Positions 1-64,000 of a stretch of 64,000 nt of DNA are shown here, piece by piece; positions within the stretch are counted from its first letter, which is position 1; the number at the start of each line of letters is the position of its first letter. Made by a program: the position numbers and the translations under genes. The DNA comes from Bacteroidales bacterium. Its GTDB lineage: Bacteria > Bacteroidota > Bacteroidia > Bacteroidales > GCA-2748055. Location: NCBI GenBank assembly GCA_021738565.1, contig JAIPBT010000015.1, positions 1 through 64,000 on the forward strand, given 5' to 3'. Below the pieces are notes generated by a model. The model was given only the letters and a program-made list of their open reading frames with translations. It was not told where the DNA came from and did no database searches.

Positions 1-4
1 ATTT

Positions 5-264
5 AGTTATACTATTAATATTCAGTCTATTATATCTTCAAAAAAACAGATGTCTTAATCCTAATGCCATGGAACCCTCATGTTATTTTCATTCCCTGTT
101 GTGAACGTTGGTGCATGAGGGTTTCATTAGAAAATAATTAAGTTATACTATTAATATTCAGTCTATTATATCTTCAAAAAACAGATGTCTTAATCCTAAT
201 GCCATGGAACCCTCATGTTATATTCATTCCCTGTTGCGAACGATAGTGCATGAGGGTTTCATTT
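5..264. repeat. Family A intergenic repeat, tandem pair
   Basis: Two nearly identical units of about 135 bp lie in tandem, starting near positions 5 and 141. They differ by a few substitutions and one A in a poly-A run. Each contains an inverted repeat with arms AACCCTCATG and CATGAGGGTT (73-82 with 114-123; 208-217 with 249-258), able to form a 10-bp stem with a loop of about 31 nt. The pair lies just beyond the 3' end of rfbA. The hairpin part recurs in inverted orientation at 34759-34822, so it is a dispersed family. No ORF is apparent. Origin and function are unknown. Confidence 0.85.
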
Positions 265-272
265 ATTTTAGG

Positions 273-1154
273 TTAAAAAGTAACAATCTTCTCATTTGCT
301 ATGCTGACGAGGTATTTTCCGTATTCATTCTTTTTTAGTCCTTCAGCCAGTTTAAGAAGTTGTCTGTTGTCGATGTATCTCTTTTTATAGGCAACCTCTT
401 CCACGCAGGCGATCTTCAAACCCTGTCTTTTTTCAACCGTATAAATGAAATTGGATGCCTGCAAAAGGCTTTCGGGTGTTCCCGTATCCAGCCATGCCAT
501 GCCCCTGCCCATGAGCTTTATACTGAGTCTCTCCTCTTCAAGATAGAGGCGGTTCAGGTCTGTGATCTCCAGTTCGCCTCTTTTGGAGGGTTGAAGGCTT
601 TTTGCCTTTTCAATCACATCATTGCTGTAGAAGTAGAGGCCTGTAACAGCGTAATTTGATTTTGGCTTTTGGGGTTTCTCTTCCAGGCTCACAACCTTTC
701 CATTGTCGTTGAACTCAACCACGCCATACCTTTCCGGGTCTGTAACATAATAGCCGAAAACCGTTGCCCCGTCTTTCAATTCGGAGGCATTGACCAGGGT
801 TTTTTCGAATCCATGTCCGAAAAATATATTATCTCCCAGGATCAGGCATACTTCATCTTTGCCAATAAAACCCTCACCGATTATAAATGCCTGGGCCAGC
901 CCATCGGGTGATGGCTGCACGGCATATTCCAGGTCAATGCCCAGGTGACTGCCGTCTCCCAGCAACTCCTGGTAAAGGTGGAGGTCGCCCGGTGTTGAAA
1001 TGATCAGTATCTCCCGGATTCCTGCCAGCATGAGCACCGACAGGGGGTAATAGATCATTGGTTTGTCATACACCGGAATGATCTGTTTCGAGATACTTTT
1101 TGTAATGGGATACAAACGTGTTCCTGAACCTCCGGCCAATATAATTCCTTTCAT
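273..1154 (-). CDS. rfbA: Glucose-1-phosphate thymidylyltransferase
   Basis: Cytosolic nucleotidyltransferase that makes dTDP-glucose from glucose-1-phosphate and dTTP, the first step towards dTDP-rhamnose and other dTDP-sugars of surface polysaccharides. The 293-residue length is normal. The N-terminal signature [11 protein letters not shown] (8-18) binds the nucleotide, LGDN is at 107-110, EKP at 159-161 and WLDTGT at 221-226. The start is ATG, 34 bp after the decarboxylase stop. It is the last of three minus-strand nucleotide-sugar genes (ugd, UDP-glucuronate decarboxylase, rfbA), which suggests a surface polysaccharide supply group. rfbB, rfbC and rfbD are not in this window. Confidence 0.95.
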
Positions 1155-1188
1155 GATATCCTGAATTTATTTTCAATTTTCAATTTAC

Positions 1189-2127
1189 TCATTTAATAAT
1201 GGATCTGAAATAGGCAATAGTCTTTTCCAGTCCGTCTTCCAGTTCGATCTCCGGTGACCATCCGTTCAGCTCTTTCTGTGCCAGACTTATGTCAGGTTTT
1301 CTCTGGATGGGATCATTCTGTGGCAGTGCCTCATGAATGATCTTTGAGTTGGATCCGGTCATTTTTATGATCAGTCTGGCAAGATCGATAATTCTGAACT
1401 CATTGGTATTTCCCAGGTTAACCGGTCCTGTGAATGCATCCGGTGTATCCATCATCCTGATCATCCCTTCCACAAGATCATCTACATATTGAAAACTGCG
1501 TGTCTGGTTTCCATCCCCGTAAACGCTGATATCTGCATTCTTCAGCGCCTGGACTATAAAGTTGGAGACCACCCTGCCGTCATTGGGGTGCATGTTCGGA
1601 CCATAGGTGTTAAAAATCCTTGCAATTTTTATCCGCACCTTATTTTGTATGTGGTAGTCCATGAAGAGGGTTTCCGCACACCTTTTCCCTTCATCGTAGC
1701 AGGAGCGTTTTCCGATGGGATTGACATTCCCCCAGTAGGACTCGGGTTGGGGATGAACGGCGGGATCCCCGTATACTTCGCTTGTGGATGCCTGGAGAAT
1801 TTTTGCCCTGATACGCTTCGCGAGTCCGAGCATGTTGATCGCTCCCATGACTGAAGTTTTCACTGTTTTTATCGGGTTGTACTGGTAATGTATGGGAGAT
1901 GCGGGGCATGCAAGGTTGTATATCTCGTCCACCTCTGCATAATATGATTGGGTTACATCGTGCCTCGCTAGCTCAAAATAGGGATGGCTGAGCAGGTGAA
2001 CAATGTTTTTCTTGCTGCCTGTGAAGTAATTGTCAAGACAAATGACATCATTTCCTTCGTTAAGCAACCTTTCGCAAAGATGGGAACCTATAAAACCGGC
2101 TCCCCCTGTGATCAATACTCGTTTCAT
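1189..2127 (-). CDS. UDP-glucuronate decarboxylase (UDP-xylose synthase), SDR family
   Basis: NAD-dependent extended short-chain dehydrogenase that decarboxylates UDP-glucuronate to UDP-xylose, using the product of the neighbouring ugd. The Rossmann signature GGAGFIGSH is at 8-16, the STSEVYG segment at 114-120, and the catalytic pair is Tyr144/Lys148 in SCYDEGKR. I start at ATG 2127 (312 aa). A 9-codon extension to a TTG at 2154 reads into the family B repeat and adds nothing family-like. The alternative assignment, dTDP-glucose 4,6-dehydratase, is less likely given the [11 protein letters not shown] and RSFQYVDDL context of the UXS group and the adjacent ugd. Confidence 0.92.
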
Positions 2128-2140
2128 ACATTTTCTACTA

Positions 2141-2315
2141 AATTGTGCTTGCAAGAAAACGCCAATAGCTGCGTTTTGCTCGACTTCAAAACAGTCATCC
2201 CGATAATATATCGGGACTCCTGTTTTTCAATCATCGATCCCGATGGCTATCGGGATGCTCTTGTCGCTTTCTTATCAAGCACAGCTATTATTATATAAGT
2301 TTTCTTTCTGACACT
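2141..2315 (-). repeat. Family B dispersed repeat, copy 1
   Basis: Element of about 175 bp between the decarboxylase gene and ugd, bounded by AATTGTGCTTGCAAG on the left and TTCTGACACTAAAT on the right. Inside are two hairpins: the palindromic segment ATCCCGATAATATATCGGGA and the stem ATCCCGAT...ATCGGGAT. The outer arms CAAGAAAACG and CTTTCTTATCAAG are also roughly complementary. It closely matches the copy at 17230-17408, in the same orientation. The right end runs into the last eight or so codons and stop of ugd; the left end touches the decarboxylase start region. Confidence 0.85.
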
Positions 2316-3637
2316 AAATAGGGTTTGCGGCCTATGCTGTGATAAGAGAAGCCAAATTCGACAAGTTCCCCGGGCTCATAAATATTGCGCCCGTCAAAAA
2401 TGATTTTTTGTTTCATCAGTTTTTCCATCATCCTGTAATTGGGAACACGGAACTCGGACCATTCGGTTACAATGACCAGGGCATTGGCATCAAGCAGCGC
2501 TTCGTGCCTGTCGGCAGCATAACCGATCCTGTTTCCAAGTGTCTTTTTTGCTTCATTGGTGGCAACGGGATCATAGGCAGTGACGTTTGCCCCGGCACCA
2601 AGCAGCGCCTCGATGACTACCAGTGATGGAGCTTCCCTCATGTCATCGGTTTCCGGTTTAAAGGAGAGTCCCCATACAGCGATGTTTTTACCCTTGAGGT
2701 CGCCGCCGAAATGATTGATAACCTTTGTTCCGAGTACGGTTTTCTGATGGTCGTTGGCATCTTCAACTGACTGGAGTACACGCAAAGGAGTATTGTACTG
2801 CCTGGCTGTCCTCACCAGGGCCTTTACATCTTTCGGGAAACATGACCCCCCGTAACCTGCCCCGGGGTAGATGAATTTGTTGCCTATCCGGGGATCGGAC
2901 CCGATGCCTTTTCGCACCAGGTTTACATCGGCTCCTACCGCTTCGCAAAGGTTCGCGATCTCGTTCATGAAACTGATCTTGGTGGCAAGCATGGCATTGG
3001 CGGCATATTTTGTCATTTCCGAGGAACGTATGTCCATGAATATGATGGGATGCCCGTTCAGAAGGAATGGTTTGTACAGGCGCCTGATGATCTTCTCTGC
3101 ACGCTCGGAATCTGTTCCCACAACGATCCTGTCGGGTTTCAGAAAATCATTTACAGCAGCTCCTTCCTTGAGAAATTCAGGGTTTGATGCGACGTCGAAT
3201 TCTATATTTGTTTTGCGCTTCTCCAATTCCTCAGCAACAGCAGTCCTGACTTTCTCCGAAGTATTGATCGGGACAGTGCTCTTAGTTATTACAACCAGGT
3301 AGTCCTGCATGGTGCGTCCTATTTCCCTGGCCACCTCGATGACATACTTCAGGTCTGCACTGCCGTCGCCCCCCGGGGGGGTTCCAACCGCAATGAAAAC
3401 GGCTTCGCAATCCACGATGCTTTCTTTCAGACTCGTCGTAAATGATATTCTCTTTTTTTCAAGGTTGTTCTTTACCAGCCTGGAGAGTCCCGGTTCATAG
3501 ATGGGCACTTCTCCCTGGTTCAAACGCTTGATCTTGTTCTTGTCGATATCGACACAGGCAACCTGTATTCCCGTTTCAGCAAAACATGTACCTGAAACGA
3601 GTCCGACATATCCTGTTCCTACAACTGCAATTTTCAT
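2291..3637 (-). CDS. ugd: UDP-glucose 6-dehydrogenase
   Basis: Oxidises UDP-glucose to UDP-glucuronate with two NAD+, in the cytosol. The length of 448 aa is typical. The Rossmann motif GTGYVGLVSG starts at residue 7, SNPEFLKEGAA is at about 151-161, and the catalytic Cys266 lies in GGSCFPKD. The C-terminal UDP-binding domain is complete (WGLSFKPETDDMREAPS). The product feeds the next gene, UDP-glucuronate decarboxylase, with a family B repeat between them. The final residues, LVSERKLI, are encoded inside the repeat end, so the original C-terminus was probably altered by the insertion. Confidence 0.95.
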   Translation of the reverse strand: MKIAVVGTGYVGLVSGTCFAETGIQVACVDIDKNKIKRLNQGEVPIYEPGLSRLVKNNLEKKRISFTTSLKESIVDCEAVFIAVGTPPGGDGSADLKYVIEVAREIGRTMQDYLVVITKSTVPINTSEKVRTAVAEELEKRKTNIEFDVASNPEFLKEGAAVNDFLKPDRIVVGTDSERAEKIIRRLYKPFLLNGHPIIFMDIRSSEMTKYAANAMLATKISFMNEIANLCEAVGADVNLVRKGIGSDPRIGNKFIYPGAGYGGSCFPKDVKALVRTARQYNTPLRVLQSVEDANDHQKTVLGTKVINHFGGDLKGKNIAVWGLSFKPETDDMREAPSLVVIEALLGAGANVTAYDPVATNEAKKTLGNRIGYAADRHEALLDANALVIVTEWSEFRVPNYRMMEKLMKQKIIFDGRNIYEPGELVEFGFSYHSIGRKPYLVSERKLI

Positions 3638-3784
3638 GTTTTTTATTTTAAAGGGTGTTAAAGTTATATTTTTTAGATCAAATCATCCCGGAATGATGCT
3701 TCGATTTGTTATAAAGCATATAATACTAACCCATTTACACCGTTTATATTTTTTTGACAATTAGGGAATTTCATCTAAAAAACG

Positions 3785-3792
3785 TAACTTTG
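3785..3792 (+). promoter_or_regulatory. Bacteroidota -7 box TAACTTTG for rpsA
   Basis: TAACTTTG matches the Bacteroidota -7 consensus TAnnTTTG and lies 57 bp upstream of the rpsA start. A TTTG is present upstream at 3753-3756, but its 28-bp spacing is longer than usual, so the -33 box is not assigned. Confidence 0.45.
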
Positions 3793-3848
3793 CGCCTCGT
3801 ATGAAATAATTATAATGTCTAACTTATTAAATTTAAAGGAATTATCTA

Positions 3849-6164
3849 ATGAGTGAAAAAGAGAAGGATGCTTTGAAAGAAGGGCAACATTCTGTTGAAA
3901 GTACAGAGGAAAAAAAACCAGAAAACAAAGAAACAGCGAATGGGAGGGATGTGAAGGAAGAGAAGGCTGCTGTTGAGAATGCAGCAGACGAAACCAAAGA
4001 AGAAGTTGAAAAGAAGGTGGATACCGGTGCAGTAGAAAAAGGAGCTGAAACGAAGGCGGAGCAGGAGGAAGAAATAGAGGAGAAAACAGCGCCGGAGGAA
4101 GGTGACAAAAAAGGAGCCGTTGTGGACGAAAAGGAGGAACCGGTAAAACAACCTGAAAAGGAGACCATTGCGCAGGAAAGTGACGCTGTTGCTGAACAGG
4201 CGGGTGCTGAGGCTGAAAAAAATATGGAAGCTGAAGATAAAACCGCGGAAGAAATTACGGAAACAACTGCTGTGACAACGGCAGATGTAAGTAAATCCAC
4301 AGGGGCCGATGAAAAGGAACCTGAGATTCAAAAAGACGGGGCAAAGCAGGAAGATACAGAGCCCAAAGGAGATGCAACTACCGGAGACACCGATTTTGAC
4401 TGGGATTCATATGCAGAGGAAACTATAGATACCAAGGCAGATGACCATGACGAGGTGGAAGAAATGTACAGCAATACCCTCTCTACCGTTGCAGAGAATG
4501 AAGTGACAGATGGAACTGTTATTTCAATGAACAAGAGGGAAGTTGTAATCAATATAGGATACAAATCAGAGGGAGGAGTATCACTGAACGAATTTCGCTA
4601 CAACCAGGATCTCAAACCGGGGGACACTGTTGAAGTGTATGTAGAGAGCAAGGAAGACAAAAAGGGTCAGCTTGTTCTTTCACATAACAAGGCACGGGCC
4701 ATGCGCTCATGGGACCGTGTTAATGAAGCCCTTGATGCGGACGAGGTGATCAAGGGATACATCAAGTGCAGGACCAAGGGGGGTATGATCGTGGACGTAT
4801 TTGGAATTGAAGCATTTCTGCCAGGTTCCCAGATTGATGTAAAACCCATCAGGGATTACGATGCATACGTAGACAGGACCATGGAATTCAAGGTTGTGAA
4901 GATCAATCATGAATTCAAGAATGTTGTCGTTTCCCACAAGGCCCTGATCGAGGAGGAACTGGAACAACAGAAAAAAGAGATCATTGCCAAGCTGGAAAAA
5001 GGACAGGTACTTGAAGGCACCGTTAAGAACATTACCTCCTATGGCGTATTCATTGACCTGGGTGGGGTTGATGGATTGATCCACATTACCGACCTTTCAT
5101 GGGGACGGGTCAATCATCCTGAGGAAATTCTTTCGCTTGACCAGAAACTGAATGTTGTGATCCTTGATTTCGATGACGACAAGAAGAGGATCGCACTTGG
5201 TCTCAAGCAACTTACCCCGCACCCGTGGGATTCACTGGACGAAAATCTGAAAGTGGGAGACAAGGTAAAAGGTAAGGTTGTTGTTATGGCCGACTACGGG
5301 GCTTTCATTGAAATAGCGCCGGGAGTTGAAGGACTCATACATGTTTCAGAGATGAGTTGGTCGCAGCACTTGAAGAGTGCACAGGAATTTATGAATGTGG
5401 GTGATGAAGTTGAAGCCGTTATTCTCACGCTCGACAGGGAAGAAAGAAAAATGTCACTGGGCATCAAACAACTGAAGCAAGATCCATGGGAGAAGATCCA
5501 TGAGAAATTCGGTGTTGGTACAAAGCATACTGCCAGGGTTCGTAATTTTACCAACTTTGGAGTTTTTGTTGAAATTGAGGAAGGTGTTGACGGACTCATC
5601 CATATTTCAGACCTTTCATGGACGAAAAAAATCAAGCATCCTGCAGAGTTTACAGCAATTGGGGCTGACATCGAGGTGGTTGTCCTCGAGATCGATGAGG
5701 AGAACCGCAGGTTAAGTCTTGGACACAAGCAGCTTGAAGAAAATCCATGGGATGTCTTCGAATCTGTATTCGAGGTCGGTTCCATTCATGAGGGTACCAT
5801 CGTTGAATTAATGGACAAGGGAGCAGTTATTGCGTTGCCATATGGTGTGGAAGGTTTTGTTACCCCGAAACACCTTGTCAAAGAGGACGGCGCGCCTGCT
5901 AAAGCAGATGAAAGATTGCCTTTCAAAGTGATTGAATTCAATAAATCAGCCAAGAAGATCATTCTTTCTCACAGCCGTATTTACGAGGATGAGAAGCGGC
6001 AGTCAACTGATAAATCAGAGAAGAAATCAGGTTCAGAGACCCGCAAGTCCTCGAAGAAGACCAAGAGCAATCTTGAAAAAACAACCCTGGGTGATATCAG
6101 CGATCTTGCTGCACTGAAAAGTGAAATGGAGGAGAATGAAAAGAATAAAACTGGAAAGAAATAA
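3849..6164 (+). CDS. rpsA: 30S ribosomal protein S1 with long acidic N-terminal extension
   Basis: RNA-binding protein of the small ribosomal subunit that helps capture mRNA. This matters in Bacteroidota, where Shine-Dalgarno pairing is weak. Six S1/OB-fold repeats span about residues 210-710; recognisable repeat starts lie near 294, 380, 466, 553 and 640, with signatures such as TSYGVFIDLGGVDGLIHI. Residues 1 to about 205 are a low-complexity tail rich in Glu, Lys, Ala and Thr with no fold visible, and a basic Lys/Ser tail closes the protein. At 771 aa it is about 200 aa longer than E. coli S1. The start is ATG in an AT-rich leader. Confidence 0.93.
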   Translation: MSEKEKDALKEGQHSVESTEEKKPENKETANGRDVKEEKAAVENAADETKEEVEKKVDTGAVEKGAETKAEQEEEIEEKTAPEEGDKKGAVVDEKEEPVKQPEKETIAQESDAVAEQAGAEAEKNMEAEDKTAEEITETTAVTTADVSKSTGADEKEPEIQKDGAKQEDTEPKGDATTGDTDFDWDSYAEETIDTKADDHDEVEEMYSNTLSTVAENEVTDGTVISMNKREVVINIGYKSEGGVSLNEFRYNQDLKPGDTVEVYVESKEDKKGQLVLSHNKARAMRSWDRVNEALDADEVIKGYIKCRTKGGMIVDVFGIEAFLPGSQIDVKPIRDYDAYVDRTMEFKVVKINHEFKNVVVSHKALIEEELEQQKKEIIAKLEKGQVLEGTVKNITSYGVFIDLGGVDGLIHITDLSWGRVNHPEEILSLDQKLNVVILDFDDDKKRIALGLKQLTPHPWDSLDENLKVGDKVKGKVVVMADYGAFIEIAPGVEGLIHVSEMSWSQHLKSAQEFMNVGDEVEAVILTLDREERKMSLGIKQLKQDPWEKIHEKFGVGTKHTARVRNFTNFGVFVEIEEGVDGLIHISDLSWTKKIKHPAEFTAIGADIEVVVLEIDEENRRLSLGHKQLEENPWDVFESVFEVGSIHEGTIVELMDKGAVIALPYGVEGFVTPKHLVKEDGAPAKADERLPFKVIEFNKSAKKIILSHSRIYEDEKRQSTDKSEKKSGSETRKSSKKTKSNLEKTTLGDISDLAALKSEMEENEKNKTGKK

Positions 6165-6205
6165 TTTTTTTGTACCTTTCGGTTAAATAATCTAAAATTT
6201 CAGCA

Positions 6206-6553
6206 ATGGAGTTCAAAATTGATAAATTTGAAAACCATACTTTGATAGAAGTATTGGAGGAAAAACTGGATACGCATATAGCCCCAACACTCAAATCAGA
6301 ACTTGTTCTTGTTTCCGGAAACGGGGAAAAGAACATCATTCTTGATCTGAGCAATTGCCGTTATTGTGATTCTTCCGGGCTCAGTGCGATCCTCGTTGCC
6401 AACCGGCTTTGCAAAAATGCAAGTGGTACATTCGTTCTCGCAGGACTGAATGATGCAGTTGAGAGATTGATCACGATTTCCCAGCTTGATACAGTGTTGA
6501 ATATTACTGATAATGTTGATGATGCTGTGGCAATGATCAAAGAAGCTGAATAA
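6206..6553 (+). CDS. STAS-domain anti-sigma factor antagonist-like protein
   Basis: A single STAS domain of 115 aa. The switch motif DSSGLSA (55-61) carries the conserved phosphorylatable Ser56/57 position of SpoIIAA-type antagonists, which release a target from a binding protein when unphosphorylated. It begins 41 bp after rpsA and is followed after 15 bp by RNase Z, so it is probably in one transcript with them. No cognate kinase or phosphatase is adjacent; the SiaB-type kinase at 12967 is the nearest candidate in the window. The specific partner is unknown. Confidence 0.85.
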   Translation: MEFKIDKFENHTLIEVLEEKLDTHIAPTLKSELVLVSGNGEKNIILDLSNCRYCDSSGLSAILVANRLCKNASGTFVLAGLNDAVERLITISQLDTVLNITDNVDDAVAMIKEAE

Positions 6554-6568
6554 AACCATTTAGGATAG

Positions 6569-7492
6569 GTGTCGTTCGAATTGACAATTCTGGGGAGCAG
6601 TTCAGCCCTGCCAACATCAAAAAGAAATACTACCGCTCATTTATTGAACATGAATGAGCGGTTTTTTTTGGTTGATTGCGGTGAGGGGACGCAGGTGCAA
6701 TTGAGAAAGCAGCGGCTCAGTCCGGCCAGGATCCACCATGTTTTCATTTCTCACATTCACGGTGATCATGTTTTCGGACTGTTCGGCCTGATATCGAGCC
6801 TGGGAATGATGGGCAGACAGGCAGCCCTAAACCTTTACGGGCCGGCTATGCTGGAGGAAATGATTTCGGGCCACCTGAAATACTTTGGTTCCTTGCCCTA
6901 CGAAATTGTTTTTCACCGGGCGGTGGGAGGTCATGTTATATACAGGAACTCTTCTCTTGAAGTGGAGGCCATCCCCTTGTTGCACAGGTCCGAGACTTTT
7001 GGTTACCTTTTCAGGGAGAAGCTGCGGCCTGCAAATATCATAAAATCGAAGATCGATCAATATGGCTTGGGTATTGAAGATATAAAACGCATTAAGGAGG
7101 GCCATGATCACATCACGGATGCTGGTGAAAGGATAGCGAACAGTGAGCTCACCTTACCAAGGTGGAAAAGACGTTCCTATGCCTATATTTCTGATACGGC
7201 CTATTTTCCTGAGATCACGGAGACCATCAAAGGGGTGGACCTTCTTTACCACGAGTCCACCTTTTTAGAAAAAGACAGTGAACTGGCAAAAAAAACGTTT
7301 CATTCCACAGCGAGGCAAGCTGCTGAAATTGCAGGGCTTTCAGGGGCAGGAACTTTGCTGATCGGACATTTTTCAACACGCTATAAAAATGCATCCCTTT
7401 TCGAAGATGAGGCAAAAACCGTTTTCAGCAATACCATTGCGGTTAACGATGGCGACAGGTATTCCCTGCCTCAGAAGAGGGAGGACGAATAG
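6569..7492 (+). CDS. rnz: Ribonuclease Z (tRNA 3' endonuclease)
   Basis: Metallo-beta-lactamase-fold zinc endoribonuclease that trims tRNA 3' trailers. The metal motif HIHGDH is at 62-67, with later ligands in LLHRSETFGY, SDTAYF and YHESTF. The length of 307 aa fits the short form. The GTG start at 6569 is forced because the codon just upstream in frame is TAG. It lies 15 bp after the STAS gene and 72 bp before guaA. Confidence 0.93.
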   Translation: MSFELTILGSSSALPTSKRNTTAHLLNMNERFFLVDCGEGTQVQLRKQRLSPARIHHVFISHIHGDHVFGLFGLISSLGMMGRQAALNLYGPAMLEEMISGHLKYFGSLPYEIVFHRAVGGHVIYRNSSLEVEAIPLLHRSETFGYLFREKLRPANIIKSKIDQYGLGIEDIKRIKEGHDHITDAGERIANSELTLPRWKRRSYAYISDTAYFPEITETIKGVDLLYHESTFLEKDSELAKKTFHSTARQAAEIAGLSGAGTLLIGHFSTRYKNASLFEDEAKTVFSNTIAVNDGDRYSLPQKREDE

Positions 7493-7564
7493 GAAATAAA
7501 TGGCACATCCTTCATCGGCTTGAAAAATGTGCTAATTTTACACTTTTATTTAAACATTTAAGGC

Positions 7565-9094
7565 TTGTCAGAAAAGATACTAATACTGGATTTTGGTTCT
7601 CAATACACGCAGCTTATTGCGCGTAATGTTAGAGAGAACAATGTGTATTGTGAGATCCATCCCTTTAATTCGTTTCCTGAGCCCGACGAAAGCGTTAAGG
7701 GAGTGATCCTTTCCGGAAGCCCTTTTTCAGTAAGGGACGATAAAGCGCCCATACCGGATATTTCAGGGATCAAGGGAAAATATCCCATACTCGGCATATG
7801 TTACGGTGCCCAGTACCTTGCGCATAATTTCGGAGGGGAGGTGAAGAATAGTGATTCAAGGGAATATGGCAGGGCATTGCTCAACAGCATTGATCATTCC
7901 AGTCCGCTGTTAAAGAATGTCAGAATGAATTCACAGGTGTGGATGTCGCATGGTGACACGATCATGTCCCTGCCTGAAAATTACACTGTGATTGCAAGCA
8001 CGGACAACATTAAAGTAGGGGCATATGCAGTAAATGATGAGGCTACTTATGGACTGCAGTTCCATCCTGAGGTATACCATACCACGGAAGGCAAACAGAT
8101 CCTGGGCAATTTTCTCAGGGATATTTGCGGGTGCCACCAGCAATGGACACCGGAGTCATTCATAGATTCCACTGTAAAGGAATTGCGCCGGAAACTCGGG
8201 GATGACCATGTTGTACTCGGGCTGTCAGGGGGTGTTGATTCATCCGTGGCAGCCATGCTGCTGCACAGGGCCGTCGGGGATGGGCTTACCTGTATTTTCG
8301 TGGACAATGGATTGCTGCGAAAGAATGAATTCCCTGATGTGCTTGAATCCTACAAAGATCTTGGTCTGAATGTGATCGGCGTGGATGCCAGAAAGAAATT
8401 CCTGGACGACCTTGCAGGGATAACCGAACCTGAAGAGAAACGAAAAAGCATAGGCAAAAATTTTATAGAGGTTTTTGAGCATGAAGCGAAAAAACTGAAG
8501 AACATCAAATGGCTGGGCCAGGGGACCATATATCCCGATGTTATTGAATCGGTATCGGTTAACGGGCCCTCCATGACCATCAAGTCGCATCACAATGTTG
8601 GTGGTTTGCCGGAGAAAATGCATCTCCGTGTCGTTGAGCCATTGCGACTGTTGTTCAAGGATGAGGTCAGGAAAGTAGGATATTCCCTCGGGATCAGTTC
8701 TTCTATTCTTGGCAGGCACCCGTTCCCGGGGCCTGGTCTAGGCATCCGGGTTCTTGGTGAAGTAACCGAAGAGAAGGTAAGGCTGGCACAGGAGGCAGAC
8801 CATATTTTTATCCAGGGATTGCGCAACTACGGCCTGTATGACCGCGTGTGGCAGGCAGGCGCCATGTTACTGCCGGTTCAGTCCGTTGGAGTAATGGGGG
8901 ATGAGAGGACATACGAATACGTGGTGGCGTTGCGGGCCGTAACTGCCACTGACGGGATGACAGCCGACTGGGCAAACCTTCCGGCAATGTTCCTAAGCAG
9001 AATTTCAAATGAAATCATTAATAAAGTAAAAGGAATCAACAGGGTGGTGTATGACATAAGTTCAAAACCGCCGGCTACCATTGAATGGGAATAA
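7565..9094 (+). CDS. guaA: GMP synthase (glutamine-hydrolysing)
   Basis: Amidates XMP to GMP using glutamine and ATP, the last step of guanine nucleotide synthesis. The N-terminal class I amidotransferase has its nucleophile Cys79 in GICYGAQYL and the His/Glu pair in QFHPEV. The ATP pyrophosphatase loop [10 protein letters not shown] starts near residue 218, and the C-terminal dimerisation domain ends in KPPATIEWE. The length of 509 aa is normal. The start is TTG at 7565: an in-frame TAA lies one codon before it (7559-7561) and no ATG or GTG is available before the conserved ILDFGSQ, so this rare start is forced. Confidence 0.96.
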
Positions 9095-9143
9095 TGTACA
9101 ACATTTCTTCTTTCAGGAGGTTATAAGTAAAGGGAATTGATTA

Positions 9144-9299
9144 AATAGTGTCTGTCCATAATGTCCGTTTGCTGCGTTACGCTCGTCAGGAAATTGCTCA
9201 TCCCGATAATATATCGGGACTCCGCATTTCCCGACTTCGCAGGCCTTGCAAACGAACATTATGATCCAGCCACTCCGACTTTATTGACAAGCACTAAAT
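9144..9299 (+). repeat. Family B dispersed repeat, copy 2
   Basis: Fills most of the gap between guaA and the S41 protease. The left end is AATAGTGTCTG and the right end TTATTGACAAGCACTAAAT. It holds the shared hairpin ATCCCGATAATATATCGGGA but a different core, in which TTTGC...GCAAA-type segments (near 9166 and 9246) flank the hairpin. Orientation is opposite to copies 1 and 3. The right end is only 8 bp from the next start codon. Confidence 0.75.
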
Positions 9300-9306
9300 A
9301 GAATCT

Positions 9307-10887
9307 ATGAAGTATTTACGTTACACAATAATAAGTATAATCCTGCTGGGTACAGCAATCGGCCTTCAGGGCCAGTTCAGTCCAGAGGGATTGAAATTAA
9401 TGGAAGTTATGGATAAGGTGAGCCGCTATTATGTCGACTCGCTGAACGAAGGGGATTTTGCTGAGAAGACAATCATTCATATGCTCCACGAACTGGACCC
9501 ACATTCCTCTTATATAAGTAAGGAAGATCTTAAAGAGATCAATGAACAGCTGAATGGTGAGTTCGACGGCATCGGGGTTTCCTTCAATATACTGAATGAT
9601 ACCATTTTTATTGTAAATCCCATCCAGGGAGGACCTTCGGAAAGGGTAGGGATATTGCCAGGGGACAGGATCATACGTGTGGATGGTGAAGTGGTGGCAG
9701 GTATCGGCATTAGTACAAGCGGGGTTCAGAAAAGGCTGAAAGGTGAAAAAGGAACCAGGGTGAATGTGACTGTATTCAGGAAATCCACGGGTAAAGAGAT
9801 CGATTTCACCATTGTCAGGGACAAGATCCCTGTCTACAGTCTGGATGCATCCTATATGATCGATGATGAGATCGGGTATATCAAACTTTCCCGGTTTTCA
9901 CAAACAACCGCTTCGGAATTTGAAAAAGCGTTGTCGGATCTTGAGCAGCAGGGTCTGAAACATTTGATCCTTGACCTGAGCGGAAATGGCGGAGGTTATC
10001 TCAGAATAGCCGTTGATCTGGCGGATCATTTTCTTTCGAGTGAAAAACGGATCGTTTATACAGAGGGTGACAAAGTTCCACGGCGTGAATATACAGCTAC
10101 CATGAGGGGGGATTTTGAAGAAGGAAGGCTGGTTGTAATGATTGATGAGAACTCCGCTTCGGCGAGTGAAATTGTAAGTGGAGCGGTACAGGAATGGGAC
10201 CGTGGAGTCATCGTGGGACGACGGTCGTTCGGGAAAGGACTGGTACAGCAACCCTTCAGGTTGAATGACGGATCGGAGATGCGGCTTACCATTGCGAGGT
10301 ATTATACGCCCACCGGCCGGCTTATCCAGAAACCCTACCAGGATGGCTATGAAGAGTATGCCATGGATATCATCAACCGCTACAACAGCGGTGAACTGAA
10401 CAGTTCGGACAGCATTTACTTCCCTGAATCGGAAAAATACAAAACCCTCAATAAAGGAAGAACGGTATACGGGGGAGGCGGTATTATGCCGGATTACTTC
10501 GTTGCCATTGATACCAGTTCGAATTCCCTTTACTACCGGCAGCTTATCAACCTGGGCATATTTAACCAGTATGTGCTGCGTTACGTAGATGAAAACAGGA
10601 CGGAACTTGAAAAGAAATACAGGGATTTCGAGGTTTTTAAGAAAAAATTCGATCCTTCAGGTGAGATGGAGGGATTGATATCCTTTGCAGAGCAGGAGGG
10701 ACTTACATACAATGAAGAGCAATGGAAGCGCTCCCGTGAAAGGATCGAACTGTTATTTACCGCGTATGTTGCCAGAGACCTATGGGAGAACAGCAATTTC
10801 TATGAGATTTATAATGAATCCAACCCAATTTTCATAAAGGCCAGGGAAATTTTGGAAGAGCCCGGTTTTTATGTTGATAAGCTCTGA
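9307..10887 (+). CDS. S41 family C-terminal processing peptidase
   Basis: Exported serine protease of the CtpA/Prc type, likely periplasmic and cutting protein C-termini. A hydrophobic signal segment spans residues 5-21. A PDZ domain (about 85-170) binds substrate tails (DGIGVSF, GPSERVGILPGDRI). The catalytic Ser is in ENSASASE (around 287) and the general-base Lys in RSFGKGLVQ (around 312). The C-terminal extension of about 130 aa is usual for Bacteroidota members. At 526 aa it is complete. Substrate unknown. Confidence 0.92.
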   Translation: MKYLRYTIISIILLGTAIGLQGQFSPEGLKLMEVMDKVSRYYVDSLNEGDFAEKTIIHMLHELDPHSSYISKEDLKEINEQLNGEFDGIGVSFNILNDTIFIVNPIQGGPSERVGILPGDRIIRVDGEVVAGIGISTSGVQKRLKGEKGTRVNVTVFRKSTGKEIDFTIVRDKIPVYSLDASYMIDDEIGYIKLSRFSQTTASEFEKALSDLEQQGLKHLILDLSGNGGGYLRIAVDLADHFLSSEKRIVYTEGDKVPRREYTATMRGDFEEGRLVVMIDENSASASEIVSGAVQEWDRGVIVGRRSFGKGLVQQPFRLNDGSEMRLTIARYYTPTGRLIQKPYQDGYEEYAMDIINRYNSGELNSSDSIYFPESEKYKTLNKGRTVYGGGGIMPDYFVAIDTSSNSLYYRQLINLGIFNQYVLRYVDENRTELEKKYRDFEVFKKKFDPSGEMEGLISFAEQEGLTYNEEQWKRSRERIELLFTAYVARDLWENSNFYEIYNESNPIFIKAREILEEPGFYVDKL

Positions 10888-10901
10888 AATACCTGTTTTA
10901 G

Positions 10902-11489
10902 ATGTTGGCCTGGTTATCAGAAAATTATATTGAGATCCTGGGGGTCCTGTTCAGCGTAATCTATCTTTATTTAAGTATCAGACAGAATATTCTGCTCTGG
11001 CCCGTTGGAATCCTAAGTGCAGTGATGTATGTCATTGTTTTCTTCCAGTCGAAGTTCTACGCTGATATGGCTTTGAACGGGTATTACTTTTTTATCAGCA
11101 TATACGGGTGGATCAACTGGGCAGCTCCGCAAAAGGATAAACAAACGGGACTTCCGGTAAAGCGGCTGAGGAGTAAAACAGGATATATACTGTTCTTAAT
11201 CTTTGCCGTGGTCTTTTTGTTGACCGGTTTGTTGCTGGATAATTTTACAGATTCACCATTGCCATACTGGGATGCATTTACCACATCGGCGAGTATTATT
11301 GCCACTTGGATGCTCGCGAAGAAGATACTTGAACACTGGCTGATCTGGATCATAGTTGACCTGGTTTCCATGGGATTGTATATTTACAGGGAGCTGTATC
11401 CCACAACTTTGCTTTTTGCGATCTATGCGGCTATGGCTGTGGTTGGATACCTGCAATGGAAGCGAGCTGTGCAACATGAAAGAGTATAA
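10902..11489 (+). CDS. pnuC: PnuC-type nicotinamide riboside transporter
   Basis: Inner-membrane protein of 195 aa with about seven hydrophobic segments, the SWEET-like PnuC fold. The family pattern YGWINW is present near residue 70. PnuC proteins move nicotinamide riboside or, in some lineages, thiamine, by facilitated diffusion driven by phosphorylation. No thiamine riboswitch or kinase is next to it, so the NAD-precursor role is the default inference. It starts 15 bp after the protease gene. Confidence 0.85.
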   Translation: MLAWLSENYIEILGVLFSVIYLYLSIRQNILLWPVGILSAVMYVIVFFQSKFYADMALNGYYFFISIYGWINWAAPQKDKQTGLPVKRLRSKTGYILFLIFAVVFLLTGLLLDNFTDSPLPYWDAFTTSASIIATWMLAKKILEHWLIWIIVDLVSMGLYIYRELYPTTLLFAIYAAMAVVGYLQWKRAVQHERV

Positions 11490-11587
11490 AATAAGTGGCA
11501 ACAGGAGACTCCCTGATAATGGCAAATGCAATATTTTCGATAGAGAGCATCCGGGGAATTGATGAATATTTTTCAGTTTAAAAAATA

Positions 11588-12745
11588 ATGGAACAGGCAT
11601 ATCACGCAAAGACGCTTAAGGGGCTGGAAAATGTCCTTGCAGAAGAACTCATGGAACTGGGAGCCCTTGATGTTCATCCTGTAAACCGGGGGGTCAATTT
11701 TAATGGATCAACGGCCATTCTTTACAAATCCAACATTTACCTGAGGACAGCCCTTAGGATCCTGATGAAAATAAAAAGTTTCAAGGCTGGAACAGAGCAG
11801 CAATTATACAACCAGGTCAAGTCAATTGACTGGTCCGAATACATGACCTTCAAGCATTCATTTGCTATAGATGCAGTATCATTTTCAGAAAAATTCAGGA
11901 ACAGTCATTTCATTGAATTAAAGGTAAAGGATGCCATAGCTGATCAGTTTCGGGAAAAAACTTCCATCCGGCCCTCCGTAGACAAAAAAAACCCTGATGT
12001 AAGGATCAACGTGCATGTAAATGATGATTTTTTCACAATATCACTGGACAGTTCCGGAGAATCGTTGCACAAAAGGGGATACCGGAAATACCAGCATGCC
12101 GCTTCCATGAGCGAAGTTCTTGCTGCAGGAATGGTATTGCTTACAGGCTACAGGGGGGAGCGTCCTTTTGTCGATCCAATGTGCGGATCAGGGACCATTG
12201 CCATTGAAGCAGCATTGATCGCCTCAGGGAAAATACCGGGGGCGTTTAAACGAAGGTATGGATTCCAGAACTGGACCGGATTCGACCCGTTGCTTTTCGA
12301 ACGGATCCGGGAACAGATCCCTGCAGAAGAAATACCTGGTTTCCCGATTGTTGCCGCCGATATTGACAAGGAAGCTGTCAGGATCACAAGTGCGAACGTT
12401 CGTGATGCAGGGTTGGACGATATCGTGACGGTCCGCCAGATGGATATCATGGAAGCAAATTCGACAGATTCACCGTCTTTGGTGGTTATGAACCCTCCCT
12501 ATGGAGAACGGCTGGATGCGGGAAACTTGCAAACAATGTATTCAGGGATAGGCAACATACTGAAACATAAATTTGCAGGTTCGGAAGCCTGGATATTTAC
12601 TTCCAATATGGAGGCTTTGAAGTATGTAGGACTTAAGCCGGAAAAAAAAATTCAGCTATTTAATGGCAAACTGGACTGCCGGTTTGTTAAATATCGCCTT
12701 TTCTCAGGAACAAGGAAACATTACGTTAAGTCCAATTCATCCTAA
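11588..12745 (+). CDS. THUMP-domain class I SAM-dependent RNA methyltransferase (RlmL-like)
   Basis: Probable 23S rRNA guanine-N2 methyltransferase. The N-terminal ferredoxin-like/THUMP region covers about residues 1-160. The methyltransferase domain has FVDPMCGSGTIAIEAAL for SAM binding and the catalytic NPPYGER at about 302-308. At 385 aa it corresponds to the RlmL N-half alone, without the RlmK half of the E. coli fusion, as is usual in this phylum. The 98 bp before it hold nothing convincing. Confidence 0.9.
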   Translation: MEQAYHAKTLKGLENVLAEELMELGALDVHPVNRGVNFNGSTAILYKSNIYLRTALRILMKIKSFKAGTEQQLYNQVKSIDWSEYMTFKHSFAIDAVSFSEKFRNSHFIELKVKDAIADQFREKTSIRPSVDKKNPDVRINVHVNDDFFTISLDSSGESLHKRGYRKYQHAASMSEVLAAGMVLLTGYRGERPFVDPMCGSGTIAIEAALIASGKIPGAFKRRYGFQNWTGFDPLLFERIREQIPAEEIPGFPIVAADIDKEAVRITSANVRDAGLDDIVTVRQMDIMEANSTDSPSLVVMNPPYGERLDAGNLQTMYSGIGNILKHKFAGSEAWIFTSNMEALKYVGLKPEKKIQLFNGKLDCRFVKYRLFSGTRKHYVKSNSS

Positions 12746-12891
12746 GAAAAAGGTATGATAATCATAGGATTCAGGCTGTTTGCTGAAAAAAACATAAATT
12801 ATAATTAAAATTTATGCAGCTCACCATATTTTAATTATATTTAATCGGCTAAACAGTCAGATAATAGCGCATTTAAGCTATCTGGCAATGT

Positions 12892-12921
12892 TTTGTGTAG
12901 CAATAATTTTTTATATATTTG
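12892..12921 (+). promoter_or_regulatory. Bacteroidota promoter TTTG-N18-TATATTTG for siaBC
   Basis: TTTG at 12892-12895 and TATATTTG at 12914-12921 are separated by 18 bp, an excellent match to the Bacteroidota -33/-7 consensus. They lie 45 bp before the siaB start. Just upstream an imperfect inverted repeat (CAGATA...TATCTG, about 12858-12884) may be an operator or hairpin. Confidence 0.75.
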
Positions 12922-12966
12922 CTGTGCGTTAGAAACAATCAATTCCAGTAATCAAAAGAAGATTGC

Positions 12967-13524
12967 ATGACCTTTGATGTTAACGAGTATTACTCAAAGT
13001 TGAACGGAGATGACGTTCTTATAGCCTACAAAGGAAATGTTACCAGTGAGCTAATAAGTAATGTTCTTGAAGTTGTTGAAGCTCGCATGGATGATTACAG
13101 TGAGGATTCAAAAATAAGGAAAAAGGTATACAATGTCCTTGTAGAAAGTCTTCAGAATCTGTACCATCACATTGATGCACTTCCTCCTGAACTTCAAAAA
13201 GAATTTGACGAGAAGTTCGGCATACTCGTTGTATCAAGGATAAAAGATCAGTACAGGATTTCAACCGGCAATTTTGTTGAACAGGAAAAGGTTGCACAAT
13301 TGAAGAACAAAATTGATAAGATCAACTCGATGAGCAAAGATGAACTAAAAGACATGTATAAGTTCATATTAAATCATCAGCGCTTGTCTGAAAAAGGAGG
13401 AGGTGGACTTGGACTTGTAGACATAGCAAGAAAAACAGGGAACCCACTGAGTTATAAATTTCATCAGTACAATGATGATTTCTCTTTTTTTAATTTGGAT
13501 GTTTTTATTGATTATAAAGCGTAA
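12967..13524 (+). CDS. siaB: SiaB family protein kinase
   Basis: Single-domain GHKL-type serine/threonine kinase of the SiaB family (DUF6272). In Pseudomonas aeruginosa SiaB phosphorylates SiaC. The ATP site is visible as an N-box, VLVESLQNL (58-66, with Glu60 and Asn64), and a glycine-rich KGGGGLGL (143-150). The length of 185 aa is typical. It has its own promoter and is followed after 23 bp by its partner siaC. The SiaA phosphatase and SiaD cyclase of the Pseudomonas system are not in the window. Confidence 0.85.
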   Translation: MTFDVNEYYSKLNGDDVLIAYKGNVTSELISNVLEVVEARMDDYSEDSKIRKKVYNVLVESLQNLYHHIDALPPELQKEFDEKFGILVVSRIKDQYRISTGNFVEQEKVAQLKNKIDKINSMSKDELKDMYKFILNHQRLSEKGGGGLGLVDIARKTGNPLSYKFHQYNDDFSFFNLDVFIDYKA

Positions 13525-13547
13525 AATAACTTTTTAAAATACAGACT

Positions 13548-13928
13548 ATGGAACCATTGTTAATTGAAGGAACAGCAAAAACACCAACTGTAAAATTTGA
13601 TGCCAAAGAAGGAGTTGTTGAGATCAAGGGACGGTCAATACCGGAGAATTCGATTGAATTTTACAAGCCACTGGTTGAGTGGTTGGAGAAATACGGCGAA
13701 TCTCCGCTTGCACTTACCCAGGTCAATGTACAGCTGGAGTATTTCAACACCAGTTCATCCAAGTGCATTCTGGATGTCTTCAAAAAACTGGAGATGATCC
13801 ATAAAGGGCCTAATGAAGTAATCATCAACTGGCATTATGAAGAAGACGATGAAGATATGCTTGAGGCAGGTGAAGACTATGAATCAATCATCAGGGTTCC
13901 TTTCAAAATGATCGAAATAGTTGATTAA
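13548..13928 (+). CDS. siaC: SiaC family regulatory phosphoprotein
   Basis: DUF1987/SiaC protein of 126 aa, the substrate of SiaB. The acceptor lies in FNTSSSKCILD; Thr68 has the same number and context as the Thr68 phosphorylated in P. aeruginosa SiaC. The protein is acidic (EEDDEDMLEAGEDYE). In Pseudomonas unphosphorylated SiaC activates a diguanylate cyclase; no GGDEF protein is encoded nearby here, so the effector is unknown. A clear terminator follows the gene. Confidence 0.88.
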   Translation: MEPLLIEGTAKTPTVKFDAKEGVVEIKGRSIPENSIEFYKPLVEWLEKYGESPLALTQVNVQLEYFNTSSSKCILDVFKKLEMIHKGPNEVIINWHYEEDDEDMLEAGEDYESIIRVPFKMIEIVD

Positions 13929-13958
13929 TTAATTATATTTTTTCTTACTACCAATTTA

Positions 13959-13993
13959 AAAGCCGCTTCATCGTTCATGTTGCGGCTTTTTTT
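13959..13993 (+). terminator. Rho-independent terminator after siaBC
   Basis: AAAGCCGC (13959-13966) pairs with GCGGCTTT (13982-13989) and is followed by a run of T. The stem is 8 bp and the loop 15 nt. It ends the siaB-siaC transcript just before the convergent transporter gene, and may act in both directions. Confidence 0.85.
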
Positions 13994-14020
13994 ATGATCA
14001 GCGGTATACCAAATGAACGT

Positions 14021-17000
14021 TCAGCTTCTGTTTGCAGTAAAATTTTCAAAGAAATCCAGCATCTTTTTCAAGACCCTGTAGTACAACATCACGAAAAGAA
14101 CTACAGTCGTCAGCCACATCACAATCACGTTGACCCACAGCGTTGTCATGTAATTTCCAAAAACCAGTTTTCGCGGAGCATAGAAATGTGCTTTGATAAA
14201 GCCTTTTTTCGGATCCAGGAAAACAGGATCGCTTTTTTGGATAAGTTCTCCCTTATATTCAACGTTGGGGGTAAATTCATTTTTGTTTGTAACAAATTCT
14301 TCAAGGCTGTTGTTATGGTGTTCTTCTTTAAGTCTCAGCAGTTTATCCAGTTCATATGATTGTTTGATACGGTCGCTTTCAATAACGGAAGTCTTGAATA
14401 GATTTTTATATACTTTTAGCAGTTCCTCAATATAATCCCCTAAATAATCGAGTTTTGTATCGTCAATACTCTCAGCAGTGATCTGGTCAAGGTCAGAGAC
14501 CATATACCCCGGTAATTCCTCTGCATCATTTCTGAGCAACTGTCTGGATTCGTATTCCTTTTGGAGCTCATTCCTGATTACCTCCAGGTAGTTTTCCACG
14601 ATCCCGGATGATTCAGGATCGTTGTAATTGGTTCTGACAGCACTCAGTTTTGTCTGAAGATTATTCAGCAGGTATGTTGAATAATATTTTGAAACGCTGA
14701 TCTTCTTGTCTACCGGATAGAATATGGACTGGTAATCGTTATGGGTGAACTGGTAGGTTGCAAGGGCTTCATAGGCCCATCTTGCAGTAATAACTTCACC
14801 GTAAAAAGGGATCCTGTCAGGCGAGGATATCTTTGGATTCAGATTATCGAATTTAACAATGACACCACTCAGGATGATTTGCGGTATAACAAGGAAGGGG
14901 ATGAGGATATATATGGTTACCACCGTTTTGAAGCTGTCAGAAATGAGCAATCCCATAACATTGGCAGAGGCCCATGCAGAGAACAGTACGAGCCAGTATT
15001 CAAAATACATGCCTTTGATTTCCATGATCGAGTTCCCAATGAATATAAAAGTCGCGGCCTGTATAGCAGACAGCAGGAACTGAACAGCTACTTTGGAGAA
15101 CAGGTATGAACTCCAGCTCAGGTTGAGGAAAGCCTCCCTTTTCAGTATTTTCCTGTCCTTGATGATCTCTTCGGCACTGACGGAAAGTCCCATAAAAATA
15201 GCCACGATCACCGACATAAAGATGTAAACGGGAAGGTTGCTGTTTTCCAGAAGTGTATAATTTGCGTTGCTTGTTGCACTGACATTGTAATATTTGACTA
15301 TAAAGGCAAGTCCAAGCGCCAGAACAGGTGCTTCCAGGAAATTGATGATCAGGTACTGTGTATCACTCAGTTTTTTAAGTATGTCTCTTTTCAGAAAGAC
15401 CAGGAACTGTTGAAACCTGTTGGGAACTTTGAATGATATTTCCGGCAGGTCCTCCTTTGCGGCTGTTGGCTGATCCGCTTCTTTGTATTCCCTTTTAAAA
15501 TGTTCACTCCATTGTTCGGGAGATATCTTACGTGTATAAGTTATTTTTCCATATTCATCCAATACACTTGTCTCTACAATATTGAATACCTGTTCGGGAT
15601 TGACATTTCCACATTCGGGACATTCACTTTCATTCCAGTCGGCATGCTGGACCCTGGATTTGAAGTATTCTATCGAATCAATCGGGTTTCCGTTATAGAT
15701 CAGGTATCCGCCTGTATCAAGGATAAGCAGGCGGTCGAACATCTTGAAAATATCGGATGAGGGCTGGTGTATTACAACAAATACAAGTTTGCTCTTCAAG
15801 GACAGCTCTTTCAGAAGATCAAGGATGTTTTCACTGTCTCTCGACGACAAACCGGAAGTGGGTTCATCCAGGAACAGAACACCCGGTTCACGGATCAGTT
15901 CCAGGGCAATGTTGAGTCTTTTTCTTTGTCCTCCGCTAATTTTTTTATTTAGCGGGGAACCAACTTGTATGTCTCTGATTTCAAATAGCCCCAGATTTTT
16001 TAATACCTTATTTACCGTATTTTCGATCTCTTCCTCTGAATGGTTGTCAAAGCACAATTTTGCATTGTAATACAGGTTCTGGTAGACAGAAAGTTCTTCT
16101 ATGAGCAGGTCATCCTGGGAGACAAAACCTATGATACCTTCCATTTCAGGATCGCCGCTGTGTATATCAATTCCGTTGACGGATACGCTTCCATTTGTGG
16201 GTTTACTTGTTCCGTTCAGTACGTTTAATAAGGTAGATTTACCGGCTCCGCTTGCTCCCATGATCCCTACAAGTCTGCCTGAAGTCTCTGTGAAACTGAT
16301 GTCGTGCAATCCAATGGCGCCATTTGGAAATTTATAGCCAACATGGTCTGCCTGAAATACGATTCTGGATTTTATACGGTCCTCCACAAAGGAGCTAACA
16401 ATATCACTGTAGTAGACAGGGGTGATCTGCTGGTTCCGGATCGATGCTCCTGTATTTAGCGGATAGGTTTTGAATTGTTCGAGCAGTTGCCCGTTGATGT
16501 ACATTTCACCGTGTCCAATGTATTTTACAAAATAGAGGTTGGTTGATAAAATATGCAGAACCCTTATCTGGCCTGAAATATTATCTCGCTTAATATGTTT
16601 GGCATTTGCGGGCAGATCCCTTCCGTTGTCAGAATTGTCCACGAACAGAAAATGGCCGGAGGGTTTCAGTTTTTTGTCGTTAAGCACGAATTCCTTTATT
16701 GATTCGTATTCCTCCTTTTCAATGTTGAATGTATCTGATACTGTGGTTACGAATTCCATTTCCTGATCTGTTGCAACCTCTGCATCTGATTTGATAAATT
16801 CAAGCAGTTGGATCAGGAATACTACTTTTTGCTGTTGGGTGAGCTCTTCATTAATACTTGTACAGATCTTTAAAACCCTGACGGACCTTCTGGCAAGTAT
16901 ACGGCTGGCTTTTTGTGATTTCTTCTCATCCTCTTCCGCGAATTTTCTGGCAAAACTGTCGTAGACTTTCAGGAACTCTTCAGCCAGTTCTTTATTCAAT

Positions 17001-17110
17001 TGCCTGATCAGGAAGGATTCTACGATGGCCCTGCGATCTGCCACAGAACTTTCAGGCCGGGCGATGATTGCAAATAATTGCATTAATGCCTTGAGTATCT
17101 TTTCACTCAT
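14021..17110 (-). CDS. ABCG-type ABC transporter fused to TerB-like and FHA-like N-terminal domains
   Basis: Protein of 1029 aa. Residues 1 to about 165 are helical and TerB-like (FLIQLLEFIKSDAEVATDQE). Residues about 166-255 look beta-rich and FHA-like (GEMYINGQLL). The ATPase follows: Walker A GASGAGKST near 284, signature SGGQRKRLN near 390, Walker B VLFLDEPTSGL near 410. A CPECG knuckle near 494 follows. Membrane helices lie between about 590 and 780, then a soluble insert of about 200 aa with coiled-coil character, and a last helix near 1000. The ATPase-before-membrane order is that of ABCG half-transporters. Substrate unknown. It converges on siaBC. Confidence 0.85.
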   Translation of the reverse strand: MSEKILKALMQLFAIIARPESSVADRRAIVESFLIRQLNKELAEEFLKVYDSFARKFAEEDEKKSQKASRILARRSVRVLKICTSINEELTQQQKVVFLIQLLEFIKSDAEVATDQEMEFVTTVSDTFNIEKEEYESIKEFVLNDKKLKPSGHFLFVDNSDNGRDLPANAKHIKRDNISGQIRVLHILSTNLYFVKYIGHGEMYINGQLLEQFKTYPLNTGASIRNQQITPVYYSDIVSSFVEDRIKSRIVFQADHVGYKFPNGAIGLHDISFTETSGRLVGIMGASGAGKSTLLNVLNGTSKPTNGSVSVNGIDIHSGDPEMEGIIGFVSQDDLLIEELSVYQNLYYNAKLCFDNHSEEEIENTVNKVLKNLGLFEIRDIQVGSPLNKKISGGQRKRLNIALELIREPGVLFLDEPTSGLSSRDSENILDLLKELSLKSKLVFVVIHQPSSDIFKMFDRLLILDTGGYLIYNGNPIDSIEYFKSRVQHADWNESECPECGNVNPEQVFNIVETSVLDEYGKITYTRKISPEQWSEHFKREYKEADQPTAAKEDLPEISFKVPNRFQQFLVFLKRDILKKLSDTQYLIINFLEAPVLALGLAFIVKYYNVSATSNANYTLLENSNLPVYIFMSVIVAIFMGLSVSAEEIIKDRKILKREAFLNLSWSSYLFSKVAVQFLLSAIQAATFIFIGNSIMEIKGMYFEYWLVLFSAWASANVMGLLISDSFKTVVTIYILIPFLVIPQIILSGVIVKFDNLNPKISSPDRIPFYGEVITARWAYEALATYQFTHNDYQSIFYPVDKKISVSKYYSTYLLNNLQTKLSAVRTNYNDPESSGIVENYLEVIRNELQKEYESRQLLRNDAEELPGYMVSDLDQITAESIDDTKLDYLGDYIEELLKVYKNLFKTSVIESDRIKQSYELDKLLRLKEEHHNNSLEEFVTNKNEFTPNVEYKGELIQKSDPVFLDPKKGFIKAHFYAPRKLVFGNYMTTLWVNVIVMWLTTVVLFVMLYYRVLKKMLDFFENFTANRS

Positions 17111-17229
17111 AGTGCTGAAATTGAATTATAATTACCATACAAGCCTAAATGTCAGAAAGAAGACTCATATTGTTTTGTCGAAATTAATAAAATTATTAAT
17201 TTAATAGTGCATTGCTGAGCAGCAGCACT

Positions 17230-17408
17230 AATTAGTGCTTGCAAGAAAACGCCAATAGCTGCGTTATGCTCGCCTTCAAAACAGTCATCCCGATAATATA
17301 TCGGGACTCCTGTTTATCAGGCATCGATCCCGATGGCTATCGGGATGCTCTTGACGTTTTCTTATCAAGCATGGCTAAAAAGTATGAGTTTTTTTTCAGA
17401 CACTAATT
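17230..17408 (-). repeat. Family B dispersed repeat, copy 3
   Basis: Best-preserved copy, about 179 bp, with perfect 8-bp terminal inverted repeats AATTAGTG (17230-17237) and CACTAATT (17401-17408). It contains both hairpins (ATCCCGATAATATATCGGGA and ATCCCGAT...ATCGGGAT). The outer arms TGCTTGCAAGAAAACG and CGTTTTCTTATCAAGCA are nearly complementary, so the whole element can fold into one long structure. It occupies most of the 317-bp gap between the ABC transporter and the PepSY gene; the rest (17111-17229) is AT-rich with no gene. Confidence 0.88.
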
Positions 17409-17427
17409 ATGATGAATATGATACCCG

Positions 17428-17988
17428 TTACAGGTAAATAATCAAAAATATAAGAGGAATGGTGATTCCGATAATAACCAGGATGATCCCGCTGCCTTTG
17501 ATTCCTTTTTTACCTCTGTTCATGATCAGACCGGATATGGCCATTATTACAAGGGAGAATGCAAACAGGTCCGAAAAATAGGTCCACAACTGTTTGGGCT
17601 TGTTGTAGTGCAGGAAATTTATCTCCCTGAAGAATTTCCTGTTTTTTAAAGTAGTGATCGATGATTCGCCGGTTTCAAGATCCACAATGATATGTCCGTC
17701 TTTCAGGTAGATCATGAGCGATTGATCGGTTGGGAAATAATAGGATTTATAGTTTTCCTTTTCCCCTGCAATTGTAACTATTTCGTTTATATATTCTTTA
17801 CCTGCCTCGCTCCTGTCAGCAGGTTCGATTCCCACCAGGGTTTCGGATCGTTCAATATGCGAAGGATTCCAGTGTCTCGTTATATGATGATTGAGTGCAA
17901 TGCCAGATACTCCATATATGATGGCCATTCCAAAAAACATATACCCCAGCTTCCGGTGTAACCACCGGTTGCGCTTTCTCCACTTCAT
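17428..17988 (-). CDS. PepSY-associated transmembrane protein
   Basis: Inner-membrane protein of 186 aa. Helix 1 (about 13-32) carries the pattern HRKLGYMFFGMAIIYGVSGI followed by LNHH, the PepSY_TM signature. A periplasmic domain follows (about 35-130), then two more helices (136-157 and 163-185). The family is often linked to iron or heme reduction and to redox proteins. It is 17 bp downstream of the lipoprotein gene and probably co-transcribed. The histidine pair after helix 1 may bind metal or heme, which is inference. Confidence 0.75.
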   Translation of the reverse strand: MKWRKRNRWLHRKLGYMFFGMAIIYGVSGIALNHHITRHWNPSHIERSETLVGIEPADRSEAGKEYINEIVTIAGEKENYKSYYFPTDQSLMIYLKDGHIIVDLETGESSITTLKNRKFFREINFLHYNKPKQLWTYFSDLFAFSLVIMAISGLIMNRGKKGIKGSGIILVIIGITIPLIFLIIYL

Positions 17989-18005
17989 TCTTTAAGGAAT
18001 TTACT

Positions 18006-18515
18006 TTATACCTCCTCAGTGATCTCTTTGAAGGAAACAGCTTCCACATGGTAAGTTACATTATTGTCGCTTGTTGCACTCCCTTCTTTTTTCAGATTTT
18101 CCTCTGTGGGACAATCTTCGGTTTTATTTGAGTTTTGTGTTCCTGTTTGATCATTATCTACCTCTTGGTGATCTTCCTCAGATGCTTCAATGGTAGCTAA
18201 AAGTTTACCGGTAACTTCCACCATGCTTCCTTCCAGTGTGACATCAAATTCGGGTATCGATCCGGAAACCCGGATCAGCAGATTATTTTCCTGGGATTCA
18301 TCTGTGATAAACATTTTCTGTCCTCCATGCTTACATACATGGGTCACCTGGCCTTTTAAGGATACCATATCATCGGTGTGACTCTCAGGTGAAGCGACGA
18401 GCTCTGCAATGGATACATTTATGGCTTCTGTTTCCTTTATACCCGTTTTGGTTCCTTCCGAACCGCATGAGAGAATAAAAATTGTTAAAGTGATAATAAG
18501 AATTAAGTTTTTCAT
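18006..18515 (-). CDS. Lipoprotein with OB-fold-like domain
   Basis: 169 aa with a lipoprotein signal peptide (lipobox ILSC, Cys17). Residues about 32-110 resemble the small OB-fold domains of exported Bacteroidota proteins: VSLKGQVTHVCKHGGQKMFI, then VEVTGKL. A low-complexity Asp/Glu/Asn stretch (115-155) contains one Cys. The Cys and His of VCKHGG could bind a metal. It is transcribed just ahead of the PepSY membrane protein, suggesting a two-protein envelope unit. Function not known. Confidence 0.7.
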   Translation of the reverse strand: MKNLILIITLTIFILSCGSEGTKTGIKETEAINVSIAELVASPESHTDDMVSLKGQVTHVCKHGGQKMFITDESQENNLLIRVSGSIPEFDVTLEGSMVEVTGKLLATIEASEEDHQEVDNDQTGTQNSNKTEDCPTEENLKKEGSATSDNNVTYHVEAVSFKEITEEV

Positions 18516-18548
18516 GGTTTTCTTTTTTGTTTATTTTTTTATAGCAGA

Positions 18549-18890
18549 TTAATCATCAAAACCAGCCAAACATTCATCAAGTGAATCATACAATTCAAAA
18601 ACATTGTGCAGCTGTAGTACCTGGAAGAGTTCTTTAACCTCACTGCTGACATTGCATATCTTGAATTCTCCGAAGTTATTACCGGCAGCTTTCATTACAC
18701 TGAGAAAAATACTGAAACCCGTTGAATCAATGAATTTTATTCCATTCAGATCAAGGGCGAGTTTAAGATTGGGTTCCCTGAAAAGAGCCAGTAATTGTTC
18801 TTTAACAGGTTCACTGATCAGGGCATTGATCCTGTCCTGGTTGGTGAATCTTGCTATGGTAATGCCGTTTCTCTCTTCAATTCTTATCAT
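18549..18890 (-). CDS. STAS-domain protein
   Basis: Single STAS domain of 113 aa with switch motif IDSTGFS, Ser56 at the phosphorylation position. I start at ATG 18890, which follows AGGA and overlaps the upstream Hpt gene by 14 bp. An ATG at 18920 would add 10 residues and increase the overlap to 44 bp. The overlap implies translational coupling with the Hpt protein. Likely a phosphorylation-controlled antagonist or scaffold; partner unknown. Confidence 0.83.
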   Translation of the reverse strand: MIRIEERNGITIARFTNQDRINALISEPVKEQLLALFREPNLKLALDLNGIKFIDSTGFSIFLSVMKAAGNNFGEFKICNVSSEVKELFQVLQLHNVFELYDSLDECLAGFDD

Positions 18891-19236
18891 TTCCTGATAA
18901 ATTTCCCAATTGATCTTCAAGCTCTTTCACCGCGAGATTGGATTTGTTTATAAATGTTTGGATCATAAGTTTATACGATTCAATATCCCTTTTCAATTTT
19001 GCCTTTCTTTCAAGATCTTTCATCAATTCAGCTTCATTTTTCATACCCATAACAGCCACTGTTGATGTTGCCTTATGTGCCAGCTTAGAGAGATTATCGA
19101 AGTCAGAATCGGCAAGGAACATCGGCATTTTTTCAGCATATTCATCGATCTGTTCAACAAATATGTCGAATATTTCCCTTATAAAATCAGAGTCGCCTCC
19201 CGACATTGTTTTCAAATAAGACAAATCAGTGATCAT
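18877..19236 (-). CDS. Hpt-domain histidine phosphotransfer protein
   Basis: Stand-alone phosphotransfer protein of 119 aa, all-helical. The phospho-acceptor is His54 in KLAHKATSTVAVMG, which matches the HKxKGxxxxxG pattern with a Thr-Ser in place of Lys-Gly. Such proteins relay phosphate between response-regulator receiver domains. No histidine kinase or receiver gene is in the window. It overlaps the STAS gene by 14 bp, a pairing that hints at cross-talk between His-Asp relay and Ser/Thr-based partner switching. Confidence 0.78.
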   Translation of the reverse strand: MITDLSYLKTMSGGDSDFIREIFDIFVEQIDEYAEKMPMFLADSDFDNLSKLAHKATSTVAVMGMKNEAELMKDLERKAKLKRDIESYKLMIQTFINKSNLAVKELEDQLGNLSGNDKN

Positions 19237-19434
19237 TGTTCAGTTTTCGTGGAAAATGGTTTATAAAAGATGCACTAAAATTATTTTTTTTATTTTTATT
19301 AATGCAACCCTTTCATAATTATTTTATTTTTGAAAGATGATGTGTAATTACAGCAAGGCCTTTTTATTATACGTAACTTCCCGGCAGGCTGTTTTTACAG
19401 TATTTTTTAATGGTTAAAGATAATATAAATCCGG

Positions 19435-20472
19435 ATGAAAAAAGCAATAATTTCAAGCACTGTACTGGCTCTTTTGGTATTCTCTGGTTTAAGTGCTCAG
19501 TTATCCATGCAGGAACACAGGGAGATGGAACGGCTTTATAACGATGGAGTTCAAGAGATTATGGCAGAAGAATATTCTGATGCGATCGCATCGTTCAGCC
19601 AGGCTATATCGATCAATGAGATGTTTCCACTTGCTTACTTAAACAGGGGCAGGGCGAAAGCAGCGGTTGGTGATCTTGAGGGTGGAATGGAAGATATTGA
19701 CAAGGGATTGAATTATGATCCCAAATTGGCAGAAGCCTATTTTTACAAAGGTTATCTCATGATGGAAGCCGGTGATTCAGAGGAAAGTGAACAATATTTT
19801 CAACAGGCAATCGACATGGGTTTTGTGATTCCTGAAGCCTTCTATTTCATGGGGCTGATCAGGTTGTTGAGTGCTGATGATGACAAGGCTTTGATCCATT
19901 TTAACAAGGCCATCAGTATGAAGGATGATTATGCGCTTGCCTACCACGACAGGGCAGGAATTAAACGCAGGATGGGGGACCATACAGGTGCATTGTACGA
20001 TTACAAAACTGCTGTGAACTATAATGAAGAATTTCCTTTGGCCTACAACAACATGGGTACATTAAAAATGGTCATGGGAGATTACGAAGGGGCGATCAAG
20101 GATTTTCAGACTGCTATTGAGCAGGATCCGGACCTTTTCCTTGCATACAATAATCTGGGTTATGCCTATTACCAGGAAGGAGAGCTGGATCTTGCAGAGG
20201 TGAATTTAATCAAGGCACTTGAATTGAAACCCGGCTTCATGGAAGCCAAGCTTAACAGGGCAAGTCTGTTTGCCAAAAAAAATCAGATGACTGATGCTAT
20301 TGAGTTAATGGATGAGGTGATCTCAGAAAATCCGGATTCAGGAATATTATATACGAACAGGGGATTGATCAGGGAGATGAATGGTGATGTCACCGGCGCT
20401 TGCGATGATTGGAACAAGGCCTTTGAGCTCGGTGAAGAACAGGTAAAGGAATATCTTAATGAGTGCAATTAA
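19435..20472 (+). CDS. Exported TPR-repeat protein
   Basis: 345 aa with a signal peptide (1 to about 21, ending FSGLSAQ). The rest is roughly eight 34-residue tetratricopeptide repeats, for example ALAYHDRAGIKRRMGDHTGA and AYNNLGYAYYQEGELDLAEV. TPR arrays mediate protein contacts. It is followed after 15 bp by the PorE-like OmpA-family gene, so the two may form an envelope complex. A 198-bp AT-rich gap precedes it with no clear promoter box. Specific role not known. Confidence 0.82.
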   Translation: MKKAIISSTVLALLVFSGLSAQLSMQEHREMERLYNDGVQEIMAEEYSDAIASFSQAISINEMFPLAYLNRGRAKAAVGDLEGGMEDIDKGLNYDPKLAEAYFYKGYLMMEAGDSEESEQYFQQAIDMGFVIPEAFYFMGLIRLLSADDDKALIHFNKAISMKDDYALAYHDRAGIKRRMGDHTGALYDYKTAVNYNEEFPLAYNNMGTLKMVMGDYEGAIKDFQTAIEQDPDLFLAYNNLGYAYYQEGELDLAEVNLIKALELKPGFMEAKLNRASLFAKKNQMTDAIELMDEVISENPDSGILYTNRGLIREMNGDVTGACDDWNKAFELGEEQVKEYLNECN

Positions 20473-20487
20473 ACTAAAAAACAACCC

Positions 20488-22572
20488 ATGAATTATAAGA
20501 AGACAGGACTGGCAATAGCAATCATTTGTATTTTTTCTTTTGTTGCTGCCCAGGAGGATGTAAAGATAAAAAAAAGGGAGTTCAGGCGTACAGACCAATC
20601 CAAAGGGTTTAAGGAGGCATGGAAAAGCCTGAAGAATGGTGACGACTACTACGATGACGGTGTCGGAACATACAACCTTGCCCTGGACCATTATCTTTTT
20701 GCAGATCAATACAATGGTTTCAATGCAGAACTGAATTACAAGATTGGTATCTGTTATATTTATGGGGACAACAAGTACAGATCACTTGATTATTTTCTCA
20801 AGGCATTTGAACTTAAACCGGATATCACCAGTGACATCCGGTTCTTAATTGCCAGGGCTTACCATTACAACCTTAAATTCGATGAGGCAAAGAATTACTA
20901 TTTACAACACAAGGCGACACTTGAGCCCGATGAGGAGATGGTCAGGAAAAGCGCTGAAATAGAAAAGCACATTATTGAATGCACGCATGGAAAGGAATTA
21001 ACCGCAATGCCTGTGCGTGTCATGCTAAAAAACCTTGGTGATGCTGTTAATTCGAAGTATGACGATTACAATCCGCGATTTGCGTACAATGATTCCGCAT
21101 TGTATTTTACAAGTCGCAGGCCTTTCGGCAAAAGGTCAAGGAGACACAAACTGGATAACAAGTACTACGAGGATATCTATATCAGCAGTATACAGGATGG
21201 CGAATTCAAAGAAGCCAGGCTTCTGGGAAAACCATTCAAATCAAAAGGGAATGAGTCTATCGTGGGTGTAGCTCCTGACGGCAGTTCTGTTTTTGTTTAT
21301 ATAGGTAAAGTTAATGGTGGAGATATTCAACAGGCATTTTTCAGGGAAGACAAGGACAAGTGGAAAAAACCGAAATCATTGTCCAGGTTCATAGGATCGG
21401 ATTCAGAGGAGACCACTGCAGTGATGTCACCTGACGGAAGAGAACTTTTCTTTGTTTCATCAAATTCGGAGCTTACATCAGGCGGCAAGGATATTTTCGT
21501 AACAAAGATGAATGCAAAGGGCAAGTGGGATGATCCCAAAAATCTAGGTGGGCTGATCAATTCAAAGTATGACGAGGAAGGTGTTTATCTCACAAATGAT
21601 GGCCGCACTTTGTATTTTTCTTCCAAAGGGCATAATTCAATGGGAGGATTTGATGTTTTCAGGAGCGACCTGGATGAGAACGGATTCTGGAGTCCGCCAA
21701 AAAACCTGGGATACCCCATTAACACTCCGGAGGATGAAATATTTTACGTGACAGATTCCTCGGGTGTATATGGATATTATGCTACGATCAGGGAAGAGGG
21801 GCTTGGAGGCAAAGACATTTACAAGGTGGTTAAGCTGGGAACTGAAAAAGAATTGATTTCGCTCTTCAGCAATGATCTGGTTGCAGGCAGCAAGCTTAGC
21901 AAGTTTGATCCTTTTCTAACCGACCCCAAACGTCTGGAGGTTGATTCTTCATTGCTCGTGGAAGGTGTAATCAGGGATACGAGCGGGATTATTGATACAG
22001 TTGTAATGGCCGGCATCAGCTTTATTGATCCTTCCAGCGGCATGGAGATGGCCAAGACCATGTCGGGACAGGATGGCAAATACAAAGTCAGTTTGCCTGA
22101 GCCTAAGGCATACGGCGTTGAGGTCAATGCTTCCGGTTATCTATATTTCCTTGATATGATCGATCTTTCAATGGTCAACACGGATGAAACTGTCGAGGCT
22201 GATTTTTATCTTCAGAAAATTGAAGTTGGCGTAAAAGTGGTCCTGAAAAATATATACTTTGAAACAGGAAAGTCAATACTTTCACCTGAATCTTTTGAGG
22301 CACTCAACCAGGTTGTCCGTTTCCTTGAGAGCAATACCTCTGTGCGACTTGAGATATCAGGTCATACAGACAATATTGGTTCCAAACAGGTTAACAAAAG
22401 ACTTTCGGAACAGCGCGCAAAAGCAGTTGTCGATTATATAGCCGGAAAAGGGATTGCCCGATCCCGACTTGAATATGCAGGGTATGCCGACGAGCAGCCG
22501 GTTGCTACGAACGATACCAGTGAAGGCAGGGAAATGAACCGCAGGGTTGAGTTCCAGATATTGAGCAAGTAA
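20488..22572 (+). CDS. PorE-like TPR/PD40/OmpA-family protein
   Basis: 694 aa. Domains in order: signal peptide (1-21), TPR region (about 40-165), PD40 beta-propeller repeats (about 190-440, with patterns such as SPDGRELFFVSS and TNDGRTLYFSSKG), a carboxypeptidase regulatory-like domain (about 495-575), and a C-terminal OmpA peptidoglycan-binding domain (about 585-694, ISGHTDNIGS, LSEQRAKAV). This is the architecture of PorE, which anchors type IX secretion components to peptidoglycan; other Bacteroidota paralogues share it. Unlike PorE no lipobox Cys is visible after the signal. Start ATG, 15 bp after the TPR gene. Confidence 0.83.
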   Translation: MNYKKTGLAIAIICIFSFVAAQEDVKIKKREFRRTDQSKGFKEAWKSLKNGDDYYDDGVGTYNLALDHYLFADQYNGFNAELNYKIGICYIYGDNKYRSLDYFLKAFELKPDITSDIRFLIARAYHYNLKFDEAKNYYLQHKATLEPDEEMVRKSAEIEKHIIECTHGKELTAMPVRVMLKNLGDAVNSKYDDYNPRFAYNDSALYFTSRRPFGKRSRRHKLDNKYYEDIYISSIQDGEFKEARLLGKPFKSKGNESIVGVAPDGSSVFVYIGKVNGGDIQQAFFREDKDKWKKPKSLSRFIGSDSEETTAVMSPDGRELFFVSSNSELTSGGKDIFVTKMNAKGKWDDPKNLGGLINSKYDEEGVYLTNDGRTLYFSSKGHNSMGGFDVFRSDLDENGFWSPPKNLGYPINTPEDEIFYVTDSSGVYGYYATIREEGLGGKDIYKVVKLGTEKELISLFSNDLVAGSKLSKFDPFLTDPKRLEVDSSLLVEGVIRDTSGIIDTVVMAGISFIDPSSGMEMAKTMSGQDGKYKVSLPEPKAYGVEVNASGYLYFLDMIDLSMVNTDETVEADFYLQKIEVGVKVVLKNIYFETGKSILSPESFEALNQVVRFLESNTSVRLEISGHTDNIGSKQVNKRLSEQRAKAVVDYIAGKGIARSRLEYAGYADEQPVATNDTSEGREMNRRVEFQILSK

Positions 22573-22618
22573 CACTGGTTCTGAATGCATATCTTAATGA
22601 TAGTGTTTGTCAATAGAA

Positions 22619-22651
22619 CCAATGTGTTTGCGGATCACCTTTACACATTGG
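22619..22651 (+). other. Hairpin downstream of the OmpA-family gene
   Basis: CCAATGTGT (22619-22627) and ACACATTGG (22643-22651) form a perfect 9-bp stem with a 15-nt loop, 47 bp after the stop. No T run follows, so it is not a standard terminator. It may mark or protect an mRNA 3' end. A sequence resembling the family B end (TAGTGTTTGTCAATAG, 22601-22616) lies just before it. Confidence 0.45.
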
Positions 22652-22717
22652 CCGGGTTCGACATTTCATCCTCACCTTATCCTGTTATTTAACAATAGCA
22701 ATAACAGTAGAAAATGC

Positions 22718-22725
22718 TAATTTTG
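22718..22725 (+). promoter_or_regulatory. Bacteroidota -7 box TAATTTTG for gcvT
   Basis: TAATTTTG fits TAnnTTTG and lies 31 bp before the chosen gcvT start. No -33 TTTG is seen at the usual 18-20 bp spacing. Confidence 0.4.
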
Positions 22726-22756
22726 TTAACTGGCATTGCCACTAATTTTAGGTATT

Positions 22757-23851
22757 ATGAAAAAGACTGTTTTTTATGATCAGCACGTTTCCCTGGGGGG
22801 TAAAATGGTGCCATTTGCAGGATATTTGATGCCCGTTGAATTTTCAGGAGTGAAGAATGAACACAACAATGTAAGAACCGGTGCAGGGGTATTTGATGTT
22901 TCTCACATGGGGGAAATTTGGGTCAGGGGCAAAAATGCTGCTCCACTGGTTCAGCGTATGACATCCAATGACGTTCAAAAACTTATTCCCGGGAAAGTTC
23001 AGTATTCATGTTTTCCAAATGGAAAAGGAGGGATCGTGGATGATCTGCTGGTCTATAAGTTCGATGACGATGGCTTTTTTCTGGTGGTAAATGCCTCCAA
23101 TACTGAAAAAGACTGGAAATGGTTGTCAGATAACAACAGGGAAGGGGCGGAGCTTGTCAATGCTTCAGATGAATTTGCCCAACTTGCAGTGCAGGGTCCG
23201 TCCGCGCACCACATCTTACAGAAACTAACCGCTGTCGATCTTTCCGGAATTCCATATTATAGCTTTGTCCAGGCTGAATTTGCAGGGATGGATAAGGTGG
23301 TCATAAGCAATACGGGGTATACAGGCGCAGGTGGATTTGAACTTTATTTTGAAAATTCCAATGGCAAAGGGATATTAGAAGCCATACTCAAAGCGGGAGC
23401 GGAATATGATTTGGTTCCTGCCGGACTTGCTGCCAGAGATACACTGAGGCTGGAAATGGGATTTTGCCTGTACGGAAATGATATAGATGAAACAACATCA
23501 CCCATCGAGGCCGGTTTGGGCTGGATAACTAAATTTGTGGATGGCAATGATTTTATTGACAGGGAATACCTTTACCGTCAGAAGCAGGAAGGAGTTTCAC
23601 GAAGGCTTGCCGGATTTGAACTCACTGATCGCGGAATACCGAGAAAGGATTATCCCATCTATAACCAGGATGAAGAACCGATCGGTAAGGTGACATCGGG
23701 AACCATGTCTCCCTTTACCTCCAGATCCATCGGAATGGGATACCTTGAGGTTCCATACCACAAGCAGGGTACCCGGATATGGATTGGTGTCAGGAACAAA
23801 CTTTTATCTGCAACAGTCGTGAAACCGCCTTTTATCGATAATTCGAAATAA
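22757..23851 (+). CDS. gcvT: Glycine cleavage system T protein (aminomethyltransferase)
   Basis: Tetrahydrofolate-dependent component of the glycine cleavage complex: releases ammonia from aminomethyl-lipoyl H protein and forms methylene-THF. GcvT signatures: [12 protein letters not shown] near the N-terminus, DVSHMGE, the folate-site segment [14 protein letters not shown], and [12 protein letters not shown] begin at ATG 22757 (364 aa, the usual length); a 7-codon extension to 22736 is not family-like. gcvP and gcvH are elsewhere. The serine genes lie 2 kb downstream, consistent with one-carbon/glycine/serine metabolism. Confidence 0.95.
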
Positions 23852-23858
23852 TCTGTCT

Positions 23859-24584
23859 ATGAATAAGGTTGAAGTTTGTTTTAGTCCTGCATTGTACAAG
23901 GAATATGAAAACAAAGATGCCATTGTTGTCGTAACTGATATACTGAGGGCCAGCTCAGCAATAGTGACTGCGTTTATGAATGGTGTTGATAAAATTATTC
24001 CCGTTGGAACATTGCAAGAAGCCAAGGCACTTAAGGATCAAGGGTATATGGTTGCGGCAGAGCGTGATGGGATTGTCAGGGATTTCGCTGACTTCGGAAA
24101 TTCTCCCTATAACTTCACATCAGACAGGGTTCATGGCAGGGAGATCGTTTATTCCACCACCAATGGAACACAGGCCATAAATCTTGCATCAAGCGGTTAT
24201 ATGGTGCTGATTGGAGCATATTTGAACATCAGGGCAACTGCTGATTACATCCTGTCTCACCATAGGGATGTGCTTATCCTTTGTGCAGGATGGAAAAATA
24301 AATTCAATCTTGAAGATACCCTTTATGCAGGAGCGCTGTCTGAGATGATCCTTCAAGGTAAACACTTTCATACCATATGCGACTCTGTAAAAGCAGCCAT
24401 TGACCTGTATCATATTGCCGGAGAAAACATGACACACTATATCGATAAAGTAGCACAAAGGGAACGGTTGAGGAAAAACGGACTTGATGATGTGATCGGT
24501 TATTGCCATCAGTATAACCTGACAACCAAACTACCGGAATATAAAAACAAGTTCATCACGGTTCTTGATAATTCAGAATATTAA
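23859..24584 (+). CDS. comB: 2-phosphosulfolactate phosphatase
   Basis: ComB-family Mg-dependent phosphatase, 241 aa, which turns 2-phosphosulfolactate into sulfolactate. Family segments: VVTDILRASSAIVTA, ADFGNSPYNF, STTNGTQAI and LCAGWKNKFNLEDTLYAG. In methanogens this belongs to coenzyme M synthesis. Bacteroidota do not make coenzyme M, and a link to sulfonates such as cysteate used for sulfonolipids is a reasonable inference. It starts 7 bp after gcvT and lies just upstream of serC-serA. Confidence 0.87.
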   Translation: MNKVEVCFSPALYKEYENKDAIVVVTDILRASSAIVTAFMNGVDKIIPVGTLQEAKALKDQGYMVAAERDGIVRDFADFGNSPYNFTSDRVHGREIVYSTTNGTQAINLASSGYMVLIGAYLNIRATADYILSHHRDVLILCAGWKNKFNLEDTLYAGALSEMILQGKHFHTICDSVKAAIDLYHIAGENMTHYIDKVAQRERLRKNGLDDVIGYCHQYNLTTKLPEYKNKFITVLDNSEY

Positions 24585-24624
24585 CCGAATGTTAGCTTTT
24601 AGTTTAAAACTAAATGTCCTGTTT

Positions 24625-24655
24625 TTTGTGATAGTTTGTTGAATAACTATCTTTA
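24625..24655 (+). promoter_or_regulatory. Bacteroidota promoter TTTG-N19-TATCTTTA for serC
   Basis: TTTG at 24625-24628 and TATCTTTA at 24648-24655 are 19 bp apart, one mismatch from consensus, and 37 bp before the serC start. A near-palindrome (TTTAGTTTAAAACTAAA, about 24598-24614) sits directly upstream and could be an operator or a weak 3' hairpin of comB. Confidence 0.55.
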
Positions 24656-24692
24656 TTGTTATTTAAATAACGGAAATTTTAATTAATAAACG

Positions 24693-25763
24693 ATGAAAAA
24701 GTATAATTTTTACGCGGGTCCGTCCATTCTTTCGGAGCATACCATAAAGAATACGGCAGAAGCCATACTCGATTTCTCCGGAATGGGATTATCAATAATG
24801 GAAATTTCACACAGGAGCAAGGAGTTTATTGCTGTTATGGAAAAAGCTCAGTTGTTGTTCAAAGAGCTTCTTGGCATTCCTGATGGCTATAGTGTTTTAT
24901 TCCTGCAGGGAGGCGCCAGTTTGCAGTTTTGTATGGTTCCTTATAACCTGCTGGTCAATAAGGCAGCATACCTGGACACTGGTTCCTGGGCATCAAAAGC
25001 CATCAAAGAGGCAAAGATCTTTGGTGAGGTTGATGTAGTGGCGTCATCAAAAGATTCAACTTATGGATTCATTCCAAAGGGGTATAAGATACCTTCAGAT
25101 GCAGATTACTTTCACATTACCACCAACAACACCATATACGGTACCGAGATAAAAAAGGACATTGATGCTCCGGTGCCCCTGGTGGCAGACATGTCTTCTG
25201 ATATTTTCAGCCGGCCCATGGACGTATCAAAATATGCCTTGATCTATGGTGGTGCACAAAAAAACCTTGCTCCTTCGGGAGTTACTTTTGTTATCATCAG
25301 GAACGACATACTGGGGAATGTAAGCAGGCCAATACCTACGATGCTGGATTATGCAACCCACATTGAAAAGGAATCAATGTTCAATACCCCGCCCGTAGTT
25401 CCTGTATATGCAGCGCTGCAGACACTGGAATGGTACAGGCAAAAAGGTGGCGTTGGCGCAATGCACCGGGAAAACAATGAGAAAGCTGAGTTGATTTACG
25501 GTGAGATTGACAGGAATAAATTGTTTGAGCCCAATGTAAAAGATCCTGAGGACAGGTCCATTATGAATGTAACATTTGTAATGAATCATCATTACAAGGA
25601 CCTTGAATCTGAATTTCTTGCTTATGCCACAGAAAAGGGGATGGTCGGCATCAAGGGACACAGATCTGTCGGAGGGTTCCGTGCTTCCATATACAATGCA
25701 ATGCCTCTATCAGGCGTTGAAGCCCTTGTGGAAGTTATGAAAGAATTTGAAAAAAAACATTAA
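24693..25763 (+). CDS. serC: Phosphoserine aminotransferase
   Basis: PLP enzyme converting 3-phosphohydroxypyruvate and glutamate to O-phosphoserine. N-terminal NFYAGPSIL and the PLP lysine in [11 protein letters not shown] (Lys near 191) identify the class IV family; [15 protein letters not shown] near the C-terminus is also characteristic. The 356-aa length is normal. It is the first gene of a tight plus-strand run, serC-serA-DUF1015-yggS-DHOD-like. Confidence 0.96.
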
Positions 25764-25774
25764 AATAAATAGTT

Positions 25775-26695
25775 ATGACAAAAGTACTGGTTGCTACAGA
25801 AAAGCCTTTTTCCAATGCAGCAATTGCAGAGGTAAAAAAGGTATTCCAGGAAGCAGGTTATGAACTGAAATTACTCGAACAGTATGCGGATAAAGGTGAA
25901 CTGCTGAAGGAGGTTAAAGATGTTCAGGCTCTGATTATCAGAAGCGACAAGGTTGATAGTGAGGTTATTGAAGCTGCACAGGCGCTTAAGATAGTCGTGC
26001 GCGCAGGTGCCGGATACGATAATGTTGACCTTGAGGCAGCATCTGAAAACGGAGTTGTTGCAATGAATACACCTGGACAGAATTCAAATGCAGTTGCAGA
26101 ACTTGTTTTTGGCATGTTGATTTATCTGAACCGCAACAGGTTCAATGCAAAAGCAGGTACTGAGTTAAGAGGGAAAAAACTGGGAATTCATGCTTACGGC
26201 TATGTTGGACGCATCGTTGCATCCATTGCAAAAGGCCTGGGTATGTATGTGTATGCTTTTGACCCGTATGTGGACAGGACAATAATTGAAAATGATGGAG
26301 TTATCCACCTTAATTCAGTTGAAGAATTATACGACACCTGCCAGTATGTATCTTTGCACATTCCGGCGAATGAGCAGACAAAACAATCGATCAATGAAAA
26401 TCTTATATCAAGGATGCCGGAAGGCGCTACTATTGTTAATACTGCAAGGAAAGAGGTTATCTATGAGAAAGATCTTCTGAAATTAATGGCTGAACGTGAT
26501 GATCTCAGGTACCTGTCGGACATTGCTCCTGATTGCAGGGACCAATTGCAGGAAAAATATCCCGACAGGGTATTTTTCACACCAAAGAAAATGGGAGCGC
26601 AGACTGCAGAGGCCAACCTGAATGCAGGCGTGGCTGCAGCTAAGCAGATCGTGGGTTTCCTTGAGAACGGAGATGCAACATTTAAGGTAAATTAG
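25775..26695 (+). CDS. serA: D-3-phosphoglycerate dehydrogenase
   Basis: NAD-dependent oxidation of 3-phosphoglycerate, the entry to serine synthesis. A D-2-hydroxyacid dehydrogenase of 306 aa with Rossmann segment LGIHAYGYVGR, catalytic Arg in NTARKEV, and the substrate-side RAGAGYDNVD. It is the short type with no ACT or ASB regulatory domain, so the usual serine feedback site is absent. The usual catalytic His position is replaced or shifted (PKKMGAQTAEA), as seen in some Bacteroidota forms. 11 bp after serC. Confidence 0.92.
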   Translation: MTKVLVATEKPFSNAAIAEVKKVFQEAGYELKLLEQYADKGELLKEVKDVQALIIRSDKVDSEVIEAAQALKIVVRAGAGYDNVDLEAASENGVVAMNTPGQNSNAVAELVFGMLIYLNRNRFNAKAGTELRGKKLGIHAYGYVGRIVASIAKGLGMYVYAFDPYVDRTIIENDGVIHLNSVEELYDTCQYVSLHIPANEQTKQSINENLISRMPEGATIVNTARKEVIYEKDLLKLMAERDDLRYLSDIAPDCRDQLQEKYPDRVFFTPKKMGAQTAEANLNAGVAAAKQIVGFLENGDATFKVN

Positions 26696-26712
26696 ACAAG
26701 GATATCATTTCT

Positions 26713-27960
26713 ATGGCAGTAATTAAACCATTCAAAGGGTTCCGGCCACCCGTAAAATTTGTCAGGGACGTGGCATCAAGGCCCTATGACGTACTCAATT
26801 CTGAAGAAGCCAGGGAGGAAGTAAAGGGAAATCCCCATTCTTTCCTGCATGTTGTTAAGCCCGAGGTAGATATTGATGAAAGCGTTGACCTTCATTCAGA
26901 AGAAGTTTACCGCAAAGCAAAAGAGAACCTGGATCAGCTGATCAAAGAAGGTTTCTTTGTGCAGGATGGGCGTGAAATATTCTATATATACGCGCAGACA
27001 ATGAACGGGAATACACAGTATGGAATTGTAGGCTGTGCAGCTGTTGAAGATTACATGACTGGAGTAATTCAGAAGCATGAACTGACCCGGCCGGATAAGG
27101 AAGAAGACAGGATGAACCACATCCGGGTCACCAATTTCAATGCAGAACCGGTCTTTTTTGCATATCCGGATCATGATGGAATCAATGCAATTGTGGAAAG
27201 AATTGTGAAGGGGAAGCCTGTATACGACTTTGTTACTGACGACGGTGTCGGACATCATTTCTGGTTGTTGGAAGATCCGGTGGATATTTCAGATATAACA
27301 GGTTATTTTCAAAACGATATTCCTTTCACCTATGTTGCAGATGGCCATCACAGGACAGCTGCCGCAGCACTTGTGGGTAATGAGAGGAAAATGAATAATC
27401 CGGATCATACCGGAAATGAAGAATACAATTATTTTCTTGCTGTGCATTTCCCGGGTTCCCAATTAAACATTATAGACTATAACCGCGTGGTTACAGATCT
27501 TAATGACCTTACAGCCAAGCAATTTTTGAGTGAACTGGACAAGGGGTTCGAGGTGAAGCAGATCGGTAAAGAGATTTTTAAACCAACAGACCCACATACA
27601 TTCAGTATGTACCTTGAAGGCAACTGGTTTTCTTTGAAGGCAAAACCATCAACTTACAATGATGATGATCCCATTGGTTGCCTTGATGTAACGGTACTCT
27701 CTGACCAGGTGCTGGGTCCGATTTTAAATATTACCGATCTGCGAAAATCGGATCGCATTGATTTTGTCGGCGGGATCCGGGGACTTGAGGAACTCAGGAA
27801 GATGGTCGACAAAGGAGAAATGGAGGTGGCTTTTGCGTTGTACCCGGTATCAATGAAGCAATTAATGGATATTGCGGACAATAACCTTATCATGCCTCCC
27901 AAAACCACGTGGTTCGAACCAAAATTAAGAAGCGGATTGGTAATACATTCACTTGAATAG
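26713..27960 (+). CDS. DUF1015 family protein
   Basis: 415 aa, beginning AVIKPFKGFRPP, then ASRPYDVLN. The conserved core ADGHHRTAAA (about 209-218) resembles the DGxHR motif of the ParB/sulfiredoxin-fold nucleotide-dependent enzymes, which include free-serine kinases. It is 17 bp after serA and 3 bp before yggS, an association with serine genes common in this phylum. I infer a function in serine or phosphoserine metabolism; no reaction is established from sequence alone. Confidence 0.85.
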   Translation: MAVIKPFKGFRPPVKFVRDVASRPYDVLNSEEAREEVKGNPHSFLHVVKPEVDIDESVDLHSEEVYRKAKENLDQLIKEGFFVQDGREIFYIYAQTMNGNTQYGIVGCAAVEDYMTGVIQKHELTRPDKEEDRMNHIRVTNFNAEPVFFAYPDHDGINAIVERIVKGKPVYDFVTDDGVGHHFWLLEDPVDISDITGYFQNDIPFTYVADGHHRTAAAALVGNERKMNNPDHTGNEEYNYFLAVHFPGSQLNIIDYNRVVTDLNDLTAKQFLSELDKGFEVKQIGKEIFKPTDPHTFSMYLEGNWFSLKAKPSTYNDDDPIGCLDVTVLSDQVLGPILNITDLRKSDRIDFVGGIRGLEELRKMVDKGEMEVAFALYPVSMKQLMDIADNNLIMPPKTTWFEPKLRSGLVIHSLE

Positions 27961-27963
27961 AGC

Positions 27964-28635
27964 ATGGATATTATACAGAACCTGAAAAATGTCAGATCTT
28001 CGATTCCTTCAAATGTGACCATTGTTGCTGTGTCAAAGACCAAGCCTGTTCAGATGGTAAAGGATCTTTATACTTACGGACACAGGGATTTTGGAGAAAA
28101 CAAGGTTCAGGAGCTGTTGGAAAAATCCGAAGAGCTTCCTGAAGATATACGTTGGCACATGATCGGCCATCTGCAATCCAATAAAGTGAAATATATCGCT
28201 GGTTTTGTGACGCTTATTCATGGGGTAGACAGTCTGAAATTGTTAAATGTGATCAATAAAGAAGGGAGAAAGAGCAACCGTGTAATTGATTGCCTGTTGC
28301 AGGTTCATATCGCTCGTGAAAGCACCAAATTTGGATTTGACGAGCATGAACTCAATGGCCTGTTTGAGGAAAATAACTTGAATGAGCTGGATTTTGTCGG
28401 GATTCGGGGACTTATGGGGATGGCTACTTTTACAGAGGATTTTGAGCTGGTAAGGAAGGAGTTTCAAAATCTAAAACGTATATTTGATCAATTGAAGGAG
28501 AATCGGTTCAGGGAACAACAGGGGTTCTCAATACTGTCTATGGGTATGTCAGCTGATTACCACACAGCAGTTGAAGAAGGGAGCAACATGATCCGGGTGG
28601 GAAGCACAATTTTTGGCGAAAGGAATTATACATAA
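27964..28635 (+). CDS. YggS family pyridoxal phosphate homeostasis protein
   Basis: PLP-binding protein (PLPBP family) of 223 aa, a single alanine-racemase-like barrel without known enzyme activity, needed for vitamin B6 and amino acid balance. The PLP lysine is in VAVSKTKP (near residue 24); GENKVQE, WHMIGHLQSNK and GMSADYHTAVEEGS are family signatures. It starts 3 bp after DUF1015 and ends 13 bp before the next start, so it belongs to the ser transcript. Confidence 0.93.
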   Translation: MDIIQNLKNVRSSIPSNVTIVAVSKTKPVQMVKDLYTYGHRDFGENKVQELLEKSEELPEDIRWHMIGHLQSNKVKYIAGFVTLIHGVDSLKLLNVINKEGRKSNRVIDCLLQVHIARESTKFGFDEHELNGLFEENNLNELDFVGIRGLMGMATFTEDFELVRKEFQNLKRIFDQLKENRFREQQGFSILSMGMSADYHTAVEEGSNMIRVGSTIFGERNYT

Positions 28636-28648
28636 CTATTGTTTTGAT

Positions 28649-29626
28649 ATGGTGGATCTTTCAGTAAAATATGCAGGATTGGATTTAAAAAGTCCGCTTG
28701 TTGTCTCCAGCAGCGGGCTGACAAGTTCTGTAAACAGAATTAAGAAAATTGCCCGGGCTGGTGCGGGGGCAGTTGTTCTTAAATCTCTTTTCGAGGAACA
28801 GATTGAATACGAAATCGGGCAGATGGAAACTGGTGATGGTTATCCGGAAGCAGCCGACTACCTGAAGGCATATGCGCGTGAAAATTCAGTGAGCAATTAC
28901 TTGCAACTCATCAGGGATGCTAAAGATGCGGTAAACATACCTGTGATCGCAAGCGTGAATTGCTATTCAAGTGATGAATGGACGGATTTTACTGCAAAAA
29001 TGGAGGAAGCTGGTGCAGATGCACTTGAACTCAATATATATTTTATTGCCAATGATAAGCACAAGGATCCGAGGGAATATGAACAAGCATACCTGAATAT
29101 CGTGGAAGAAGTAAAAAAGAAAGTTACCATTCCAGTAATCATTAAATTGGGAATGCATTTTACCAACCTGTCGTGGATGGCAGAACAATTGTCCATAAGA
29201 GGAGCTTCCGGAATAGTCCTTTTCAATCGATTTTATGCACCGGATATAAATACGGATGATTTTACTATGGGCGCATCGGCGGTGCTAAGTACACCCGCTG
29301 AGATCCGTAATTCACTGAGATGGGTGGGCATCATTTCTTCGGAAGTGGATAAGCTGGATATTGCAGCATCAACCGGAGTTCATAACGGATTGGGTGCTGT
29401 CAAGCAAATTCTTGCCGGTGCTGAAGCTGTTCAGGTATGCTCTGTGCTCTACAGGAATGGTGTTGAATATTTGCGTAACATTATTGCAGAACTTAAAAAC
29501 TGGATGGAAAAGAAACAGTACCAGTCCATCAGTGAATTCAAGGGAAAGATGAACTATTCATCAATTAAGGATCCTGCTATCTACGAAAGGGCACAGTTCA
29601 TTAAATATTTTTCAAAACTGCATTGA
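28649..29626 (+). CDS. Dihydroorotate dehydrogenase-like FMN protein
   Basis: TIM-barrel protein of 325 aa similar to class 1 dihydroorotate dehydrogenases (LKSPLVVSSSGLT, VIASVNCYSSDEW, ADALELNIYF, VIIKLG, GAEAVQVCSVLYRNG). In this uncharacterised subfamily the catalytic loop is not obviously standard, so pyrimidine synthesis should not be assumed. I start at ATG 28649, giving MVDLSVKYAGLDLKSP; an extension of 12 codons overlapping yggS is less family-like. It converges on the HEAT-like gene with 3 bp between stops. Confidence 0.85.
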   Translation: MVDLSVKYAGLDLKSPLVVSSSGLTSSVNRIKKIARAGAGAVVLKSLFEEQIEYEIGQMETGDGYPEAADYLKAYARENSVSNYLQLIRDAKDAVNIPVIASVNCYSSDEWTDFTAKMEEAGADALELNIYFIANDKHKDPREYEQAYLNIVEEVKKKVTIPVIIKLGMHFTNLSWMAEQLSIRGASGIVLFNRFYAPDINTDDFTMGASAVLSTPAEIRNSLRWVGIISSEVDKLDIAASTGVHNGLGAVKQILAGAEAVQVCSVLYRNGVEYLRNIIAELKNWMEKKQYQSISEFKGKMNYSSIKDPAIYERAQFIKYFSKLH

Positions 29627-29629
29627 TGC

Positions 29630-30169
29630 TTAGAAATTTTTGACAGTATTGATGAGTTCATTTATCAGCGCTTTCTTATGTTCCGTTGCCCTGGGAACAG
29701 CATCCTGTAATCTGGCCAGCAACCTTGCTGTTTCTTCATCGGTCAGTTCACTTAAATGATTCTCTATAACGGTAAGGGCCTCAACAGCAACGAGATATTC
29801 CTCCCTGATCAACAGGTCTGTGAACAGCCCCGTATATTTCGCATAATTTAACCCGCTTTGCCAGCAGGAGGAAACAAGGTGGTGCCTGATGTCCTTAAGA
29901 CTGCTGTCTTTTATAGCACGTATCACATAGGGCACCGACTCATTCTGTTTAAGGTCATTGATCAGGTCAATACAGGCGCCCAGGATCTCATTGTCATCCG
30001 CATTCAGCAGAAGGTCAAAGATTTCAGGCAGGAAAATGATTTTTCCATGATCCCTGATCTCATTTATTGTAGTTATGATCGCTGAAGAGTTTCCTGACCT
30101 CAGAATGCTGATGGTCTTCTTTTCAGATTCCTTATCTGAATGTTGGGAGGATTTTGCTGTGCTTTCCAT
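29630..30169 (-). CDS. HEAT-like helical repeat protein, hypothetical
   Basis: 179 aa, cytosolic, no signal or membrane segment. After a polar tail (1-17) it is a series of about 35-residue helical pairs (LPEIFDLLLNADDNEILGAC, VPYVIRAIKDSSLKDIRHHL), suggesting HEAT/armadillo-type protein binding. Single gene on the minus strand; a family B repeat begins 7 bp upstream of its start. No specific function recognised. Confidence 0.7.
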   Translation of the reverse strand: MESTAKSSQHSDKESEKKTISILRSGNSSAIITTINEIRDHGKIIFLPEIFDLLLNADDNEILGACIDLINDLKQNESVPYVIRAIKDSSLKDIRHHLVSSCWQSGLNYAKYTGLFTDLLIREEYLVAVEALTVIENHLSELTDEETARLLARLQDAVPRATEHKKALINELINTVKNF

Positions 30170-30175
30170 TTTTTT

Positions 30176-30302
30176 AATTAGTGTCAGAATAAAAACTAAT
30201 ATTATTTTGTCTTGCTTGAAAAGAAAGAGACAAGAGCATCCCGAAGCTATTGGCGTTTTAGCTTCGCTGAGCTCGTAAACCCGGTTCTTTCAAGCACTAA
30301 TT
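30176..30302 (+). repeat. Family B dispersed repeat, copy 4
   Basis: Compact copy of 127 bp with perfect ends: AATTAGTGTCAG on the left and CAAGCACTAATT on the right. The internal part is diverged and lacks the full ATCCCGAT hairpin, but keeps AGCATCCCGAAGC and TTGGCGTTTTAGCTTCG segments. The right end overlaps the last bases of the adjacent TPR gene, supplying its TAG stop (30297-30299). Confidence 0.8.
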
Positions 30303-31499
30303 GCATAATCTTTGAATATAAGAGATGGCCTCTTTTTTACCGTACTGAAAGGATTTTTTGAAGTTAAAACATGCAATATCCTTTTTATTTAGTTCAAGAT
30401 CGGCAATTCCCTTGGCAAACCAGGTATCAGCATTTTCAGGATCAAGGTCAAGTGCCATGGAATAGTCCCTTTCTGCAAATTTATACATCTTTGTGGCTGC
30501 ATAAGACAGTCCCCTGTTGTAAAAATATTCCGAAACGCCCTGATCCAGTTCAAGGGCCTTGTTAAATGATGAAATGGCATTGATGTATTTTTTCTGATGC
30601 ATGTATACCTTCCCGATTTCATTGTATCCACCAGCATTACCAGGGAATAATTGTATATATGAACTTAAAACCGTTACAGCTTCTTCATATTTCTCCAGGT
30701 GCATCAGGATCTTACCGTAAATCAAGTAATGCGGGAATTCATCCGGAGCCTGGCGGAGGAGTTTACTGCAATCTGCTTCTGCTTCTAAGTAATTACCCTC
30801 GTTTGTATACAGTTCTATTCTTAATTTAAGAGAAGCTGTGTTTCTGTAGTCAGACCTGATCGAAACATCAAGGGCTTCCTTTGCAGCTTTATTATTACCG
30901 GTAGCAAGGTAGATTTCGGCAATTTTCTGGTTGACCGTTGTTCGATTAAAACCTTTTATATGCAGATCATTCAGGATGTTCAGCGCTTCAAGGTATTTTC
31001 CGTTTGATTTAAGGTAATTTGCTTCCTGAAGTAGTAAATCATAAGCGTTGTACCATTCCCGCTCTTTCCAGAGATTTTTCCATGCAGATGTATGCTCAAT
31101 CAGTGTTAGGTCTTTGTCAAGCAGCAACTCTTTTTCCGGTTTTTTAAAGGATGAACCCAAATGTTGCCTTAAATATTTCACAGAAAGTTCGGGATGGTTC
31201 AATCTTGCTTCGCATTTCGCCAGCATCAGGCTGCTCCTGGCCCCCGCTCTCTTGTTAACCAACAGAAAGTCGGGTATGGCCTTGTCGTACATTTTTGTTT
31301 CATAATAGCACATACCACGCTGGTAAAGCGCGTCGAGATCATAGGGATTTTCCGAGATCTCTTCATCCAGGATCTCAATCGCTGGTCCATAATCTCCGTT
31401 TTTCATCAATGCCCTTGCCTCCAGGTATCGATCAATAACCTGCTGGCTTGAAATATCCTGAAATAAAACGCTTAGGATAATGATTGCAATTACTCTCAT
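30297..31499 (-). CDS. Exported TPR-repeat protein
   Basis: 400 aa with a signal peptide (1 to about 19, FQDISSQQ). About nine tetratricopeptide repeats follow (for example YDLDALYQRGMCYYETKMYD and YFYNRGLSYAATKMYKFAER). Its ATG overlaps the stop of the T9SS cargo-like gene (ATGA overlap, 31496-31499), implying coupled translation and a shared envelope role. The stop lies inside the end of family B copy 4, so the native C-terminus may have been slightly changed. Confidence 0.82.
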   Translation of the reverse strand: MRVIAIIILSVLFQDISSQQVIDRYLEARALMKNGDYGPAIEILDEEISENPYDLDALYQRGMCYYETKMYDKAIPDFLLVNKRAGARSSLMLAKCEARLNHPELSVKYLRQHLGSSFKKPEKELLLDKDLTLIEHTSAWKNLWKEREWYNAYDLLLQEANYLKSNGKYLEALNILNDLHIKGFNRTTVNQKIAEIYLATGNNKAAKEALDVSIRSDYRNTASLKLRIELYTNEGNYLEAEADCSKLLRQAPDEFPHYLIYGKILMHLEKYEEAVTVLSSYIQLFPGNAGGYNEIGKVYMHQKKYINAISSFNKALELDQGVSEYFYNRGLSYAATKMYKFAERDYSMALDLDPENADTWFAKGIADLELNKKDIACFNFKKSFQYGKKEAISYIQRLCN

Positions 31500-34156
31500 T
31501 TTTCTATAAAACCATCATTTTTATCTCCTGAAAATACATAAATGAAACCTGTTAGGGTATAAGATTCCAATCCGCTTAAACGGGGTTCAAAAACTTCACA
31601 TATGTAATAATAGACACCGGGTGCTACCAGCTGGTCAGTACCCATGATCTTTCCGTCCCATTGAATGCCAGGATCATTGGTTTGGAAAACCAACAACCCC
31701 CATCTGTTAAACAGTTGAAAATCAACTTTTTCAACATATGCTGTTTTTAACGGGATATAAAGATCGTTTGTATTATCGTCGTTCGGACTGAACACATTAG
31801 GCAGCACATAGTTTGAACATTCATCCAGACACAGCTGCACGGATTCTTTTGACCTGTTTTGCATGGAATCAAGCGCAATTATATAATAACAACCTGTAAG
31901 GGATGCATTTGTCTTAATATCAATATATGAAGTTTCGGTTTTGTCATCTGTTTTAAATATAAGTGAATCTATTCGATCTTCTCTGTTGGGCGTGTAATTG
32001 TAATAAAGTTCATAACCCTCAACATCCCCGAGGCAGGAATCTGATAAAAATCCCCAGTTAAGCTGATTGTAAAATTCATCACAGAACGATTGCCCCTGCA
32101 AATATGGCGTGCATGGCCGAATGGTATCTATTGGCCGGGTGCAGTTGATATGGCTGTAGTTCACATTCTCAAAGAGGTCCCCCTCAATGATGCGCCAGCC
32201 CGTGCTTTTTATCCTGTAGCAGTATTCCACACCATTTTTCAGTCCTGTATCGGTGTAAACCGGAGCTGTTGTATATCCGATAGAATCAAATGCTCCGACG
32301 CTGTTATTCAGCCGGTAGATCGTATAATCGTAATTGATCCATGGAACATTTTTCCGCATGGTCATTTTAATCTGATTATCCTCACCAACAAGATCCGGAT
32401 AAAAGGATGAAGCTCTTTCAAGTCGCGATGTATCACTGATCGGGAACTTGTTACCGGGCTCATTGTTGTAAAGGGCAATAGTATATGAATAGCCGCGATA
32501 AGTATCAACGGTATTTGAGTCAATTTCTGAATATATATTTGAATCGGTAAAAATAGTGTCACTTATATTCGTAGTATTTTTCAGAAATACTTTATCCGAT
32601 TCTTTTCTGTAAAGTCCCTGGCTTCTTGAAATTACATATTGATACGGTCCGTTGGCAGGTATTGTGTCCAGGTCCTCCGGCATTGCCCAGCGGACATCTA
32701 TTTCACCATCTCCGGTGTCTTCGGTTACACTGACCTGCAGTAAGGCCGGTAATCCCGCGACCAGGGGTGAACATGCTTCACCACTCGGCAAGCTTAATGC
32801 ACCATCCGGGTAAATGGATGCGATCATATAACAAAATTCTGTTCCCTGGTTCAGGCCCTGTCCCCTTCCATCATCTACAAATCTTGTTTGAGACCGTCTT
32901 TTTATATCAGTTATTGGCCTGTAATCTGTGTAGGAAGGCACTCCGGTTACGCATGAATCAGGCGTATAACCTGATGGTCCTTCTCTCCTGAAAATTCGAT
33001 AACCAGTAACATACGGGCATGGATCAGGATCCCAGTTCAGGGTGATGCTGTTCGATGCAGGTGTAAGTTCCGGTGTATCAGGTGGGGATCCAATTACCTT
33101 AATTCTTACATTCTTGAGGTCAACGAGCTGTGTTTCAGGATTGTTGTCCTCTGCTTTAAATACAACGGTATAGTCTTGCTCCCTGACATGGCTGCAATTT
33201 GTCTCCCATTTGAAAAAGCCTTCATTGAATCCGAAGTCGGCATCCGGACTAAAGGAGTCGAAAAATGCCGGATTGTTTTGAACTTCAAAGGGTCCGCCTG
33301 TTGCATTCAAATAAACAGAATCAAGGTCATAATCCCTGGCAACAACATTAAATTCGATCAATGTTCCAGCTTCCACGCAATAGTCATACAAGCTGTCGAT
33401 ATAAGGTTTGTTGTTGTCCGTTTCGAATACTTCGATCTGCATATCCCTCACGATATTGCCAATCTTGACACCTTCTCTCCATTCTTCGATGTCAATAGCG
33501 ATGTTGTAAATACCTGTTTCATCAGGGGTGATCCAGAAAAGGTCACCAGTATAAGGGTCTATGTACAATGTGTCAGTGGCATACGGGAGTTCATAGCCCT
33601 CAATTGGGTTGCCATCTTCTTCCGTACATACGGTGAGTTTGTATGAAATGCTGTCTCCGTCAGGATCATAAGCTGAAGGATTATGAATGAATACCTGGTT
33701 CAAAGCCGCACGGTCTATTGGATCGCTGAGCAGGACCGGGGTTGAATTCGTTCCGATGGCAGGATTGATCGCAATGGTCGTTTTGATGGAAAATACTACA
33801 TTTACTGAGTTGGGGATGTTTTTAACCCCAAGGTTCCTGTTTGGATCCTGTACGATAATTTCGTAGGTGCCCGATCCCGGGAAAGTGTGCCTGGTTGTAT
33901 AAATGTTTTTCTGATAATTTCCGGGTAATTTTTCTATACTGATCCTTGGCGCAGTAGATATGGTATTGTCACCCCATTGTACCTCCAGCGAAGATCTGTC
34001 GGCCTGGCTCAGGGTATACGTGAAGGTGGTGATCAGAATCTCGTATGTAAATTCATCAAGCTGTTTCAGTGTAATTTCACCTGCCCGGTTATGTGTTGCC
34101 CATAACTGATTGAGAATTAACAACAATAAAAATATTGTAGGTACAATTCTTTTCAT
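31496..34156 (-). CDS. Large exported protein with type IX secretion (gliding-type) C-terminal domain
   Basis: 886 aa. The signal peptide (1-20) is followed by ATHNRAGEITL, a typical start of Bacteroidota gliding-associated repeat proteins. Cadherin/Ig-like and fibronectin III-like beta domains fill the middle (PKITLNWDP-type segments, YRIFRREGPSGY). The end (about 795-886) is a type B T9SS sorting domain: LPNVFSPNDDNTNDLY, FNRWGLLVFQT, WDGK, APGVYYYI. It is therefore predicted to cross the outer membrane by T9SS and sit on the surface or be released. Its stop overlaps the TPR gene start. Confidence 0.9.
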   Translation of the reverse strand: MKRIVPTIFLLLLILNQLWATHNRAGEITLKQLDEFTYEILITTFTYTLSQADRSSLEVQWGDNTISTAPRISIEKLPGNYQKNIYTTRHTFPGSGTYEIIVQDPNRNLGVKNIPNSVNVVFSIKTTIAINPAIGTNSTPVLLSDPIDRAALNQVFIHNPSAYDPDGDSISYKLTVCTEEDGNPIEGYELPYATDTLYIDPYTGDLFWITPDETGIYNIAIDIEEWREGVKIGNIVRDMQIEVFETDNNKPYIDSLYDYCVEAGTLIEFNVVARDYDLDSVYLNATGGPFEVQNNPAFFDSFSPDADFGFNEGFFKWETNCSHVREQDYTVVFKAEDNNPETQLVDLKNVRIKVIGSPPDTPELTPASNSITLNWDPDPCPYVTGYRIFRREGPSGYTPDSCVTGVPSYTDYRPITDIKRRSQTRFVDDGRGQGLNQGTEFCYMIASIYPDGALSLPSGEACSPLVAGLPALLQVSVTEDTGDGEIDVRWAMPEDLDTIPANGPYQYVISRSQGLYRKESDKVFLKNTTNISDTIFTDSNIYSEIDSNTVDTYRGYSYTIALYNNEPGNKFPISDTSRLERASSFYPDLVGEDNQIKMTMRKNVPWINYDYTIYRLNNSVGAFDSIGYTTAPVYTDTGLKNGVEYCYRIKSTGWRIIEGDLFENVNYSHINCTRPIDTIRPCTPYLQGQSFCDEFYNQLNWGFLSDSCLGDVEGYELYYNYTPNREDRIDSLIFKTDDKTETSYIDIKTNASLTGCYYIIALDSMQNRSKESVQLCLDECSNYVLPNVFSPNDDNTNDLYIPLKTAYVEKVDFQLFNRWGLLVFQTNDPGIQWDGKIMGTDQLVAPGVYYYICEVFEPRLSGLESYTLTGFIYVFSGDKNDGFIEK

Positions 34157-34163
34157 TCTCTCG

Positions 34164-34655
34164 CTAAAGCTTCAGTAATTCTTCTTTATGCCTGGCATCA
34201 AATTTTATTCCCTTTTCCTTTTTTGTCCCGGAGTAAATCAGCAGGTTTGTTTGATCTGTAAAAATATCTGTTAACAATGCATTGTAAAGGTACAAAGTTT
34301 TCGGTTTCTCATTCAATTTAACACGCATTTTGATGGTCATCGCAAGCTCATCGAAATTAACAGTAACGGGATTTGCGGACAATTCTACATTCTCGCTGTT
34401 AATCTCTATTTTGAAGGAGGATCGGAAGTATGAATTGAACCATTTGTTATTGAATACATTGACGGTTTTGAGATCGGTAAATTCTCCATGGTAATGAAAA
34501 TAGGCCGTTTCCCAGTCATCAACAAAAGTATTTATCCTTATGAACATGCTATCGTCACTGAAGCTAATGTTGGTTACGGAAACATGAATGGGGTGTGCAT
34601 ACACTCTTATCAGTGCAAACAATGTAACGATTATTAAAATTAAAAACCTTTTCAT
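34164..34655 (-). CDS. DUF6702-like exported protein
   Basis: 163 aa with a signal peptide (1-19, ALIRVYA) followed by HPIHVSVTNISF, typical of a small exported Bacteroidota family. Beta-rich afterwards. I start at ATG 34655, which gives a clean signal peptide; a longer reading to 34769 crosses the family A repeat and is rejected. It is divergent from the HupE/UreJ-like gene; these two families often co-occur and the mature N-terminal histidines suggest a metal link (inference). 7 bp upstream of the cargo-like gene in the transcript. Confidence 0.8.
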   Translation of the reverse strand: MKRFLILIIVTLFALIRVYAHPIHVSVTNISFSDDSMFIRINTFVDDWETAYFHYHGEFTDLKTVNVFNNKWFNSYFRSSFKIEINSENVELSANPVTVNFDELAMTIKMRVKLNEKPKTLYLYNALLTDIFTDQTNLLIYSGTKKEKGIKFDARHKEELLKL

Positions 34656-34758
34656 CTGGTTATTTATTAATTTTTTACATGTCAGATATCCTGCTCCGAA
34701 GTATATCGGGGTAGCTTGCCATGATAGTTTATTATCAAAGAAAATTAACACAAGAAGT

Positions 34759-34822
34759 GAACCCCTCATGCACTATCGTTCGCAAAAGGTAATAAAAATA
34801 ACATGAAGGTTCCATGGCATTA
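34759..34822 (-). repeat. Family A intergenic repeat, inverted copy
   Basis: Reverse complement of the hairpin half of the units at 1-264: shared blocks include TTAATGCCATGGAACC and TTGCGAACGATAGTGCATGAGGG. The arms are imperfect here. It lies between the divergent DUF6702 and HupE genes. Only about 64 bp are shared; the upstream part of the family A unit is absent. Confidence 0.8.
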
Positions 34823-34917
34823 ATATTTAAATTGTCATTTATTTGAGTTAATAATTATTTGGAATACAGACGCTTAACTAAATTATTTTCTGATGAAATA
34901 ATTATAAGCATGTGTGT

Positions 34918-34933
34918 TCCGCCAATCGGCGGA
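34918..34933. other. Short perfect palindrome TCCGCC-AATC-GGCGGA
   Basis: A 6-bp GC-rich stem with a 4-nt loop, in an otherwise AT-rich 335-bp divergent spacer (34656-34990), 58 bp before the HupE start. It could be an operator for the divergent pair or a fragment of another dispersed repeat. Confidence 0.5.
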
Positions 34934-34990
34934 TCATGGCCCGGTTCTTTATGTAAATTTACACTAAACTTGTATCGAAATAAATTAAAT

Positions 34991-35572
34991 ATGTCAGTTT
35001 TTGAATTATACTTACGGTTGGGGATCGATCATATACTGGATTTCCAAGGGTATGATCACATTCTTTTTATCATGACTCTTTGTGCTGTATACAGGGTAAA
35101 GGAATGGAAGAAAGTGCTGGTCCTGATCACTGCATTTACACTGGGGCATTCTACTACCCTGGTACTTGCCTCGCTAAAGCTAATCAGTATTGATACAGGA
35201 CTGATAGAGTTTCTCATTCCGTTGACCATTTTTATCACTGCGTTGGCCAATGCGATCTATCGATATGAAAAGGCAGGACGCATGCTCCATTTGATAAAAT
35301 ACTTGGCAGCATTGTTCTTCGGACTGATCCATGGCCTTGGATTTTCACTTTATCTGAGGAGCCTGCTTGGATCAGCGGAATCCATTGTCCTGCCGCTCTT
35401 TTCCTTCAACCTTGGGATTGAAATTGGGCAGATCATGATCGTTGTTTTCATCATGTTGGTTACCTGGATCATTGTAAACCTTTTTAAATCCCCGAGGAGG
35501 GAATGGAACCTGGTGTTATCAGGAGTAGCGCTAGGTATCTCCTTTTTGCTAATGATGGAAAGAATCCCTTGA
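34991..35572 (+). CDS. HupE/UreJ family membrane protein
   Basis: 193 aa, about six membrane helices. The N-terminal signature DHILDFQGYDHILF carries the Asp/His set of the HupE/UreJ metal (Ni, Co or Cu) permease family; a second histidine cluster is in GLIHGLGF. I start at ATG 34991, because the upstream in-frame extension includes the palindrome and no family sequence. Divergent from the DUF6702 gene. Transported metal unknown; no hydrogenase or urease genes nearby. Confidence 0.85.
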   Translation: MSVFELYLRLGIDHILDFQGYDHILFIMTLCAVYRVKEWKKVLVLITAFTLGHSTTLVLASLKLISIDTGLIEFLIPLTIFITALANAIYRYEKAGRMLHLIKYLAALFFGLIHGLGFSLYLRSLLGSAESIVLPLFSFNLGIEIGQIMIVVFIMLVTWIIVNLFKSPRREWNLVLSGVALGISFLLMMERIP

Positions 35573-35620
35573 TCCACGGAAAATGAGTGCTATGAATGCT
35601 ATCAATATAAGAAAGTTGTG

Positions 35621-36529
35621 ATGGGAAATTGGGATAATGATGTTAAGGATTACCGCACGTTTCTTCGCCTTGAAAAGGGGTTATCGGAAAACTCCGTGGA
35701 TGCCTATCAAAAGGATGTAAGGAAACTTATCAGGTTCCTGGAACTAAATGATACAACATTGCTTCCCGGAGAAATCACCCCTGATTTGCTGCATAATTTT
35801 GTTGCATGGCTGAAAGAGACAGGCTTGAGTGGACGTACGCAATCAAGGATCATCTCGGGCATAAGAAGTTTTTTCAGCTTTCTTGAGATGGAAGAAAGGA
35901 TAGGTAAAAATCCTGCTTTAACACTTGAAAGTCCACGAATTGCCAGAATACTACCTGAAGTTCTCACCGTGGAAGAAATTGACAGGTTGTTTTCCGGGAT
36001 CGACCTCAGCAAGCCGGAGGGCAGGAGAAACAGGGCCATGCTTGAATTGCTCTATTCCTGTGGTTTGCGGGTAAGTGAGCTGACTGGACTAAAGATATCT
36101 GATGTTTATCCCGACGAAGGATTTGTCAGGATTGTTGGGAAGGGCGATAAAGAGAGACTTATACCGATCAGCCGGGTGGCACTCAACGAGATCGAAAAAT
36201 ACATGCCTGACAGGAATTCAATGCTCAATATTGATAAGGGAAATACAGATGTGCTTTTTTTGAACAGAAGGGGAAAGCAGCTTACACGTGTCATGATATT
36301 TACCATTGTCAAGGATCTTGCAAGAAAAACAGGACTGAAAAAGACCATCAGTCCCCATACATTCAGGCATTCATTTGCAACACATCTTGTCAACGGAGGG
36401 GCTGATCTGCGGGCCGTACAGGAAATGCTGGGACATGAGTCCATCGTTACCACAGAAATATATACGCATCTTGACAGGGAATATCTTCGCGAAGTAATTA
36501 TCAGCCATCATCCGAGATCAAGAAAATAG
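35621..36529 (+). CDS. xerD: Tyrosine recombinase XerD
   Basis: 302 aa. N-terminal SAM-like core-binding domain (1 to about 105), catalytic domain with Arg in SCGLRVSELTGL (near 150), HTFRHSFATHL, GHESIVTTEIY (nucleophile Tyr near 281) and a C-terminal helix. Resolves chromosome dimers at dif together with XerC. Housekeeping context and canonical length argue against a mobile integrase. ATG 35621 is preferred over the adjacent GTG. No dif-like site was identified. Confidence 0.92.
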   Translation: MGNWDNDVKDYRTFLRLEKGLSENSVDAYQKDVRKLIRFLELNDTTLLPGEITPDLLHNFVAWLKETGLSGRTQSRIISGIRSFFSFLEMEERIGKNPALTLESPRIARILPEVLTVEEIDRLFSGIDLSKPEGRRNRAMLELLYSCGLRVSELTGLKISDVYPDEGFVRIVGKGDKERLIPISRVALNEIEKYMPDRNSMLNIDKGNTDVLFLNRRGKQLTRVMIFTIVKDLARKTGLKKTISPHTFRHSFATHLVNGGADLRAVQEMLGHESIVTTEIYTHLDREYLREVIISHHPRSRK

Positions 36530-36576
36530 ATCGGAATTGGCAGTCAAAACATACAATTATTTAACTTTATTTAGAA

Positions 36577-36605
36577 TTGTTTTAATTTTTTTTTAAATAC
36601 ATTTG
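36577..36605 (+). promoter_or_regulatory. Bacteroidota promoter TTG-N18-TACATTTG for ppdK
   Basis: TTG at 36577-36579 and TACATTTG at 36598-36605 are 18 bp apart, fitting the -33/-7 consensus, 61 bp before the ppdK start. Confidence 0.65.
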
Positions 36606-36666
36606 TACTTTCAAAAAAAATCCTATAGTTAACCAGTTCATTATTAACATTTAAAAGAATATTAGA

Positions 36667-39384
36667 ATGTCAAAAGTTAAGCGTGTTTATACCTTTGGGG
36701 ACAAAAAGGCTGAAGGAAAAGCTGACATGAAAAATCTACTGGGAGGAAAAGGAGCCAATCTTGCTGAAATGAATCTCATCGGGGTTCCGGTTCCTCCAGG
36801 GTTTACGATCACAACTGAAGTTTGTGCGGAGTATTATCAGCTCGGACGTGAGAAAGTAACAGAAATTCTGAAGCCTGAGGTAGAGGCTGCAGTGAAGAAT
36901 GTCGAGCAGATCATGGGAACCAGATTTGGGAGCAATGAGAATCCCTGCCTGATGTCTGTTCGTTCCGGAGCAAGGGTTTCCATGCCCGGCATGATGGATA
37001 CAGTATTGAATCTCGGAATGAATGAGAATGCTGTTCAGGGGCTGACCGCGAAAACCGGTAATGAGAAATTTGCATGGGACAGCTATCGCCGGTTTGTTCA
37101 GATGTACGGTGATGTTGTTCTGGGCATGAAACCTGAAAGCAAGGAGGATATTGATCCTTTCGAGGAGATCCTTGAAGAGTTGAAAGAAGCCAAAGGTATT
37201 GTCAATGACAATGAATTAGATGTTGAGGACCTTAAGGGACTGGTTGAAAAATTTAAGGCTGCTGTTAAAAAGCAGACCGGCCAGGATTTCCCTGTAGATC
37301 CCTGGGATCAGCTGTGGGGAGCAGTTATGGCAGTTTTTGATAGCTGGAATACAGACAGGGCCATTTATTATCGACAGATGCACCAGATCCCGGAAGAGTG
37401 GGGAACCGCAGTGAATGTCCAGGCCATGGTATTCGGAAACATGGGCAATAAGTCCGGTACAGGTGTTGCGTTTACAAGGGATGCTGCAACCGGTGAAGAT
37501 ATTTTCAACGGCGAATACCTGATCGATGCACAGGGAGAAGATGTTGTTGCAGGTGTGCGTACGCCGCAACAGATAACCAAAGAGGGTTCTCTCCGATGGG
37601 CAAAGCTTGCAGGTGTTCCTGAAGAAGAACGGGTATCAAAATATCCTTCGCTGGAGGAACTGATGCCTGAAGTATACAAGGGGTTGGATGATACCCAGAC
37701 AAAGCTTGAGAATCACTACAGGGACATGCAGGATATAGAGTTTACAATCCAGGATGAAAAACTCTGGATGTTGCAGACCCGGAACGGAAAACGTACAGCT
37801 GCTTCAATGGTGAAGGTCGCCATGGATCTTCTGCGCGATGGGATGATCGATGAAAAGACCGCATTGCTTCGGCAGGAACCTTCAAAACTGGATGAATTGC
37901 TCCACCCGGTCTTTGATAAATCAGCACTTTCAAAAGGAACCGTTATTGCCAAAGGACTTCCTGCTTCACCCGGGGCAGCTACCGGTCAGGTTGTATTCTT
38001 TGCCGATGAAGCAGAAAAGTACCCTGAGTCCATTCTTGTAAGGATTGAAACATCACCTGAGGACCTCGAAGGAATGAACATTGCCAGAGGAATTCTCACT
38101 GCACGTGGAGGTATGACTTCACATGCCGCCGTTGTTGCACGGGGTATGGGAAAATGTTGTGTTTCAGGAGCAGGTGGAGTGAAGGTTAATTACAGGGAAC
38201 GGACCATGTCTGTTTCAGGTAAAACACTGAAGGAAGGTGACTGGATCTCGCTCGATGGAACATCAGGTATCGTATATGAAGGTAAAATTGATACGATCGA
38301 TCCGGAATTAAGTGGTGATTTTGCCAATATTATGGAACTTGCTGAAAAGCACACCAAAATGGATGTAAGGACGAATGCCGACACTCCCGATGATGCAGTA
38401 ACTGCGAGGGATTTCGGAGCGAAGGGTATTGGACTTACACGAACTGAACATATGTTCTTTGAAGGAGAACGTATCATAGCCATGCGTGAAATGATCCTTG
38501 CATCCAATGAGAATGAAAGAAGAAAAGCACTTGAAAAATTATTGCCTTATCAAAGGGAAGATTTCGAAGGAATACTCGAGGCAATGCAGGGATATGGTGT
38601 GACGATCAGACTACTGGACCCGCCTTTGCATGAATTTGTTCCCCACGATGATGCCAATCAGAAGATCATGGCTGAGCAAATGGGAGTGACTGTTGACGAG
38701 ATTAAGGCGCTGGTTGATGACCTGCACGAATTTAACCCGATGCTCGGGCACAGGGGATGCCGTCTTGGAAATACATATCCGGAAATCACCGAAATGCAGG
38801 CAAGGGCGATCATTGAGGCCGCTGTTAATTTGAAGAAGAAGGGCATTGATGCCCGTCCGGAAATCATGGTACCTCTCATTGGTACGGTAAAGGAGTTTCA
38901 ATTGCAGGATGAGATCATCAGGGCTACCGCTGAAAAGGTATTTGAGGAGAAAGGTGAAAAATGCGAATACCAGGTTGGAACAATGATCGAAATTCCCCGC
39001 GCTGCGCTTGTTGCTGACGAAATTGCAAAGCATGCTGAATTTTTCTCATTCGGCACAAATGACCTTACACAGATGGGATTTGGATATTCAAGAGATGATG
39101 CAGGGAAATTCCTTCCTATTTATATCAAGAAAGGCATACTGAAGACCGATCCGTTCCAGTCTCTCGATCAGGAGGGTATCGGACAGCTTGTAGAGATTGG
39201 GACAACCAGGGGCCGCTCCAGTAATTCAAATCTGAAAGTTGGCATCTGCGGTGAACATGGAGGTGATCCCAGCTCAGTGGAATTCTGTTACAGGACTGGC
39301 ATGAATTATGTAAGTTGTTCTCCTTTCCGGGTACCGATAGCAAGGCTTGCAGCAGCTCAAGCTTCGATCAAATACAAAAGATAG
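36667..39384 (+). CDS. ppdK: Pyruvate, phosphate dikinase
   Basis: Interconverts pyruvate, ATP and Pi with PEP, AMP and PPi. 905 aa. The N-terminal ATP-grasp domain carries KNLLGGKGANLAEM; the swivelling domain has its phospho-His near 487 in GGMTSHAAVVARGMG; the C-terminal PEP barrel shows GLTRTEHMFF, LGHRGCRLG and the catalytic Cys in VGICGEHGGDP. With pckA 118 bp downstream it handles the PEP node, either gluconeogenic or PPi-linked glycolytic. A clear terminator separates the two. Confidence 0.96.
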   Translation: MSKVKRVYTFGDKKAEGKADMKNLLGGKGANLAEMNLIGVPVPPGFTITTEVCAEYYQLGREKVTEILKPEVEAAVKNVEQIMGTRFGSNENPCLMSVRSGARVSMPGMMDTVLNLGMNENAVQGLTAKTGNEKFAWDSYRRFVQMYGDVVLGMKPESKEDIDPFEEILEELKEAKGIVNDNELDVEDLKGLVEKFKAAVKKQTGQDFPVDPWDQLWGAVMAVFDSWNTDRAIYYRQMHQIPEEWGTAVNVQAMVFGNMGNKSGTGVAFTRDAATGEDIFNGEYLIDAQGEDVVAGVRTPQQITKEGSLRWAKLAGVPEEERVSKYPSLEELMPEVYKGLDDTQTKLENHYRDMQDIEFTIQDEKLWMLQTRNGKRTAASMVKVAMDLLRDGMIDEKTALLRQEPSKLDELLHPVFDKSALSKGTVIAKGLPASPGAATGQVVFFADEAEKYPESILVRIETSPEDLEGMNIARGILTARGGMTSHAAVVARGMGKCCVSGAGGVKVNYRERTMSVSGKTLKEGDWISLDGTSGIVYEGKIDTIDPELSGDFANIMELAEKHTKMDVRTNADTPDDAVTARDFGAKGIGLTRTEHMFFEGERIIAMREMILASNENERRKALEKLLPYQREDFEGILEAMQGYGVTIRLLDPPLHEFVPHDDANQKIMAEQMGVTVDEIKALVDDLHEFNPMLGHRGCRLGNTYPEITEMQARAIIEAAVNLKKKGIDARPEIMVPLIGTVKEFQLQDEIIRATAEKVFEEKGEKCEYQVGTMIEIPRAALVADEIAKHAEFFSFGTNDLTQMGFGYSRDDAGKFLPIYIKKGILKTDPFQSLDQEGIGQLVEIGTTRGRSSNSNLKVGICGEHGGDPSSVEFCYRTGMNYVSCSPFRVPIARLAAAQASIKYKR

Positions 39385-39406
39385 GGAACCTGATAACAAT
39401 AAATTC

Positions 39407-39443
39407 AAAAGCAGTAATACTTTGTTTTGCTGCTTTTTTTTTT
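39407..39443 (+). terminator. Rho-independent terminator after ppdK
   Basis: AAAAGCAG (39407-39414) pairs with CTGCTTTT (39430-39437), followed by T to 39443. The stem is 8 bp and AT-rich at its base. Confidence 0.7.
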
Positions 39444-39502
39444 GATCTTTGATTAGATGTGTCTGTTTCATTAATTTTCCTTATTAATTCAATAATACGA
39501 AT

Positions 39503-41116
39503 ATGAACAAACATGTAAAAAATATCGACCTTCAGCAATACGGAATAAAGGACAATGCCGAAATCGTATACAATGCCAGTTATGATCTGCTCTATGAAGA
39601 GGAATTAAGTGACCTGGAAGGATTTGAGAAAGGTGTGTTAACAGAATTTGGAGCTGTAAAGGTAGATACAGGTAAGTTCACCGGTCGCTCCCCAAAGGAC
39701 AAGTATATTGTATTGGATGATACTACCAGAAATACCGTTTGGTGGCGAAATGAAAAAGCAAAATCCTCTGACAACAAGCCTATAACCAAAGAGGTTTGGG
39801 ACCATGGTTTGAAACTTGCTGTGGAGGAGCTGTCCGGTCAGCGGCTTTATGTAATGGATGTATTTTGCGGCGCCAATGAAGACAGCCGGCTGAGTGTAAG
39901 GTTTATTATGGAAGTGGCCTGGCAGGCGCACTTTGTGAAGAATATGTTCATTCGCCCATCTGAGGAAGAACTGGAAAATTTTAAACCGGACTTTGTTATG
40001 CTGAATGCTGCGAAAAAAACAAATCCACAGTGGAAAGAACAGGGATTGCATTCAGAAGTTTTCGTCTTTTTTAACCTTACTGAACGAATGGGAGTTATTG
40101 GCGGGTCATGGTATGGAGGAGAGATGAAAAAAGGAATATTCTCAATTATGAATTATTACCTGCCATTGAAGGGTATCGCTGCGATGCATTGTTCTGCAAA
40201 TGTTGGGAAAGAAGGAGATACCGCCATTTTCTTTGGGTTATCCGGAACAGGAAAAACAACCCTTTCCACAGATCCCAACAGGGCCCTGATAGGCGATGAT
40301 GAACATGGATGGGATGATGATGGAATCTTTAATTTTGAAGGCGGATGTTATGCCAAGACCATCCATCTGTCAAAAGAAAATGAACCTGATATATACAATG
40401 CTATACGCAAGGATGCTCTCCTTGAAAATGCGTCTGTTGACGCCGATGGAAAGGTGGATTTTGATGATGCATCGATAACAGAAAATACACGTGTATCTTA
40501 CCCTATATATCACATTGATAACATTGTTCGACCTGTATCAAAAGCAGGACATGCCAAACGTGTCATATTCCTTACAGCAGATGCATTCGGGGTCATGCCA
40601 CCCGTTTCCAGATTGACCCCCGGGCAAACAAAATATCATTTTCTCTCAGGTTTTACCGCCAAGCTTGCCGGAACTGAATTGGGTATCACGGAACCTGTGC
40701 CTGCTTTTTCGGCTTGCTTTGGCGCAGCTTTTTTATTACTGCACCCAACAAAATACGGACAGGAGCTTGGAAGGAGGATGCAGGCAGCCGGATCAACTGC
40801 TTACCTTGTAAATACTGGTTGGAATGGTAGCGGGAAACGAATTTCAATTAAAGATACCCGTCTCATTATTGATGCAATTTTAAACGGCACGATCGACAAG
40901 GCCGAAACAACTACAATACCCTATTTCAATCTTCAGATTCCTGTTTCTGTTAAAGGAGTAGATGAAGGAATCCTTGACCCGCGCCGTACGTACCAGGATC
41001 CGGCAGAGTGGGAAAGAAAGGCAAAGGACCTTGCCAGGAAGTTTATCGATAATTTCATGCAATTCACTGATAACGAGGAAGGAAAAAAACTGGTTAAAGA
41101 AGGTCCGCAATTATGA
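39503..41116 (+). CDS. pckA: Phosphoenolpyruvate carboxykinase (ATP)
   Basis: Interconverts oxaloacetate and PEP with ATP/ADP. 537 aa. Signatures: [11 protein letters not shown], substrate-side YHIDN, the P-loop [11 protein letters not shown] near 245-255, and [20 protein letters not shown] for metal and nucleotide. In anaerobic Bacteroidota it often runs in the CO2-fixing direction towards succinate. Its stop overlaps the plsY start by 4 bp (ATGA), an unusual coupling between carbon metabolism and lipid synthesis. Confidence 0.97.
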
Positions 41117-41754
41117 TCTTTGCACCATATTTGCTTATACCGGCTGCGTACCTGATCGGATCAGTCCCTACTGCTGTATGGACCGGAAAGATCCTGCATG
41201 GATTGGATATTCGCGATCATGGGAGTGGTAATGCAGGTGCCACCAATGTAATGAGGGTGCTGGGGATCAAAACGGGCATACCGGTTCTGATCATTGATAT
41301 GGTAAAAGGACTGCTGGCGGTGAAACTTGTACATTTCCAGTCGTTATTCACTGCCGGTCAGGAGTCATATATTGCTTTTTCCATTGTTCTGGGGGCAGCA
41401 GCTGTGGTTGGACATATTTTTCCTGTACTGGCCGGTTTCAGAGGAGGAAAAGGTGTTGCCACCATCACCGGAGTCTGTATTGCAATCCATCCCCTTGCTA
41501 CCATTTTCTCAATAATGGTATTTGTGCTTGTGCTCCTGATATCAAGGTATGTATCGCTGGGTTCGGTTATTGCAGGTCTTTCATTCCCCGTCTGGATCAT
41601 GCTTGTTTTTCAGTCGGAGTATAAAACACTGTGGATTTTCTCTTTATTTGTTGCTGTGTTACTTTTGGTAACACACAATAGGAATATAAGGAGACTTGTT
41701 TTGGGAAAAGAGCCCATTGCCGATTTTATTTTCAGGAAAAAGAAGGAAAACTAA
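41113..41754 (+). CDS. plsY: Glycerol-3-phosphate acyltransferase PlsY
   Basis: Inner-membrane enzyme that transfers acyl from acyl-phosphate to glycerol-3-phosphate, the first step of phospholipid synthesis. 213 aa with about five helices. The three PlsY motifs are visible: YLIGSVPTA with [15 protein letters not shown], then FRGGKGVAT, and the third loop THNRNIRRL. The ATG overlaps the pckA stop. Converges on cdaA with 2 bp between. Confidence 0.93.
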
Positions 41755-41756
41755 CC

Positions 41757-42542
41757 TTATTCTCCACCGAATTCCTCTTCAAGTTTTATTGTAAGTGCTT
41801 TGATACCGATATTCTTTTGGAGTATCCCGTTCTCTGCCACTGAAATCTGTCCCGTCTCTTCAGAAACGATCACTACAAATGAATCGGTTACTTCTGACAT
41901 ACCAAGCGCCGCCCTGTGCCTGAGCCCGTATTCAGGTGGGAGGTTGGGTTTGTCCGTGACGGGTAAAATGACCCTGGCGGCCGTAACAATATTCCTGTCC
42001 AGTACAATGGCCCCGTCATGCAGTGGTCCGTTTTTATTGAATATGCTCATGATCAGCCTGCTGGAAGTCTGACTGTTCAGCACTTCTGCAGATTCTGTAT
42101 ACATTTTCAGATTTGATTTTTTTCTGATTACGATAAGTGCTCCCGTTTTGTTCTGGGACATCTGCATAACAGCTTTCAGGACCGATTTAATGGGTATCTT
42201 GGGCTTGGATTCAAAGCGCATGTTAAAGATCTTTTCAAGACTGATCATATTTCCATCCACATACCTTGAACCCATATAGATAAGAAAACGTCTTATTTCC
42301 TGCTGAAAGACTATGATCAATGCTATGACTCCCACACCGATGACCTGGCCTATGATCTTGCTCAGCAATTCCATTTGCAAGGCGCCCACTACCCACCAGA
42401 AGATATAGATTACAGCAATTGCGATGATGATATTGAGTGCTACAGTACCTCTGACTAGCAAATAAAGCTGGTACAGCAGGACAGCAACCAGAAAGATGTC
42501 AATTATATCCAGCAGCCTGATATGTATGAATAGTGGAGACAT
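41757..42542 (-). CDS. cdaA: Diadenylate cyclase CdaA
   Basis: Membrane-bound enzyme that makes cyclic di-AMP from two ATP. 261 aa: three N-terminal helices (about 8-80) then the DAC domain with the catalytic motifs LHDGAIVL and YGLRHRAALG, plus a conserved SEETGQIS. c-di-AMP usually controls potassium and cell-wall homeostasis. The upstream gene in the same direction is folP, a common pairing in Bacteroidota. No CdaR or GlmM partner is next to it. No c-di-AMP riboswitch was seen. Confidence 0.93.
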   Translation of the reverse strand: MSPLFIHIRLLDIIDIFLVAVLLYQLYLLVRGTVALNIIIAIAVIYIFWWVVGALQMELLSKIIGQVIGVGVIALIIVFQQEIRRFLIYMGSRYVDGNMISLEKIFNMRFESKPKIPIKSVLKAVMQMSQNKTGALIVIRKKSNLKMYTESAEVLNSQTSSRLIMSIFNKNGPLHDGAIVLDRNIVTAARVILPVTDKPNLPPEYGLRHRAALGMSEVTDSFVVIVSEETGQISVAENGILQKNIGIKALTIKLEEEFGGE

Positions 42543-42558
42543 GCAACGTAAATTAAAA

Positions 42559-42566
42559 CAAATGTA
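42559..42566 (-). promoter_or_regulatory. Bacteroidota -7 box TACATTTG for cdaA
   Basis: On the minus strand TACATTTG lies 17 bp before the cdaA ATG, in the 44-bp gap after folP. No clear -33 TTTG. If used, cdaA would have a very short leader and be expressed apart from folP. Confidence 0.4.
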
Positions 42567-42586
42567 CTAAAAGATGATGAATCATG

Positions 42587-43465
42587 TCACCTGACTGTTT
42601 TGTTTGCTGCCAGGTGGATATGGATGGCCTGCTTTGCCTCTTTCACATCATGGACCCTGAGGATATTCACACCATTGTTTAAAAGTATCATGTGTGCAGC
42701 AGTGGTTCCGTTCAAGGCATTTTCACTGTTTGTGTTCAAAAGTTTATAGATCATGGATTTCCTTGAAATGCCAGCAACTACTGGTAGTTCAAACATTTGA
42801 AAAGCGTAGGAATGTCCGAGCAGATCGTAATTTTGATCCAGGGTTTTACCAAAACCAAATCCGGGATCAATTAATATGTCGGCAATCCCTTTCTTGTGCA
42901 GGAAATTAATTTTTGCAGAGAAGTACTGGATAATTTCATCCGTAACATTTTCATACACCGGGTTGTCCTGCATGTTTCCAGGATTCCCCTGCATATGCAT
43001 AATGATATATGGAATGTTTGATTTGATGATGGTCGGGATCATGTTTTCATCGAATTCCCCGGCTGAAATGTCATTTATCATATCAATTTCATAGGAGGCC
43101 AACATTTCTTTAACTACACTGCTTCGGTAAGTATCAATTGAAATTATTGCGTCCGGAAAATTTTCCCTGATCAGTGATATTACCGGATGCAGCCGGTCTT
43201 GTTCCTCCTGGTCACTTATCTCGCTGGCTCCTGGGCGTGATGATACTGCTCCGACATCAATAATATCCGCACCCTGATCCAACATTTCTCCGGCACGATC
43301 GAGCGTGGCAGAGGGATTATTGTAGTGCCCGCCATCATAAAAAGAATCAGGTGTAATATTCAGAATACCCATTACCTTTGGCGTATCCAGGCCAACCAGT
43401 TTGCCCCTGCAGTTCAAACTGCGGTTTTTTGAAAAAAATGTATCTTTAACCTTATTTTTTTTCAT
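42587..43465 (-). CDS. folP: Dihydropteroate synthase
   Basis: Condenses p-aminobenzoate with hydroxymethyl-dihydropterin diphosphate in folate synthesis. 292 aa TIM barrel with MGILNITPDSFYDGG, GADIIDVGAVSSRPGA, DPGFGFGKT, ISRKSMI and a C-terminal LRVHDVKEA. The 20-residue N-terminal leader is a little longer than in E. coli. Divergent from tmk; upstream of cdaA by 44 bp. Confidence 0.95.
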   Translation of the reverse strand: MKKNKVKDTFFSKNRSLNCRGKLVGLDTPKVMGILNITPDSFYDGGHYNNPSATLDRAGEMLDQGADIIDVGAVSSRPGASEISDQEEQDRLHPVISLIRENFPDAIISIDTYRSSVVKEMLASYEIDMINDISAGEFDENMIPTIIKSNIPYIIMHMQGNPGNMQDNPVYENVTDEIIQYFSAKINFLHKKGIADILIDPGFGFGKTLDQNYDLLGHSYAFQMFELPVVAGISRKSMIYKLLNTNSENALNGTTAAHMILLNNGVNILRVHDVKEAKQAIHIHLAANKTVR

Positions 43466-43591
43466 GGGTAAAACAAAGGTGTTTGCAGATGTGTTGAACC
43501 ATTATTGTACGGCTTGTTAACACTTATTATCAGTTCCATTTATGCAGAACAAAATAAGTAAAAAATATTCATTTTCAACTTTAAAGACGCA

Positions 43592-44266
43592 ATGAGATTC
43601 ATAGTGATTGAAGGTTTGGACGGCTCGGGAAAGTCAACCCAGTTGACGATGCTGGGAAAATTTCTCGAAAAGCGTTCGGTTCCATATAGATACCTGCACT
43701 TTCCAAGGCTCGAAGAAGGAATTTACGGTAAACTTATCGCAAGATTCCTGAGGGGGGAAATGGGGGATATCGACCAGGTTGATCCATACCTTGTGGCTCT
43801 TATCTTTGCGGGCGACAGGTTTGATGCCAGGCTTCAGATAGAGAAATGGATTGACGCAGGGTACCTGGTAATTGTCGATCGCTATGTTTATTCAAATATA
43901 GCGTTCCAGGGAGCGAAGCTGAAAACACCTGAGGATCAGCAAAAACTCGCAAAATGGATCATTGATCTTGAATATGGTTACCACCGGATTCCTGAGCCGG
44001 ATAAAAATATTTTCCTGAATGTTCCTTTCCAGTTTACAAAGAAGCGTTTGACGGAGAAAAGGGCTGGAGGTGACAGGACTTACCTGAAAGGCAAAGATGA
44101 CATCCATGAAAAAGACCTGACCTTCCAGGAGCGGGTCAGGATGATCTATCAAACCGTATGCATGTCATTTGGAAATTTATCAATCATTGATTGTTCCGGT
44201 CCTGCAGGTGAAATGAAACGTCCGGAGGATATTTTTAGCGATTTGAAGAGAGAATTAGGTTTTTAA
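43592..44266 (+). CDS. tmk: Thymidylate kinase (dTMP kinase)
   Basis: Phosphorylates dTMP to dTDP. 224 aa. P-loop GLDGSGKST (8-16), the DRF segment FAGDRFDA, DRYVYSNIAFQGA, and a Lys/Arg-rich LID region (KKRLTEKRAGGDRTYLKG). Slightly longer than E. coli Tmk. It starts a plus-strand run with the DoxX-like gene and the permease gene. Confidence 0.92.
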   Translation: MRFIVIEGLDGSGKSTQLTMLGKFLEKRSVPYRYLHFPRLEEGIYGKLIARFLRGEMGDIDQVDPYLVALIFAGDRFDARLQIEKWIDAGYLVIVDRYVYSNIAFQGAKLKTPEDQQKLAKWIIDLEYGYHRIPEPDKNIFLNVPFQFTKKRLTEKRAGGDRTYLKGKDDIHEKDLTFQERVRMIYQTVCMSFGNLSIIDCSGPAGEMKRPEDIFSDLKRELGF

Positions 44267-44290
44267 TTAATAAATAAGATTGCCCGAAAT

Positions 44291-45655
44291 ATGAGATTTA
44301 TAAGAACCCTGAGTCGTTTGTTACTTGGAATATTGTTTATTTTCAGTGGCTTTGTAAAAGCCCTTGATCCGATGGGATCCGCTTATAAATTCACAGATTA
44401 TTTTAATGCTTTTGGAATGGAATTCCTCAGTTTCCTGAGTTTACCGCTCGGGATATTGCTGGCAGGATTTGAGCTGGTGTTGGGAATGGTCCTTTTACTT
44501 GGTTATCAGAAAAGAGTCACCTACTGGGTGTTGCTGGTTTTTATGGGCTTCTTTACCATACTTACCTTTGTACTTGCCCTGACCAATCCTGTAACTGATT
44601 GCGGATGTTTTGGAGATGCAATAATTATAACGAACTGGCAGACTTTCTTTAAAAACCTGGTCTTCATGGTATTTGTGCTCATTCTTTTCAATGCACGAAA
44701 CAGGAGCAAAAACGTTCTGAAAGATTCACATGAAACCGGTATCATTTTCTTGCTGTATACGTTTGCTGTATTTTTTTCAGTATACTGTCTGAGACATTTG
44801 CCGGTTATTGATTTCAGACCCTATGATAACGGCACCAATATATACGAGGAAATGTCCATCCCTGAAGGTGCCCCGGTTGATGAATATGAAACGATCCTCT
44901 ATTACAAGAATCTTGACACAGGCAATGAAGAAGCATTCACCATTGAAAATTATCCGACAGATACAGTACAATATCAATTTGTTACCAGTGAATCGAAATT
45001 GATCAAAAAGGGATATGAGCCGCCCATTCATGATTTTGGAGTCATTGATCCCAATGGAAATGATGTTACGGATATCCTGCTTGATTATCATGGATATTCA
45101 CTTCTGATGTTAAGTTATGATCTTGAAGGAGCTGATGAGAACTCACTTGTTTCAGGGAACGACTGGTCGAAATTACAAATGCTGGCAGAAGATCTGCAGT
45201 TCATACCTGTGACTGCATCAGCTACCGGAGTAAAGAACAGCATAGCAGAAAATCTGGATCTTACCTATGATTTTTATTTAGCGGACGAGATTATGCTTAA
45301 AACCGTTGTTAGATCTAATCCTGGATTCGTTCTGCTTAAGAACGGTACCATCCTGGCCAAATGGTCTTTCCGGGATTTTCCTGATATTGGCTCGTGGAAC
45401 AAAGGATGGCCGGAAATGCTGGAACAGTTTGTATCCGGACAGGATCCTGAAGTTTTACAGTTGATCGAAGAAGGCTATATGGATGACATGACCATTGATA
45501 TGATCGAATTTGACAGGACGGCAAATAAAATCGTATCCCTTAAAAGTACGGATTATACTGACAGACTTACATGGATTGTGGCCATACTTATGGTTGTTTT
45601 GATCCTTGTAGCATTGCAATTTATGCCGAAATATAAAATCAGGGAACGTGTTTAG
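44291..45655 (+). CDS. DoxX/MauE-like membrane protein of the BT_3928 type
   Basis: 454 aa. Four N-terminal helices (1 to about 140) form a DoxX/MauE-like bundle with the Cys pair TDCGCFGD typical of redox-linked MauE proteins; a fifth helix is near 150-168. A large extracytoplasmic domain (about 175-420) looks thioredoxin-like in order (FVLLKNGTILAKW) but lacks CxxC. A last helix is at about 428-446. Bacteroidales carry this architecture next to tpiA, as here. Function unknown; a role in envelope redox or respiration is inference. Confidence 0.8.
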   Translation: MRFIRTLSRLLLGILFIFSGFVKALDPMGSAYKFTDYFNAFGMEFLSFLSLPLGILLAGFELVLGMVLLLGYQKRVTYWVLLVFMGFFTILTFVLALTNPVTDCGCFGDAIIITNWQTFFKNLVFMVFVLILFNARNRSKNVLKDSHETGIIFLLYTFAVFFSVYCLRHLPVIDFRPYDNGTNIYEEMSIPEGAPVDEYETILYYKNLDTGNEEAFTIENYPTDTVQYQFVTSESKLIKKGYEPPIHDFGVIDPNGNDVTDILLDYHGYSLLMLSYDLEGADENSLVSGNDWSKLQMLAEDLQFIPVTASATGVKNSIAENLDLTYDFYLADEIMLKTVVRSNPGFVLLKNGTILAKWSFRDFPDIGSWNKGWPEMLEQFVSGQDPEVLQLIEEGYMDDMTIDMIEFDRTANKIVSLKSTDYTDRLTWIVAILMVVLILVALQFMPKYKIRERV

Positions 45656-46730
45656 GAGGATCATATCGAGGGTGGGCTATGGATTTCTTGTATTGTGGGG
45701 TGTGGTTACCCTGGTATTTGTATTGTTCAATATATTGCCGGGTGATCCTGCCCGTATGATGCTGGGGCAGCGTGCTGACCTTGAAACTGTTGAAAAAATA
45801 AGAAAAGAGATAGGACTGGATAAACCCATTGCACTTCAGTATGTAAGATACATCAATGATTTGTCGCCCTTATCTTTGCATCATCCAAAAGATAAAAACC
45901 ATTATTTTTATCTGGACCATGATAAGTATCCTTCACACATAAAAATATTTTCGCTTAAAAAAAACCTTGTGTTGATCATGAAGGCCCCTTACCTGGGGAC
46001 CAGCTATCAGAACAAGCGAACCGTTGGCAGTATGATCGGGGATGTGCTGCCTGCAACATTTTTATTGGCGCTGACATCGATTGTTTTTGCTTTCCTGGCC
46101 GGATTGCTGGTCGGAGTGCTATGTGCGATCAGGAAAGATACTGTATTTGATCGTATAGCATTGGTGATTAGCACTATAGGTGTATCCTTGCCGTCTTTTT
46201 TTACAGCCATACTTTTTGGATGGTTCTTTGCATTTGTACTTGCAGACATCACCCACCTGAATCTCACAGGAAATATTTATGAGATTGATGACCTCGGGAA
46301 CGGACGGATACTGGTTCTTAAGAACCTGATTCTTCCCGCACTTACACTTGGGATCAGGCCCCTGTCGATTATTATTCAGCTTACCCGCAATGCGATGCTT
46401 GATGTTCTGAACCAGGATTACATCCGGACTGCAAGGGCAAAGGGAATGCATTTCTCAAGGATCATTGCCAGGCATGCACTCAGGAACTCGATGAATCCAA
46501 TCATAACAGCTGTAAGCGGCTGGTTTGCATCCCTGATGGCCGGTGTGGTCTTTGTTGAATATATTTTTGGATGGAAAGGACTTGGATACCTTATCGTGAA
46601 CGCCCTGAACCAGTATGATATGCCGTTGGTACTTGGATCAGTCATTACCATTGCGGCCCTGTTTGTTCTGATCAATATCCTTGTTGACCTGACTTACGCT
46701 TTGTTGGATCCCAGGGTTCGGATCAAATGA
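45648..46730 (+). CDS. DppB-type ABC transporter permease
   Basis: 360 aa inner-membrane permease of the oligopeptide/nickel (binding-protein-dependent) type: NILPGDPARMMLG near the N-terminus, five further helices and the ATPase-docking EAA-like loop DYIRTARAKGMHFSRII. An insertion of about 55 aa (around 75-130) between helix 1 and the core is larger than in DppB. It overlaps the DoxX-like stop by 8 bp with a GTG start after AGG-rich sequence. No DppC, ATPase or binding-protein gene follows, so partners must be elsewhere. Confidence 0.85.
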   Translation: MFRRIISRVGYGFLVLWGVVTLVFVLFNILPGDPARMMLGQRADLETVEKIRKEIGLDKPIALQYVRYINDLSPLSLHHPKDKNHYFYLDHDKYPSHIKIFSLKKNLVLIMKAPYLGTSYQNKRTVGSMIGDVLPATFLLALTSIVFAFLAGLLVGVLCAIRKDTVFDRIALVISTIGVSLPSFFTAILFGWFFAFVLADITHLNLTGNIYEIDDLGNGRILVLKNLILPALTLGIRPLSIIIQLTRNAMLDVLNQDYIRTARAKGMHFSRIIARHALRNSMNPIITAVSGWFASLMAGVVFVEYIFGWKGLGYLIVNALNQYDMPLVLGSVITIAALFVLINILVDLTYALLDPRVRIK

Positions 46731-46811
46731 TCCACGCTGGTTTGATCAGTTTTAATCACGTTTTATTAATATATTTGAAAGTATTTTGAAATGAAAAAGG
46801 GAAATAAGATT

Positions 46812-47561
46812 ATGAGAAAGAAAATTGTAGCCGGAAACTGGAAAATGAATACCGATCTTCATGAAGGCCTCGAGCTGGCCAAAGCTGTGGAAGAAGCTTC
46901 ACAGGGAAAGAAGAGAGATGCAATTGTAATCATTGCACCTCCTTTTACACACCTGGCTAAGATCAGTGAAGTAATCAGTGATGTGAAACTTTCTGCTCAA
47001 AACTGTGCTTCAGAAGAAAGTGGAGCCTTTACCGGTGAGGTATCGCCGGCTATGCTCAGGTCCTCCGGTGCAGAATATGTTATTATCGGTCATTCAGAGC
47101 GGAGGACATATTATCATGAGGAAAATGTTGTGTTGAATAGGAAAATGAGACTGGCGGTATCTAATGGATTGAAGCCTGTTTTCTGCTGTGGGGAAATGCT
47201 TGAAGAGCGGGAAGCCGGGGTTTTATTTGATGTTATTAAAGAACAGCTGAAAGTCGGACTGGATGGCTTGTCTGAAAAAGATATTGCAAATGTTGTTATT
47301 GCTTATGAACCCGTTTGGGCAATTGGAACAGGTGTAACAGCCAGCCCGGATCAGGCACAGGAGATGCACAGGTTTATCAGGGATGTTCTGGAAGAACTTT
47401 TCGGGCATGATGTTGCAGCATCAACAACCATACTCTACGGCGGTAGCTGCAAACCTTCCAATGCAAAAGAATTGTTTTCCAATCCGGATGTTGACGGAGG
47501 ATTAATAGGGGGAGCGTCCTTGAAAGCAGAAGATTTCATTCAGATTGTAAATGCCTTTTAA
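46812..47561 (+). CDS. tpiA: Triosephosphate isomerase
   Basis: Interconverts dihydroxyacetone phosphate and glyceraldehyde-3-phosphate. 249 aa. KIVAGNWKMN at the N-terminus (Asn/Lys), catalytic His in GHSERRTYYHE, catalytic Glu in AYEPVWAIGTG, and phosphate loop YGGSCKPSNA. I use ATG 46812 (normal length); an ATG 7 codons upstream is possible. The terminal fragment of a family B repeat follows at once. Confidence 0.96.
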   Translation: MRKKIVAGNWKMNTDLHEGLELAKAVEEASQGKKRDAIVIIAPPFTHLAKISEVISDVKLSAQNCASEESGAFTGEVSPAMLRSSGAEYVIIGHSERRTYYHEENVVLNRKMRLAVSNGLKPVFCCGEMLEEREAGVLFDVIKEQLKVGLDGLSEKDIANVVIAYEPVWAIGTGVTASPDQAQEMHRFIRDVLEELFGHDVAASTTILYGGSCKPSNAKELFSNPDVDGGLIGGASLKAEDFIQIVNAF

Positions 47562-47563
47562 AG

Positions 47564-47576
47564 GCAAGCACTAATT
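47564..47576 (+). repeat. Family B repeat end fragment
   Basis: GCAAGCACTAATT, identical to the right end of family B copies, lies 2 bp after the tpiA stop. No matching left end or hairpins are visible, so it is a solo remnant or a chance match extended by context. Confidence 0.5.
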
Positions 47577-47652
47577 ATCAGGAAATTGGTGATATTTCTG
47601 CATGGCTTCGTTGCAGCTGTAAAATAAAAAAGTGATCTGAACTGTAGGATCA

Positions 47653-50600
47653 ATGAAAAAACTACTTATCATATTCATCTTATTTATTTGCTGGAGTGTT
47701 TCAAAAGCGCAATATGTAACTGAGTTTTCTCAGGATACGACCCTGTTTCTGGATGAATTGACGACACTTTTCGGAAATTCACTGATGGATGATGAAGAAC
47801 CTTATTTGGAAGGATTTGCGGAGACATGGACTTTTATCGAAGAACATCACAGGGAAGAGATAATGATGATAGCGGAGTTGATGCGTCAGCGAAGTTGCAG
47901 GCCACGCCCGCAGTATATTATGTATATCAAGATCCTTGAAGAGTTCTTCAGGGAGAAAAAGGCACTTGATCAATTTGATGACTGGCTGCAGGGATACAAG
48001 AGTTTTATGGAAGATGAAAATACATTGTTAAAGCAGATAAATGGTGTTAACAATACCGTTTTCGATCTTCTGCACGAAAACTTAATATATCGATCAGTGG
48101 GTGTTGTGTGGCGGCTTGGTGAACCAAATTTTAACTTTTCATATGATGAAAAACTATTAATAAACATCGCAAATACCAGCATATCAGGCATATCTGGTGA
48201 CGACAGTATCGTTATCAACAATGTCAATGGTTACGTGGATCCGGTAAACCAGCATTTCTATGGAGAGCAGGGAATTGTTTTCTGGGAAAGGGCAGGCCTG
48301 CCCCCCGAGATCATATATGCAGTATTGAACGAATTTGATTTTCAACTGAAAAGAACAGAATACCATGCTGACAGTGTAAAATTTTATAATTACAACCTGT
48401 TTGATGAACCTGCCCTGGGAAGACTCCAGGATCGGATAACCCAAATCAGGAAACCAGAACTGGCACAATATCCAAAATTCAATACTTACCAAAGTAGTTT
48501 CCAGTTGAGGGATATCGTACCGGGGATCAACTACCGGGGAGCCATTGCCATGCGGGGAGCCAAACTGGCAGGAACTTCTGCAGAGGACAGACTTGCACAA
48601 TTGAATATATTTTTTGAAGATACCCTCAGAATGAAGGTACAGTCGGACGCTTTCATATTTTCAACCAACTCGATACTTTCGCAAAATGCAGAGGTTTCGA
48701 TCTATATTGCAGATGACTCAATATACCATCCTGAACTGATCTTTAACTTCAGTATCGATGGCCATATTCTCCGGTTGATGCAATCCAGGAATTACAATTC
48801 CCAAGGCCCTTATACAGATTCCTATCACCGGGTTGATATGAATTTTGATGAGTTGAACTGGAATATTGAAGAACCACTTATCAGGATGCAGGCAGCCCTT
48901 GGAACTGCCCTGGGGAACAGCCTTTTCGAATCGTTCGATTTTTTTAATTACCAGTATTATGAGAGCCTGCAGGGTATGGATTTTCAAAATCCCCTGATGC
49001 AATTGAGGTATTACAGTAATTTGCTGGGAACAGAGACATTTTCTGCTGAGAACTATGCTGATCATATAAGATATGAGGCATACATGGTCAAGCAACAATT
49101 GATGCAGTTAAGTAAAATGGGATTCATATATTTTGATCTGGAGTCTGACCTGGTAACGCTGCGGCCAAAACTTTATGATTATATAGATGCAAGCCAAATG
49201 AAAAGGGATTATGATATAATAAGGTTTGTTTCCAGGACTGAAACCGGGTCGGAAAATGCCATGCTTGACTTGCGGAATTATGACCTAACCATTAGAGGAA
49301 TCCCGGCAATATTTCTCAGTGATTCTCAAAATGTAAGGTTGGTCCCCACAGAAAACACCATCACAATGAAACGGAACAGGAACTTTCAGTTTGATGGTGT
49401 AATAAATGCAGGATTGTTCACCTTTCATGGCAAAAATTTCTTCTTTGATTATGATAATTTTCTTCTTAATCTTCAAAAAATAGATTCACTGTCCATCAGT
49501 ACTGCTACAGGAAGAAGAACCTCATACGGAGATCCCGTTACTGCTGTGCTTGAGAACAGGATCGTGGACCTGACCGGTGAGTTGCTTATTGACGCACCTT
49601 TCAACAAATCAGGTGCATCGGATTTTCCGGAATATCCGATATTCACGAGCCGTGAAAATTCATATATATATTTTGATGAAAAATCAATCCAGGATGGTGT
49701 TTATGAGCGGGACAGATTTTATTTTGAACTTTTCCCGTTTACCATTGACAGCCTTGACAATTTCAGACGTGAGGCAATGAAACTTGATGGAACCTTTGTT
49801 TCTGCAGGTATATTGCCTGATATAGAAATGGAGATGTCCCTGAGGCCCGACAATTCATTAGGATTTCTTATGACCACCGAACCTGAAGGTATTTCAATCT
49901 TTGGCGGCAAAGGCACATTCTACAATGGCATTGAGATGAGTAATGCAGGATTGCGGGGATTTGGTTCATTTGACTACCTTGCATCTACCACCTGGTCTGA
50001 TAATTTTCTTTTTCATCCCGATTCCCTTATGGCTGTTTCGAGAAGGTTCTTATCCAGGGAAAAACAAAGAGAGGTTTCTACGCCATATGTTGAAGCATCC
50101 ATAGCAGATGTACGGTATTATCCCTATGATGATAAAATGAATATTAACAGGATAGACAGTCTTTTCAGAATGTATGATGATGAAATTAAATTTGGAGGCA
50201 ATCTGACGCTGCGACCGCTTGGAATTACAGGTGCTGGAGGTCTTTCGTTTGATGATGCACGTTTTTCTTCGCAGGTTTTCGATTTCAGGGCAAAAGAAAT
50301 ACTGGCAGATTCCTCTGGTGCCAGACTTAGAAAAGACATCATTTCTGCTTTTTCTTTTGTCACAAATGATATAAAACTGGACATTGATCTTATAAAACGC
50401 GAAGGAGACTTTACCGCAAGGGAAAATTATACGCTGATAGAGTTCCCTTCGAATCTTTATGAAACCAGGCTGGATGAAATTAAATGGGATATGGAGCGGG
50501 ATGAGGTTGTGCTGCGCCAGAGAAATCCCCTGCCGGAGATGGCAATTGATATCGGGATCGATTCCTTGAAGACAACAGGCCCTTCATATATCTCAGTGCA

Positions 50601-52122
50601 TCCAAAACAGGACTCGTTGCATTTCACCGCACCCGTTGCTTTTTTTAACTACACCTCGAATGTTCTGAATGCTGAAAAGGTAGCTTTCCTCGAGATTGGA
50701 GATGCCTATATTATCCCCGACAATGGGTATGTTGAAGTGACGGAAAAGGCGGAGATCACACCGCTTAAGCAGGCCAAAATACTTATGGATACAGACGTGC
50801 GTTATCATTTTATGTATGATGCCAATCTTGTTGTTGATTCCAGGATTCACTACAGGGGAGGTGCCTCATATGATTATTATGATGAATTAGAAAACAGATA
50901 TACCATCCGGTTTTCGCACGTTGAAGTGGATACTTCTGTACATAGTTTTGGTGAAGGAGAAATTCTGCCGGAGGATAATTTCAGACTCAGCCCATACTTT
51001 GATTACCAGGGACAAGTCAGCATGCATGCAATGGATTCACTGCTTACTTTTGCGGGAGGGGTAAAATTAAATCATGGATGTGAACTCTGGAGTGAACAAT
51101 GGCTTAAGTTTGAGGCTGCCATTAACCCGGACAGTGTTATTATACCACTGGAAAGCAGGATGCAAAACCTGGACCTGAACAATATTTATGCAGGAACTTT
51201 GAAGGCACGGGACTCTATCCACATCTATCCAACTTTTATTAGCGGAAGGAAAGCTTATTTTGACAGGAACCTAACCTATTCAGGTGGTTACCTCTATTAT
51301 GATAAAGTGGAGCGTTTATATGAAATTGCTGACAGTTCCAAACTGTCTGACATGTCAGAAAAGGGGAATTACCTTGCCCTTTACACTGATTCCTGCCTGC
51401 TTTACTCAGAAGGAAAACTTGATCTGCAGTTGGATTATGGACGTGTTTCTCTTACAACCGTTGGGGAGGCTAGTCATGATATTTTCAACAACAGTCTTGA
51501 CATGAAAACGATCCTTGGGATGGATTTTCATTTTAGTTCCAGGGCTCTTGAAATATTTGGAAATGAAATTGACAGCTTACCGGATCTTGACCCGACAGAT
51601 CTTACCAGTGATTTTTATACGCTGGGAATAAGAAACATTACAGGGGACAGGGGGCAATCAGCCATATTGGAAAATGAGATAGGACTATACGGCAATTACC
51701 TGAAAATTCCAGACAGCCTGAAATTTACCATCATGTTTAATGAGGTGGACCTGAAATGGAACCAGGAAACCCGTTCTTACAGGTGCAATGGTGAGGTCGG
51801 TATTGGATTGATTGGTGATATTCAGGTAAATAAGAAAGTAAATGCCTATATGGAATTCGTTGAACGCGGCTCAGGTGATGTTTTTGACATATATTTGATG
51901 GTCGATCAGAGTACATGGTATTATTTTGCTTACAGTCCAGGTGGATTGCAGGTACTTTCTTCAAACAGGGATTTTAATTCAGTGATATTTGATGAACCAG
52001 ACAGGGACCGAAAGTTAAAAGCCAGGGGCAGGCAGTCTTCCTATATTTATTCGCTTGCATCACAACGGCGGTTGAACCTGTTCCGGGAAAGGTTCCTGAT
52101 GAATGCTAAGGGACAGGACTAA
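47653..52122 (+). CDS. Very large exported protein, hypothetical
   Basis: 1489 aa with a signal peptide (1-19, WSVSKAQ). No further membrane segment, no lipobox and no T9SS sorting domain at the end. An N-terminal helical part (about 20-330) is followed by about 1100 residues of beta-rich, Asp/Tyr/Phe-rich sequence with repeated short strands (LDLRNYDLTIRGI, MEMSLRPDNSLGFLM, LRPLGITGAGGLSF). Its look recalls long beta-structures such as LptD/AsmA-type or beta-helix proteins but no family is recognised. Its stop overlaps that of the convergent phosphoesterase by 3 bp. Confidence 0.8.
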   Translation: MKKLLIIFILFICWSVSKAQYVTEFSQDTTLFLDELTTLFGNSLMDDEEPYLEGFAETWTFIEEHHREEIMMIAELMRQRSCRPRPQYIMYIKILEEFFREKKALDQFDDWLQGYKSFMEDENTLLKQINGVNNTVFDLLHENLIYRSVGVVWRLGEPNFNFSYDEKLLINIANTSISGISGDDSIVINNVNGYVDPVNQHFYGEQGIVFWERAGLPPEIIYAVLNEFDFQLKRTEYHADSVKFYNYNLFDEPALGRLQDRITQIRKPELAQYPKFNTYQSSFQLRDIVPGINYRGAIAMRGAKLAGTSAEDRLAQLNIFFEDTLRMKVQSDAFIFSTNSILSQNAEVSIYIADDSIYHPELIFNFSIDGHILRLMQSRNYNSQGPYTDSYHRVDMNFDELNWNIEEPLIRMQAALGTALGNSLFESFDFFNYQYYESLQGMDFQNPLMQLRYYSNLLGTETFSAENYADHIRYEAYMVKQQLMQLSKMGFIYFDLESDLVTLRPKLYDYIDASQMKRDYDIIRFVSRTETGSENAMLDLRNYDLTIRGIPAIFLSDSQNVRLVPTENTITMKRNRNFQFDGVINAGLFTFHGKNFFFDYDNFLLNLQKIDSLSISTATGRRTSYGDPVTAVLENRIVDLTGELLIDAPFNKSGASDFPEYPIFTSRENSYIYFDEKSIQDGVYERDRFYFELFPFTIDSLDNFRREAMKLDGTFVSAGILPDIEMEMSLRPDNSLGFLMTTEPEGISIFGGKGTFYNGIEMSNAGLRGFGSFDYLASTTWSDNFLFHPDSLMAVSRRFLSREKQREVSTPYVEASIADVRYYPYDDKMNINRIDSLFRMYDDEIKFGGNLTLRPLGITGAGGLSFDDARFSSQVFDFRAKEILADSSGARLRKDIISAFSFVTNDIKLDIDLIKREGDFTARENYTLIEFPSNLYETRLDEIKWDMERDEVVLRQRNPLPEMAIDIGIDSLKTTGPSYISVHPKQDSLHFTAPVAFFNYTSNVLNAEKVAFLEIGDAYIIPDNGYVEVTEKAEITPLKQAKILMDTDVRYHFMYDANLVVDSRIHYRGGASYDYYDELENRYTIRFSHVEVDTSVHSFGEGEILPEDNFRLSPYFDYQGQVSMHAMDSLLTFAGGVKLNHGCELWSEQWLKFEAAINPDSVIIPLESRMQNLDLNNIYAGTLKARDSIHIYPTFISGRKAYFDRNLTYSGGYLYYDKVERLYEIADSSKLSDMSEKGNYLALYTDSCLLYSEGKLDLQLDYGRVSLTTVGEASHDIFNNSLDMKTILGMDFHFSSRALEIFGNEIDSLPDLDPTDLTSDFYTLGIRNITGDRGQSAILENEIGLYGNYLKIPDSLKFTIMFNEVDLKWNQETRSYRCNGEVGIGLIGDIQVNKKVNAYMEFVERGSGDVFDIYLMVDQSTWYYFAYSPGGLQVLSSNRDFNSVIFDEPDRDRKLKARGRQSSYIYSLASQRRLNLFRERFLMNAKGQD

Positions 52123-52619
52123 ACTGCCGATCTGTATCCGAGTTCGATGATGTCCAGATCTGTAATCTTTCTCTCTTTGATAGCGAACCTGACAGCGGTT
52201 CTGACCTTGTGTAACCCGTGTTTTCCAGCTGCACCAGGGTTGATATGCAAAAGTCGCAGATCCGGATCCCGTAAAACTTTTAGTATATGGGAATGACCGG
52301 AGATAAAAAGGTCCGGCGGATCAGCGATAATGTGATCTTTAATTTTCCGCTCATAATAGCCTGGATATCCTCCAATATGTGTCATCCAGATATCAACGCC
52401 TGAACGTTCCAATCTTTCATGCTCCTTTAGCTGGATGCGGATATCAGAACCATCAATATTACCATAGACTGCAACAATGGGTTTGAAATCCCGGAGTTGC
52501 CGGTAAATTTCAAAATCTCCGATGTCCCCTGCATGCCATATCTCATCACAATCCTTAAAGAAGCCAAATATTTTTTTATCCAGGTAACCGTGCGTATCTG
52601 ATAAAACTCCTATTTTCAT
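52119..52619 (-). CDS. YfcE/MJ0936-type metallophosphoesterase
   Basis: Two-metal calcineurin-like phosphoesterase of 166 aa. Metal motifs in order: SDTHGYL (DxH), HAGDIGD (GDxxD), YGNIDG (GN[IV]D), and HSHI with LHINPGAAG at the end. Members hydrolyse phosphodiesters; the natural substrate is unknown. I start at ATG 52619, which begins MKIGVLSDTHG; the longer reading to 52676 would overlap the divergent rsmE start. Confidence 0.92.
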   Translation of the reverse strand: MKIGVLSDTHGYLDKKIFGFFKDCDEIWHAGDIGDFEIYRQLRDFKPIVAVYGNIDGSDIRIQLKEHERLERSGVDIWMTHIGGYPGYYERKIKDHIIADPPDLFISGHSHILKVLRDPDLRLLHINPGAAGKHGLHKVRTAVRFAIKERKITDLDIIELGYRSAV

Positions 52620-52674
52620 TGTCTCTGGATTGATTAAATTTGAATTTAGTATTTTTGATCTATATGGCAATGAC

Positions 52675-53376
52675 ATGAACGTTTTTTACTTTCCTGAAAT
52701 CCGAGAAGGAAAAGTTTTTCTGGGCCCTGGAGAATCGCATCATTGTATCAAGGTTCTCAGGTATGATAAAGGTGATATGTTGAGAATTATCGATGGCTAT
52801 GGCGGTTATTACACTGCACGCATTGTGGATGATAATCCAAAAGCTGTCGGTATCAATATCATCGAGCGCCACATGGAATACCAACGTTTGCCTTATGATT
52901 TACACATTGCCATCGCTCCCACAAAAAGCAAAGATCGATTTGAATGGTTCATAGAAAAGGCTGTTGAAATTGGGGTATCCGGCATACATCCTATCCTTTG
53001 CGACCGTTCAGAGAGAAGAACGGTCAGGATGGACAGACTGGAAAATATTGTTGTTTCAGCAATGAAACAATCGGTAAAGGCCTACAAACCTGAAATTTTC
53101 TCCCCGTTGACTTATAAGGAATGGATTGAAAAGCCCAGAAAAGGCAAAAAATATATAGCGCATTGTAATACCGGTGACAAACAGAACATCTGGGAAACAG
53201 GCCATTCAACAGCTTATCATATCATGATTGGTCCAGAGGGAGACTTCACCCCGGAAGAAGTAGAGCATGCAGCGGACCATGGCTATGAATCTTTATCTCT
53301 TGGTGATTTCAGGCTCCGAACTGAAACTGCTGCAATAGTAGCCTGTACAACAATATATTACAATCATAAACAGTAG
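52675..53376 (+). CDS. rsmE: 16S rRNA (uracil1498-N3)-methyltransferase
   Basis: SPOUT-class SAM methyltransferase acting on 16S rRNA U1498 in the 30S subunit. 233 aa. N-terminal PUA-like domain, FLGPGESHHCIKVLRY; C-terminal knot with GPEGDFTPEEVE and LGDFRLRTETAAI. I use ATG 52675; a TTG at 52630 gives an unrelated 15-residue extension. Divergent from the phosphoesterase gene. Confidence 0.94.
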   Translation: MNVFYFPEIREGKVFLGPGESHHCIKVLRYDKGDMLRIIDGYGGYYTARIVDDNPKAVGINIIERHMEYQRLPYDLHIAIAPTKSKDRFEWFIEKAVEIGVSGIHPILCDRSERRTVRMDRLENIVVSAMKQSVKAYKPEIFSPLTYKEWIEKPRKGKKYIAHCNTGDKQNIWETGHSTAYHIMIGPEGDFTPEEVEHAADHGYESLSLGDFRLRTETAAIVACTTIYYNHKQ

Positions 53377-53458
53377 GTGTGAAGCAAGCATTTCATTCCA
53401 CTCTGAAACATTGCGTCCCGGCAATTTGGAAAGATTTTTAACTGTCTAAAATGGACCG

Positions 53459-53638
53459 TTACTTCAAATATTCCAATGTATTCATTACAATATCTTCCCC
53501 GGGATCAATTGCTATTATATCCAACAGGGAAAGCAAGTGCTCGTCTTGTAATGATGTTTGATATGGTTGTGAAAGTATTATATCCGAGGGATTATTAAAA
53601 TCATCCAACAGATAAATGAGCGTAGAAGTTTTCACCAT
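53459..53638 (-). CDS. Small acidic protein downstream of the ECF sigma gene, hypothetical
   Basis: 59 codons from ATG 53638, 69 bp after the sigma factor stop on the same strand. Acidic, with no signal or membrane segment. It ends IDPGEDIVMNTLEYLK, resembling the C-terminal pattern of small ORFs I recall next to sigma-70 genes in Bacteroidota (Pro, Asn and Leu spacing before an aromatic). Coding status rests on position and composition only. It might modulate the sigma factor. Confidence 0.5.
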   Translation of the reverse strand: MVKTSTLIYLLDDFNNPSDIILSQPYQTSLQDEHLLSLLDIIAIDPGEDIVMNTLEYLK

Positions 53639-53707
53639 AGGCAACTGGTTTACGTTTTCAAACTGAAAACGCAGATGTTAACCAGTATATTGTGATGATA
53701 AGAAACT

Positions 53708-54298
53708 TTATGATTTTGTGAGGATAAGATTATTTTCCGTGATCATTTTACGCAGGTTGATCAATGCATACCTCATCCTTCCAAGCGCTGTATTTATACT
53801 GACACCGGTATGGTCAGCAATTTCCTTAAAGCTTAATTCTCCAAAATGCCTTAGCAAAACCACTTCTCTCTGGTCATCTGGCAACTCATTGATCAGTTTT
53901 CTTATATCCCGCCTGATCTGATCATTTACCATCAATTGCTCGATATTGTCATCTGCGTACCTTTTGCTGTTGAAAAGATCCATTTCAGAATCATCATTGG
54001 AAATCGCATTCAGTTGTTTTTCCTTTCTGTAATGATCTATGATCAGGTTATGTGCAATTCTGATCACCCATGAAAGAAACCTTCCGTTGTCACGGTATTT
54101 ACCTGCACGGAGTGACTTGATCACTTTAATGAAAGTTTCCTGGAACAGATCCTCTGCCAGCGCGTGATTCTTTACTGTAAGATAAATATATGTATACACT
54201 TTTGTTCTGTGGCGGTTGATCAATGATTCTATGCTGTTTTCATCGCCTTTCAGGAACGCATGTACCAATTCCTGGTCATTCAGTTTTATTGTTTTCAA
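53708..54298 (-). CDS. ECF-type RNA polymerase sigma-70 factor
   Basis: 196 aa. Region 2 (about 22-90): LINRHRTKVYTYIYLTVKN, ALAEDLFQETFIKV, WVIRIAHNLIIDHYRK. Region 4 (about 130-185): LPDDQREVVLLRHFGELSFK and helix-turn-helix IADHTGVSINTALGRMRYAL. No membrane anti-sigma FecR-like gene follows; only a small ORF does. Start is TTG at 54298, forced by an in-frame TGA two codons upstream, and may lower expression. Divergent from uvrA. Confidence 0.92.
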   Translation of the reverse strand: MKTIKLNDQELVHAFLKGDENSIESLINRHRTKVYTYIYLTVKNHALAEDLFQETFIKVIKSLRAGKYRDNGRFLSWVIRIAHNLIIDHYRKEKQLNAISNDDSEMDLFNSKRYADDNIEQLMVNDQIRRDIRKLINELPDDQREVVLLRHFGELSFKEIADHTGVSINTALGRMRYALINLRKMITENNLILTKS

Positions 54299-54403
54299 AA
54301 CTCAATATGTATTGGTTCAGCGTAAAAGTGTATCGATAGGCAGTAATGTTTTTAAGTTATTTTTTTGCAAATAAGTGAAAAAATATCTTTTTACAAAATG
54401 TAT

Positions 54404-54411
54404 TACATTTG
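54404..54411 (+). promoter_or_regulatory. Bacteroidota -7 box TACATTTG for uvrA
   Basis: TACATTTG lies 34 bp before the uvrA start. No TTTG at the expected -33 position. The opposite strand nearby reads TACATTTTG, so the 147-bp spacer may hold divergent promoters for uvrA and the sigma gene. Confidence 0.5.
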
Positions 54412-54445
54412 TTTCTTTCCACTGTAACATAAATTAACAAATATT

Positions 54446-57250
54446 ATGCCAACTGCAGCGGACGCTGAAATCTTTATAAAAGGAGCACGTGTTCATAACC
54501 TTAAGAACATTGATCTCTCTATTTCACGTGACCTTCTTGTGGTTGTTACAGGTGTTTCTGGATCCGGAAAATCATCGCTGGCATTTGATACTTTATATGC
54601 TGAAGGGCAACGAAGGTATGTGGAAAGTCTTTCGGCATATGCAAGGCAATTTCTTGGACGGATAGATAAGCCTGATGTCGATTACATCCATGGCATTCCT
54701 CCGGCTGTTGCGATTCAGCAAAAGGTCAACACCAGAAATCCACGGTCAACAGTCGGCACATCTACAGAGATTTACGACTATCTGAAACTGCTGTTTTCAA
54801 GGATCGGAAAAACAATCTCGCCGGTTTCAGGAAAGGAAGTCAGAAAGCACAATGTAACGGATGTAGTTGACCATATTATTAGTTTCCCTCCAGGTAAGCG
54901 AATGATAATTGCTGCTATGGTCTGTCTTCAGGCAGACAATGACCTGAAATATCAGTTGGGTATTTTGTCTCAGCAGGGAATGACCAGGGCGATCCTTGAT
55001 GGAAAAATTGTTGAAGTCGACAGGTTATTGGAGGATGATGAATTCCAAAAAAGCGGCATCGTTAAATTGGTTATTGACAGGGTGATCGCTAATAATGAAC
55101 AGGAAAATATAAATCGATTGGGAGACAGTGTTGAGACCGCCTTTCAGATAGGTCATGGGCATTGCTCTATTTATGATCCGGATGAAGCCGGTCTTATCGA
55201 ATTTTCCAATAGGTTTGAAATGGACGGCTTGCAGTTTGAGGAGCCTACGGAACATCTTTTTAGCTTTAATAATCCAATTGGGGCCTGTCCGGTCTGTGAA
55301 GGATATGGTATGGTGATCGGAATTGATGAAGACCTTGTTATTCCCAATAAGGAATTGTCTGTTTATGATGATGCAATTGTATGCTGGAAGGGTGAAAAGA
55401 TGAAGAAATGGAAGGAACGGATGGTTGCACATGCTGCGGAATTTCATTTTCCCGTTCATCTTCCTTACTATAAATTATCAGATGAACAGCGGAAATTATT
55501 GTGGACAGGAAACCGCTATTTCAAGGGACTTAATAAATTCTTTGAGCACCTGGAGAATAAAAAATACAAGATACAGTACCGTGTGATGTTATCGAGATAC
55601 AGGGGCAAAACAACCTGTTATGAGTGCGGTGGGGCCCGGTTGCGCAAGGAGGCTCTGTATGTTCAGATTGCCGGCAAAACAATGCCTGAGCTTGTGAATA
55701 AATCAGTTTCAGACCTGGTTGGCTTCTTTGATAATTTCTCCGCCGATCCGCACGAAACTAAAGTATCCGAAAGGATCATCTCCGAGATCAGCTCCAGGCT
55801 TCACTTCCTTAATGATGTAGGTCTTGGTTACCTTACGTTAAACAGGCTATCGTCTACCCTGTCCGGCGGTGAAAGTCAGCGTATCAACCTGGCAACATCA
55901 CTGGGAAGCAGTCTTGTGGGCTCATTATATATCCTTGATGAACCCAGCATTGGTCTGCACCCACGGGATACTGGCAGGTTGATCAATGTTTTACAGTCAT
56001 TAAAAGAACTGGGAAATACAGTCATGGTTGTGGAACACGATGAAGATATCATGCGTTCTGCTGATATGATCATTGATATGGGCCCGGAGGCAGGGCGGAA
56101 TGGTGGAAACATTGTTTTTAAAGGTGACCACAAACTACTTTTGAAAGAAGGGAAAGGCCTGACAGCGGATTATCTAAACGGGAAACGTAGCATTGAGGTT
56201 CCTGCTGTGAGGCGTAAATGGAACAACTATATTGAGATCATTGGTGCCAGGGAAAATAATCTCAAAGCAATAGATGTAAAGATCCCCCTGCATATCATGA
56301 CGGTTATAGTGGGTGTAAGCGGTTCCGGAAAATCATCTCTTATCAAAAACATACTCTTTCCTGTTCTCTCGCGGAAATTAAATGGGACCGGGGAGAAACC
56401 CGGAAGACATGATCTATTTGGCGGGGATTTGCATTTGCTTGATCGGGTTGAATTCGTTGATCAGAATCCCATAGGAAAATCTTCCCGTTCGAACCCGGTA
56501 ACATACCTTAAGGCATTTGATGAAATACGTAAATTATTCAGCAATCAGAAATCAGCAAAATTGCTGGGATTTAAGGCATCTCATTTCTCATTTAACATTG
56601 ATGGTGGGCGCTGTGAGGAATGTAGGGGGGAAGGTGAAATTCTCGTTGAGATGCAGTTTATGGCCGATATTCACCTGGTTTGCGAAAGTTGCGATGGCAA
56701 AAGGTTTAAGGATGATGTTCTGAGCGTGAAATACAATGGTAAGAACATATATGATGTACTGGAGATGACAATAAATGAGGCCATTGAATTTTTCAGGTCT
56801 TTTAAAGGACATGCTGAAGAAAAAATTGTAAAGAAATTATTGCCCCTTCAGAGTGTAGGGCTGGGGTATGTAAAGCTTGGACAATCTTCAAGCACTTTGA
56901 GCGGAGGTGAGAGCCAGCGAGTAAAACTTGCCTATTTTCTCAGCAAGGAATCGGATAGTGATAAGATCATTTTCATTTTTGATGAGCCAACCACAGGATT
57001 GCATTTTCATGATATTTCGTTGCTTCTTGAAGCTTTTGATGCATTGATAAGGAAGGGCCACACTGTGCTGATCGTAGAGCACAACCTGGAGGTGATAAAA
57101 GCAGCTGATTGGCTCATTGAATTAGGACCTGAAGGTGGAGAGGCTGGTGGAAACGTTGTTTTTACCGGCAAGCCCGAGGATATTTTAGAAGAGAAAAAAT
57201 CCCCCACACGTATATACCTCAAGGAAAAGCTTAAAAACCTGGAATCATAA
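54446..57250 (+). CDS. uvrA: Excinuclease ABC subunit A (UvrA), paralogue with altered zinc module
   Basis: DNA damage recognition ATPase of nucleotide excision repair. 934 aa with two ABC modules: Walker [10 protein letters not shown] near 36 and 618, signatures [11 protein letters not shown] and [11 protein letters not shown]. The C-terminal zinc module is complete (CEECRGEG and CESCDGK). In zinc module 1 only the second pair is present ([10 protein letters not shown], about 282); the stretch where the first CxxC normally sits ([10 protein letters not shown]) has none. Bacteroidota often carry two UvrA genes; this looks like the more divergent one. Damage specificity may differ. Confidence 0.9.
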
Positions 57251-57254
57251 TTTT

Positions 57255-57695
57255 TTATTCGTCTTTAAAACCAAACATGATCGCTACACATCCTTCTTTA
57301 GGTTCTTCCATATTGTTCTCGGGAGATGGTACTTTGACCACAATTTTTAATTGCTGGCTTGATTCCAGTTTGAAATCCCATTTCCACTCGTAATTCTCGT
57401 ATTTGTTGTTATAAAGTACCTTATTGTTGTTATCCATAATTCTGAATTCGACATCATTGAGATTCCCTGCACCACATACGCCAATCCTGTAATCTGTGTT
57501 TGAATAGAATGTTTTGTACAATTCTGCTTCCTCTCCCTCAATCAACAGTGCAGCATGATAGTTTCCATCATGCTGGTAGGGTTTCAATCCTACTTTACAT
57601 ACTTTTTTTGCAAACTGTTTGCACTGTGCCTGCAAAGAACCAGGTAACGCAATTAAAAGACCAGCAATGGCTATAAAGAGTAGACCTTTTCTCAT
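57255..57695 (-). CDS. Small exported protein, hypothetical
   Basis: 146 aa with a signal peptide (1-23, GSLQAQ). Mature part contains four Cys (CKQFAKKVCK, GVCGAG, EGCVAIMFG) that could form disulfides, and is otherwise beta-rich (EYENYEWKWDFKLESS-like strands). No family recognised. 13 bp downstream of the lipoprotein gene on the same strand, so likely co-transcribed. Converges on uvrA with 4 bp between. Confidence 0.75.
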   Translation of the reverse strand: MRKGLLFIAIAGLLIALPGSLQAQCKQFAKKVCKVGLKPYQHDGNYHAALLIEGEEAELYKTFYSNTDYRIGVCGAGNLNDVEFRIMDNNNKVLYNNKYENYEWKWDFKLESSQQLKIVVKVPSPENNMEEPKEGCVAIMFGFKDE

Positions 57696-57708
57696 AATGA
57701 TTTATTAT

Positions 57709-58653
57709 TTAGGATATATAGCTGTTTCTAAGATCCTGTACTTTTGCTACAAGTTCATCAAATATACTCTGTGTTAAATTGTGGGATGAATCTGATTTCA
57801 GCGTTGTGACCTTGGTTTCGGGATCTGTCACTGCAGTGTTTTCTCCCTGGGTTATTTCAATTTTATCGAATGTAAGCTTCAAAACTTTAATGTCCTCAAG
57901 AATTGCCATGGCATTTGGATCTTCCTGGGCTTCATTCAGTAAATTGATTATGAAATCAATTGAAAATTTTTGATCCACAATTCGTTCAACGATCATATTG
58001 CTTTCAATGGATTGTTTTTCTGCAAGCTGGGTAGCAATGTACAGACCTTCCACCCATCCCCCTACGAGGATAATTGTTGCAGTGCTTTCCAATCCTTGTT
58101 CCTGCAGGTAGGAGCTGGAATTCAGGAGTGTTTGTGAAATGATATCGATAATAATATCCCTGTTGTTTATGTTATCTTCGAGTCGCTGCATCGTACTTTC
58201 ATCGATTACATTCATTATGTTCAGTCCATCTGCCAGTTTTTTTGCAACGTCAATGTAATTAAGGGTCACCTGTGTCTGGTCAAAAAGGCTGGCATAACTC
58301 ATATCCGTTGAGTAGATTCCCAGGTTGAGGGCCATGCTCAGATTTGTAATGTATTTTGTATGGTTCGAAGTAGGGTTCAGCAAATCTTCATTGTAAGTTG
58401 CCCCTGCACTTTGCAGTATCTTTGCAGTTTCGATGGGAGATGGCAGCGAATAAAAAATTCGTTTGACAGTTTGAAATTTCTCCTGTGCATCTTCATCAGT
58501 TGCGGAAACAAATTCCTCTGCTGTGTCAGAATCACCTTTATCTTTTTTATTGGCAGAATTACAGCTGACCATGGATAGTGAAATGAAAAGAGACAGAAGA
58601 ATCAGAACTTTACCGGAATCTAACAGATTGGTTCTCATAAGCGATGGTTTCAT
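57709..58653 (-). CDS. Lipoprotein, hypothetical
   Basis: 314 aa from ATG 58653 (ATG 58638 is equally possible). Signal peptide with lipobox SMVSC, then a polar acidic linker (KKDKGDSDTAEE) and an all-helical mature domain rich in Leu, Ile and Asn. It is anchored to a membrane, probably the outer one. No known family. Transcribed ahead of the small exported protein. The 209-bp gap upstream is AT-rich and ends in a family B fragment. Confidence 0.75.
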   Translation of the reverse strand: MKPSLMRTNLLDSGKVLILLSLFISLSMVSCNSANKKDKGDSDTAEEFVSATDEDAQEKFQTVKRIFYSLPSPIETAKILQSAGATYNEDLLNPTSNHTKYITNLSMALNLGIYSTDMSYASLFDQTQVTLNYIDVAKKLADGLNIMNVIDESTMQRLEDNINNRDIIIDIISQTLLNSSSYLQEQGLESTATIILVGGWVEGLYIATQLAEKQSIESNMIVERIVDQKFSIDFIINLLNEAQEDPNAMAILEDIKVLKLTFDKIEITQGENTAVTDPETKVTTLKSDSSHNLTQSIFDELVAKVQDLRNSYIS

Positions 58654-58867
58654 GTTTCTGATCAATACTTCTTGGTGAAGTAAAATTAACAATTATTTTT
58701 TAATTTCAAAAAGTCGTATACCATGTCAGAACCCCAATATTTTCAATGGTTTCCGATCATATGGTTATTGTATTAAGACAAGGTATATGAAACGGTCCTG
58801 CCAGGTGGACATTCCAAATATAAACAGAAAGGCAGAAAAAAATCACAGGTCCCCTGTGGTTTCTCAA

Positions 58868-58897
58868 AGACACTGCACTTTATTGACAAGCACTAAT
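58868..58897 (+). repeat. Family B repeat end fragment
   Basis: Right end of family B: CTTTATTGACAAGCACTAATT, shared with copy 2 (9278-9299) over about 20 bp. A short hairpin (CACAGG...CCTGTG, about 58844-58858) lies upstream. No left end found. It sits 5 bp from the stop of the MORN-like gene. Confidence 0.65.
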
Positions 58898-58901
58898 TAT
58901 T

Positions 58902-59336
58902 CTAATAGTTTTTTTCAGAAACCAGTTTTCCGGATTCATCCCAGGACCTCCATTTTCCTGACCTTTTTCCATTTTCATAATAGAGTTCGTAACGTTTTGT
59001 TCCGTTAGAGTCCCAAATCACCCATATGCCGTGTTTCTGATTGTCTTTATAGTTAGCGATGGCGACAAGGTTCTTGTTTTCATCGTATTCGAGCCATGTT
59101 CCATCCATCAAGCCGTTTTTGAAGGTGCGTACTTCCTTTAACTGGCCGTCTTTTGCAATAAGCTTATAGATCCCATCCAGTTCGTTTGCATTCATATTTT
59201 GGAACTGACTGGCCATGAGGGTCTGCTCTGGTTTCCCATCATTTATATGATTGCTGGCAAGTATTTCATCTGGCTGCTGCTGTGCAAACAGTAAACTGCC
59301 AGACAGCAATATTGTTATGACAATTAAATGTTTCAT
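58902..59336 (-). CDS. Exported MORN-like (YwqK-type) repeat protein
   Basis: 144 aa with a signal peptide (1-18, GSLLFAQ). Four repeats of the form G-x-x-x-G-x-W-x-x-Y/W-D (NGLMDGTWLEYDENK, NQKHGIWVIWDSN, NGKRSGKWRSWDESG) are the MORN variant found in YwqK-type proteins. Often called an antitoxin component, but no toxin is adjacent and the export signal makes that role unlikely. Function unknown. Confidence 0.8.
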   Translation of the reverse strand: MKHLIVITILLSGSLLFAQQQPDEILASNHINDGKPEQTLMASQFQNMNANELDGIYKLIAKDGQLKEVRTFKNGLMDGTWLEYDENKNLVAIANYKDNQKHGIWVIWDSNGTKRYELYYENGKRSGKWRSWDESGKLVSEKNY

Positions 59337-59382
59337 GATCCTGCGCTTTAATTACTTAATCTGTCTCTTTCAACTCTTAATA

Positions 59383-59390
59383 CAAAGTTA
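59383..59390 (-). promoter_or_regulatory. Bacteroidota -7 box TAACTTTG for the MORN-like gene
   Basis: On the minus strand TAACTTTG matches TAnnTTTG and lies 46 bp before the start of the MORN-like gene. No convincing -33 box. Confidence 0.45.
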
Positions 59391-59669
59391 ATAAATAATT
59401 AACATGCAGAATGAAAATCAATTATAAAAACCCTTAATATTATTATAATACATTGAATATCAAATTATTAAAAACTTAACATTAAATTAACATCGAAGTG
59501 TATAATGTTAAAAAAGGCCATCGGTCAACAGGTGCTGGTATTTTGAATGGAGTTTGGGGGGCCATCCGGTCATGTATTGAGAAAAAGCACTCAATATCTT
59601 CTTGTTGAGCTTATAATGCTCTGTTTAAACGGAAAATGGTGCAGCAATATTTTATCCAGTGCAATCCGT
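59391..59669. other. AT-rich intergenic region without a gene
   Basis: Most of the 333-bp gap between the MORN-like gene and nth. No ORF with coding character on either strand. Near 59516 and 59560 a short direct repeat occurs (GGCCATCGGTCA and GGCCATCCGGTCA). No terminator or RNA gene recognised. Confidence 0.5.
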
Positions 59670-60314
59670 TCACTTAATTATGTTTTTCCTGAAATATTTA
59701 CAATAACCGGTTAAAAAGCAGGATTCGCACTCAGGTTTCCTGGCTTTGCAGGTATATCTGCCATGAAGGATCAACCAGTGATGTGCCTTGTGGATAAGTT
59801 CTTCAGGGATATATTTGATCAATTGTAATTCAGCCTGGTGTGGCGTTTTTGCATTATTTGTCAGTCCAATGCGTGCAGCAACCCTGAAAACATGTGTATC
59901 GACTGCCATTGCAGGTTGTTTGAATGCAACCGATAACACTACGTTGGCTGTTTTTCTTCCTACACCCGGTAATTTTTGAAGTTCATCCGAATTGTCGGGC
60001 ACTTTGCAGTTGAAATTGTTGACCAGTGCGCGGGCCATGCCCCAGAGGTGCCTTGTCTTATTATTTGGATATGAACAGGTTTTTATAAGTTCAAATATCT
60101 CTTCCGGGGTTGAAGCCGCAAGAGATGTAGCATCCGGGAATTTTTTAAAGAACAAGGGAGTGATCATGTTCACCCTTTTATCGGTACATTGTGCCGATAG
60201 TATTACAGCAACAAGCAGTTCGTAAGGATCATTATAGTCCAGTTCTGTTTCTGCAACCGGCATCTCGGCTTCAAATCGCTGTATCACCTGTTCGAACAAT
60301 TCAGATCTTTTCAT
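59670..60314 (-). CDS. nth: Endonuclease III
   Basis: DNA glycosylase/AP lyase removing oxidised pyrimidines. 214 aa. Catalytic Lys in SAQCTDKRVN, helix-hairpin-helix LPGVGRKTANVV, catalytic Asp in AVDTHVFRV, and a C-terminal 4Fe-4S ligand set with C-X6-C-X2-C-X5-C spacing (CKARKPECESCFLTGYC). Canonical length. Divergent from the aromatic operon; the 241 bp between its start and the leader ORF hold no other gene. Confidence 0.95.
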   Translation of the reverse strand: MKRSELFEQVIQRFEAEMPVAETELDYNDPYELLVAVILSAQCTDKRVNMITPLFFKKFPDATSLAASTPEEIFELIKTCSYPNNKTRHLWGMARALVNNFNCKVPDNSDELQKLPGVGRKTANVVLSVAFKQPAMAVDTHVFRVAARIGLTNNAKTPHQAELQLIKYIPEELIHKAHHWLILHGRYTCKARKPECESCFLTGYCKYFRKNIIK

Positions 60315-60555
60315 GGAGCATCTACTTCCAATTTATGGTTCAACATTCAAGTGTAAAGCTACAATTATTAAGATATTTCCTTAAGTTTGATGCTTCCTGC
60401 CGTTCCCATGCTACAATGGTTCCATGCTGCCTTTTAATTCAAGGTTGTATTGCAATGACTGAAATAACTGTTAATTTGATAAATTTCATCCCCTGTAGCT
60501 TATAATCTTTGCATTTTTGAATTATAATAATTACGTTTACAAAGTGAAAATTGTG

Positions 60556-60603
60556 ATGTCAAATTTTGGTGCATATTATTTTTATTTTTTGACTTTCAGG
60601 TAG
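60556..60603 (+). CDS. Phe/Tyr-rich leader peptide of the aromatic operon
   Basis: A 15-codon ORF, ATG at 60556 and TAG at 60601-60603, encodes MSNFGAYYFYFLTFR: four Phe and three Tyr, five of them consecutive (YYFYF, codons 7-11). It is followed by mutually exclusive hairpins and a terminator before pheA, the arrangement of pheL-type leader peptides. Stalling at these codons when charged tRNA-Phe or tRNA-Tyr is scarce would permit readthrough. A near-consensus -7 (TAATCTTTG, 60503-60511) lies upstream, with poor -33 spacing. Not homologous by name to any known leader; inferred from sequence logic. Confidence 0.8.
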   Translation: MSNFGAYYFYFLTFR

Positions 60604-60606
60604 TTA

Positions 60607-60635
60607 GTCGGGGATAGATTATGTGTGTACCCGGC
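60607..60635 (+). promoter_or_regulatory. Predicted antiterminator hairpin of the aromatic leader
   Basis: GTCGGG (60607-60612), starting 4 nt after the leader stop codon, can pair with CCCGGC (60630-60635), with one G-U. The second segment is also most of the 5' arm of the terminator, so the two structures exclude each other. A ribosome at the stop codon would cover GTCGGG and allow the terminator; one stalled at codons 7-11 would leave it free. Confidence 0.65.
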
Positions 60636-60655
60636 GTATTCGTCGGGTTTTTTTG
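60629..60655 (+). terminator. Attenuator terminator upstream of pheA
   Basis: ACCCGGCG (60629-60636) pairs with CGTCGGGT (60641-60648) through a 4-nt loop with one G-U pair, followed by TTTTTTG. A strong GC-rich stem and T run, 26 nt after the leader stop codon and about 80 bp before pheA, with no coding gene ending here on this strand. Confidence 0.85.
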
Positions 60656-60732
60656 TTTATATATCACTGTTTAAATCAGGAATTTCACGATTTTAAGAAT
60701 ACAATTTGATGATAATTAACAGTTAACCATTA

Positions 60733-61569
60733 ATGAAACGTATTGCTATACAGGGAGGTTATGGAGCATTTCATGAACTGGCGGCCCAAAAGTACTTTGG
60801 GCAAGAAGAGATAGAGATACTGCCGCGTGATACTTTCAGGGACATGTTGAAATCCCTGGTGAGTCAAAAGTCTGATTACGGGATCATGGCCATAGAAAAT
60901 TCTCTGGCCGGCAGCATTTTGCCTAATTATAACTTATTGAAGGATACGCAAATGCGTATTGTGGGAGAAGTTTATCTCAGGATCAGACAGAACCTCGTTG
61001 CTTTGTCCGGTGTGAAAATTGAGGACATCAAAGAGGTCTATTCCCATCCGATGGCCATTCTTCAATGCAAGAATTTTTTTGACGATTACAATCATATCAA
61101 ACTCGTGGAGAGTGTTGATACGGCGCTGAGTGCAAGGGATATCCGCGATAATAATTCAATGGATACAGGCGCTATTGCAAGCCGGTTTGCAGCTGAAAAA
61201 TATGGTTTGGAGATTCTGGCAGAAGGGATTGAAACCAATAAAATGAACTATACCCGGTTCCTGATCATTACTGATAACGGGCATGACGTTTCTAAGGATA
61301 AGGTTAACAAAGCATCGATTCATTTTGCACTTGCCCATAAAATCGGGTCTTTGTCAAAAATATTGTCAATATTTTCTTTTTATGAGATCAACCTTGCTAA
61401 AATTCAATCTATGCCTATAATCGGTAAGGATTGGGAATATCTGTTTTATGTTGATCTTGAGATTGAGAATTATGAAATGTATATGAAATCTCTTGAGGCG
61501 ATCAAACCTTTTACATCCGGTCTGATGATCATGGGTGAATATATCAAAGGAGAAGTTTATTTGGATTAA
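60733..61569 (+). CDS. pheA: Prephenate dehydratase with ACT domain
   Basis: Converts prephenate to phenylpyruvate, committed to Phe. 278 aa. N-terminal QGGYGAFHELAA, catalytic-type segment NSLAGSILPNYNLL, TRFLIITDN, and a C-terminal ACT domain (about 195-275; HKIGSLSKILSIFSFYEINL) expected to bind Phe for feedback. No chorismate mutase domain here; it is fused to the next gene's product. First structural gene after the attenuator. Confidence 0.94.
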   Translation: MKRIAIQGGYGAFHELAAQKYFGQEEIEILPRDTFRDMLKSLVSQKSDYGIMAIENSLAGSILPNYNLLKDTQMRIVGEVYLRIRQNLVALSGVKIEDIKEVYSHPMAILQCKNFFDDYNHIKLVESVDTALSARDIRDNNSMDTGAIASRFAAEKYGLEILAEGIETNKMNYTRFLIITDNGHDVSKDKVNKASIHFALAHKIGSLSKILSIFSFYEINLAKIQSMPIIGKDWEYLFYVDLEIENYEMYMKSLEAIKPFTSGLMIMGEYIKGEVYLD

Positions 61570-61583
61570 TTTTAATTGTTATC

Positions 61584-62669
61584 ATGGTTGTAAATGTACA
61601 ATTAGAGCCCTTGCTTATTGAGGGGTTAGATATCAGGAGGCCACTGATTATGGCCGGACCATGCAGTGCTGAATCAGAAGAGCAGGTAATGCAGACTGCC
61701 AAGGAAGTTGCTGCTGCAGGTGTTAAGATCTTCAGGGCAGGCATCTGGAAACCAAGGACCCGGCCGAATGCATTCGAGGGAGTTGGGTCGGTGGGATTGC
61801 CATGGCTGCAGCAGGTGAAGAAAGAAACGGGAATGCTGGTCGCAACGGAAGTGGCCAACGTTAAACATGTATATGAAGCTCTAAAGTATGGGGTTGATAT
61901 TATCTGGATCGGAGCCAGGACCTCTGCCAACCCTTTTGCAGTCCAGGAGATTGCAGACAGCCTGAAAGGGGTCCGGATCCCTGTTTTTGTTAAAAATCCT
62001 ATCAACCCTGATGTAGACCTCTGGATAGGTGCCATTGAAAGGATCAACCAGGCGGGAATTACAAGCATGGCTGCAATCCACCGCGGTTTTTCAAGCTATG
62101 ATAAGACGATCTTCAGGAATGCACCGCATTGGCAGGTTCCTATTGAACTCAGGAGGAGGATTCCTGAGCTTCCCATAATTACTGATCCGAGTCATATTTG
62201 CGGCAACCGTGATTTGATATTCGATATCAGTCAGAAAGCTATGGACCTTGGTTTCGAAGGGCTGATCATCGAAACACATATTGATCCCGATAAAGCCTGG
62301 AGCGATGCGAAGCAACAGGTGACCCCCAGGTCTTTAAAGGAGATATTGGACAGGTTGATAATGAGGGATCCCGAAATAGATGCTGATCTGATGCTTACAC
62401 TCGCTGGACTTCGGGACAAAATTGATAAGTTTGACGACAGGCTGATCAATTTAATGGAGGAGCGGATGAAAGTCGCTGAAGACATCGGCCATTATAAAAA
62501 AGAGAACAACATTACGATCTTTCAGAACAAGAGATGGGATGATATGCTGCGAAGCCGCATTATTCTTGGCAATAAAAAAGGACTTAGTGAAGATTTCATT
62601 AACAGGGTCTTCAGGGCCATTCACCAGGAGTCCATCAACAAACAAACAAGTATAATGAATAATGATTAA
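61584..62669 (+). CDS. Bifunctional DAHP synthase / chorismate mutase
   Basis: 361 aa. Residues 1 to about 255 are a KDO8P/DAHP synthase barrel (MAGPCSAESEEQV, GIWKPRTRPNAFEGVG, IIWIGARTSANPF, DPSHICGNRDLI), which condenses PEP and erythrose-4-phosphate. Residues about 270-355 are an AroQ chorismate mutase (LAGLRDKIDKFDDRLINLM, then HQESI). This fusion joins the first shikimate step with the branch to prephenate, the substrate of pheA 15 bp upstream. The mutase part may also provide feedback control of the synthase. Confidence 0.94.
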   Translation: MVVNVQLEPLLIEGLDIRRPLIMAGPCSAESEEQVMQTAKEVAAAGVKIFRAGIWKPRTRPNAFEGVGSVGLPWLQQVKKETGMLVATEVANVKHVYEALKYGVDIIWIGARTSANPFAVQEIADSLKGVRIPVFVKNPINPDVDLWIGAIERINQAGITSMAAIHRGFSSYDKTIFRNAPHWQVPIELRRRIPELPIITDPSHICGNRDLIFDISQKAMDLGFEGLIIETHIDPDKAWSDAKQQVTPRSLKEILDRLIMRDPEIDADLMLTLAGLRDKIDKFDDRLINLMEERMKVAEDIGHYKKENNITIFQNKRWDDMLRSRIILGNKKGLSEDFINRVFRAIHQESINKQTSIMNND

Positions 62670-62674
62670 GATGC

Positions 62675-63703
62675 ATGGATGAACTCCCGTTACATATAAA
62701 CAATCACAATTCTTTCATACGGATCGGGTCCGGTTTGTTTGATCAGCTTGATGCGTATCAAAACAGAAAAATCATTTTCCTTGTAGATGAGAATGTTTAC
62801 CGGTTGCATCGCAAAAAATTCAAGGAAAGGGAGTGCATTGTTATTCCTTCCGGAGAGCAGCATAAAAGTCCTGCATTCGCGACTGAATTATACCGTGAGC
62901 TTTTAAGGTTGCAGGCAGACAGGGATGCTTTCATTATCGGGGTCGGAGGAGGACTGGTAACAGACCTTGCAGGTTTTGTTGCTTCAACCTATATGCGAGG
63001 AATTGAATTCGGATTCATTTCAACTACCCTGCTTGGACAGGTTGACGCAAGCATCGGGGGAAAGAATGGGCTTAATCTTGATGGTTATAAGAACATGATC
63101 GGTGTTATAAGACAGCCGGAATTTGTACTGTGCGACCTTGATTTTCTTGATACGCTTGACCAAAATGAACTTGTTTCAGGTTTTTCGGAGGTAATCAAAT
63201 ACGGGGCGATACGCGATCGACAGCTTTTTGAATTTCTGGAGAACAATTACAGTGACATAATGAAACGTGACAGGGATGCCCTGGTACACATAATCAAAAG
63301 ATCCTGTGCCATTAAAATTGATGTTGTTCAATCCGATGTTCAGGAGGAAGGTGAACGAAAACTGCTTAATTTTGGACACACCATTGGTCATGCCATAGAA
63401 AAAATATCTGGAATGCTGCATGGACATGCCATTGCTGCAGGTATGACGCTGGCCGCCAGGTTATCTGTGAAATTGGGATTTATGCAAATTGAGGAATCAA
63501 CACGATTGCTCCACTTGATTGAATTATCAGGATTGCCTGTAAAAACAGATCTGCGGCCCGAAACGGTCTATCACGCGCTCTTAAAAGATAAAAAACGATC
63601 CGGGGATCATATTAATTTCATACTCTTACAGCGAATAGGAGCAGCTTTCATCCATAAAATACAGAACGAAGAATTAAAATCTGCCATCCATGATCTGTAT
63701 TAG
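62675..63703 (+). CDS. aroB: 3-dehydroquinate synthase
   Basis: NAD and metal-dependent cyclisation of DAHP to 3-dehydroquinate. 342 aa. Signatures: GVGGGLVTDLAGFVASTYMRGI, STTLLGQVDASIGGKNGLN, SEVIKYGAI, LNFGHTIGHAIE (zinc His) and KDKKRSGDHINF. It begins 5 bp after the synthase gene and its stop lies within the next gene (14-bp overlap). Confidence 0.96.
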   Translation: MDELPLHINNHNSFIRIGSGLFDQLDAYQNRKIIFLVDENVYRLHRKKFKERECIVIPSGEQHKSPAFATELYRELLRLQADRDAFIIGVGGGLVTDLAGFVASTYMRGIEFGFISTTLLGQVDASIGGKNGLNLDGYKNMIGVIRQPEFVLCDLDFLDTLDQNELVSGFSEVIKYGAIRDRQLFEFLENNYSDIMKRDRDALVHIIKRSCAIKIDVVQSDVQEEGERKLLNFGHTIGHAIEKISGMLHGHAIAAGMTLAARLSVKLGFMQIEESTRLLHLIELSGLPVKTDLRPETVYHALLKDKKRSGDHINFILLQRIGAAFIHKIQNEELKSAIHDLY

Positions 63704-64000
63704 TATTGGAGATGAAACAATTATTCCTGAAGTCAACAGGATAAAACCATCCCTGGTTGAGGTGAGGTATGACCTTTTGTCATCGGCACCGGCACTGGTT
63801 TCCGGAAAAATCGAAAAGGAGATACAGCAGGTTGCAACATGCCGCCCCGGTAAGTACAGTGATGTGGAAAGATTGAAAATATTGAAAGAAGCACTGGAAT
63901 ACGGTGCCGCTTTTGTTGATGTTGAAATCGACTCGGATGAGCAGTACATTGCTGAAATAAAAGATCTTGTCATTAAACGGAATGCCCACTTGATCTTTTC
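63690..64000 (+). CDS. aroD: 3-dehydroquinate dehydratase type I, partial (cut by window end)
   Basis: Starts at ATG 63690 inside the last codons of aroB and stays open to the window end (103 codons). It reads MICISIGDETI, then VEVRYDLLSS, ATCRPGKYSD and AAFVDVEIDS; EVRYD and T-x-RP are landmarks of class I dehydroquinases, whose Schiff-base lysine would lie beyond the edge. Next step after aroB, which supports the call. Only the N-terminal part is seen; later shikimate genes may follow. Confidence 0.85.
   Translation, partial: MICISIGDETIIPEVNRIKPSLVEVRYDLLSSAPALVSGKIEKEIQQVATCRPGKYSDVERLKILKEALEYGAAFVDVEIDSDEQYIAEIKDLVIKRNAHLIF

Follow-up and report, generated by a model that had tools for sequence, protein, structure and literature searches.

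A putative ribosome-mediated attenuator for phenylalanine and tyrosine upstream of pheA in Bacteroidales and related bacteria

The stretch that we analyzed (64,000 nt from a Bacteroidales bacterium, hereafter the window) contains, just upstream of an aromatic amino acid operon, what is very probably a real and functional attenuator. Judging from the sequence and its relatives, we put the probability that this element is a ribosome-mediated transcription attenuator, sensing how much charged tRNA-Phe and tRNA-Tyr is available, at roughly 0.88. At the level of sequence, we can see the element's parts, their conservation, the covariation of its pairing arms, and a regular spacing. The features in the window are listed in Table 1.

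Table 1. Features of the pheA leader and operon in the window
Feature	Position	Strand	Remarks
Predicted Bacteroidota-type promoter, TTTG-N20-TACGTTTA	60508..60539	+	Regular-expression match, just 5' of the leader ORF
Leader ORF, MSNFGAYYFYFLTFR	60556..60603	+	15 codons; ATG at 60556-60558, TAG at 60601-60603
Putative antiterminator 5' arm, GTCGGG	60607..60612	+	18 nt past codon 11, 3 nt past the stop codon
Putative antiterminator loop, includes TATGTGTG	60613..60628	+	Possible pause site or helix extension
Terminator 5' arm, ACCCGGCG	60629..60636	+	CCCGGC at 60630-60635 can also pair with the antiterminator arm
Terminator 3' arm, CGTCGGGT	60641..60648	+	Repeats the sequence of the antiterminator arm
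T run (U-tract) of the intrinsic terminator	60649..60654	+	Six T
pheA, prephenate dehydratase (PDT), first structural gene	60733..61569	+	PF00800, E = 1.5e-56
DAHP synthase fused to chorismate mutase (DAHPS/CM)	61584..62669	+	PF00793, PF01817
aroB, 3-dehydroquinate synthase	62675..63703	+	PF24621, PF01761
aroD (start)	63690..64000	+	PF01487; gene extends past the window
aroC and tyrA-like gene	Same contig, beyond the window, after aroD		PF01264, PF02153

Seven of the 15 codons of the leader ORF are aromatic (codons 4, 7, 8, 9, 10, 11, and 14), and the predicted sensor codons, 7-11, read Tyr-Tyr-Phe-Tyr-Phe. An intrinsic terminator (60629-60654) sits between this ORF and pheA. Its stem has 8 base pairs (60629-60636 with 60641-60648) and a 4-nt loop and is followed by six T. 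The putative antiterminator shares a strand with the terminator, as 60607-60612 can pair with 60630-60635. The distance from the stop codon of the ORF to the end of the terminator is about 50 nt, and the RNA from 60553 to 60660 folds with -26.7 kcal/mol (z = -3.33). The first-pass annotation of this DNA, which was made from the letters alone, had described a 15-codon ORF with seven aromatic codons that stops at 60601-60603, a GTCGGG that can pair with CCCGGC, and a terminator stem that shares the CCCGGC and is followed by a T run and pheA. All of these are present at the positions that it gave.

We propose that the element works as follows. If both charged tRNAs are ample, the ribosome would reach the stop codon of the leader and cover GTCGGG. 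CCCGGC would then pair with the 3' arm of the terminator, and RNA polymerase would terminate before pheA. If Phe or Tyr is short, the ribosome would stall within Tyr-Tyr-Phe-Tyr-Phe, with its leading edge just short of GTCGGG. The exposed GTCGGG would capture CCCGGC once it is transcribed, which would delay the terminator, and pheA-DAHPS/CM-aroB-aroD-aroC-tyrA would be transcribed. Because a single run contains codons for both amino acids, a shortage of either should suffice. The ribosome stalling, the termination, the kinetic choice between the two hairpins, and this OR logic are what we infer.

To quantify how often such a leader arises by chance, we used a detector that requires an ORF of 8-50 amino acids with at least 5 F/Y/W in 9 residues and a terminator located -45 to +130 nt from the stop codon of this ORF. 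In its strict form, the terminator must have at least 4 G-C pairs. Across both strands of the 64 kb, the strict detector had a single match, which was the pheA leader; this leader is far above chance. With a threshold of at least 6 aromatic residues, which 104 of the 109 strictly positive loci (see below) reach, the strict detector matched just twice among 2180 dinucleotide shuffles and twice among 1708 windows taken elsewhere in these loci. At the threshold of 5, these counts were 24/2180 and 17/1708. The strict terminator rule missed modules (such as those at L150, L153, L188, and L193), so we gave it up and allowed terminators with 3 G-C pairs and loops of up to 12 nt. With this relaxed detector, 112 of 119 positive loci have at least 6 aromatic residues, as compared to 4 of 1190 shuffles (46/1190 for at least 5). 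The ORF on its own is also informative: 117/149 regions and 42/1490 shuffles have 6 or more aromatics within 9 residues. The terminator alone is unremarkable, with 2 terminator-like sites in 59500-61500 versus 1.6 expected.

We collected 208 regions upstream of pheA from relatives, contigs of named genomes, the phylum, the class, and extra stretches. Excluding 16 duplicates left 192 regions, of which 188 were at least 200 nt long and were examined with the relaxed detector (L026, L074, L090, and L097 were shorter and were dropped). The first-pass annotation had suggested looking in relatives for an aromatic-rich ORF and an alternative pairing at this site. We found an aromatic ORF with a terminator upstream of pheA in 119 of the 149 regions that are from the class or from named genomes, and covariation of the pairing in a set of 33 divergent loci (described below). 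By group, the relaxed detector found the module in 1/1 regions from the source genome, 3/3 from its genus, 20/20 from the family, 6/8 from the order, 41/56 from the class, and 48/61 from named genomes. It found none in 39 regions (29 loci and 10 stretches) from other classes of the phylum, which is a sample of only part of the phylum matches. The strict detector gave 109/153 and 0/39. One of the 119 positives, L161, is probably false, and it was left out of the clustering, the covariation and spacing analyses, and the stalled folds.

No module was detected in 30 of the 149 regions. Two of these (L163 and L167) have clear leaders that the detector missed, and several others look like real negatives. 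The detector found no module in the Prevotellaceae records L084, L085, L086, L088, L092, L093, and L096 or in the Saprospiraceae records L076 and L087. By eye, at L131, L143, and L183, pheA lies directly behind another coding stretch and lacks an aromatic leader of its own. Separately, a match to prephenate dehydratase was found in only 42 of 159 genomes of the class, as compared to 206 of 238 in the phylum sample; the low count for the class may reflect auxotrophy, divergence, or the search prefilter.

Among 19 near relatives (five loci of the family, L005 and L022-L025, were left out of this comparison), leader positions 8-11 are F or Y codons in 75 of 76 cells, and most positions on either side of the aromatic run drift. 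As far as these sequences go, the ORF keeps its Phe/Tyr content and not its sequence. Over the 15 leader codons of these 19 relatives, third positions vary no more than second positions do (entropy 0.80, 0.96, and 0.96 for the three codon positions). The first-pass annotation had also suggested that the mixed codons reflect sensing of both amino acids, and the comparison agrees with this: all 33 divergent leaders contain both Phe and Tyr codons, and 116 of the 119 leaders have at least two of each.

The 33 divergent loci are representatives that were selected greedily so that they share less than 60% identity with each other. (We dropped a clustering by shared 9-mers, which lumped 113 of 118 loci together; its 6 representatives showed weak covariation, with 939 of 20000 permutations scoring as high as the real pairing.) In the 33 loci, the duplex between the arm and its own terminator scores 16.9, versus 12.9 if terminators are permuted, and 0 of 20000 permutations scored as high, although this is not a strict probability because the 33 loci still share ancestry. 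The arms vary, and include GTCGGG, GCGAGGT, TCGAGACTTT, AGAAGCGGT, and CCGGGATTT. Some are weak, such as TTCCA in L028 and AGAC in L083. Across all 119 loci, a CCCGG-type core is common to many arms and terminators, and the leader's own terminator is in the top tenth of all terminators for just 47 of the 119.

The position of the arm follows the aromatic run. In the 33 loci, the arm starts a median of 13 nt past the run (interquartile range 10-15, standard deviation 4.6), as compared to a standard deviation of 17.0 in shuffles. The arm starts 7-19 nt past the run in 30 of the 33 loci, versus 24% in shuffles; the other 3 lie outside this zone. Relative to the stop codon, the arm starts anywhere from -34 to +5 nt (standard deviation 10.5) and so never more than 5 nt past it, and the distance from the arm to the terminator also varies (standard deviation 10.2). 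In other words, the arm may be past the stop codon, as in the window, or within the last codons, and its distance from the sensor codons is kept. The leading edge of a bacterial ribosome usually reaches some 10 nt past the codon in the A site, so with a median of 13 nt, the arm would begin just outside a stalled ribosome. This spacing looks like the ruler that a stalled ribosome would impose.

The predicted promoter would place the start of transcription near 60545. The regular expression had two other matches, but the one at 60509 is the same site and the one at 60551 is within the leader ORF. Upstream of the leader, a TAnnTTTR motif can be made out by eye in all 17 sequences from the source genome, its genus, and its family; the available excerpts of PMC9723704 describe a TAnnTTTG promoter box. 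Between the terminator and pheA, the regular expression had no match in the window. The gene on the other side of the leader encodes an endonuclease III-like protein and is divergent, so the terminator can act only on pheA's own leader transcript.

The distance from the terminator to pheA bears on whether the leader might act on translation instead, by reinitiation or by masking the start of pheA. In 8 of the 33 divergent loci, the terminator ends just 11-25 nt upstream of the PDT match. This is close enough to suit an effect on translation, and it also leaves no space for a promoter in between. In the window, the hairpin is 84 nt upstream of pheA. Furthermore, a T run lies behind the hairpin (seen directly in the window, and part of the detector's definition for the other positives), and the competing strand pairs with an arm of the terminator and not with the start of pheA. 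We consider a translational effect in place of termination to be very improbable.

The first-pass annotation described the operon as pheA-DAHPS/CM-aroB-aroD. The profile matches support these genes, but the operon does not end there: aroC and the tyrA-like gene continue it, for a total of six genes (pheA-DAHPS/CM-aroB-aroD-aroC-tyrA-like). That the operon includes both pheA and a tyrA-like gene fits with the sensing of both Phe and Tyr.

When folded separately, the antiterminator and the terminator differ little in energy: those of the window have -12.1 and -13.1 kcal/mol, and the means are -15.1 and -15.2 kcal/mol (33 loci, with the window's locus counted twice, n = 34). We then considered the nascent RNA of the window, up to the 5' arm of the terminator, with a ribosome at various positions. 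With codons 6-13 in the A site, the antiterminator is complete (-11.8 to -13.8). At codon 14, two thirds of it can form; at codon 15, one third; and with the A site at the stop codon, it cannot form. More broadly, the nascent antiterminator forms in 31/33 loci with a stalled ribosome and in 0/33 with a ribosome at the stop codon, but this test is partly circular because the arms were chosen as the best duplex. These folds of the window, along with the spacing, support the first-pass proposal that a ribosome at the stop codon would mask GTCGGG and that stalling at codons 7-11 would expose it.

Folding energy calls for an amendment to that proposal. If the finished terminator is present along with a stalled ribosome, the minimum-energy fold contains the terminator in 23 of 33 loci and the antiterminator in 9. 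In the window, the terminator is in the best fold at every stalled codon that we tried. Since most stalled cases favor the finished terminator, the switch would have to be kinetic, with timing deciding the outcome. The arm resembles the 3' arm of the terminator, which makes strand exchange possible, so the antiterminator would have to last only until the polymerase passes.

Without a ribosome, the nascent RNA folds into the antiterminator in 18 of 33 loci. In a search for a protector hairpin, we found that the arm pairs upstream in 14 of these 33 ribosome-free folds, including the window's. If the full-length leader is left untranslated, its fold contains the terminator at all 33 loci, and at that of the window, the arm pairs with leader codons.

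The predominance of the finished terminator is also what would be expected if this were a fixed, unregulated, partial terminator, with an aromatic ORF that is incidental or encodes a functional small protein. We think that this is improbable. The leader keeps its Phe/Tyr content rather than its sequence, and a fixed terminator leaves the covariation between arm and terminator and the spacing between arm and aromatic run without a role. Also, with a divergent gene upstream, the terminator does not serve any upstream gene.

A sequence between the arm and the terminator might be related to timing. TATG occurs there in 16 of the 33 loci, as compared to 8.9 ± 2.2 in shuffles, and GTATG in 9 of 33, versus 2.3 expected. 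(In the window, this motif lies within 60619-60626; among relatives, it is in or out of the reading frame.) The distance from the TATG to the arm varies from 1 to 15 nt, and the loop of the antiterminator adds to the antiterminator's fold (mean z = -1.28), so TATG as a pause site stays a lead.

A terminator with an alternative pairing could also belong to another kind of sensor, such as a T-box, an aromatic amino acid riboswitch, or an RNA-binding protein, with translation of the ORF not being the signal; such systems do use these parts. At gathering scores, no Rfam family (Phe_leader and T-box included) matched in the window, and none matched at 18 loci. A permissive Rfam scan of 60480-60740 gave seven matches, all of them far below the gathering scores (the best had E = 0.096), and neither Phe_leader nor any other leader family was among the seven. 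Also, the roughly 50 nt from the stop codon to the end of the terminator leave scant space for an aptamer, and another sensor would not explain the aromatic codon run or the ribosome-sized spacing. Hence, another sensor is highly unlikely.

A ribosome-mediated attenuator at pheA has a classical precedent. The enterobacterial pheA attenuator (pheL; Phe_leader in Rfam) has a short ORF that is rich in the cognate codons, a terminator, and an alternative pairing, and the position of the ribosome is the signal. Our element resembles it, on sequence grounds, in its short ORF with cognate codons, its terminator before pheA, and its alternative pairing. However, the leader in the window mixes Phe and Tyr codons; the arm of these leaders is directly past the stop codon or within the last codons; a conserved 1:2 pause hairpin is at most putative in them; and the operon in the window is a six-gene shikimate-Phe-Tyr operon. 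The Ilv, His, and Trp leader-peptide attenuators of Proteobacteria illustrate that one leader can sense several amino acids (ilv), but those are from another group of bacteria and have other RNA sequences. A literature search for leaders that combine Tyr codons with Phe codons found no paper.

According to the first-pass annotation, no such system is known to have been characterized experimentally in Bacteroidota. Leader-peptide attenuation in this phylum is not wholly unreported, though: in a 2021 study of Flavobacterium psychrophilum, the available excerpts mention strong clues for leader-peptide attenuation upstream of amino acid operons, as well as structured elements upstream of pheA and hisG that are conserved in Flavobacteriaceae (PMC9723704). 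These elements probably belong to the same set as the leader in the window. The pairing arm, the spacing, and the range beyond the family do not appear in those excerpts of PMC9723704. In Bacteroides thetaiotaomicron, short ORFs that are reminiscent of leader peptides are noted in excerpts of PMC7366714. According to excerpts of a paper from 2010 (PMC2965389), whose own case is from the Firmicutes, leader-peptide systems were, to those authors' knowledge, previously found only in Proteobacteria and Actinobacteria. In our searches of the open-licence literature, we found no account of this geometry, of the class-wide range, or of the mixing of Phe and Tyr, nor of tandem modules (below) at amino acid operons of the phylum. 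The logic is classical; what is unusual is how widely the system ranges, the rule for the arm's spacing, the predicted sensing of two amino acids, and the copies in tandem.

At 14 of the 119 loci, two aromatic leader-terminator modules are in series upstream of pheA (L005, L017, L022, L023, L036, L044, L047, L048, L065, L077, L083, L089, L169, and L180). Each of the two modules is aromatic-rich and comes with a terminator of its own, although the second module of L169 is less certain. In 12 of these 14 loci, both arms are 7-19 nt past their runs. Several of these loci seem closely related to each other (L022/L023; L017/L044/L047/L048; and L065/L089). A second module that starts with ATG and has at least 6 aromatics was found upstream of the last leader at 10 of 118 loci, as compared to 3 of 3540 shuffles of this upstream part; with at least 5 aromatics, the counts were 12/118 and 19/3540. 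In the window, the detector found a single module only. Two short ORFs in series within one leader are also seen in the tandem attenuators of Salmonella's mgtCBR, but according to the abstract of PMC3641672, those ORFs sense ATP and proline, whereas both modules of the tandem pheA leaders are aromatic-rich. With tandem modules of one specificity, nature provides a test of how serial attenuators shape the response.

It seems to us an even bet that the class relies on a pared-down kind of ribosome-mediated attenuation to control amino acid synthesis in general (Phe/Tyr, His, Trp, and Ile/Val/Leu leaders are present in one genome), with the Phe/Tyr arm one footprint past the sensor codons and often within the last codons, and with stacked modules that sharpen the response. 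If so, translation and transcription would be closely coupled in Bacteroidota, which to our knowledge has hardly been studied. The pheA leader is a concrete, conserved, and easily testable case of a ribosome in Bacteroidota that would need to stay in step with RNA polymerase. One leader responsive to either amino acid would handle what takes several regulators in E. coli. An arm that starts about 13 nt past the sensor codons gives a quantitative rule for finding more switches, and attenuation would account for short ORFs and 5' elements without a counterpart in Rfam.

The source genome itself (G000) has short ORFs that are rich in His, Trp, and Ile/Val/Leu, with terminators, upstream of hisG (L234), trpE (L250), and ilvD (L271), respectively. 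The ilvD leader, MKSNRLHIILVLLVVVIVNTPG, has a 10-nt arm that is 18 nt past the run. The arm of the hisG leader, MSVISLHNRHHVVHHHFNSD, is off the spacing rule, at 32 nt past the run, and for the trpE leader, MLLRNTNNNWWWNFDTC, just a 4-nt arm was found.

Overall, a His-rich ORF is upstream of hisG in 24 of the 28 loci that we read, and a detector that includes the terminator was positive for 20 of 27. Of these 20, 14 have their arm 7-19 nt past the run. (L210, whose contig is cut and which was perhaps read at the wrong place, is not in the set of 27.) A Trp-rich ORF with a terminator is upstream of trpE in 15 of 17 loci; this set leaves out the weak trpE-like matches L257-L268 and a second copy, L269. 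The Trp leaders do not follow the spacing rule, as just 7 of the 15 arms are in the zone. For ilvD, 14 of 19 loci were read, and the clear leaders are just L270 and the source genome's own L271. The detection of ORFs upstream of hisG, trpE, and ilvD is without a shuffle control. We saw no leader upstream of thrA in the source genome, but 3 of 12 regions upstream of thrA (L320, L321, and L324) have an ATG-started ORF that is rich in Thr and Ile and is followed by a terminator.
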